Positions 1-35,888 of a stretch of 35,888 bases of DNA are shown here, piece after piece. Location of the stretch: positions 1 through 35,888 of the forward strand of contig JANYBN010000052.1 of the NCBI GenBank assembly GCA_025360785.1, read 5' to 3'. The notes beneath the pieces were generated by a model. It had not been told where the DNA came from and did no database searches. It saw only the letters and a list, made by a program, of their open reading frames with translations. How positions within the stretch are numbered: the stretch's first letter is position 1; each line of letters begins with the position of its first letter. The DNA is from Geobacter sp. (GTDB lineage: Bacteria; Desulfobacterota; Desulfuromonadia; Geobacterales; Pseudopelobacteraceae). Made by a program: the position numbers and the translations under genes.

Positions 1-1893
1 TCGGTCGAAATCGAATGTTTTGTACATGGTGCACTCTGCTTTTCCATCTCGGGGCAATGTTTTTTCTCCTCGTTGCTGGGTGGCCACAGTGGTAATCGCG
101 GCCGCTGCGCCCAGCCCTGCCGCCGGCTGTACAGCCATCGCGGCAAGGAAGGGCACTACTTTTCCACCAGCGACCTGTCGGCCATTGATCTTCTCCCGGA
201 TATGATCAAGGCGGGGGTGAAGTCGCTCAAAATAGAGGGGCGGATGAAATCTGCCGAGTACGTTGCCACCGTGGTCGAAGCCTACCGCACCGTGCTCGAT
301 GCCCCGGAAAAGTCGCACAAGGAGGCGCTGACAGCCGCCAAGGGGATGCTTAAATATTCCTTCGGGCGCACTCCGACCAAGGGTTTCCTGGCATCACAGC
401 AACCGGATGACATCGCCAATCCCTGGCAGAAGGGGGGCACCGGGCGCTTTATCGGCCAGATCAAAAGCATCAAAGGGAAGTGCCTGATCTTTGAAACCAG
501 AGACTCTCTGCATGTCGGGGATCGTCTGCGGGCGCAGCCCAAAAGTGACATGGCAGGTCAAGCCTGGACACTGCGCGAGATGGTTCTCAATCGCAAGAAG
601 AGCATGGAGGCTCCGGCCGGGAGTCTTGTTGAGGTCGAGACCCCATTCAGTTTTTCAGTAGGCGACTCGATTTATAAAGTATCATCCCGAGAAGCCTATA
701 CCCTCAGCGACAACGCCTGTCTGCGCAGGCTTGAGGGGAGCCATGGGGACAAGCTGCCCTGCAGTCTGGTCGTTTCACTGAAGGAGGAACAGCTCCATAT
801 ATCCGCCACAGTAGCAGGATTCCATCATGAGTTCAGCTTCCCGCTCGGCCAGTTGGAACCGGCTCGCAGTGGCGACATGCAGGCGGTGCTGTCCGGCCAG
901 TTTTCGAAATGCGGTGATACACCATTCCGGCTTGATTTACTGGTAGCGCCCGATTTCCCTGCTGTGCTCATTCCGTCGGCTCTGTTCAAGGATCTGCGCC
1001 GCCGATTTTACCAGCAGTTGTTCGAAACATTCTCGGCGGTTTCCCGCGAACAGATTTCAACTGCCCGCAAGGGAGCGCTTCAGGAGTTGAAGATGGTGCA
1101 GAATGTCCCACGCCGTCAGGCATCACGCGAGACACTGACGGTTGTCGTTGCCGAACCGAAGGAATGGCGCTTCCCGCTCCAAAACGGAGCAGACGCCGTG
1201 CTGCTGCTGCTCTCAAAGGCGGCCATCCACCAACTGGCTTCGACAGTCCCACGGATGCGCGATGCGGAAGAACAGATTCTCTGGCAGCTCCCCTTCATAA
1301 TTTTTGATCGTGATATTCCCTTATACCGCGACACGCTTCGCACCCTGTACAAGGCCGGCTTCCGCCGTTTCGAGGCGGCCAATCTGTCCCATTTCGAGCT
1401 GTTGCACGGCTTTGAAGGGCTGCATATCTCGACGTGGCACCGCTGTTTTTCGCTCAACAGCCAAGCCCTTGCCGTCTGGAGGGAATTGGGGGCTGAAGCG
1501 GCAACACTCTATCTGGAGGACGACAGCAGCAACATTACCGAGTTGCTCTCGGCCGGGGTTGATATCGAACAGCGGGTGATGGTTTATTCATCACTTCCGG
1601 TTATGACCACCAAAATCCGCATTAAAGATGTGCATGCCAATACTCCGCTCCGTTCAGATCGGGGTGAGACCTATCGTGTCACAAGCCAGGACGGCCTGCA
1701 AACCATCAGTTCTACACTACCTTTTTCGCTGACGGCGCGGCACAGTGAATTAAGGCACAGAGGTTGCACATCGTTCGTAATCGACCTTGCTGAAGAACCG
1801 CGCGAGCGGTGGGGCGACATCATCGCCGCCTTCAAGTCAGGTCGGGAGCTCTCCGGCACCACGGAATTTAATTTCGCTTCGGAGCTTGTGTAA
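1..1893 (+). CDS. U32 family peptidase with C-terminal DUF3656-like region, 5'-truncated by the window edge
   Basis: The frame is open from base 1, so the start lies outside the window; a TTG at 73 is internal, not the start. Residues encoded before it (ECFVHGALC, then SGQC) and the following GNRGRCAQPCR are the conserved Cys-rich core of U32 peptidases, and SLKIEGRMKSAEYVATVVEAYR is the second U32 signature. About 560 further residues match the long U32 type that includes E. coli RlhA (YdcP), which takes part in hydroxylation of 23S rRNA C2501; other U32 members are described as collagenase-like proteases. Roughly the first 170-200 residues are missing, judged from the usual position of the VHGALC motif. 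The stop codon abuts the next gene's ATG, so the two are probably co-transcribed. Family assignment is firm; an RlhA-type role is inference. Confidence 0.9.
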   Translation, partial: SVEIECFVHGALCFSISGQCFFSSLLGGHSGNRGRCAQPCRRLYSHRGKEGHYFSTSDLSAIDLLPDMIKAGVKSLKIEGRMKSAEYVATVVEAYRTVLDAPEKSHKEALTAAKGMLKYSFGRTPTKGFLASQQPDDIANPWQKGGTGRFIGQIKSIKGKCLIFETRDSLHVGDRLRAQPKSDMAGQAWTLREMVLNRKKSMEAPAGSLVEVETPFSFSVGDSIYKVSSREAYTLSDNACLRRLEGSHGDKLPCSLVVSLKEEQLHISATVAGFHHEFSFPLGQLEPARSGDMQAVLSGQFSKCGDTPFRLDLLVAPDFPAVLIPSALFKDLRRRFYQQLFETFSAVSREQISTARKGALQELKMVQNVPRRQASRETLTVVVAEPKEWRFPLQNGADAVLLLLSKAAIHQLASTVPRMRDAEEQILWQLPFIIFDRDIPLYRDTLRTLYKAGFRRFEAANLSHFELLHGFEGLHISTWHRCFSLNSQALAVWRELGAEAATLYLEDDSSNITELLSAGVDIEQRVMVYSSLPVMTTKIRIKDVHANTPLRSDRGETYRVTSQDGLQTISSTLPFSLTARHSELRHRGCTSFVIDLAEEPRERWGDIIAAFKSGRELSGTTEFNFASELV

Positions 1894-2421
1894 ATGAAAA
1901 TATATCTCATAATTATTGCGCAGATCGTGCTCCTGGTGGGCAACGCCTGGGCCGGAAGAATCGTCGAGGGCATGGTGCGGGCGGTCTACGACGGCGACAC
2001 CGTGCTGTTGGCCACCCGAGAAGAGAGCCGGCTCAAGGTTAGGCTGTACGGCATTGATGCCCCCGAGACGAAAAAGCCTGACAAGCCGGGACAGCCGTTC
2101 GGAGATATAGCAAAGCGGACTCTGATGTACAAGATCATGGGTCGGCAGGTTAAGGCCGAAATTGTGGATATCGATCAGTACAAGCGTGCTGTGGCGGTTA
2201 TCCGGTATTCAGGCAGGGATATTAATCGCGAGATGGTGGCGGAAGGGATGGCATGGGCATATCGCCAATATCTGCAAGGGGCTTACGAGTCGGAATATAT
2301 CGACAGTGAAACGCGAGCCCGTTCACGCCGGGCCGGACTCTGGAGAGAGTCAAACCCGCAACCGCCGTGGGAATTCAGAAAAGTATATAAAGGTCGCGAT
2401 AAACATTCCGGTAGTTGGTGA
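1894..2421 (+). CDS. secreted thermonuclease-family (SNase-like) nuclease
   Basis: 175 residues. Residues 1-20 form a signal peptide (hydrophobic run ending NAWA, cleavage likely before G21). The rest is one staphylococcal-nuclease OB fold: DGDTV at 33-37, RLYGIDAPE at 50-58 and DQYKRAV at 94-100, which supply the Asp, Arg, Asp/Glu and second Arg positions of the SNase active site. It should cleave DNA or RNA in the periplasm or outside the cell with Ca2+. The ATG follows the upstream U32 stop with no gap, so translation is probably coupled. No partner genes nearby point to a particular substrate. Alternative: a non-catalytic SNase-fold protein, unlikely because all key residues appear present. 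Confidence 0.9.
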   Translation: MKIYLIIIAQIVLLVGNAWAGRIVEGMVRAVYDGDTVLLATREESRLKVRLYGIDAPETKKPDKPGQPFGDIAKRTLMYKIMGRQVKAEIVDIDQYKRAVAVIRYSGRDINREMVAEGMAWAYRQYLQGAYESEYIDSETRARSRRAGLWRESNPQPPWEFRKVYKGRDKHSGSW

Positions 2422-2512
2422 TTAAATTTTGCACAGCGTCATGATATTTCGTAATACTAAATAATTATTGTGTAAGTATAATAAGTTGCATCTTGTAACT
2501 GAACTAAGGTAA

Positions 2513-2605
2513 GAGACGTCTCGTCGGTTTGTAGCTGTATTTTTATACAGCGTGCCGTTTTATTGTGCCCTCGGGCATAATAAACTATTTAATAGAGTTA
2601 TTAAT
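2513..2605 (+). promoter_or_regulatory. structured 5' region of the etfBA operon with several dyads
   Basis: The 202-base gap before etfB contains a 10-base palindrome GAGACGTCTC (2513-2522), a perfect hairpin GCTGTAT-TTTT-ATACAGC (2534-2551), a longer hairpin around TGCCC-TC-GGGCA (2557-2585), and a small dyad CTATTTAATAG (about 2584-2594). A TATAAT box sits at 2477-2482, but I see no good -35 at the right spacing. The hairpins lack a U-run, so they are unlikely to be terminators. They may be operators or leader structure. Confidence 0.4.
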
Positions 2606-2623
2606 CTCGCAAGAGAGGGATTC

Positions 2624-3439
2624 ATGCTGATAGTTGTCTGCATCAAACAGGTTCCTGACACAACCCAGGTTCAGATCGATCCTGTTACCAACACCCTGAT
2701 TCGGGACGGCATTCCCTTTATAGTTAACCCGTATGATACTCATGCCCTGGAGGAGGCACTACGCCTGAAAGACCGCTTCGGCTGCAAGGTCGCTGCCATT
2801 TCGATGGGGCCTCCTAACGCTGAGGGTACTTTGAGGAAAGCTCTGGCGCTGGGGGTCGATCATGCGATTCTCCTCTCTGACCGTGTCTTCGGTGGCGCCG
2901 ATACCCTTGCGACCAGCAAGGTTTTGGCTGCTGCAATAGCCAAACTTCATTCGGATGTAGAAGAGGTCGGTCTGGTTTTGTGTGGTAAACAGACAATTGA
3001 CGGTGATACCGCTCAGGTTGGTCCGGGCATCGCCAGTCGCCTCGCCTATCGGCAATTGACGCTGGTAGACAAAATTGTAAATCTGGATCTTTCAGCAAGA
3101 AAGATCCGCGTCAGTCGCAAGCTGGAAGGGCGTCACGAAATTGTCGAAGCGCCTCTGCCCGCTATGTTGACCGTCGTGCGTGAACTGAACCGGCCCCGCT
3201 ATCCCAAGGTGCAGATGCGGCTTGCTGCTGCTGAAGCGGTTGTCGAAGTTTGGAACAACAAAACTCTGCAGCTGGATGAGCAAAAAATCGGTTTGAAAGG
3301 TTCCCCTACATGGGTGTCTAAAATCTTTTCACCGGAGCGCGACAAAGGGGAGATCCTGGGTGACGGCTACGCAGATCCCGATGGAGCCGCAGCGCAGCTG
3401 ATAGATAAATTGATGGCGAAGGATATGTTACCGTTATGA
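2624..3439 (+). CDS. etfB: electron transfer flavoprotein beta subunit
   Basis: 271 residues from the ATG at 2624, preceded by AGAGAGGGA; an in-frame ATG at 2552 would add 24 unrelated residues with no ribosome site. The N-terminus MLIVVCIKQVPDT and the segment CGKQTIDGDTAQVGPGIASRLA are typical EtfB. EtfB with EtfA carries electrons, here probably from acyl-CoA dehydrogenases, to a membrane acceptor. It overlaps the following etfA by four bases (ATGA), so the subunits are translationally coupled. Whether this ETF bifurcates electrons cannot be decided by eye; the downstream membrane oxidoreductase favours quinone reduction. No acyl-CoA dehydrogenase gene is in the window. Confidence 0.95.
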   Translation: MLIVVCIKQVPDTTQVQIDPVTNTLIRDGIPFIVNPYDTHALEEALRLKDRFGCKVAAISMGPPNAEGTLRKALALGVDHAILLSDRVFGGADTLATSKVLAAAIAKLHSDVEEVGLVLCGKQTIDGDTAQVGPGIASRLAYRQLTLVDKIVNLDLSARKIRVSRKLEGRHEIVEAPLPAMLTVVRELNRPRYPKVQMRLAAAEAVVEVWNNKTLQLDEQKIGLKGSPTWVSKIFSPERDKGEILGDGYADPDGAAAQLIDKLMAKDMLPL

Positions 3440-4758
3440 GCGAACCACAACCGAAACCAAAAAAACCGCGCGGCATAGCCCGGTTGATCGCCGGCGCCTG
3501 CATCGCCTGCGGTGCCCGCTGTCAGGCCGTATGCCCGGTTAACTGCGTCGAAATGACCGACAGCGGCGAACCGGTCATCGACACCGCCAAATGCATCGGC
3601 TGCCAAAAGTGCGTCAAGATCTGTCCGGCATCTGCCCTGGAGATGTTCTTCACCCCTGAGGAGCAGAAGATCCTTGAACAGTTGGCCGCCTCAGCGATTC
3701 CGGTCGAAGAAGAAGTCGACCCGGAAGCGGCTGCCCTGGCATTAAAACTGGCGGAATATCGAGGCGTGTGGGTTTTTGTCGAACAGACCGAAGGTGAACC
3801 TGCCAAGGTTTCCTGGGAGCTGCTGGGGGTAGGCGCTGATCTGGCCGCCAAACTGGGCGTTGAACTCTGCGCCCTGGTGATCGGTGAGAGCGTAGAGCAC
3901 CTTTGCAGTGAATCCTTCGCTTACGGCGCTGCAAAAACCTACCTATTGGATGCCCCGGTCTACAAGTACTACCGCACCGAAGCTTATGTGGAGGGGTGCT
4001 GCCACCTGATTGAGAAATACAAGCCGGAGATCATCCTCATGGGTGCTACCGGCATGGGGCGCGATCTTGCCGGGGCTATTGCCACCCGGGTTGCAACCGG
4101 CCTGACTGCAGACTGTACAGGTCTTGCCATCGACGAAAAGCGCAACCTGATGCAGACCCGCCCAGCTTTTGGCGGGAACATCATGGCAACCATCATGTGC
4201 GATAAATTCCGCCCCCAGATGTCCACCGTGCGCCCCAATGTCATGCCGATGCCGGAGCGGCGTGAAGGAGCAAAGGGGATCATCATCCGCGACCCGTTCA
4301 CCGTTACCGAAGATAGTGTTCTTACCAAGGTGATCGAGATCATCCGCGATTCGCACAGCAAGGGTACGGTAGATATCACCGGTGCAGAGTTTATTATCTC
4401 CGGCGGTCGAGGTATGATGGCTCCCGAGAACTTTACCCTGCTGCAGGAGTTGGCTGATGAGCTGGGCGGCGTAGTGGGTGCTTCACGCAGTGCCGTGGAT
4501 GCCGGCTGGATGCCGGGTGATCGTCAGGTCGGCCAGACCGGTAAGACCGTTCGCCCCAAGATCTACATAGCCTGCGGAATTTCCGGCGCCATCCAGCATC
4601 TGGTCGGTATGCAGGATTCCGATATTGTCATCGCCATCAACCGTGACAGCAGCGCCCCGATCTTTGAAGTTGCCACCTATGGTATTGTTGGTGACCTGTT
4701 TCAGGTGGTGCCGGCGATTACGAAGAGAATCCGGAAAATGAAGCAGGCAAGGCGCTAA
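3436..4758 (+). CDS. etfA: electron transfer flavoprotein alpha subunit with N-terminal 2[4Fe-4S] ferredoxin domain
   Basis: 440 residues. The first ~70 residues are a two-cluster ferredoxin: C22, C25, C29, C33 (a CxxCxxxCxxxCP spacing, one residue longer than the usual CxxCxxC, plus C37) and C53, C56, C59, C63. Residues ~100-440 are EtfA, with the FAD-binding part from GASRSAVDAGW (348 on) through the GQTGKTV and CGISGAIQH stretches. A ferredoxin-fused EtfA is known from CarE, the caffeyl-CoA reductase ETF of Acetobacterium, and from other anaerobes. The clusters would let this ETF exchange electrons with Fe-S partners. It is coupled to etfB by a four-base overlap and lies 31 bases before the EMO-like gene. 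Confidence 0.95.
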   Translation: MSEPQPKPKKPRGIARLIAGACIACGARCQAVCPVNCVEMTDSGEPVIDTAKCIGCQKCVKICPASALEMFFTPEEQKILEQLAASAIPVEEEVDPEAAALALKLAEYRGVWVFVEQTEGEPAKVSWELLGVGADLAAKLGVELCALVIGESVEHLCSESFAYGAAKTYLLDAPVYKYYRTEAYVEGCCHLIEKYKPEIILMGATGMGRDLAGAIATRVATGLTADCTGLAIDEKRNLMQTRPAFGGNIMATIMCDKFRPQMSTVRPNVMPMPERREGAKGIIIRDPFTVTEDSVLTKVIEIIRDSHSKGTVDITGAEFIISGGRGMMAPENFTLLQELADELGGVVGASRSAVDAGWMPGDRQVGQTGKTVRPKIYIACGISGAIQHLVGMQDSDIVIAINRDSSAPIFEVATYGIVGDLFQVVPAITKRIRKMKQARR

Positions 4759-4789
4759 CAATCAACAAAATGTTGTTAAGAGGTTTTTC

Positions 4790-6763
4790 ATGACACCAAA
4801 TCCGACAATTTTCACACCGCTTCTGCTGATTTCCATGGCCAGCTTCGCCTGGGGCTGCTGGAAGCGTTTCAGTCTGATCTCGCTGGGGCGGTCGGAAGAT
4901 CGTTTTGACAACATCGGAACCCGCTTTGGCGACATGCTGCTGTATGCGTTCGGCCAGAAACGGGTGGTCGCAAAGCCTTTCGGCATCAACCATTTCATTA
5001 TTTTCTGGTCATTCATTATCCTGTTGGTTGCTAATACGGAATTTCTGCTGCATGGGGTGTTTCCTTCTGTCAGCCTGACAAATCTTCCGGACGGCATACT
5101 GATGCCGCTTCTTCTTCTGCTGGATATCGTATCGCTTCTGGCGTTGGCAGCGGTGGCAGCAGCCGCAGTTCGCAGACTTGTTGTGCCACCGTATCCGGAA
5201 GCTCGGACAATGGAGGCGTTTTTCATTCTTTTCCTTATTGCTACTCTGATGCTGGCATATTTCGGTATTAACGCCGCCAAAATTTCCACCATGCAGGAGG
5301 GGGGGCGTGTGCTGGCCAGAGTCTGGATGCCGGTATCCAGCGTCTTTGCCGGAATGGTGCCTGTTGCTGCCGGAGCTTATGTCTACGGCTTCAGCTGGTG
5401 GGCCCATGCCCTGGCGCTGCTTGCCTTCATGTGCTATCTGCCGAACAGCAAACATATGCACATTCTGACCGCGATTCCGAACTGTTTTTTCCAACGTCTG
5501 GGAAAGCCGAATACTCAGCCGAGAGAAGAGTTTACCGTCGGCAATACGTTTGGTGTTGACCGGGTTGATCACTACAGCTGGAAAGATCTGCTCGACTCCT
5601 TTTCCTGTACAGAATGCGGACGCTGCCAGAATGTCTGTCCTGCCAGTATCACCGGCAAACCGCTTAATCCGCGTGCCGTGATACATAATATCAAAGTCAA
5701 CCTGCTGGAGAACGGCGCTGCTCTTAAAAAAGGGGGTGCTCCGCAGACTCCGCTGATCGGTGAAAGCGGTGAAGGGAGCGTGTCAGAGGAGTCGATCTGG
5801 GCCTGTACCACCTGCGGGGCCTGTATGGAAGCGTGTCCGGTCTTTATCGAACAGATGCCAAAGATAATCCAGCTTAGACGTCACCTCGTCGAGAGCGAAG
5901 CAAAGTTTCCCGAAGAGCTGCTGAACTTGTTTGAAAATATGGAGGGACGCAGCAATCCCTGGGGTATTGCACCGACAGAACGGACCAAATGGTGCAGCCA
6001 GTTGGATGTCAAGCCGTTCGATAAGGATAAGACTGAATACCTGTTCTATGTCGGCTGCGCCGGTTCGTTTGATTCGCGCAACAAGCATGTCAGCGTGGCA
6101 ATGTCCCAGTTGCTGGACAGGGCCGGCATCTCGTGGGGAATCCTTGGCAAGGATGAAAAATGTTGCGGCGAGAGCGTACGCAGGCTCGGGAACGAATATG
6201 TCTTCGACAAGATGGCCAGGGAGAACGTAGCGATGTTCATCGAGCGCGGCGTCAAGAAGGTTATCACCCAGTGCCCGCACTGCTTCACTATTTTGAAAAA
6301 CGACTATCGGCAGTTCGGTCTGGAGCTGGAAGTCATCCATCACAGCGAACTACTGCGAAATCTGGTTCAGGACGGTCGGCTCGTTCTGGATAAGACGACA
6401 CAGTACATGGGTGCAACAGTTTTCCATGATTCCTGCTATCTGGGGCGGCATAATGATGTTTACGATGCCCCTCGGGAAGTGGTTAGGGCGGCCACGGGGC
6501 AGGCTCCGGCTGAAATGGGGCGCAACCGTAACAACGCCTTCTGTTGCGGTGCCGGAGGCGGCAGAATGTGGATGGAGGAACAGGTAGGGGAACGGATCAA
6601 CTTGACGCGTGTCAAAGAGGCGCTTGAACAGAAGCCTGAAACTATCTGTGTCGCCTGCCCCTACTGCATGACTATGTTTGAAGACGGACTCAAAGACGTC
6701 AAGGCCGGTAGCGTCAAGGTACGGGATGTTGCAGAGGTGTTGGCTGAAGCTCTGCTGCGCTGA
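4790..6763 (+). CDS. EMO-like ETF:menaquinone oxidoreductase (membrane heme b / Fe-S / CCG-domain protein)
   Basis: 657 residues. The N-terminal ~230 residues hold about five hydrophobic segments (near 5-23, 68-88, 104-128, 142-160, 200-217) with histidines placed as in NarI-type cytochrome b subunits (for example H206, H222). Two [4Fe-4S] motifs follow: C273/276/279/283 and C339/342/345/349. Two CCG domains of the heterodisulfide-reductase HdrB type end the protein (KCCGES with C458-C459; FCCGAGGG with C585-C586). This order matches the EMO proteins described as passing electrons from ETF to (methyl)menaquinone in syntrophs and Geobacter. Its position behind etfBA supports the role. It is one polypeptide rather than separate Hdr subunits. 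Confidence 0.88.
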   Translation: MTPNPTIFTPLLLISMASFAWGCWKRFSLISLGRSEDRFDNIGTRFGDMLLYAFGQKRVVAKPFGINHFIIFWSFIILLVANTEFLLHGVFPSVSLTNLPDGILMPLLLLLDIVSLLALAAVAAAAVRRLVVPPYPEARTMEAFFILFLIATLMLAYFGINAAKISTMQEGGRVLARVWMPVSSVFAGMVPVAAGAYVYGFSWWAHALALLAFMCYLPNSKHMHILTAIPNCFFQRLGKPNTQPREEFTVGNTFGVDRVDHYSWKDLLDSFSCTECGRCQNVCPASITGKPLNPRAVIHNIKVNLLENGAALKKGGAPQTPLIGESGEGSVSEESIWACTTCGACMEACPVFIEQMPKIIQLRRHLVESEAKFPEELLNLFENMEGRSNPWGIAPTERTKWCSQLDVKPFDKDKTEYLFYVGCAGSFDSRNKHVSVAMSQLLDRAGISWGILGKDEKCCGESVRRLGNEYVFDKMARENVAMFIERGVKKVITQCPHCFTILKNDYRQFGLELEVIHHSELLRNLVQDGRLVLDKTTQYMGATVFHDSCYLGRHNDVYDAPREVVRAATGQAPAEMGRNRNNAFCCGAGGGRMWMEEQVGERINLTRVKEALEQKPETICVACPYCMTMFEDGLKDVKAGSVKVRDVAEVLAEALLR

Positions 6764-7076
6764 AGCCAGACCATGTATCGGAGATGGTTTCCGCTGATGC
6801 ACAACCATACGAAACAGGATAATTGCGCTAAGGAGTTGTTTTCTGTAAAATTCAGAAGATAACTCCTTATTTATTTTATAGCGGTCTCCGGTTTCATTGT
6901 CCCTAAAACCTGTTTACCCACTCCCACCCCTGAATTACCCTACCTTAAATCTCAATCTCCTTGGCAGATCGCTGTGAAAAGTATTTTGTATACAGTACAT
7001 ATAAGTTCTTTTTTTTTAGTCATCGGTATGCTATTTAATCGAAACTAAATTTTAATACCTCAAATGGGGAGGCGGC
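6764..7076. other. 313-base intergenic region between the EMO-like gene and PEP carboxykinase
   Basis: Besides a hairpin at 6830-6868 (listed separately), the only notable element is an 8-base palindrome TGTATACA at 6987-6994, directly before GTACATATAAG; this resembles operators of GntR-family regulators, and the TATAAG could be a -10. The stretch just upstream of the gene is T-rich, and GGGGAGGCGG before 7077 is the ribosome site. No open frame here looks real. Confidence 0.5.
6830..6880 (+). terminator. probable intrinsic terminator of the etfBA-EMO operon
   Basis: AAGGAGTT (6830-6837) pairs with AACTCCTT (6861-6868), and an inner TTCTG/CAGAA stem extends the hairpin. An AT-rich tail (ATTTATTTTAT) follows. 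The stem is AT-rich and the tail is not a pure U-run, so its strength is uncertain. Confidence 0.5.
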
Positions 7077-8918
7077 ATGAGTAACCAGGGTAAAAACGAG
7101 CAACTGACTAAGTGGGTAGAAGAAGTCGCGGCGCTGTGTGGACCTGAATCGATCCATTGGTGCAGTGGTTCGCAGGAGGAGTATGATTCGCTCTGCAAAC
7201 AGCTGGTTGAGAGCGGAACCTTCAAAAAACTGAATCAGGAAAAACGTCCGAATAGTTATTTGGCCTGTTCTGATCCGGGTGATGTTGCGCGAGTTGAGGA
7301 CCGTACCTATATCTGCAGTATATCCAAACAGGATGCCGGCCCGACCAACAACTGGATGGCCCCCAAAGAGATGAAGGAGACTCTGAATAAGCTCTTCAAA
7401 GGCTGCATGAAGGGCCGCACCATGTATGTCGTTCCTTTCAGCATGGGGCCGCTCGGCTCACCGATTGCAAAAATCGGGGTAGAAATTACTGATTCACCTT
7501 ATGTCGCCGTTAATATGCGCATCATGACCCGTATGGGCACGGCAGTACTCGACGTGCTTGGCAATGGCGAATTCGTCCCATGCCTGCATTCGGTTGGGGC
7601 CCCGCTTGAACCAGGTCAGAAAGATGTGCCATGGCCCTGCAACAAAGAAAAATACATCGTTCACTTCCCCGAAGAACGCTCGATATGGTCTTACGGCAGC
7701 GGTTACGGCGGCAATGCCCTCCTCGGTAAAAAATGTCTGGCGCTGCGTATCGCTTCCAAGATAGCCAAGGATGAAGGGTGGCTGGCTGAACACATGCTGA
7801 TCTTGGGAATTGAATCTCCGGAAGGGGAAAAAACCTATCTTGGTGCTGCATTTCCCAGCGCCTGCGGCAAGACAAACCTGGCGATGCTGGTACCGCCGGA
7901 AAGCTTTAACAAAAGCGGCTGGAAGATCACGACTGTCGGTGATGACATCGCCTGGATCAAGCCTGGTCAGGATGGCAGGTTGTACGCCATAAATCCGGAA
8001 TACGGTTTTTTTGGTGTTGCTCCCGGCACGTCGGTCAAGACAAACCCGAACGCCATGATTTCATGCGCATCCAACTCTATTTTTACTAACGTAGCCCTGA
8101 CTCCTGATGGCGATGTATGGTGGGAAGGGATGACTGATGTCAAACCGCCAATGCTTACTGATTGGCAGGGTAACAAATGGACGCCGGATTGCGGCAGGAA
8201 TGCAGCGCATCCCAATTCTCGCTTTACCTCTCCTGCCGGCCAGTGCCCCTCTATTGATCCGGAATGGGAAAACCCCAAAGGTGTACCGATGGCAGCATTT
8301 ATCTTCGGTGGCCGTCGTAATGGCGTAATACCGCTGGTCTATCAATCATTCAACTGGAGCTTCGGTGTCTATCTGGCAGCGACTATGGGATCTGAAACCA
8401 CGGCAGCTGCAACCGGTGCCGTCGGAACCGTCCGTCGCGACCCGTTCGCCATGCTGCCTTTCTGCGGCTATCATGTTGCCGATTATTTCGCTCACTGGCT
8501 GCAGGTAGGACGGACTACCCCTGTGCCGCCACGCATCTTCAGTGTCAACTGGTTCCGCAAAGACGCTAACGGCAATTTCCTCTGGCCCGGTTATGGCGAG
8601 AACATGCGTATCTTGAAATGGGTGGTGGAACGCTGTAACGGGAACGCAGCTGCGGTAGAAAGTCCACTGGGGTGGATGCCGCGTTATGAGGATCTAGATT
8701 GGACCGGACTTGACAGTGTCAGCAAAGAGCAGTTCTATGAACTGATGTCGGTTGACCGTGATGTCTGGAAAGATGAGATCGTTTCCCATGAGGAGCTTTT
8801 CGTCAAGATGTATGACCGGCTGCCTAAAGAATTCCTGCACCTTCGTCAGTTGATCCTGTCGGGTCTGTGGCGTTCACCTGAGCATTGGGAACAGTTTCAT
8901 CCCACAACAGAGGATTAA
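7077..8918 (+). CDS. pckG: phosphoenolpyruvate carboxykinase (GTP)
   Basis: 613 residues, the usual length of the GTP-dependent family. The GTP-PEPCK kinase loop [13 protein letters not shown] lies at ~259-271 with the reactive cysteine at 263. The substrate-binding [14 protein letters not shown] segment is also intact. It interconverts oxaloacetate + GTP and PEP + CO2 + GDP in the cytoplasm, the entry to gluconeogenesis during growth on acetate or other acids. The ATG is preceded by GGGGAGGCGG. The gene is monocistronic, bounded by a hairpin upstream and a strong terminator downstream. A TGTATACA palindrome ~80 bases upstream may be an operator. Confidence 0.97.
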
Positions 8919-8940
8919 ACTACGTCTCTTTTTGAACATT

Positions 8941-8972
8941 AAAAAGGGCTCTGCATTTGCAGAGCCCTTTTT
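8941..8972. terminator. strong bidirectional terminator between pckG and hypA
   Basis: A perfect 14-bp stem (AAAAAGGGCTCTGC and its complement) with an ATTT loop gives U-runs on both strands, so it can serve both convergent genes. Its last two bases overlap the stop codon of hypA on the minus strand. Confidence 0.93.
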
Positions 8973-9306
8973 AATCGTCAACTTCAATTTCCCGGACGCG
9001 CAGTTCCTCCCCTGTCAAGATGGTTATCCGGTTACTGCCGCAATGTTGACATGAACCGTACAGCTCCGTGAGCGGAGTTTCCTGCCCACATTCCAGGCAT
9101 TGTCCCATGCCGGGGACACGAACGATGATCAGCCGGGCACCTTCCAAAGAGGTTCCACGGCTACATGCCTCAAAACAGAATTCAATTGACTCCGGCACTA
9201 CACTGCTCAGTTCCCCTATTTCGACATTCAGTGAGCGGATCCGGCGATCACCGGCATGTTCCAGGCAAAGGTCGATAATCCCTTGAGTTATGGACATTTC
9301 ATGCAT
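8971..9306 (-). CDS. hypA: hydrogenase nickel incorporation protein HypA
   Basis: 111 residues, normal length. It begins MHEMS, the His2/Glu3 nickel site of HypA, and has the zinc-binding pairs C70/C73 and C86/C89. HypA with HypB loads nickel into [NiFe] hydrogenase. No hydrogenase or other hyp genes are in the window, so this copy stands alone. It is flanked by terminators on both sides and appears to be its own transcription unit. The start ATG is set by the conserved N-terminal motif. Confidence 0.95.
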   Translation of the reverse strand: MHEMSITQGIIDLCLEHAGDRRIRSLNVEIGELSSVVPESIEFCFEACSRGTSLEGARLIIVRVPGMGQCLECGQETPLTELYGSCQHCGSNRITILTGEELRVREIEVDD

Positions 9307-9325
9307 AGCTTCTCCGATTATACAT

Positions 9326-9364
9326 AAAAAAAGCCTGCGAGGCAGTAACCTCGCAGGCTTTTTT
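9326..9364. terminator. bidirectional-looking terminator between the small lipoprotein gene and hypA
   Basis: A perfect stem AAAAAAAGCCTGCGAGG / CCTCGCAGGCTTTTTTT around a six-base CAGTAA loop. On the minus strand it ends the lipoprotein transcript just before hypA. Confidence 0.93.
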
Positions 9365-9387
9365 GCACTCCCCGAAGGGAAAGCGAA

Positions 9388-9594
9388 TTAGTGTTTTTTC
9401 TCTGGAGCAGGTGCAGCAGCAGGTGCAGGAGCAGCAGCAGGTGCAGCAGTTGCGGAAGACATAGGCTTCTGCTCTACAGCCTTAGGTGCTTCAACAGCAG
9501 GAGCAGGAGCAGGAGCTTCTTCTTTTTTCTTGCAGCCAGCTGCGAATACAGTTGCGAGTGCCAGTACCAGTGTCAGAGAGATCAGCTTTTTCAT
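9388..9594 (-). CDS. small Pro/Ala-rich lipoprotein
   Basis: 68 residues from the ATG at 9594, preceded by AGAGG at good spacing; the longer in-frame start at 9636 adds 14 residues with no support. MKKLISLTLVLALATVFAAGC is a lipoprotein signal with the lipid cysteine at 21. It is followed by KKKEE and a low-complexity tail of Pro, Ala and Glu ending EKKH. The tail is encoded by GCAGCA/GGTGCA-type repeats. There is no enzymatic domain; such proteins are often spacers or abundant envelope components. It has its own promoter (9664-9691) and terminator, suggesting separate, perhaps strong expression. The function is unknown. Confidence 0.8.
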   Translation of the reverse strand: MKKLISLTLVLALATVFAAGCKKKEEAPAPAPAVEAPKAVEQKPMSSATAAPAAAPAPAAAPAPEKKH

Positions 9595-9663
9595 GTGTGT
9601 TACCTCTTTCTTTGTGTATTTACCATTTAAACGCAAAGCGCATGGTTTCTAAATCGACCTAGG

Positions 9664-9691
9664 AATATACGCAGATTATCGGAAGAGTCAA
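9664..9691 (-). promoter_or_regulatory. sigma70-type promoter for the small lipoprotein gene
   Basis: On the minus strand TTGACT (9691-9686) and TATATT (9669-9664) are separated by 16 bases. The start codon at 9594 lies about 70 bases downstream. Confidence 0.65.
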
Positions 9692-9723
9692 GTATTTTTT
9701 GCACATCCACAATTATTTAATTA

Positions 9724-10152
9724 TTATTTCTTCTGCATTCCAATTTCCGCTTCAAGAACAAGTGCATCAAGATCGAGCTGAATCGCTTCTCCGTCAGGTG
9801 TTCTCAGCATCACAACGGCAAACGATTTATCCGGTGGCTTGCTTAAGGAAACCTCTTCCTCGGAAATAATTCTGACTACCGAATCAACAAGAAAAGCAAG
9901 TGAGGCGATCTCCTGATGAAGTACAATGACTTTCCCGGGGTTGTTGCCTCCGGGAATACTCAAAAAAGTTGCCAGGTTTATTACTGCAACAATATTTCCA
10001 TGAAAACTAAGAGCACCACTATAGCAGGCTGGCGCAAACGGAATCGGCCACATAGGCTGAAGGTCGCCAACTTCCGCAACCTGCTCAAGGTCAAGCGCAT
10101 AGAGTGATCCGGATAGTGAAAAAATCAGAAATTTTCTGTGGTGGTCAGTCAT
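9724..10152 (-). CDS. cheW: CheW-like chemotaxis coupling protein
   Basis: 142 residues from the ATG at 10152; an in-frame TTG at 10194 would overlap the receptor gene and adds nothing CheW-like. The sequence starts KFLIFSLSGSLYALDLEQVAEV and continues with GALSFHGNIVAVINLATFL, the two halves of the CheW SH3-like fold. CheW links receptors to the CheA kinase. It follows the receptor gene by 13 bases and is the third gene of a cheR-mcp-cheW unit. No cheA or cheY is present, so this set must plug into kinases coded elsewhere or act in a specialised array. Confidence 0.85.
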   Translation of the reverse strand: MTDHHRKFLIFSLSGSLYALDLEQVAEVGDLQPMWPIPFAPACYSGALSFHGNIVAVINLATFLSIPGGNNPGKVIVLHQEIASLAFLVDSVVRIISEEEVSLSKPPDKSFAVVMLRTPDGEAIQLDLDALVLEAEIGMQKK

Positions 10153-10165
10153 GGCAGCCGCGTTA

Positions 10166-11428
10166 TTAGAGATCGACCTGGAAGCGTTCCACAACGATCA
10201 TAAGCTCTTCAGCAAGCTGAGCAAGATCTTTGGTCGCAAGAGCCATGTCCTGCATAGCTGCCAGCTGTTCTTCCGTTGCTGCAGAAACCTGCTCTGTTGA
10301 GGCTGCGTTGTCATCAGCCAGGCCTGCAATTTCGTCAACAGCCGCGACCATTCTGGCTGATCCTTCCTTCTGCATCATTGAGAGGTCTGCAATGCTTGAA
10401 GCTTTCCGTTCAGTATCAAGAACCGTCTTGAGAATTTCCTGAAAGGCGCTGGCGGTTATATCGATATTTTTCTTCCCTTCATTGATGCTGCGGGAGCTTT
10501 CCACAATAACTTCATGAATCTGTCGGCTCTCTTCACGCAGATCTTCAATCATATCACTGATGTCTGCAGCCGATTGTGACGATCCGTCGGCTAATTTACG
10601 TACTTCTTCGGCAACTACGGCGAAGCCCTTGCCGTACTCACCTGCTCTGGCTGCTTCAATCGAGGCATTAAGAGCAAGCAGATTCGTCTGCCTGGCAATA
10701 TCTCCAATGCAATCAGCCACTTTTCCGACTTTCTGGAGTTTGCTGTTAAATGTATTAAATTGTTGGCCAATATGTTCCTGTTTCTCAAAAAAATCTTTCA
10801 TTCTTTCCAGAGAATCATTCGCCAGAGATCCTCCGTGCTGGGCCGTCAGGCTGGTTTCGCGGGCGGCCTTAGCGGTCTCGCGGGCACGAGCGGCAACTAG
10901 TTCAATTGAAATCGCCATTTCCCGAATAGCCTTGGAGCCTTTTTCAACAAGCTCGGTCTGGGTGCTCGCACCACGTGCAATCTGCTCGATTGCCTGGGCA
11001 ACCTCTTCGGTCGAAGCGTTGATTTCCAAGGCGGTTGAGTTAATCTCCCGGGCTGATTCGGTGAGCTGACCCGAGGTCCTTTTTATGTGTCGAACAAGGT
11101 CCCGCAGGCTTTGAAGCATTAAATTGATCAGCTGTGCCAGCTCGTGACTTTCGTCCGGGATCCGTGATTGACGAATGGTCACATCTCGGGTCAGATCCCC
11201 GCGGCTGATGGATACAGCCGATTCGGTCAAAATTTCGATATTTGCGGTAAATCCTTTTGAAAACAGCCATCCCAGAATCAGGCCGATCGTCATGGCTACT
11301 ATATATCCGAGAATACTGCTGAACTCAGCCGAGTAGCCGAGCAACACAACTAGTTGCGGGCTGAAAGCTACGGCGGCAACAACAACAATAAAACCGATAA
11401 TAAACTTATAGCCTATTGGAACTCGCAT
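10166..11428 (-). CDS. methyl-accepting chemotaxis protein without a periplasmic sensor domain
   Basis: 420 residues from the ATG at 11428, preceded by GGAGGT six bases away; the 11443 start lacks this. Two hydrophobic segments (near 7-27 and 36-56) are separated by only a few residues, so there is almost no periplasmic loop. A HAMP-like linker follows. The cytoplasmic signalling tip at ~246-280 ([34 protein letters not shown]) is intact. The stimulus is therefore likely sensed in or near the membrane or in the cytoplasm. It lies between cheR and cheW on one strand with short gaps, so the three are probably one operon. Confidence 0.92.
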
Positions 11429-11476
11429 ATTTGACCTCCACAAATTAAATCAAAGTTGGAATATAGCATTATCTGG

Positions 11477-12334
11477 TTATACTCTGCGATAAATCCGCTC
11501 CACAGGGCAGACAGTAGTAAAAAGTTTGCGAGTTTCTCCCACAAGTGTTTCAGATTTTCCGAGCACCAATATACCACCGGTCGGCAAAATATGTGCGATG
11601 CCGTGTATTATTTTTTCCTGATCCGGCCTTGTAAAATAGATGAGCGTATTTCGGCACAGGACAAGCTGGCATGGTACAAATGATTCAACGTCCATAATAT
11701 TTTGCTGATGAAATGAGACCATTTCCCGAATTTGAGAGGAAAGCCGCATACGAGGTCCATTAGAAATAAAATATCGCTCTCTGATGGAATCCGGCAGATC
11801 TTTCAGGCGATCCTCGTTATATTCGGCGAGCGCTGCTGCCAGTAAAATATCCTCATCTATATCAGAGGCATGTATTTCAGTCGGAGTTGTCAGGAGTTGC
11901 TGAGCAAAAAACTCCCGCAGGATTATGCCAAGACTATAAGCTTCTTCACCTCCGGCACATCCAAGGCTCCAGAACCGGAGGTTTGTTTTCTCACAATCTG
12001 CAAGTATTTTTTTGAAGAGAGAGGGAAGTACAACAGTTTGAAGTTTTTCAAACATTGAAGGGTTACGGAAAAACTGGCTGACATGAATAGTCAGAGCCTT
12101 TTTCAGGAGGTCAAGTTCCTGCTCGCTTTGTCGCAACAGGTTGCAGTATGTCGCCGCGTCAAGGCAGCGGCATGAGCGCATTCTTATGGCGATACGGCGC
12201 TTCATGCACTTATCCTTGTAAGGGGATATGCTGAAGTTGCGTCTCATTTCGAGAATTAAGCTGATCTCGGCCAGTGCGTCATCACCGACTTCCAATGATT
12301 CAACTAAAGTATGTACTGACTGAATATTTGTCAC
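11477..12334 (-). CDS. cheR: CheR-type chemoreceptor glutamate methyltransferase
   Basis: 285 residues from a GTG at 12334 with AAGG a few bases upstream. Motifs: SQFFRNP at 86-92, the SAM-binding GCAGGEEAYSLG at 125-136, and CRNTLIYF at 227-234 (usually CRNVLIYF). It methylates glutamates of chemoreceptors using S-adenosylmethionine, and the adjacent mcp product is its obvious substrate. It is first in the cheR-mcp-cheW unit, 48 bases before the receptor gene. There is no fused TPR or CheB domain. Confidence 0.93.
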   Translation of the reverse strand: MTNIQSVHTLVESLEVGDDALAEISLILEMRRNFSISPYKDKCMKRRIAIRMRSCRCLDAATYCNLLRQSEQELDLLKKALTIHVSQFFRNPSMFEKLQTVVLPSLFKKILADCEKTNLRFWSLGCAGGEEAYSLGIILREFFAQQLLTTPTEIHASDIDEDILLAAALAEYNEDRLKDLPDSIRERYFISNGPRMRLSSQIREMVSFHQQNIMDVESFVPCQLVLCRNTLIYFTRPDQEKIIHGIAHILPTGGILVLGKSETLVGETRKLFTTVCPVERIYRRV

Positions 12335-12446
12335 GCTAACCTTGCCCTTCCGCCATCTTAAGTAACACGAAGCAGACTGCGACGCAACTGCTAGAAAACA
12401 GCACCAAACTTCGGGATATTTATGACTGTAAAATATTGCCGCTAGT

Positions 12447-12478
12447 GCTACAGTATGACTCTATAAACTAACTGTAGC
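12447..12478 (+). promoter_or_regulatory. inverted repeat flanking a possible -10 box, upstream of the solenoid gene
   Basis: GCTACAGT (12447-12454) and ACTGTAGC (12471-12478) are perfect 8-base inverted repeats with a 16-base spacer that contains TATAAA. The start codon follows nine bases later, without a clear Shine-Dalgarno. It could be a repressor operator or an RNA hairpin that limits translation. Confidence 0.4.
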
Positions 12479-12487
12479 GAGCACGTT

Positions 12488-13303
12488 ATGTCCCAGGAAT
12501 CGTCCAACGAGACAACCACAATGCCGGAAAATAATAATATTGCTTTGAGCCAAGGGGCCGAACTGGTAGAAGCCATGACTGCCGACAAAGATCGCCTGTT
12601 TGCCGTCATTCAGAACAGCAGGGAAGAGGTACTGATTGCTGCCCTGCGCAATCCCTCTCTTGATCATCATCATCTGTTGGCGCTATTGAAGCGAAGGGAG
12701 CTTGGATCTGTAATTGCCGCAATCTATGCCAGTAAACGTCTCATTGAAGCGCATTCTGTCAGATTTGCCATAGTCGCTCATCGGGACGCCCCGGTTCATA
12801 TCGCGCAAACCTTGCTTCCACTTCTGTATATCTTTGACCTGCTGAAACTTTGCCTGATTCCAGGTATATTGGCAGACATCCGCCTGGCCGCCGAACGTAA
12901 AATAGTCCAGCAGATTCCGACTCAGCCGCTGGGAAACAAACTGACGCTGGCGCGGCGCGGAACAGCTGCAATTCTTGAGGCGTTGCTGCGCGAAGGAGTG
13001 CAAAATGTCCTGGAAGCCTGTCTTGACAATCCGCATTTGAAAGAGGGGTCTCTGCATCAATTTTTGACTTCGTCACACGCCACAGCAGAAGCTGTTTCCA
13101 TGGTTGCCAGAAACAGTCGCTGGAAAAGCCGCCCAAATATTCGTTTGGCAATTCTCAAAAATCCGCGTACCCCGTTGATCTGGTTTACTATCTTTCTGCC
13201 GGGGCTCCCATCCGCAACACTGCATAATTTGCTCGCGTCACCACGCCTCACTTTTGCACAAAAGGGGCTGGTGCGTCAGATGCATCCCAACTCACAGCCA
13301 TGA
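12488..13303 (+). CDS. uncharacterised alpha-solenoid protein
   Basis: 271 residues. I do not recognise a named family. The sequence is rich in Leu, Ala and amphipathic helices with a recurring pattern of the type 'AxxNPxL...LLxLL' (AALRNPSLDHHHLLALL near 51-67; EACLDNPHLKEGSLHQFL near 177-194; LAILKNPRTP near 224-233), resembling leucine-rich-repeat-variant or HEAT-like solenoids. There is no signal peptide; hydrophobic stretches near 105-125 and 235-245 may be buried helices. The ribosome site is weak. Its stop overlaps the start of the following NlpC/P60 gene by four bases (ATGA), so the two are made together. Confidence 0.7.
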   Translation: MSQESSNETTTMPENNNIALSQGAELVEAMTADKDRLFAVIQNSREEVLIAALRNPSLDHHHLLALLKRRELGSVIAAIYASKRLIEAHSVRFAIVAHRDAPVHIAQTLLPLLYIFDLLKLCLIPGILADIRLAAERKIVQQIPTQPLGNKLTLARRGTAAILEALLREGVQNVLEACLDNPHLKEGSLHQFLTSSHATAEAVSMVARNSRWKSRPNIRLAILKNPRTPLIWFTIFLPGLPSATLHNLLASPRLTFAQKGLVRQMHPNSQP

Positions 13304-14181
13304 AGCAGATAATTATTCTCATCATACTGTTTGGATACGCCTGTCTCGTGCCATGTGAGGCTTCTGAATACGCTGTGGCCCGCACTTTGGCTCCCGTTTT
13401 GAATTCTCCTGATTTCAAAACGGTATTTGGTGGTGCAAGCGGAAAAAAGCTGAAAACGGATCGATGCGGTCAGGTGCGTGAGCTTGAATACATAGCCCTG
13501 CCTGGTTCGGTTTTTAGAATTCTGAAAAAACAGCGCGCCGGAACCGTCGATATCTACGAGATTGAGACGGATGAATACACAACTCCCCCAAAAGTACACC
13601 TGTATATTGACGGTCGTTTTCTTAAGCCGGTGCTTGCTGCGCCTGTGCCGCGCAGCCCCTTGCAGCCGCCGCGTGAACAGGTAGTGTCGGCACTCAGGTC
13701 GGCTGTTGGCAGCCCCTATGTATGGGGAGGCAATGTTCTGGGCGGTGTGCCTGAACTAGTGACATGGTATTATAGCGATGTCAGTTACAATGACATTGCG
13801 CGGCTCACACTTGCCGGGCTTGACTGTTCCGGGCTTTTGTATCAAGCCACCGGGGGGTGGACTCCCCGCAACACAGCTCAACTGATAACGTATGGTCAGG
13901 GTGTTGATATTGCCGGCAAACAGTCCGCAGAAATTGCATCTATGCTTCAGCCGCTTGATTTGATTGTATGGAATGGTCATGTCATTATTGTGCTTGATCG
14001 GCTGACCGCCATAGAAAGCCGCCTTGAATGCGGCAAGCCAGGCAACGGCGGGGTGGTATTGACAGAGTTGTCGCAGCGGATGGATCAAATTATGCGTACG
14101 CGCCGCCCGGCAAATGTCTGGCCCGGCGGCAAAAAACAGCAGGATATCTTTGTTGTCAGGCGCTGGTATGGTATGAAATAA
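13300..14181 (+). CDS. secreted NlpC/P60-type cysteine peptidase or amidase
   Basis: 293 residues. Residues 1-22 are a signal peptide. The C-terminal half carries an NlpC/P60 core: SPYVWGGN (138-145), LDCSGLL with the catalytic cysteine at 176, and VWNGHVIIVLD with the catalytic histidine at 227. Such enzymes cut peptidoglycan stem peptides or related amides. The N-terminal ~120 residues resemble an SH3-like targeting region, a weaker reading. An insertion of ~25 residues lies between the YVWGG and DCSG motifs (146-173), longer than in small NlpC proteins. It is translationally coupled to the upstream solenoid gene. Confidence 0.85.
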   Translation: MKQIIILIILFGYACLVPCEASEYAVARTLAPVLNSPDFKTVFGGASGKKLKTDRCGQVRELEYIALPGSVFRILKKQRAGTVDIYEIETDEYTTPPKVHLYIDGRFLKPVLAAPVPRSPLQPPREQVVSALRSAVGSPYVWGGNVLGGVPELVTWYYSDVSYNDIARLTLAGLDCSGLLYQATGGWTPRNTAQLITYGQGVDIAGKQSAEIASMLQPLDLIVWNGHVIIVLDRLTAIESRLECGKPGNGGVVLTELSQRMDQIMRTRRPANVWPGGKKQQDIFVVRRWYGMK

Positions 14182-14221
14182 TAGTATCTTGTAAAATAAT
14201 TCGACCATGCAGAAAAAACAA

Positions 14222-14250
14222 TTGACTTCCTTGCAATAGTTGGGTATAAA
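14222..14250 (+). promoter_or_regulatory. sigma70-type promoter of tRNA-Glu
   Basis: TTGACT (14222-14227), a 17-base spacer and TATAAA (14245-14250), about 63 bases upstream of the tRNA. It is the best promoter match in the window. Confidence 0.8.
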
Positions 14251-14313
14251 AACTGTTCCTTCCACGCTTCATGGGCCTGATTCCTTAAATGGAACGGCGT
14301 GGCAGTCTCATAC

Positions 14314-14391
<78 letters not shown>

Positions 14392-14397
14392 TTTATT

Positions 14398-14434
14398 AAA
14401 AGGTCACTTTTTATTTAAAAAGTGACCTTTTTTT
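14398..14434 (+). terminator. intrinsic terminator after tRNA-Glu
   Basis: AAAAGGTCACTTTTT and AAAAAGTGACCTTTT form a 15-bp stem around a short ATTT/TTTA loop, followed by further Ts. It starts seven bases after the CCA. Confidence 0.92.
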
Positions 14435-14460
14435 GTAGGTGAGCGAAGCTTTTCGACCCT

Positions 14461-14607
14461 TGTACACCCATTAAGTTTTGCTATCTTTATACCCTCTGCG
14501 TGGCGCTCCCGGATAATTGATCGTTCAAATTCAGCGACAGCTCCCCTGATTGAAAGCATGAAAATACTCATTGCTCCTTCGCCACCCGCTTGCTTCGGAT
14601 ATTTCTC
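14461..14607 (-). pseudogene. fragment of a serine recombinase (resolvase/invertase)
   Basis: Reading the minus strand from 14571, the translation contains GAVAEFERSIIRERHAEGIK followed by IAKLNG. This is the end of the catalytic domain and the long E helix of resolvase/invertase serine recombinases (compare the common 'GAVAEFERxLIRER' motif). A TGA stop interrupts the frame at 14608-14610, and nothing upstream looks like the N-terminal catalytic part with the active serine. The DNA-binding C-terminus is also absent. About 50 codons survive. It is the trace of a mobile element next to tRNA-Glu. Confidence 0.8.
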
Positions 14608-14674
14608 TCAAGCTATTTGAGTCCAAGATGGTGCGTACCATCAGTTTTCTATGACCTTCTCCCCCTCATGTCAG

Positions 14675-15480
14675 CAGCTGATTGTCGCACTTTTGATCTC
14701 CGACATGCCCGGACTGCTGAAGGCGATTACCTCCCTCGACGATCTCGGCCTGGACCAGATTTCGACCGGCAATGTCATCGGCTTTCTCATGGAGGCTTAC
14801 GAAAAAGGGCTGATCAATCGGGCCTTTCTGGACGGCATTGATCTCAAATGGGGGAGTGTCGATGCTACGCTGGCGATGATCGAGAAGATTGCCGCCCGGG
14901 ACGGCGTCGGCGCCCTGGCCGCCCAAGGGGTGCGGGCACTTTCCCGGCAGATCGGCAAAGGGAGTGCAAAGTTTGCCATACATGTGAAGGGGCTTGAGCT
15001 GGCGGCGCACAACATCCAGGCAAATCAGCCCAGGGGACTATCGTATGCAACGGCCTCCAGGGGAGCCTGCCATATGAGCGGAGACAGCATTGCCATGCAG
15101 AACCGGTGGGCCATCCTCGATTCGACCGGCATGTGTTTTTCCCCACCTTTGAACCGGCGCTGGAGGAACCGATGCTCGCCCTGCTCAGCGCCATCACCGG
15201 GAGGGAATACGACAAAGTAGAGTTTGAGAAAGCCGGCGAAAGGATTTTCAATCTGGAGAAGTTGTTAAATTACCGCGAGGGGTTTCGGCGCGCAGATGAT
15301 CAGCTCCCCGACCGCTTTTTCGAGGACGCCTTCACCATCGGCTCCAAGAAGGGCGCGGTGCTCAACCGGAACGAGTTCGACGCCATGCTCACCCGGTATT
15401 ACACAGATCGCGGCTGGGATCCTGAAACCACCAGGCCGGGGCAAGCAAAGCTGAAAGAACTAGGACTGGCTTCGATTTGA
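14675..15480 (+). pseudogene. remnant of tungsten-type aldehyde:ferredoxin oxidoreductase (C-terminal part, frameshifted)
   Basis: The first frame (to ~15135) reads SDMPGLLKAITSLDDLGLDQ then ISTGNVIGFLMEAYEKGLI, and later GLSYATASRGACHM and LDSTGMC. The second frame (to 15480) continues FPTFEPALEEPMLALLSAIT and ends in the usual C-terminal region. These are typical of AOR-family proteins (~600 residues). The whole N-terminal pterin domain and the CxxCxxxC cluster motif are missing. About 45 residues appear deleted between GACHM and LDSTGMC. A one-base loss in the T-run at 15136-15140 shifts the frame. It cannot make a working enzyme. Confidence 0.82.
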
Positions 15481-15503
15481 CCACATGGAGGCCAGCATGA
15501 AGT

Positions 15504-15543
15504 ATCAAAAAAAGAGCAGCCAATCGGCTGCTCTTTTTTTGAT
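15504..15543. terminator. bidirectional terminator between the AOR remnant and peroxiredoxin
   Basis: A perfect 18-bp stem (ATCAAAAAAAGAGCAGCC and its complement) with an AATC loop gives U-runs on both strands. On the minus strand it lies ~20 bases after the peroxiredoxin stop. Confidence 0.93.
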
Positions 15544-15565
15544 TTCTTACTCTAAATTAGAATGT

Positions 15566-16162
15566 CTATTTAGCGTGTTTGGCCAGGTACGAAGCAACTC
15601 CCGCAGATGTCGGTTTCATGGCTTCTTCACCCAGTTTCCAGTTGGCCGGGCAAACTTCGCCGTGTGTATCCGAAAACTGTACCGCATCGACCATACGAAT
15701 CGCTTCATCAACGTTTCTGCCGAGCGGCAGGTCATTGATGACACAGTGGCGCACCTTGCCGGTTGGATCGATCAGGAACAGGCCGCGCAGGGCAACGGTA
15801 CTATTTAACAGGATGCCGTAAGATTTGGCAATTTCCTTGTCAAGATCCTGAACGAGCGGATACTGGATGTTACCGATGCCGCCGTTTTCGATGGCGGTGT
15901 TTTTCCAGGCCAGATGAGTGAATTTAGAGTCAACTGAAACGCCGATGACCTCGCAGTTTCTGGTTTTGAACTCCCCCACTTTCTTGTTGAAGGCCAGGAT
16001 TTCAGAAGGGCAGACAAAGGTAAAGTCAAGCGGGTAGAAAAAAAGCAGGACGTATTTGCCTTTGAGGGCCGACAGGGTGATAGATCCAAAGCTGTTATCG
16101 GGCATAACCGCCTCGGCGGTGAAATCAGGCGCTTGCTGTGTTACAAGAGTGGTAAGGCTCAT
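15566..16162 (-). CDS. typical 2-Cys peroxiredoxin (AhpC/Prx1 family)
   Basis: 198 residues from the ATG at 16162, preceded by AAAGGAG; the 24-residue in-frame extension is not peroxiredoxin-like. The peroxidatic cysteine is C51 in FFYPLDFTFVCPSE (usually CPTE) and the resolving cysteine is C171 in HGEVCPANW. It reduces H2O2 and organic peroxides in the cytoplasm. The GGIG loop is present near 94-97, but the C-terminus ends YLAKHAK without the YF motif of overoxidation-sensitive enzymes. It has a good promoter and a strong terminator, so it is monocistronic. The thioredoxin reductase in the window could supply electrons through thioredoxin. Confidence 0.96.
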   Translation of the reverse strand: MSLTTLVTQQAPDFTAEAVMPDNSFGSITLSALKGKYVLLFFYPLDFTFVCPSEILAFNKKVGEFKTRNCEVIGVSVDSKFTHLAWKNTAIENGGIGNIQYPLVQDLDKEIAKSYGILLNSTVALRGLFLIDPTGKVRHCVINDLPLGRNVDEAIRMVDAVQFSDTHGEVCPANWKLGEEAMKPTSAGVASYLAKHAK

Positions 16163-16205
16163 TGGTTGGTTCTCCTTTAGAAATATTTTAAAAGCTGTTG
16201 AATAT

Positions 16206-16234
16206 TTAATACCAGCCAAGTCTATACTTGTCAA
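16206..16234 (-). promoter_or_regulatory. sigma70-type promoter of the peroxiredoxin gene
   Basis: On the minus strand TTGACA (16234-16229), a 17-base spacer, and TATTAA (16211-16206). The start codon at 16162 is about 44 bases downstream. Confidence 0.72.
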
Positions 16235-16261
16235 TAGGATAAAAATACTCTTTTAGTCTTT

Positions 16262-17695
16262 TTAGAGATACGGTGAAAACAGTCTGGCAAAATTGTTTCT
16301 TAGCTTAATAATCAGCGGGTATCCTTCAACATCCCGAAGTGCCATTTCGCGGGAATCGGCAAAAGCCTGCTTAAAAAGATGATTGATGGTAGTTGATAGT
16401 TCGGGGTCAAACACACTTAGGTTCAGCTCAAAGTTCAGCCTCAAGCTACGTGTGTCCAGGTTAGCAGATCCAACGAATGACCAAATATTGTCTGCCAGCA
16501 TCAGTTTAGTGTGAACAAAGGGAGGCGGTTGGAAGTAAATCCGTACTCCGTTAACCAGAAGCTCCCATAGCAAAGCTCGACTTGCCCAATCAACAAATAT
16601 GAGATTATTTTGTCCGGGAAGGACGATGCGTATATCAACCCCACGGAGTGCCGCAGTAACAAGGGATGATGTCATTTCGCGATCTGGAATAAAGTAAGGT
16701 GTCATGATGTAAACGTGATTTTTAGCGCAAGAGAGCGCCCCCTTGATGATCTGCGCAATCTTTCGGAATTCCCTGTCTGGCCCGTCAGCGACACAGCATG
16801 CCAGCGCGGTTCCTTGAGGTTCAATTGGATGGAAAAAACATTGGTCTTGTAGCTTCTCACCAGTTACAAAATACCAGTCTCCTAAAAATGTCCCTTGAAG
16901 ATCAGCAACAATTGGACCCCTAACACTAAAATGTACGTCATGAATTGAATCAATTACGGATTCAGAGGCATTAAGGTGACGGCTTCGAATATTCATTCCA
17001 CCAGTAAAGGCTTCATGCCCGTCAATAATCAAAAGCTTTCTATGGTTGCGCAGATTTATATATGCGCCTTGGCGGAGTGGCAAATACCGTACTAACTTTA
17101 CAGGTGTATCCCGAAAAGCAGTACGCGGAGACGTACGACTATACTTTTCACCCAACGAGTCAATGATGACCCGCACTTTTACTCCCCTCTTGGCAGCTTC
17201 TATCAACTCTATTACAAATTCAGCTCCGATACCGTCTGCATCAAAGATATAACTCGATAGGTTAATGGTCTCTTTGGCGCTCCTTATGGCACCTAGCATG
17301 GCAGGGTAGGCTTCTTCACCGCCAATCAAAGCAATAATACGATTTCCTTCGCGCTGAGGAGTTGTGACAATTTTCTCTTCGAGATGGAGTAGGTCAGACA
17401 GATGTATGGCAGAATCCGGGAGTTGTGGTTCAAAACGTTTCTGGTCTTCTATGGGATATATTTCAGTGCGCGTCAGCCAACGACCACTTTCCTGCCAACT
17501 TCTTGCTCGCCTTGAGATTCGGTTCATCCCCAGGCACCAATATAAAAATGGACCGATCAACGGTATAGTGAGGGTCAAACTTACCCATACCAGCGCCGAG
17601 CGGGAATCGCGTTTGTAAAGTAGCGCATGACCTGCCGCCGCCAGTGACAGCAGGCCGGATCCGGCGACAAGAAGTATGATCAGCAGATGATCCAC
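16262..17695 (-). CDS. cls: cardiolipin synthase (phospholipase D family)
   Basis: 477 residues from a GTG at 17695. Two N-terminal hydrophobic segments (about 3-24 and 33-55) anchor it in the inner membrane. Two HKD motifs form the active site: H218-K220-D225 (RNHRKLLIIDG) and H395-K397-D402 (VHTKLMLAD), each followed by its usual GGMNI / GSANLD element. It joins two phosphatidylglycerol molecules into cardiolipin. The start lies three bases after the Rieske stop, so it is read with the upstream gene. Pairing with a redox gene set may be incidental. Confidence 0.95.
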   Translation of the reverse strand: MDHLLIILLVAGSGLLSLAAAGHALLYKRDSRSALVWVSLTLTIPLIGPFLYWCLGMNRISRRARSWQESGRWLTRTEIYPIEDQKRFEPQLPDSAIHLSDLLHLEEKIVTTPQREGNRIIALIGGEEAYPAMLGAIRSAKETINLSSYIFDADGIGAEFVIELIEAAKRGVKVRVIIDSLGEKYSRTSPRTAFRDTPVKLVRYLPLRQGAYINLRNHRKLLIIDGHEAFTGGMNIRSRHLNASESVIDSIHDVHFSVRGPIVADLQGTFLGDWYFVTGEKLQDQCFFHPIEPQGTALACCVADGPDREFRKIAQIIKGALSCAKNHVYIMTPYFIPDREMTSSLVTAALRGVDIRIVLPGQNNLIFVDWASRALLWELLVNGVRIYFQPPPFVHTKLMLADNIWSFVGSANLDTRSLRLNFELNLSVFDPELSTTINHLFKQAFADSREMALRDVEGYPLIIKLRNNFARLFSPYL

Positions 17696-17698
17696 GGA

Positions 17699-17998
17699 TC
17701 AGCCTAGATCTAATTGGATCTCATCACCGTTTAGTTGGACCGGGAACGTAACTAGTTTGCATTCCGGGTGTTCGGCACAGCTGCCGTCCGTCAAGCTGAA
17801 ACGGTAGCCGTGGCGCGGACAGGAAATGTAGCCATCCTTGACTATGGCCGCATTCATCGGGCTGCCTTGATGAGGGCAGTCATTTTCAACGGCATATATA
17901 GTACCTTTGACGTTGATCAGCAGGATCTCTCTGTCTGATACTGAAACAACTTTTTTCCCGAAATTGGGAACATCACTGGTTTTTGCGATGCTGTCCAT
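17699..17998 (-). CDS. small soluble Rieske [2Fe-2S] protein
   Basis: 99 residues from the ATG at 17998 with AAGGAG eight bases upstream; the longer frame to 18220 runs into the nrfD gene and is not protein-like. The cluster ligands are C41-x-H43 (CPHQGSPMN) and C60-x2-H63 (CPRHGYRF), typical of Rieske ferredoxins. There is no signal peptide or membrane anchor, so it is cytoplasmic. It resembles NirD-like or dioxygenase-type ferredoxins; its partner is unknown. It lies ~106 bases after nrfD and three bases before cls. Confidence 0.92.
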   Translation of the reverse strand: MDSIAKTSDVPNFGKKVVSVSDREILLINVKGTIYAVENDCPHQGSPMNAAIVKDGYISCPRHGYRFSLTDGSCAEHPECKLVTFPVQLNGDEIQLDLG

Positions 17999-18104
17999 AC
18001 ACTTACTCCTTGAGATGGTCCCGACCATAAACAAACATGATAAGTACGTTATCCGGTCTCCGTCCGAAAACTCCTGTTTACAATCCAAATAAGTTGATCT
18101 TGAA

Positions 18105-19358
18105 TCAGTGAGAGTCCTGTACTCCGAACACCGGCAGCACTCTGGTGACCAGAAAGAAGAGGACAAAGGGTGTGGTGATGACGGCGAGCGCACCAAAAAG
18201 CCCCTCTTTAAATAGCTCAACGCTGCTCGGCCAGATAGGTAGATGATACTCCATGAACCCGGAGAACGAGGCGGAAAAAGCCTGCCCTCCGATAACGACG
18301 TTCCAGCGCATCATGAAGACACCCAGCAGTACCAGAAGAGTGCCGATAAGCGCCCGCCGGATCGTCAACCCCGGCCTCAGGAAGATGATAAAGGGCACGA
18401 GATTTCCAAGCCCGTACTGGAGAATAAATATCTTGAAGAAGTCCCTTTCGTAGATGACGCTGCGCAGGATATCCCACGATTTAACTGCCGTGTAGGTTCG
18501 GAAGATCAGATCCAGCAATTCCAGGGTAATTGCCAGCACCAGGAACATCACCAGGTATTTGACGGTTATGGTCACAACCTTGATTTCTGCGCTTTTTAGT
18601 TCCTCTGTAGATGGAAGGCCAGGATTGTTTCTCCTGTTCCGGGCAAAGATCCGTTTACGAATCTCCATGGTTATGATGTAGGTGACAATACAGAGAGCGA
18701 TCCCTGACACGATCGCCGAACAGATGAAGATGACCGGCATGAGCGGCGTCATCCAGAGGGCGTTGGCCTTGACCGAACCGAAAATAAATCCGGCATAACC
18801 GTGCAGGAAGCAGGCGACCGGTATGCCTGTGCCGGCAAGGATTGCCACCGCCCGTTCATCCTTGTGCAGCGCCTCCGGGCTTAAGTCCATGGCCCCCATG
18901 GAGAGGAGCGAATACAGGATGAGCCGGGCCGACTCTACAGCGCTTCGTTGCTGCCTGGCCCGCAGCTCCAGTACCGTCTCTACGATGAACTGTCGGTAAA
19001 CAAACCAGATCTCCGAGGCGACGATCAGGCCGTAGGTCGTGAAGACGATCCCGAAGGCGGCGATAGCCGAAGTGAAGTGCGGGGTCATCATGACATAGAT
19101 CCCCCTCTGCGGCTGCTGCAGGTGCAGCATGAGCGGCATCATCGCCACGGGGAGCAGCGCCAGGGAGAACACCAGTGAAAAACGGGCGATTTCTTTGAGC
19201 TGCTTGACTCCGAAGACGTGATAGAGCGACGACAGCACAAAGGCCCCTGCCACAAGACCGGTCATGAAAGGATACATAACGATCTGGATCGACCAGTAGA
19301 TGTACTCATTGGGGTAAACAAAGAATTCCTTCAGGGTCCAGGCTTCACCGTGTACCAT
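18105..19358 (-). CDS. NrfD/PsrC-family membrane subunit of a quinone-linked redox complex
   Basis: 417 residues, nearly all hydrophobic helices (about nine to ten), with the NrfD-type N-terminus (PNEYIYWSIQIVMYPFMTGL). NrfD subunits bind quinone and pair with a four-cluster Fe-S protein on the periplasmic side. The gene follows the Fe-S gene with a two-base gap, and a tetraheme cytochrome gene precedes that. The set resembles the CbcSTU-type (Cbc4) menaquinol oxidoreductases named in Geobacter genomes; I infer this from composition and order, not from an alignment. No catalytic molybdopterin subunit is encoded, so the cytochrome is the likely electron outlet. Confidence 0.9.
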   Translation of the reverse strand: MVHGEAWTLKEFFVYPNEYIYWSIQIVMYPFMTGLVAGAFVLSSLYHVFGVKQLKEIARFSLVFSLALLPVAMMPLMLHLQQPQRGIYVMMTPHFTSAIAAFGIVFTTYGLIVASEIWFVYRQFIVETVLELRARQQRSAVESARLILYSLLSMGAMDLSPEALHKDERAVAILAGTGIPVACFLHGYAGFIFGSVKANALWMTPLMPVIFICSAIVSGIALCIVTYIITMEIRKRIFARNRRNNPGLPSTEELKSAEIKVVTITVKYLVMFLVLAITLELLDLIFRTYTAVKSWDILRSVIYERDFFKIFILQYGLGNLVPFIIFLRPGLTIRRALIGTLLVLLGVFMMRWNVVIGGQAFSASFSGFMEYHLPIWPSSVELFKEGLFGALAVITTPFVLFFLVTRVLPVFGVQDSH

Positions 19359-19360
19359 GG

Positions 19361-20146
19361 CTATTTTACCTCCATTGAAGATCCCAGATAGAATACCTGC
19401 GGCTTCGTGCCGAATTCTTCCTTCAACACGTTCACCTGCTCCGTGGCAATGATCCTGGTGACCGGGTCATTCGGGTCCCTGATATTGCCAACCAGTCGTG
19501 CCCCGAACGGGCAGGCATCCACACAAGCGGACACCATTCCCTTGCAAAGCCGGTGGTAGCATAAGGTGCACTTTTCTGCCACGTGCAGCTCCGGGTGAAA
19601 ATAGCGGACACCGTACGGGCATCCCATGACGCAGTACCCGCAACCGATGCACCATGAGCGGTCAACAAGCACCACTCCTTCCTGAGTCTGGTAGGTGGCG
19701 CCTACCGGGCAGACCTGGACGCAGGGGGGATTTTCGCAATGATTACAGAGTTTCGGGACGAAAAAAGCCTTGGCAATTTCACCGGGATTGATTTCCTTTA
19801 GGCCGGCGCTGGCCTGATCGATCTTCTGTGTTGTAAATCCGTCACGTCCCCCTTTGGGAGAATCTATGTTGACCCGGCCATCCTTGGTAACCACATAGCG
19901 CTCCACCCAGGTTCTGGTCACATTCGCGTCGTAGGTCACCTCGTTTTCAATTTTGCAGGCCTTGACGCAGAATCCGCATCCGACACATTTGTGAACATCA
20001 ACCAGAAAAACCCATCGCACCTTGCCATTGCCATCTTTCTCGGCCAGCAGTCTCTTAGGGTTGAAGACCTCCAGGGCGGAGAGAGGCAAGGCAATCCCGC
20101 CGACAATGATCACTGCTTTTTTGCAGAACTCCCGGCGGTTTATCAT
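19361..20146 (-). CDS. periplasmic four-[4Fe-4S] ferredoxin subunit (NrfC/CbcT-like), Tat signal
   Basis: 261 residues. NRREFCKKAVIIVGGIAL at the N-terminus is a twin-arginine signal. Four cluster motifs are visible: C54/57/60/64, C134/137/142/146, C166/169/172/176 and C193/196/208/212 (with an extra C201). This is the usual electron wire between an NrfD subunit and a terminal partner. It overlaps the upstream cytochrome gene by four bases and is two bases from nrfD, so the three are one operon. An insertion of ~65 residues lies between the first and second clusters (68-130). Confidence 0.93.
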   Translation of the reverse strand: MINRREFCKKAVIIVGGIALPLSALEVFNPKRLLAEKDGNGKVRWVFLVDVHKCVGCGFCVKACKIENEVTYDANVTRTWVERYVVTKDGRVNIDSPKGGRDGFTTQKIDQASAGLKEINPGEIAKAFFVPKLCNHCENPPCVQVCPVGATYQTQEGVVLVDRSWCIGCGYCVMGCPYGVRYFHPELHVAEKCTLCYHRLCKGMVSACVDACPFGARLVGNIRDPNDPVTRIIATEQVNVLKEEFGTKPQVFYLGSSMEVK

Positions 20147-20646
20147 GGCTTCACCTCACGCCTGTTGTATTTCGGATTTGGCTTTGTTGGGTTATGCGGG
20201 TAGTGGCACATCACGCATTCCGCCTGGGGGTAGTGAAGGAGAGGGTCAATACCCGGTATTTTAGCGCGGATATTGTCCTTGTACGGCATGTAGGCATGGC
20301 AACGGATACACAGAGCACGGCTGCGATCAATCTTCAGGCCTAGTGGGTCTTTGGGGTGGTCATAGTTCGGCCCGTGGCAATTCTCGCAACTAATGGAGGC
20401 GTGGGGTGAGTCCTTGATGTCATTGTATTTGTCTTTGTGGCATTCCGCGCATACCTTTGCGGTCTTGTACTTCACCCGGTACGCCTTCCATTCCGCCTCA
20501 TTGGACTTGCGATGCCAGCCGTACATATATCCCCGCTCATGAATGCCAAAGTCACCTGGAACTAACAGGGTTCTAGTCAGCAGAATTCCCCCGACGATTG
20601 CGAGGACAATGTACAATGGTCGCCAGACGTGATTTTTCAAATGCAC
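20143..20646 (-). CDS. membrane-anchored tetraheme c-type cytochrome
   Basis: 167 residues. One hydrophobic helix at ~11-28 anchors the protein; the rest would be periplasmic. Four CXXCH heme sites: CAECH (66-70), CENCH (87-91), CIRCH (113-117) and CVMCH (144-148). Further histidines (H82, H97, H138, H151) could be distal ligands. It is the first gene of the cytochrome/Fe-S/NrfD operon and would be the exit for electrons from menaquinol. It resembles the cytochrome subunit of Cbc-type complexes; identity with a named one is not claimed. Confidence 0.93.
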   Translation of the reverse strand: MHLKNHVWRPLYIVLAIVGGILLTRTLLVPGDFGIHERGYMYGWHRKSNEAEWKAYRVKYKTAKVCAECHKDKYNDIKDSPHASISCENCHGPNYDHPKDPLGLKIDRSRALCIRCHAYMPYKDNIRAKIPGIDPLLHYPQAECVMCHYPHNPTKPNPKYNRREVKP

Positions 20647-20918
20647 ACCTCCATTTCTCCATGGACATCGGGGAGATCTTAATATTCAAATACAACATTA
20701 CATGCTTTTGTTTGTAAATAGAACAACGTTAAATTAGATTCCTTGATCATTGTTGTCAACAAAAGATTCCGGAATCATTAATTTGCTCTCTGCGCCGGTG
20801 CGCGGTTGACCATATATGTTTGACAAAGTATACCACAGCAGTGTAGCTTTTCATAAAGGTGCATTATTTACAGTGGTAAACAGACGAAAAACAATTTTCA
20901 CTCAAGGAGTAGTTTACT
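20647..20918. promoter_or_regulatory. divergent regulatory region between the two cytochrome modules
   Basis: This 272-base region drives both the minus-strand operon and the plus-strand heptaheme gene. It holds a perfect 12-base palindrome GATTCCGGAATC (20765-20776), a GCGC-CGGT-GCGC dyad near 20792-20803, and a TTGACA at 20820-20825 followed 18 bases later by a weak TAGCTT, a possible promoter toward the heptaheme gene. CTCAAGGAG before 20919 is that gene's ribosome site. Confidence 0.45.
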
Positions 20919-22481
20919 ATGACCATTCGTAAAACAGCAGGATATGCTTGGAACCTGATCAGCCTTATCGGGATTATCCTGGCTGTAACAGCCGCCAGCC
21001 TTATTGTAGTTTTTTTCGCTTTTGAGATAATCACCGGCGTTGAGCATGCTTACCTCGGGATCATGACCTACTTCATTTTCCCCGGCATGCTGATCTTCGG
21101 ATTGCTGCTGGTGCCGTTCGGAGCCTGGCGTGTACGCAGTCAGCGCCGGAAATTCGCAATTGAGGGTATGGTGTCACTTGAAGAGGAGATTGCCCAGTTT
21201 CCCCGCCTTGACCTGAATGATCCTGCCAAGCGAAGAATGTTCATATTTTTCATTCTGGCGACGGTGTTTTTCGTTATTATTGTATCTATCGCTTCTATCA
21301 AGGGCTTTGAGTTCACAGAATCGACCACTTTTTGCGGTGAGATCTGCCATGTTGTAATGGAACCTGAACACACCGCCTGGAGCAATTCACCACACGCCAA
21401 GGTTAAATGTGTCGAGTGCCACGTTGGCCCTGGTGCCGCCTGGTATGTAAAGGCTAAACTTTCCGGCATGCGGCAGCTGTATGCCGTGGCGTTCAACACC
21501 TACCCGGAAACCATTGAGACCCCTATTGACAACCTCCGTCCGGCGCGGGAAACCTGCGAACATTGCCACTGGCCTGAAAAGTTCTACGTCGGTCGGCAAA
21601 AGATTTTCAACCATTACGCACCCAACGAGGAAAATTCTCCGCGCAGCATCGATATGCTGATTCACATTGGCGGCAACCCCAAGGCGTCAACGAGCAGTGG
21701 TATCCATTGGCATATCGGCAAAGAGGTTACCTTCATAACCCGTGACAAGAAAAGACTGGATATTCCTTATGTCGCAGTAAAGGACAAGGCCGGCAAGATT
21801 ACCGAGTACTCAAACATTGAGAATCCGCTTACCAGGGACGAGATCGCAAAAGGAAACAAGCGATTGATGGACTGCACCGATTGTCATAACCGTCCAACCC
21901 ATATTTATCATTCTCCTGGCGAAGAAATGGATTTGAATTTCGTCTCCAACCGCATTGATCGATCACTTCCGTTCATCAAAAAAGTTGCAGTCGAAATACT
22001 GGAGCGACCATACAAGAACAAAGAAGAGGCCGAAGCAACCATTACCAAAGAGATTCCGGCATATTATGCCAAGAACTACCCTAAAGTTGCGCAAGACAAG
22101 GGTGCCGCCATCAACCAGGCCGTTGACCGTGTGAAGGATATTTACGGGAGGAACTATTTCCCGAAAATGAAAGTCAAGTGGAGCACTTATCCAAACTACA
22201 TAGGTCACTTCTATACTCCCGGCTGTTTCCGTTGCCATGATAACAGGCACAAGACCGCCGACGGCAGGATAATCTCCAAAGATTGCAAGATCTGCCATGA
22301 TGTTCTTGGACAGACCCAGGAAAACATTCCGCTCGGCAAGCGCGTGACGGAATTCGTTCATCCGGTTGATATCGGGGATGAACTCTATAAAACCAACTGT
22401 AGCGAATGTCACTCCGCCGGAGGCCATGATGTTCCGGGCGAAGGAAAACAACAGAAACAGGAACCTGAAAAACGACACTGA
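20919..22481 (+). CDS. heptaheme NapC/NirT-family inner-membrane cytochrome, ImcH-like
   Basis: 520 residues. Two N-terminal hydrophobic segments (about 12-37 and 46-69) and one at ~107-126 sit in the membrane. The heme region starts with CGEICH (139-144), a CX3CH motif in the place of the first NapC/NirT heme, followed by VVMEPEHTAWSNSPH. Six CXXCH motifs follow: CVECH 164, CEHCH 213, CTDCH 319, CFRCH 436, CKICH 456, CSECH 494. Seven hemes in a NapC/NirT protein of about this size fit ImcH of Geobacter, which oxidises menaquinol during respiration to high-potential acceptors. Orthology to ImcH is inference; other NapC/NirT cytochromes exist in these genomes. Confidence 0.9.
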   Translation: MTIRKTAGYAWNLISLIGIILAVTAASLIVVFFAFEIITGVEHAYLGIMTYFIFPGMLIFGLLLVPFGAWRVRSQRRKFAIEGMVSLEEEIAQFPRLDLNDPAKRRMFIFFILATVFFVIIVSIASIKGFEFTESTTFCGEICHVVMEPEHTAWSNSPHAKVKCVECHVGPGAAWYVKAKLSGMRQLYAVAFNTYPETIETPIDNLRPARETCEHCHWPEKFYVGRQKIFNHYAPNEENSPRSIDMLIHIGGNPKASTSSGIHWHIGKEVTFITRDKKRLDIPYVAVKDKAGKITEYSNIENPLTRDEIAKGNKRLMDCTDCHNRPTHIYHSPGEEMDLNFVSNRIDRSLPFIKKVAVEILERPYKNKEEAEATITKEIPAYYAKNYPKVAQDKGAAINQAVDRVKDIYGRNYFPKMKVKWSTYPNYIGHFYTPGCFRCHDNRHKTADGRIISKDCKICHDVLGQTQENIPLGKRVTEFVHPVDIGDELYKTNCSECHSAGGHDVPGEGKQQKQEPEKRH

Positions 22482-22487
22482 TAAAGC

Positions 22488-22522
22488 ACAAAGCCCCCGG
22501 AGATATTCTCCGGGGGCTTTGT
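22488..22522. terminator. terminator after the heptaheme cytochrome gene
   Basis: A perfect 16-bp GC-rich stem (ACAAAGCCCCCGGAGA and its complement) with a TAT loop, seven bases after the stop. The U-run is short (CTTTGT), but the stem is very strong, and it also separates the converging trxB unit. Confidence 0.85.
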
Positions 22523-22544
22523 AATACTTCACTCATTTAATATA

Positions 22545-22709
22545 TTACAGCTCTTCGAAATCGTCTTCAGCTGCTACGACTTCCGGCACGATCTCCGTAT
22601 CAACTTCAGTCGCCTCATCAACCAGTCTTTCAAGAAACTGTTTGTTGTCAGAGATTGTTCTGCGAACGTCCGTAAGAAGTTTGTCAAGGTCATCCGGCGT
22701 CTCTGCCAT
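22545..22709 (-). CDS. 54-residue acidic protein downstream of trxB
   Basis: A small ORF read on the minus strand from ATG 22709 to TAA 22545. A ribosome site GGGGTGAG lies just upstream, and the gene starts 14 bases after the trxB stop, so it is probably the last gene of that transcript. The protein begins MAETPDDLDKLLTDVRRTIS and ends AAEDDFEEL; it is strongly acidic, with a likely amphipathic helix in the first half (LLTDVRRTISDNKQFLERLV). There is no cysteine. I recognise no family. Position, ribosome site and codon structure support a real gene. Confidence 0.65.
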   Translation of the reverse strand: MAETPDDLDKLLTDVRRTISDNKQFLERLVDEATEVDTEIVPEVVAAEDDFEEL

Positions 22710-22723
22710 AATACTCACCCCGC

Positions 22724-23758
<1,035 letters not shown>

Positions 23759-23786
23759 TTATCTAGTTCCATCGATTTATTCATAA

Positions 23787-24560
23787 TTACCCCCTGAAAA
23801 CCACAAAAATCTTCGCCATGAAGAAATCACAGACCAGGATCAGAACCGACGAAAGAACTACGGCCTGTTTGGCGGCAGCTCCGACCCCGGCAGCGCCGCC
23901 TTTGGTGTTAAGGCCGACGTAACAGGCGGTTATGGCAATAATTACGCCGAATACCGCTGGTTTTACCACCCCTTCGATCAGGTCTTGAAACAGCATGAAT
24001 TGAGGCAACCCGCTGACGTACATGATCGGGTTGATGTTGTAACCGGCAGACATGATATAGCCCCCCAGAATGGAGATTACATCAGTTACGATCGTCAGGA
24101 GCGGCAGGGCAATCAGCATGGCTTTAAGGCGGGGAACTACCAGACGCTTGATTATATCGGTGCCTTCAACCCGCATGGCGTCAACCTGCTCAGTTACAAC
24201 CATTGTTCCAAGTTCGGCAGTGATGGCGGATCCCACGCGACCGGCGACCATAAGCGCAGCCAGCACCGGACCCAGTTCCTTGATCATTGTAACCGCCACC
24301 ATACCGCCGACATAACTGGTTGCCGCAAACGGCTTGAGCTGTATCAGCGACTGCAGCGCCATGACCATGCCGGAAAAAAGGCCGGTCAGGGTACAGATGA
24401 ACAGAGATGAGAACCCCAATTTATCGAACTGGATGGCAAATTCACGAGAATAGAACGGGTGCCGGAAGATCCGCACAAAGGCACGGCCTGCGAGGGTGAA
24501 ATAATTCTGCAGCTCGAGAAAAAAAAGCAGCAGTATTCTGTCGATGGTGGCAAAATCCAT
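23787..24560 (-). CDS. mlaE: MlaE-family ABC transporter permease
   Basis: 257 residues from the ATG at 24560, seven bases after the lon stop; a GTG at 24602 would overlap lon by 35 bases and is less likely. The conserved MlaE core is present: LFSGMVMALQ, KELGPVLAALMVAGRVGSA and TAELGTMVVTEQVDAM. MlaE permeases move phospholipids between membranes with an MlaF ATPase and an MlaD (MCE) protein. Neither partner gene follows here; the next gene is trxB. It is probably transcribed with lon. Confidence 0.92.
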   Translation of the reverse strand: MDFATIDRILLLFFLELQNYFTLAGRAFVRIFRHPFYSREFAIQFDKLGFSSLFICTLTGLFSGMVMALQSLIQLKPFAATSYVGGMVAVTMIKELGPVLAALMVAGRVGSAITAELGTMVVTEQVDAMRVEGTDIIKRLVVPRLKAMLIALPLLTIVTDVISILGGYIMSAGYNINPIMYVSGLPQFMLFQDLIEGVVKPAVFGVIIAITACYVGLNTKGGAAGVGAAAKQAVVLSSVLILVCDFFMAKIFVVFRG

Positions 24561-24567
24561 ATATAGA

Positions 24568-26883
24568 CTAAAGTGCTGCTGCCAGTGCTTCGGACGCTTC
24601 ACTTACGAAAATGAACTGCAGGTCGTTGCGGACATTCTCCGGTATGTCTTCGAGATCGTCGCGGTTACGTTCCGGGGCTACAATTGTGCTGACACCCGCA
24701 CGATGAGCTGCTAAAACTTTTTCCTTCAAGCCGCCTATCGCAAGCACCCTGCCGGTCAGAGTTATTTCCCCGGTCATGGCTACATTGCGCCTTGCCGGTT
24801 TTCCGGTCAGGAGCGAAACCAGCGCCGTGACCATGGTGACCCCCGCTGAAGGGCCGTCTTTGGGTATGGCGCCGGAAGGAACGTGAATGTGAATGGTGCG
24901 ATTTTCAAAGGCATCAGGTTTGATGCCGAATTCATCTGCGTGCGCCTCAATGTAGGAGAGCGCCGCCCGTGCCGACTCCTTCATCACATCGCCCAGTGAC
25001 CCGGTCAGAATCAGCTCCGCTTTGCCCGGCATGGAGGTGACTTCGATGAAAAGGATATCTCCTCCTGTTTCAGTCCAGGCCAGTCCGGTCACAACACCGA
25101 TGCGGTCATTTTCGGCAGCCACCTCGTTATGAAACTTTTTCGGCCCAAGCAGTTCCGTAACGGCCTCAGTGGTAATGCAGTTTCTCTCGGGCTTGTTCTG
25201 GGTTATTTCCTTGGCGACCTTGCGGCAGATTGAAGCTATAGTACGCTGAAGGCCCCGCACGCCGGCCTCGCGGGTGTGGTCACTGATAACTTTTTCTAAA
25301 GCTTCGTCTGTGAAGGTAAGCCCCCGGTCAGCAAGGCCGTTTTCCTCCAACTCGCGCCGGATGATGAAGCTTTTGGCGATCTGCATCTTTTCCTGGCTGC
25401 TGTAGCCGGCAAGCCGGATAACCTCCATGCGATCCTTGAGCGGCCCCGGTATCGGGTCGAGCTGGTTGGCGGTTGTAATAAACATCACTTTTGACAGATC
25501 AAAGGCGACGTCGAGGTAGTGATCGTTGAAGCTGAAGTTCTGCTCCGGGTCAAGCACCTCCAGCAGTGCGCTGGCCGGGTCGCCCCGGAAGTCATTGCCC
25601 AATTTATCTATTTCATCCAGCATAAAGATCGGGTTATTGACACCGCAGCGGAAGAGCTCCTTGATTATGCGTCCAGGCAGAGCGCCGATATAGGTACGGC
25701 GGTGGCCGCGGATTTCGGCCTCATCTCTGACGCCCCCGAGCGAAATACGTACAAACTTACGCCCCATTGATCGGGCGATTGATTTGCCAAGTGAAGTTTT
25801 GCCGACACCTGGAGGACCGACAAAACAGAGCACCGGCCCCTTCATGTTCTCCTTGAGTGTGCGCACCGCTAAAAATTCCAGGATGCGCTCTTTCACTTTT
25901 TTCAGATTGTAATGATCTTCGTTGAGAATCTCCTCGGCTCGCACCATGTCGAGGCTGTCGCTCGTGCTGGTGTTCCAGGGCATTCCGGCCAAATAATCAA
26001 GATAGGTGCGCGCCACGTTGTATTCCGGGGAAGCCTGGTTGATTCTTTCCAGACGCTTCAGTTCCTTGTCGGCTATTTTTTTGATATCTTCGGGAAGTCC
26101 GGCGTCTTCAATTTTCTGGCGCAGTTCGTTCATATCAGCCGAGCGAGGGTCTTCATCACCCAACTCTTCCTGAATATGCTTCATCTGCTCACGCAGGATA
26201 TATTCCTTCTGGTTCTTGCCGACCCGCTTCGTGACTTCACCGGCTACTTCATTCTTGACCTGCATCCGCTGCACTTCATTGGTCAGATGCACGTAAACCT
26301 TTTTAAGGCGCTCCAGCGGATCAATCGTTTCCAGCAGCTCCTGCAGGTCTGTCGTCGGCAGATTTACATACAGTGCAACCAGATCCGACAGACGAGCCGG
26401 GTTATCGATGTAGTCGATCATTTTCATGACATCGTCAGGCAGCGGCTTTCCGTGCGAAAGCGCAATTTTCAACAGGGCATTCAGGCTTTGAACCAGTGCA
26501 TCGGACACGAGATTCTTTTCAACGAACTCCCGTACTATCTCGCAATGGGCAAGGGTCAGGGCACCGAACGGTTCAGTATCAAGAATCCGCAGACGAGTGA
26601 CACCTTCAAGTGAAATCTTATAACGGCCGTCATCCAGTTTTTTAATCTGGTTAACCTTGCAGAGTGTGCCGATTTCGCATCTGCCCCCGGGGAATTCGCT
26701 TTTTGGGTCTTCCGGTCGCTCAAAGACAAGGGCCACATAATTTTCGTAATTATCCGCTTCACGGAAAGCAGCCGTATCCTTTTCGCTGACATACAATGGA
26801 AACAGCATATAGGGGAAAACTACGGCCTCTTTTTGAGTGTATAACGGTAATTTTGAAGGTATTTCTATATTCGCATGTGGCAT
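24568..26883 (-). CDS. lon: ATP-dependent protease La (Lon)
   Basis: 771 residues from the ATG at 26883 (MPHANIEIPSKLPLYTQ); a 32-residue upstream extension is not Lon-like. The N-terminal substrate domain is followed by the AAA+ module with Walker A GPPGVGKT at 356-363 and Walker B FMLDEID. The protease domain has the catalytic serine S679 in PKDGPSAGVTM and the lysine in GGLKEKV (720-722). It degrades damaged and regulatory proteins. No CIRCE or other heat-shock element was seen upstream; a plain promoter is listed separately. It is the first gene before mlaE. Confidence 0.97.
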   Translation of the reverse strand: MPHANIEIPSKLPLYTQKEAVVFPYMLFPLYVSEKDTAAFREADNYENYVALVFERPEDPKSEFPGGRCEIGTLCKVNQIKKLDDGRYKISLEGVTRLRILDTEPFGALTLAHCEIVREFVEKNLVSDALVQSLNALLKIALSHGKPLPDDVMKMIDYIDNPARLSDLVALYVNLPTTDLQELLETIDPLERLKKVYVHLTNEVQRMQVKNEVAGEVTKRVGKNQKEYILREQMKHIQEELGDEDPRSADMNELRQKIEDAGLPEDIKKIADKELKRLERINQASPEYNVARTYLDYLAGMPWNTSTSDSLDMVRAEEILNEDHYNLKKVKERILEFLAVRTLKENMKGPVLCFVGPPGVGKTSLGKSIARSMGRKFVRISLGGVRDEAEIRGHRRTYIGALPGRIIKELFRCGVNNPIFMLDEIDKLGNDFRGDPASALLEVLDPEQNFSFNDHYLDVAFDLSKVMFITTANQLDPIPGPLKDRMEVIRLAGYSSQEKMQIAKSFIIRRELEENGLADRGLTFTDEALEKVISDHTREAGVRGLQRTIASICRKVAKEITQNKPERNCITTEAVTELLGPKKFHNEVAAENDRIGVVTGLAWTETGGDILFIEVTSMPGKAELILTGSLGDVMKESARAALSYIEAHADEFGIKPDAFENRTIHIHVPSGAIPKDGPSAGVTMVTALVSLLTGKPARRNVAMTGEITLTGRVLAIGGLKEKVLAAHRAGVSTIVAPERNRDDLEDIPENVRNDLQFIFVSEASEALAAAL

Positions 26884-26967
26884 TTTCCGGTATTCCTTAT
26901 CTGTTTCATTGTGGTTTATTGTCACAGCTGTTTGTGCATGGCAGTATGAAGTAATTGGAGGTACGAA

Positions 26968-26995
26968 ATTGTAGCACACTTCAGGTCACAAGCAA
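26968..26995 (-). promoter_or_regulatory. candidate promoter of lon
   Basis: On the minus strand TTGCTT (26995-26990) and TACAAT (26973-26968) are separated by 16 bases, ~85 bases upstream of the lon ATG and directly after the stop of the preceding gene. Confidence 0.45.
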
Positions 26996-26999
26996 AGCA

Positions 27000-27596
27000 T
27001 CAGACGGGTTTTCCGGCTCTAACGTCAACATTTACAAGCTTTGTCCTGATCGAAGGGCCGACCAGTTGTCGATATAGCAGAGACAAAAAACGTACTGTTA
27101 CCAGGCGATGGATTGCGGCCTGGGTAAGGCGGTAGAGCCAGAAGCGAATAATTGACGGTGAACGGTTGCCAAGAATCAATGGGCGAAATTCACTGAGCTG
27201 TAGCGAAATTCTTACGCTTCCCGACATTTGCTCAACCCCGAAGCGGAGTTCACCTCGATTGCACTGTCGTGGCTGTACCAGAAAACCGCCACAGATACGT
27301 AAGGTAGCGAAGTCCTCGGTAAAAACCGGATGCAAAAAAGTGATCAAGCTCAAGCCTGTCCCAAACAGCAGGAACTCGATTCCGGTCTCCATTGTTACCG
27401 GGCGAATCAGGGTTAGGGTGCATTTTTTAACATATCCTAAATAGCGGACAAGAAGTTTTACGGCTGTAAGCTCTCCTGCCATAGAGATCGGCAGGTCAGT
27501 CCATTGAACGGAAAAGGCGGAAGAATCCTCAACCATTACCTGCTGACAGGCTATTTCATGAAAGGCGAGTGTGATGACATACAGGTATTTTGCCAT
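27000..27596 (-). CDS. uncharacterised protein
   Basis: 198 residues from the ATG at 27596 (MAKYLYVITLAFHEIACQQ); a TTG six codons earlier is possible, and neither start has a clear ribosome site. I do not recognise the family. The sequence alternates beta-like hydrophobic stretches (for example FSVQWTDLPISMAGE, ELRFGVEQMSGSVRISLQL) and ends in a basic, helix-prone region. There is no convincing signal peptide or membrane helix. It lies upstream of lon on the same strand but is separated by what looks like the lon promoter. The frame is long and open, which supports a gene, but its function is unknown. Confidence 0.65.
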   Translation of the reverse strand: MAKYLYVITLAFHEIACQQVMVEDSSAFSVQWTDLPISMAGELTAVKLLVRYLGYVKKCTLTLIRPVTMETGIEFLLFGTGLSLITFLHPVFTEDFATLRICGGFLVQPRQCNRGELRFGVEQMSGSVRISLQLSEFRPLILGNRSPSIIRFWLYRLTQAAIHRLVTVRFLSLLYRQLVGPSIRTKLVNVDVRAGKPV

Positions 27597-27642
27597 TAGC
27601 ATCAGATATTGCAATATAATTTATCTCCCAATATTTTCCCTC

Positions 27643-27670
27643 TTGACAAGTTCCAAAATTGTATTAAGAT
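27643..27670 (+). promoter_or_regulatory. sigma70-type promoter of a short transcript
   Basis: TTGACA (27643-27648), a 16-base spacer and TAAGAT (27665-27670). It points to the right, into the microORF and the terminator at 27814-27855. Confidence 0.65.
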
Positions 27671-27721
27671 AAAAATTATCCTGTTAGGAATTAAATATAA
27701 CATCGAAAGGAGACCCTGCCA

Positions 27722-27784
27722 ATGTGGACTGCAAGATTTAAGATTCGTCCGGTTTCCCACTGCAAAGAGGGTTGCCCTAGTTAG
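27722..27784 (+). CDS. 20-residue microORF in the short transcript
   Basis: ATG at 27722 is preceded by a strong AAAGGAG with good spacing and runs to TAG at 27782. The peptide is MWTARFKIRPVSHCKEGCPS: basic, with two cysteines spaced C-x3-C. No family is recognised. The good ribosome site argues that it is translated; the short length leaves open that it is a leader peptide or chance. Confidence 0.4.
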   Translation: MWTARFKIRPVSHCKEGCPS

Positions 27785-27813
27785 CCCGCCGCCAACCGGC
27801 TGCGGGCGTCCAG

Positions 27814-27855
27814 AAAAAAAGCCCCCCTGTCATTAGACCGGGGGGCTTTTTTTTT
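27814..27855 (+). terminator. strong intrinsic terminator of the short transcript
   Basis: AAAAAAAGCCCCCC pairs with GGGGGGCTTTTTTT; inner bases and an ATTA loop complete the hairpin, and the U-run is nine long. It precedes macA by ~70 bases. Confidence 0.92.
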
Positions 27856-27927
27856 GGAGTGTCGGTCTTTATCTGCTATGATGGCCGCTGCTGATGTTTT
27901 GCTATTACTATATATCGAGAGAGTTGC

Positions 27928-29178
27928 ATGAAAAAATATTTTATCATACTGGCTGTTTTCATTCTTCTAGGCGGTCTTTCCGGATATTTCTACTATAAGC
28001 GTACGCCCGAGGTCAGCTATAAGACCGCTAAAATCGAGCGCGGCACGATTATTTCTACGGTCGCCGCCACGGGAAATCTTTCGGCGGTAACCACAGTTCA
28101 GGTCGGCACACAGGTGTCCGGCACTATTCAAAACATCTATGTTGACTTCAACTCGCGGGTAAAAAAAGGACAGGCCATCGCAGAAATAGATCCCTCTCTG
28201 TTCAACGCTTCGGTGGAGCAGTCGCAAGGGAACTATCTCAGCGCCGAGGCCAACCTGCAAAAATCCAAAGTCGGTCTGGCTGATGCCGAGCGCACCTTCA
28301 ACCGCAATAAAAAATTGCTGACAGACGGGATAATTTCGCAGGGAGATTTCGACGCTGCCGAGACCGCCATGCAAACCGCCAGGACCGCTGTTAAAGCCGC
28401 AGAAGGGGCGCTTGCCCAGACTCGCGGCTTGTTGATGCAGTCCAAAACCAACCTCCGCTACTCAATCATCCGCTCACCTGTTGATGGTGTGGTTATTTCC
28501 CGCGCGATTGATGTCGGGCAGACGGTAGCGGCGTCATTTTCGACCCCCACTCTCTTCACCATCGCCCAGGATCTGACCAAGATGCAGATAGAGGTTAGTG
28601 TGGATGAAGCCGACATCAGCCGTATCCAGCTTCATCAGAACGCCAGCTTCACCGTTGATTCCTATCCGGAGCAAACTTTCCGCGGTAAAGTCATACAGAT
28701 TCGCAGCGCACCGATTATAACCCAGAATGTTGTTACATATGTGGTGGTTGTAAGTGTTGACAACAGTGACCTGAAACTGAAACCTGGTATGACGGCCAAT
28801 GTGTCGGTTGAAGTGGCCAAAAAAGATGACGTTCTTAAGTTGCCTCCAGCAGCTCTACGCTTCAAGCCGAAGTCAAAAGGAGATGACGCGAAAGAGAAGC
28901 CGGCCGGGGCTGCCGGGCAGCGGCCTGCGGGCGGTGGTGGACCAAACGGTGGAGGCAAAGGTGGTCCCGGTAGAGGCAAGGATAGGAGCCAGCAGGTTTA
29001 TCTGCTCAAGGAGGGCAAGCCCGTCGCCAGCCCGGTCAAAACCGGAATTGCCAACAACAGCAGTATTGAACTGGTCGAGAGCGGCCTCAAGGAAGGCGAC
29101 GAGGTCATTGTCGAGCAGATCGGCGGCGATACGAAGAAAAAGGCGGCAGGTGGTTCGCCGATGGGGCCACGCTTTTAA
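27928..29178 (+). CDS. MacA-like periplasmic adaptor (membrane fusion) protein
   Basis: 416 residues. A single N-terminal membrane helix (about 4-23) is followed by the adaptor fold: lipoyl half-motif (GNLSAVTTVQVGTQVSGTIQ), coiled-coil hairpin (~90-170), second lipoyl half (SPVDGVVISRAIDVGQTVAA) and beta-barrel. Near 320-355 there is an unusual Gly/Pro-rich linker (AGAAGQRPAGGGGPNGGGKG). It bridges the MacB transporter to an outer-membrane TolC-type channel. The gene abuts the ATPase gene (stop TAA then ATG). No TolC gene is in the window. The exported substrate is unknown. Confidence 0.92.
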   Translation: MKKYFIILAVFILLGGLSGYFYYKRTPEVSYKTAKIERGTIISTVAATGNLSAVTTVQVGTQVSGTIQNIYVDFNSRVKKGQAIAEIDPSLFNASVEQSQGNYLSAEANLQKSKVGLADAERTFNRNKKLLTDGIISQGDFDAAETAMQTARTAVKAAEGALAQTRGLLMQSKTNLRYSIIRSPVDGVVISRAIDVGQTVAASFSTPTLFTIAQDLTKMQIEVSVDEADISRIQLHQNASFTVDSYPEQTFRGKVIQIRSAPIITQNVVTYVVVVSVDNSDLKLKPGMTANVSVEVAKKDDVLKLPPAALRFKPKSKGDDAKEKPAGAAGQRPAGGGGPNGGGKGGPGRGKDRSQQVYLLKEGKPVASPVKTGIANNSSIELVESGLKEGDEVIVEQIGGDTKKKAAGGSPMGPRF

Positions 29179-29892
29179 ATGAGCAGCGTAATTTCCTTGA
29201 CCGATATCCGCCGGGTCTTCAGCATGGGTGACCAGCAGTTCGAAGCCCTTAAAGGGGTCTCCTTCGATATCACTGCGGGTGAATTTGTCGCTATCATGGG
29301 GGCGTCCGGCAGCGGTAAATCTACCAGCATGAATATCCTGGGCTGCCTGGATCGTCCTACCTCCGGTCGCTATCTTCTTGACGGTCTGGATGTGGGAGGG
29401 ATGCCGGCCAACCAGCTGGCGGAAATCCGTAATAAAAAGCTCGGTTTTGTCTTTCAGGGGTTCAATCTGCTGGCCCGTACCCCGGCTGTTGAGAATGTCG
29501 AACTGCCGCTGGTATACGCCGGTTTTCACGCCAAAGAACGGCGTCAGCAGGCCCTGATTGTGATGGAGCAGGTCGGCTTGGCCGGCAAGGAGAATAACCA
29601 CCCAAGCCAGCTCTCAGGCGGGCAGCAGCAGAGAGTTGCCATTGCGAGGGCTCTGGTTAACCATCCCGCCGTAATACTGGCGGATGAGCCGACCGGGAAC
29701 CTCGACAGCAGTACCAGCGAAGAGATCATGAACCTTTTCTCCTCTCTTAACCGACAGGGTATAACGATCATCATGGTTACCCATGAACACGATGTCGCGG
29801 CGTATGCAGGACGGCAGATAACCTTCAAAGATGGAAGGATAATTTCAGATAGTCTGACCGGTCCTGCACGCCAAAACGGTCAGACGGCATAA
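29179..29892 (+). CDS. MacB-type ABC transporter ATPase
   Basis: 237 residues. Walker A GASGSGKST at 41-49, ABC signature LSGGQQQRVAIARAL from 145, Walker B VILADEP from 165, and the switch histidine in VTHEHD. Belongs to the MacB/LolD/FtsE class. It powers the separate permease encoded four bases downstream, so ATPase and permease are split rather than fused as in E. coli MacB. The ATG follows the macA-like stop directly, indicating an operon. Confidence 0.95.
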   Translation: MSSVISLTDIRRVFSMGDQQFEALKGVSFDITAGEFVAIMGASGSGKSTSMNILGCLDRPTSGRYLLDGLDVGGMPANQLAEIRNKKLGFVFQGFNLLARTPAVENVELPLVYAGFHAKERRQQALIVMEQVGLAGKENNHPSQLSGGQQQRVAIARALVNHPAVILADEPTGNLDSSTSEEIMNLFSSLNRQGITIIMVTHEHDVAAYAGRQITFKDGRIISDSLTGPARQNGQTA

Positions 29893-29896
29893 AACC

Positions 29897-31123
29897 ATGG
29901 ACTTTATTCAGACACTTAAAATAGCCCTACGGGCTCTGCGCACCAACAAGATGCGCTCGTTTCTGACCATGCTCGGCATCATCATCGGCATTGCGGCTGT
30001 GATTGCCATGATGGCGGTCGGATCAGGGGCCAGTTATGTCATATCTCAGCAGATTGCCAGCATCGGCAGCAATATCATCCTTGTTATCCCGGGTTCTACC
30101 ACCAGTGGCGGACTGCGTACCGGCACCGGGGGGGCTCAGACTTTGTCAAGTGATGATGCCAAAGCGATTATGACGGATTGTCCTTCCGTGGCATACGCGG
30201 CGGGCAATGTGAGGACATCGGGGCAGATAATCAGCGGAAACATGAACTGGTCGTCAGTTATCATGGGGGGAACGCCGGAGTTGTTTGAAATCCGCGAATG
30301 GCCGGTTGTCAGCGGCCGCCCCATTAACCAGCAGGATGAGGATGGCGCCATCAAAGTCTGTCTGCTGGGGCAGACTGTCGCCGAAAACCTTTTCGGCTCT
30401 GCCGACCCGGTAGGAAATATAATAAGGATCAAAAAAATTCCGTTTACTGTAATCGGGGTGCTGGAACGCAAGGGACAGTCGCCGCAGGGGCAGGATCAGG
30501 ATGATGCCGTATTTGTCCCCCTGCGCACCGCCCAGCGTAATCTGGTGCGATCACAACGCACGGGTATTGTCGGCTCTATCATCGTAAAGGCAAAAAATGA
30601 AGAGGTAATCAATAAAGCAGAAAGTGAGATTCAGGCGCTGCTGAATCAACGCCACCGGATCACCAACAGCAAGGAACCGGATTTTTCAACCCGTAACCTG
30701 TCGGAAATTCTGGCTGTGGCCGAGCAGTCAGCCAAGGCGATGTCGCTGCTGTTGGGCGCGGTTGCCTCTATCTCCCTGATCGTCGGGGGTATCGGGATCA
30801 TGAATATCATGCTGGTTTCGGTCACCGAGCGCACCCGGGAGATCGGTATCAGGATGGCGATCGGCGCTAAAACGAATGATATTCTGCTGCAGTTCATGAC
30901 AGAGGCGGTGCTGCTTACCATGTTGGGGGGCTTGATCGGCATCGCTCTTGGAGCCGGAGGCGCTACAATAGTCTCTCGTTTTCTGGGATGGCCAACGATG
31001 ATCTCCATTCAATCGATCACGATCGCTTTTTTCTTTTCTGCTGTGGTCGGAATATTTTTCGGCTTCTATCCGGCAAGAAAAGCCGCTGGACTCAATCCAA
31101 TCGATGCCCTGAGGTATGAATAA
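29897..31123 (+). CDS. MacB/FtsX-family ABC permease
   Basis: 408 residues. One N-terminal helix (about 20-42), a large periplasmic MacB-PCD domain (~45-270), and three C-terminal helices (about 285-310, 335-358, 370-393) with the conserved stretch GGIGIMNIMLVSVTERTREI. It completes a tripartite exporter with the upstream adaptor and ATPase. The last codons overlap or touch the M16 peptidase gene. Confidence 0.95.
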   Translation: MDFIQTLKIALRALRTNKMRSFLTMLGIIIGIAAVIAMMAVGSGASYVISQQIASIGSNIILVIPGSTTSGGLRTGTGGAQTLSSDDAKAIMTDCPSVAYAAGNVRTSGQIISGNMNWSSVIMGGTPELFEIREWPVVSGRPINQQDEDGAIKVCLLGQTVAENLFGSADPVGNIIRIKKIPFTVIGVLERKGQSPQGQDQDDAVFVPLRTAQRNLVRSQRTGIVGSIIVKAKNEEVINKAESEIQALLNQRHRITNSKEPDFSTRNLSEILAVAEQSAKAMSLLLGAVASISLIVGGIGIMNIMLVSVTERTREIGIRMAIGAKTNDILLQFMTEAVLLTMLGGLIGIALGAGGATIVSRFLGWPTMISIQSITIAFFFSAVVGIFFGFYPARKAAGLNPIDALRYE

Positions 31124-32417
31124 TATGCTCCGCTCTTCTCTCCATACCCTGAAAAACGGTCTGCGGGTTGTCTGTGTCGAAATGCCGCATCTGCACTCAG
31201 CCGAACTGGCGATTTACCTCAAAGTCGGCGGTCGTAATGACCCGCCCGGACGGGAAGGTCTTTCCCATTTTCTGGAGCATATTCTGTTTCGGGGAACCGC
31301 CGAATTCCCTTCGTCATTGGCAATAGAGTCCGCTTTCGAGGCTATCGGCGGTGCTCCTAACGCCGCTACCGATGCCGAATCGACCTATTATTATTCGCGA
31401 GTACACCCTGACAGTATCAAACGCGGCATGGAAATATTCGCTTCGATGCTGATGAAGCCGCTTCTGTCCGGGATCGAAATAGAAAAGCGGATCGTCACCG
31501 AGGAAGCCAGGGAGGATCTGAACGAGCGGGGGGATGAGGTCAATCCGGACACCATCGTCAGTCGGATGCTCTGGCCACGGCACCCGCTGGGGATGCCGAC
31601 TATCGGGACACTCTCAAGTATCGCAGCCATCGAACGGAACGACCTTGAAAGACATCTGAATAGCTATTATATCCCGTCAAATGCGGTTCTGGTCGTATCC
31701 GGCCCGGTCAAAAACAGTGCCGTACTTGACTTTGCCAATGATTGTTTTGGGGAGTGGCCGGATACGTATCTGCCCGTCACTCCGTTAGTATCACTCCGTC
31801 AGTATTCACCGCAGATCCGCTGTGTACAGGACTCTGACAGCCAGATGAATCTGCAGCTTGCGTTCCTCGGATTTGCCCGCGATGACCACCGGTTTATGGC
31901 GCTGCGCTTTTTGCGGCGCATTCTGGCTGGAGGCGGCAGCTCCCGCCTTCATTTACGCCTTCGGGAGGAGTTGGGCATTATTTATTCCGTCGACGGCGCA
32001 ATCGGCGCCTACGATGAAACCGGCTGTATGGCATTTGATCTGTCGACAGCAGCTAATACCTTGATACACGCTGTTGAAGCTGCGCTTGAGGAGCTGTTCC
32101 GCATTACCGCTGTACCGGTTCCTGATGACGAACTGGAGCGGATACGCAACTCCTATATTTTTGATCTCGAATTCAGCCGGGATTCGGCTTACGAAATGGG
32201 TGGACGGTATGGCTGGGGCGAACTGATGGGAGTTGTGAGAAGCATCGAAGAAGATCAATCCGAAGCACGACGGATAACTGCTGCCGAGCTTCAGGAAACG
32301 GCCCTGGCACTCTTTGCTCCTGAAAATCTGCGTCTGGTGGCGGTGGGACCGTGGAAGCGCGGTATGAAGAAGGCTTTGCGGGAACTGGTTACGGCATATC
32401 AGCAGCGATTTAAATAG
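31116..32417 (+). CDS. M16-family zinc metallopeptidase
   Basis: 433 residues from 31116; an ATG at 31125 (430 residues) is better spaced from GAGGT and may be the true start. The inverted zinc motif is HFLEH (H51, E54, H55), and the third ligand lies in EKRIVTEEAREDLNE. Two M16 halves are visible: an N-terminal active half and a C-terminal inactive half from ~220. Related to mitochondrial processing peptidase and PqqL-like enzymes. The gene overlaps the MacB permease end, so it is likely read with the exporter; it might process an exported peptide, which is inference only. Confidence 0.93.
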   Translation: MNNMLRSSLHTLKNGLRVVCVEMPHLHSAELAIYLKVGGRNDPPGREGLSHFLEHILFRGTAEFPSSLAIESAFEAIGGAPNAATDAESTYYYSRVHPDSIKRGMEIFASMLMKPLLSGIEIEKRIVTEEAREDLNERGDEVNPDTIVSRMLWPRHPLGMPTIGTLSSIAAIERNDLERHLNSYYIPSNAVLVVSGPVKNSAVLDFANDCFGEWPDTYLPVTPLVSLRQYSPQIRCVQDSDSQMNLQLAFLGFARDDHRFMALRFLRRILAGGGSSRLHLRLREELGIIYSVDGAIGAYDETGCMAFDLSTAANTLIHAVEAALEELFRITAVPVPDDELERIRNSYIFDLEFSRDSAYEMGGRYGWGELMGVVRSIEEDQSEARRITAAELQETALALFAPENLRLVAVGPWKRGMKKALRELVTAYQQRFK

Positions 32418-32430
32418 TATCGGGTCTTCT

Positions 32431-33129
32431 TCATGGTGACAACCGGTCGCGGTCCGACTCCTTGCGGGTTCTTGTGATACTTGCAATAATCGTCTCAGCA
32501 TGTTCATCCAGGTTGTTAAAACATAAGCCAATTCCAGGAGGATGACGTAGTATTCCCCATGGCTTTATTCTGCGGACTTCTGCCGGTATGTGGCAGCCGA
32601 ACTCCGGGATGAGGACTGAAATAGAGTCACCGACACTGAATCTTTCGGCCTGCAAGTCGACAATGAACATCCCTCCCCACGAAATATCCAGCGTAAACCC
32701 GCGCAGTTCATGACCTTTATGGGTAATAATTGTAGATAGGCAGACTCGATGACGCTTGAATTCGCGTAGTCTATTGGGCGTATATGCTGCACATGTGATA
32801 TTGAGGAAGTCGTCTAGACTTTTATCCTGTTTTGCACTTCCCGGCATCTCCATCGGAACGAGCACGTCCCCAATAGTTCGCACCCGCAAGGTTGGAAAAA
32901 AATTGGTCAGTGTATAGGCAACGATCTTCTCCTCTCCCTTTGATTTGATAATCGAGGGGAGGTCAACCAGAATCCCGCTGTAACAACCCTTGAGAGCGAG
33001 ATTTTCTGCCTCGCAGAAGTTGGCACAACTGACTGAAGCGGCTCCTGTTTTGCTCAGGACCGCTGAAAGTGCTGCTCTGGTCTTATCAACATATGAGACA
33101 ACCAGTATCGGGTACGGTGGCAATGGCAT
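32431..33129 (-). CDS. PilZ-domain protein (predicted c-di-GMP binding)
   Basis: 232 residues from the ATG at 33129, two bases after the CheX-like gene stop. Residues ~1-105 resemble a degenerate receiver-like fold (ILVVSYVDKTRAALSAVLSK). The C-terminal PilZ domain has the arginine-rich start REFKRHR (122-128) and DISWGGMF (148-155), the DxSxGG motif that contacts c-di-GMP. Sits in a minus-strand cluster with the CheX-like gene; the two are likely co-translated. A GGDEF gene is encoded 2.3 kb upstream on the same strand. Confidence 0.85.
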   Translation of the reverse strand: MPLPPYPILVVSYVDKTRAALSAVLSKTGAASVSCANFCEAENLALKGCYSGILVDLPSIIKSKGEEKIVAYTLTNFFPTLRVRTIGDVLVPMEMPGSAKQDKSLDDFLNITCAAYTPNRLREFKRHRVCLSTIITHKGHELRGFTLDISWGGMFIVDLQAERFSVGDSISVLIPEFGCHIPAEVRRIKPWGILRHPPGIGLCFNNLDEHAETIIASITRTRKESDRDRLSP

Positions 33130-33131
33130 AA

Positions 33132-33635
33132 TTAATCTTCGATAGAGATCGATACAAGGAACCACTCATCGCCAGAGGCGAATTTGAGGGTGATGTTTTC
33201 AAGAGCGCTTCCGGAAGAAAAGACATAATCCGAGCCATTAACTACAGAAGGTGTAGAGAGCTGAATATCTGATCCCCCTTTAGAGAGATGCTGCTTGAAG
33301 GAACCGGCGACCATATTGGCAATTTCGCCCATGGCGTCATTGACGTCGTCATCAATTTCGGTGACCTCCATTCCCAGCATTAAAGAGGTGAACGATATGG
33401 CAAGCGGCCAGGGAAGGTGCACACTCACCAAGCCGTTATAGGTGCCGGCCAGGCCGACCATTGAGGTAAGGCACTCCTTGAAGTGTGTCGTCAGATCAAT
33501 CTGAATCGGGAGGTGCATCAGATCCTCTACCCCTACCATATTGATGAATACATCCTGGACATCTTTGATCAGACTTTTGATCAGCTCCTCTTCGGTCATT
33601 TTAATGGCAGCAAGTGTTCCGGGTTTCATCGACAT
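33132..33635 (-). CDS. CheX-like chemotaxis phosphatase
   Basis: 167 residues from an ATG at 33635 with GGGGGAG upstream. The CheX/CheC-type catalytic motif E-x2-N is present (E104, N107 in DAMGEIANMVAG). Such proteins dephosphorylate CheY~P. Upstream lies a relic of a cheW gene (33665-33780), and downstream a PilZ gene, which suggests a former signalling operon. It is not clear which response regulator it acts on, since none is encoded here. Confidence 0.85.
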   Translation of the reverse strand: MSMKPGTLAAIKMTEEELIKSLIKDVQDVFINMVGVEDLMHLPIQIDLTTHFKECLTSMVGLAGTYNGLVSVHLPWPLAISFTSLMLGMEVTEIDDDVNDAMGEIANMVAGSFKQHLSKGGSDIQLSTPSVVNGSDYVFSSGSALENITLKFASGDEWFLVSISIED

Positions 33636-33664
33636 GTTTTCTCCCCCAATGTACTGAAATTGAA

Positions 33665-33780
33665 TTAACTGGCAAAGCTGTCCCGCTCATCGTCGGAAAA
33701 CATACGGTCTACATCCATTATTTCAACAGCCGATCTGCATGGTTAAAGACGCCGGTAATAAACTCCTGACCGATTCCAAT
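33665..33780 (-). pseudogene. relic of the C-terminal end of a cheW gene
   Basis: On the minus strand the frame from 33780 reads IGIGQEFITGVFNHADRLLK, then hits stops. One base further, the next frame reads IMDVDRMFSDDERDSFAS and stops at 33665. Joined, they give the standard CheW ending (compare 'FIxGVxxxDxRLLILLDxDRxLS'). A one-base loss in the A-run at 33721-33723 explains the shift. An in-frame stop precedes the first residue, and the remaining ~100 residues of CheW are gone. It lies between the transglutaminase and CheX-like genes. Confidence 0.75.
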
Positions 33781-33792
33781 TTAGACCTCATT

Positions 33793-35238
33793 CTAGTATT
33801 TTGTTTCCAGAACAGTCATCTTGATTCGGCCGATTATTGAAATAATCGGTGCCATATCTTCCGGAAGATGACCTTCAAACAGCTTGAGGTGCGTTGGATC
33901 TGAAGGGAGCTGGTTGTAAGTGGGATCAACAGAGACCCAACGGTCGCCGATGAAACTCTCCGCCCAACTGTGATAGAGAAAACCCTTCCCCTCCAGAAGC
34001 ACCAGTCCGGATACAAAGCGGGTTGGAATGCCCGCCGCACGTGCCAGCGCGGTGTAGAGACGTGCGTGTGTCTGGCAGTTGCCTTTTTTCGACTTGAAAC
34101 TCTCCACTGCACCGCCGCCGTCATCGATGGTGTCTTTCAGCCAGTCCGCCGTCCAGGAAGCAAGAACTTTGACCAGTTCATCCTGACTTTTGACCCCGAT
34201 CGTCAGAGCTTTGGCCTGCGCCTTAATCTCGGGTGCATCTGACTCAATCTTGTCAGCCGGTTTCAGTTGTGCATCTGTCGGCTTTTGCGATTCCGGGCTG
34301 GAGGATTTCGGAACAAGAGAGCCGGTTTTAAAGGTTACTCTGCCATTACCCGCTTTTTCAACCAGCTGCCCCCCTTCCTGAAGCAGCGGCAGAGCATCAT
34401 TCCAATCACTGATTTCGACCATCAGGCCGGTCAGTTTCTGTGGGTCCTTGATCGGCGGCTGTGCACGCACCAGGCTGAAGTCATAAATCAGGTCCTTCTT
34501 GGCAAGTGCCCAATTACTAATAAAAGAGCCAAGATCTTTGGGGTGTTCCATTTTTGTAGTTACCAGCCCTTCACGAACTGATTCCTCAAGAGTATTACCT
34601 TTATCATCAACCCAGATATCATTGTTTACAAAGGGGTATAAATTATTACGGAGCTTGAGAGCGGGCAGGCCTTCGGTTGTTTTATCATAACCCAGAACCG
34701 TGATCTTTATCTCCTTTATCTTGATCTCTTCCGGATCAAACGTCTGAATCTTATAAGATGTGCCCGCTGAGACTGTACGCATCAGCGGATATAAATTGAG
34801 GACAGGACCGGGATAAACATCCCCTTTTAATTTGAGCACTTTATCGGTCGTTTTGCCATTTACTTCACTTCTTATATGGATTGCATTACCGTTGACCTTG
34901 CCACTGACGTGTGACGATGTGCCATTAATAGTCTGTTCGACATCAAACGAACGCAGAGCTAGGTTTTTTGAAACCTGATATGTCTCATGCAATGACGCTT
35001 CTTTGGCAAAGCTCATTACTTTCATCCGGACGTTTCCGCTGCCTTCCATACGGTAACCATCCTCTGACGTGTCGATTCGTTGCCGATAGAATCCGACCCG
35101 CTCACTGTTTACATAAATACCGAACCAGTGTTCAGAGAGTGGAGGAGCATCAATTTTACCGAATGGAGCGGCTATGGCAGACATGGCGCTGCACAGCACA
35201 AAAGCACATGAAATAAAAAATCTGAAATATACGGTCAT
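33793..35238 (-). CDS. secreted transglutaminase-like (cysteine peptidase-fold) protein
   Basis: 481 residues from the ATG at 35238 with AAAGGA upstream. Residues 1-24 are a signal peptide (ending SAIAA). The N-terminal ~330 residues are beta-rich and not assigned. The C-terminal transglutaminase core has the triad C388 (GNCQTHARLYTALARAAGIP), H423 (YHSWAE) and D438 (VDPTYNQ). Bacterial members act as peptidases or protein cross-linkers; this one would be periplasmic. A Ser/Pro/Lys-rich stretch near 307-335 is probably a linker. Downstream is the cheW relic. Confidence 0.9.
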   Translation of the reverse strand: MTVYFRFFISCAFVLCSAMSAIAAPFGKIDAPPLSEHWFGIYVNSERVGFYRQRIDTSEDGYRMEGSGNVRMKVMSFAKEASLHETYQVSKNLALRSFDVEQTINGTSSHVSGKVNGNAIHIRSEVNGKTTDKVLKLKGDVYPGPVLNLYPLMRTVSAGTSYKIQTFDPEEIKIKEIKITVLGYDKTTEGLPALKLRNNLYPFVNNDIWVDDKGNTLEESVREGLVTTKMEHPKDLGSFISNWALAKKDLIYDFSLVRAQPPIKDPQKLTGLMVEISDWNDALPLLQEGGQLVEKAGNGRVTFKTGSLVPKSSSPESQKPTDAQLKPADKIESDAPEIKAQAKALTIGVKSQDELVKVLASWTADWLKDTIDDGGGAVESFKSKKGNCQTHARLYTALARAAGIPTRFVSGLVLLEGKGFLYHSWAESFIGDRWVSVDPTYNQLPSDPTHLKLFEGHLPEDMAPIISIIGRIKMTVLETKY

Positions 35239-35265
35239 TAAAAATCCTTTGCAATGTGGATATGC

Positions 35266-35318
35266 AAGCGCCACCTGCTTTCAGACGCTTTAAAGAAGGC
35301 TGATGGCAGGTGGCGCTT
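35266..35318. repeat. long inverted repeat between the GGDEF and transglutaminase genes
   Basis: AAGCGCCACCTGC (35266-35278) and GCAGGTGGCGCTT (35306-35318) are perfect 13-base inverted repeats with a 27-base spacer. No U-run follows, so it is not a standard terminator. Confidence 0.7.
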
Positions 35319-35396
35319 GAACTTCGGAACGCTGACAAGATCAGCGCGGTGAGATTTCTTTTATCTGTAGTTGTTCCGGTCAGCAGTGGTTCCTAT

Positions 35397-35780
35397 TTAT
35401 AGGGATTTCGCGCTTTCCGGATCATGAAACTCGACCCGGTTCCTGCCATTGGCCTTAGCCCGATACAGGGCATCGTCAGCGAGTTTGATAAATCCATCGA
35501 CGCTGGTGGAATGCTCCTGAGAAAAACAGGCAACCCCGAGACTTACGGAAAGGCAGAGTTTGGCAAGCGGACCGTTGAATTTGGCGCCCTGGACCGCCAG
35601 ACGTATCCGGTCGGCCACAAAAACTGATTCTTTCAGTGTCGAGTCCGGCAGGATGGCTACAAATTCTTCGCCGCCGTAACGGGCGGCACAGTCATAACTG
35701 CGCAACTCCTTCTGCAGCATCAAAGCGACCTTCTGAAGCACAACATCCCCTTGAAGATGGCCAAAGCCGTCATTAACCAG
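35397..35780 (-). CDS. GGDEF-domain protein (predicted diguanylate cyclase), 5' end lost at a junction
   Basis: The readable part begins LVNDGFGHLQGDVVL at 35780 and ends at the TAA at 35397. It includes the active-site GGEEF in ARYGGEEFVAILPDS and the inhibitory RxxD (RSYD) five residues before it, and the later DDALYRAKANGRNRVEF helix typical of diguanylate cyclases. It would make c-di-GMP from GTP. The expected DIDxFKxVND lead-in breaks off just before LVND, where unrelated sequence begins. No sensor domain is seen. The true gene must extend beyond. Confidence 0.88.
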   Translation of the reverse strand: MVNDGFGHLQGDVVLQKVALMLQKELRSYDCAARYGGEEFVAILPDSTLKESVFVADRIRLAVQGAKFNGPLAKLCLSVSLGVACFSQEHSTSVDGFIKLADDALYRAKANGRNRVEFHDPESAKSL

Positions 35781-35782
35781 CT

Positions 35783-35888
35783 CACGCGCCTCGCGAACCC
35801 ATCAGCTGGCTCGACACCATCACCAGACCGGCGTTCAACGCGTGCAGCGCGTCGAACCCGATCCCGAGCTTGTCCATCGTGCCGGTCG
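35783..35888 (-). CDS. fragment of CaiB/BaiF-type CoA-transferase (class III), probably foreign to this contig
   Basis: The minus strand from the window end translates to MDKLGIGFDALHALN and LVMVSSQLMGSRGA in one frame, a familiar stretch of class III CoA-transferases. It is cut off at ~35782 exactly where GGDEF sequence starts. By hand count 71 of 106 bases are G or C, clearly richer than its neighbours. There is only ~35 residues, so the family call is moderate. Confidence 0.6.

Follow-up and report, generated by a model that had tools for sequence, protein, structure and literature searches.

What is made by a unit of some 210 bases that carries its own promoter and terminator and holds no gene of normal size? 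The question is raised by positions 27643-27855 of a stretch of Geobacter sp. DNA (contig JANYBN010000052.1, positions 1 to 35,888 of the forward strand), which was analysed over its full length of 35,888 nucleotides and is referred to below as the window. An earlier note on this DNA saw a promoter, a strong ribosome-binding site, a micro-ORF for a cysteine-containing peptide, a GC-rich hairpin and a terminator, and considered that they might form a small RNA, a dual-function RNA or an attenuation leader for the exporter operon that begins a little further on. Below, we describe the unit, its conservation and distribution, and the RNA that follows its last conserved cysteine codon, in the context of these and other possible functions.

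Organization of the unit

Promoter, AAAGGAG sequence, ORF, hairpin and terminator were each found at the coordinates noted earlier, and the description of a stand-alone promoter-microORF-hairpin-terminator unit encoding a conserved cysteine-containing peptide is borne out. The features are as follows.

27643..27670, + strand: promoter TTGACA-16-TAAGAT, with TTGACA at 27643-27648 and TAAGAT at 27665-27670; near-invariant across 29 loci
27678..27691, + strand: small palindrome ATCCTGTTAGGAAT at about the expected transcript start; a putative 5' hairpin or operator, near-invariant
27706..27712, + strand: ribosome-binding site AAAGGAG, without variation in the 29-locus alignment
27722..27784, + strand: micro-ORF encoding MWTARFKIRPVSHCKEGCPS and a stop codon; the codon for C18, the last cysteine conserved in the family, is at 27773-27775
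27784..27807, + strand: GC hairpin, its 5' base at +12 when the C18 codon begins at +1
27812..27855, + strand: intrinsic terminator, a near-perfect inverted repeat with an A-run and a T-run, which may work both ways
27874..27882, + strand: extended -10-like element TGCTATGAT, judged from its sequence; it precedes the macA-like gene and lies outside the unit
27928..29178, + strand: MacA-like adaptor, a neighbour outside the unit

Simple matches to a promoter are near chance in this region (six in 5 kb, against 4.3 expected, s.d. 2.1), so that conservation is the real test of the promoter. Variation among 29 aligned loci of this genus is seen in the hairpin loop and the terminator; promoter, ribosome-binding site and ORF, like much of the leader, are near-invariant. 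The transcript has a predicted folding energy of -76.7 kcal/mol (z = -6.04 against shuffles), with the hairpin and the terminator side by side in both the minimum-energy and the consensus structures. The pairs of ATCCTGTTAGGAAT are kept across loci with zero double changes, and the palindrome is therefore without covariation support; type C loci have different palindromes near the same position, and ATCCTGTTAGGAAT may be an operator. The terminator region (27809-27858) matches its own reverse strand at 84% and may terminate transcription arriving from either side. On the minus strand, an ORF of 204 residues (27000-27614) is found beside the unit, 52-74% identical, in 18 relatives from the genus; it gave no Pfam match above cut-off.

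Conservation of the peptide

The sampled order, phylum and ultra-small bacteria are here taken to be Geobacterales, Desulfobacterota and Patescibacteria, respectively. The earlier note had proposed looking for the hairpin and the peptide in relatives, and both are conserved there. A protein search of 58 relatives matched all but one (G002) at E <= 10, and 56 of them at E <= 2.3e-5, G008 reaching only E = 1.65. All 20 residues of the peptide are identical in 12 of the 58 genomes, one of them the window's own. A profile built from 20 peptide variants was then compared with a sample of the class: 94 of the 97 genomes of the order match (26 at the level of the genus, 23 of the family and 45 of the order), the exceptions being G008, G091 and G182. 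It also matched 16 of 98 other genomes of the class, eight of them with E below 1e-10; another 65 genomes without a match come after these in an order of kinship that had already reached the class. One to three copies per genome are usual in Geobacterales, where 56 of 58 genomes gave a match. The second copy in the genome of the window, MFTEKFRIRPVSHCKEGCSR followed by a stop codon (G000:C200:23829-23899, with the match at 23831; L002, L056), has its own GCCCGCC..GGCGGGC hairpin behind it, and its neighbours differ from those of the window unit.

The most conserved residues are those nearest the end of the peptide, R-P-V and C-K-E-G-C. Single-base differences are synonymous rather than nonsynonymous at a ratio of 3.75 in the RPV type (90 distinct core sequences) and 5.17 in the diverged type (43), against about 0.3 for random change; these are pairwise counts that ignore relatedness and are descriptive. 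The micro-ORF encodes a peptide under purifying, coding selection and, because such selection is seen, we infer that it is translated.

The exporter operon and other neighbours

The first function to be considered is that of an attenuation leader controlling the macAB-like exporter, as drug-inducible leader peptides do. A macA gene does lie downstream in 67 of 120 RPV-type loci (57 of 99 in type A/B and 10 of 21 in the diverged type C), the 120 including three from Moranbacteria. However, macA follows none of the 53 other family members, five of which have less than 900 nt of downstream sequence, and the unit is present where macAB is absent: in five loci with no macA match (L099, L122, L125, L130 and L135), it is followed at 0.2-1.4 kb by a peptidase gene, the same gene that comes after macAB in the window. 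Nor does macA seem to depend on the unit's promoter, as a -10-like element, TG[CT]TATNAT by sequence, stands past the terminator and ahead of macA in 20 of 27 loci (a count that leaves out L007 and L014, which the anchor missed). It is altered in five more and missing from L019 and L027, both of which are without macA; the argument is qualified by L024, which has no macA yet carries a similar element, TGATATGAT. Moreover, the hairpin and terminator coexist in the predicted structures, and neighbour clustering gave no downstream gene common to all types of the family. Thus, the stand-alone unit of the earlier note holds, whereas its attenuation leader is not supported; we consider the latter very improbable.

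Other neighbour clusters are confined to lineages; the ORFs behind them were called by a crude method, which can take antisense frames for genes. One upstream cluster, judged by eye, recurs in type C and in some A/B loci.

Distribution and relation to known families

The family scans covered the window's phylum, Patescibacteria and viral contigs, along with a named collection that was scanned with one pattern. Among the 80 listed of the 167 relatives found in that collection are Geobacter, Geomonas, Trichlorobacter, Oryzomonas, Pelotalea and Geotalea, together with three members of Parcubacteria/Moraniibacteriota. In the Moranbacteria contigs concerned (L146, L159 and L160), which have low G+C and Patescibacteria-like genes, residues 1-18 of the peptide are 94% identical to the Geobacterales form, and a pseudouridine-synthase-like gene (named by eye) is downstream in all three. 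A peptide so little changed would reflect either transfer or deep conservation. A diverged core, KRFM[LIV]PRVAHCSEGC or KKWMLRAVAHCKEGC, is found in other members of the phylum and in Patescibacteria. At E <= 0.01, the phylum sample yielded 39 of 297 genomes (eight Geobacterales and 31 further) and Patescibacteria yielded 20 of 227; 15 of these 20 were also picked up by pattern or recognised on sight. An earlier and wider Patescibacteria sample, searched with another profile, gave a raw tally of 13 of 286 that includes several weak, chance-like matches (e.g. L219, L221, L223 and L224).

Viral contigs carry forms such as MTRKYMLRPVAHCSNGC, followed by a stop codon. Among INPHARED phages, the window peptide found one weak match (E = 9), and a phage-like query found two records of a single uncultured phage of 735 kb (E = 3). 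Plasmid searches returned one match of 53% at E = 8 and, in a second search, none. A gene of only 16-20 codons is thus common to Geobacter relatives, Patescibacteria and phages, one of them the 735-kb phage.

Searches of Pfam, NCBIfam and PHROGs with the micropeptides submitted, at limits of E 1 or 10, were all negative. In Rfam, the whole window gave only a tRNA over the gathering score, and a relaxed search with eight loci gave only two tRNAs over it; a known RNA family was rejected on these grounds. A GeoRSP precursor was rejected likewise, TIGR04303 being over its cut-off in 19 of the 58 genomes and always on another contig or hundreds of kilobases away. Those parts of the literature that were accessible, searched by sequence and by topic, held no description of the micropeptide family that we could find. 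Standing alone, the unit is a micro-gene of a widespread family for which the libraries and literature searched gave no description; the libraries probably lack it because it is so short.

RNA folds at a fixed distance from the last cysteine codon

In what follows, the first base of the last conserved cysteine codon is numbered +1. For the most part, a fold of the RNA begins at +11 or +12, whatever the position of the stop codon. Of 175 sites, 148 have their best fold beginning at one of these two positions (RPV-type, 106 of 117; others, 42 of 58), in an analysis that searched stem starts from 8 to 20, or a pseudoknot, with no filter for a start codon or ribosome-binding site; the remaining 11 of 117 and 16 of 58 have no best stem at either position. 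In the same 175 sites, the stop codon starts at +4, +10, +16, +19, +22, +25, +28, +37, +40 or later. The scored comparisons with shuffles given below began from 173 sites, 10 of which were set aside because the rule recognised neither a start codon with a ribosome-binding site nor an equivalent. From +12, a stem of five or more pairs (counting G-U) can be formed in all 118 distinct RPV-type loci (Geobacterales and the three Moranbacteria), and its inner positions change between CG, UA, UG, GC and AU, with double changes present. The 3' arm was picked as the best match, for which reason a shuffle control matters here: the fraction of the 117 RPV-type sequences with a strictly scored stem (at least 13) at exactly +12 is 0.92, and it falls to 0.04 on shuffling. 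In 20 CPR or viral loci without a pseudoknot, the fractions are 0.40 at +11 and 0.30 at +12, against 0.01 and 0.015 (all controls being single-base shuffles).

A different structure occupies the position in 24 further loci, which match an H-type pseudoknot pattern, GUC C UGGGCA N GAC NNNAAAC UGCCCA. It starts at +12 in 23; the 24th, L213, is not counted as a pseudoknot. Over these 23 sequences, 92.8% of cells are paired, compared with 24-40% when the model is slid, and there are five double-changed pairs against 1.8 in shuffles (0 of 500), the model having been drawn from the same sequences on which the pairs were counted. Without L363 and L254 the figures are four and 1.3. The former is a Patescibacteria member with UAAGCA/UGCUUA as S2; the latter has an insertion in its peptide, and its pseudoknot is still at +12. 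Across 15 Patescibacteria loci, the best stem is at 11-12 in 11 and a pseudoknot is present in one more; the misfits are L355, L357 and L366, the first two having a slightly lower-scoring stem at 11-12. Other loci outside the spacing rule are L260, L264, L278 and L331. Three unrelated types of fold (a GC hairpin, a covarying pseudoknot and a terminator) are therefore found at one position. In 17 distinct loci, the stop codon comes directly after the last cysteine; it is UGA in 13 and reads UGACU in 10.

These observations bear on the suggestion of a small or dual-function RNA, in which base pairing by the hairpins would be the activity and the ORF would be secondary. The compact, independent unit, with its strong predicted fold, and the near-invariance of much of the leader and ORF at the nucleotide level within the window's type are what such an RNA would show. 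Across types, however, codons vary synonymously and the residues stay, and the RNA part is of three unrelated kinds; together with the lack of an Rfam match over the gathering score, this makes such an RNA improbable.

A membrane-like protein beside the viral copies

In the viral loci L255-L270, 12 of 16 micropeptides adjoin a small membrane-like protein with a CxxCx[GS]F[WY] motif, on either strand; four of the 12 are near-identical, none was seen at L255, L257 or L259, and L262 was outside the inspection. One of the two records of the 735-kb phage (L270) also has such a CxxCxGFW neighbour. Compared with seven of these proteins, DUF1360 (PF07098) scored over its cut-off for one, below it for four and had no match in two. 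The converse search, over 80 of 85 DUF1360-like viral loci, showed a recognisable micropeptide within 1.5 kb in 14, seven of them on contigs already seen, and none in 20 rounds of shuffling. In the other 66 of the 80 (L273-L352) the pattern found no micropeptide, although diverged forms may be hidden there; nor could one be recognised within 3 kb of the DUF1360-like stretch of a 462-kb phage. Among Geobacterales, DUF1360 was matched in one of 58 genomes, below the cut-off. The best AlphaFold model of the DUF1360-like protein has a mean pLDDT of 89.7 (five models, 62-90) and found no PDB match at E <= 0.001.

A neighbour in either orientation suggests a partner met in trans, and it is here that a free micropeptide has to be weighed. 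In that case, the 16-20 residues, with their basic N-terminus and HCxxGC end, would act in trans by binding, for instance, a thiol partner, a membrane protein or a metal, or else would be the precursor of a modified peptide, and the RNA fold would do no more than protect or end the mRNA. Strong conservation along the peptide and the stand-alone position of the gene agree with this. However, a free peptide predicts no fold tied to the last cysteine codon rather than to the stop, no modification enzyme is conspicuous among the neighbours when these are viewed as clusters, and GeoRSP is not linked. We regard it as rather unlikely, although it is the most serious of the alternatives.

Pausing of the ribosome as a possible function

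The best explanation, in our opinion, is that the micro-ORF pauses or arrests ribosomes at its last conserved cysteine codon; judged from sequence comparison, we would set the chances of its being right and wrong about level. The mRNA entry of the ribosome is at approximately +11 to +13 when the first base of the P-site codon is +1. A fold whose place is set by a sense codon rather than by the stop, and which is built in three unrelated ways, is what would be expected if a ribosome with the cysteine codon in its P site has to meet it. At that moment, the exit tunnel would contain the whole peptide of 16-20 residues, and the downstream RNA would have its first base pair at the mRNA entry, such that nascent peptide and RNA barrier might jointly hold the ribosome, with an immediate UGA-C stop added in some members. 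Translation itself would then be the function of the unit, and its product either the ribosome in its paused state or a peptide that leaves it by some special form of release. A peptide common to several phyla would be understandable, since all of it would sit in the exit tunnel and the ribosome itself is common to them. In phages, the element would probably act with, or against, the DUF1360-like small membrane protein.

Some points temper the pausing explanation. The ORF often runs past the cysteine (by two residues in the window), and pausing would therefore have to be transient. In CPR loci, the stem is often the terminator, so that part of the spacing in these loci could follow from how compact the gene is. 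Finally, known arrest peptides usually serve one regulated downstream gene, and no such gene is common to the types of this family.

A fuller proposal, which we put forward tentatively and think somewhat more probably wrong than right, is that the product of the micro-gene is a programmed ribosome state, set up by a common nascent peptide and an interchangeable RNA barrier at one cysteine codon in bacteria, Patescibacteria and phages, and paired in phages with the DUF1360-like membrane protein. In a bolder version, the first cysteine of C-x-x-x-C may attack the ester bond at the last cysteine, freeing a five-residue thiolactone ring without a release factor. Should pausing be correct, it would be a case of a pausing element spreading as its own gene and not as a leader, and would supply a partner hypothesis for DUF1360. 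The strict spacing between peptide and RNA makes the mechanism directly testable in cell-free translation.

Comparison with known systems

The viral neighbour belongs to DUF1360 (PF07098) or close by; the putative link to the micropeptide comes from the viral neighbourhood, and DUF1360 was not found above cut-off in Geobacterales. The precursors PqqA and mycofactocin MftA are, like the micropeptide, tiny and conserved across distant taxa; in contrast to these, no maturation genes were recognised near the micropeptide, and a precursor would leave the geometry of the RNA unexplained. The bypassing element of T4 gene 60 also combines a nascent peptide, a stop codon and a hairpin, whereas no landing site or downstream coding part was noticed in the family. 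Frameshift-stimulating pseudoknots and hairpins resemble it in that an H-type pseudoknot or a hairpin lies in front of the ribosome at a short, fixed distance; the family differs in that its type of fold is interchangeable, and inspection of its sequences by eye revealed no slippery site and no conserved ORF in a second frame.

Nearest are the arrest peptides (TnaC, SecM, the RAPP peptides and the Erm leaders). The micropeptide is unlike the arrest motifs known to us in sequence, crosses phyla and extends to phages, has an RNA fold at a fixed offset, and was found with no common regulated downstream gene. Because stalling is putative and no gene regulated in cis was found, we class the unit as working like an arrest peptide and not as a member of that group, with which it shares a short conserved nascent peptide, conservation that is strongest towards the C-terminus and, in some members, a stop codon that follows the last residue directly.
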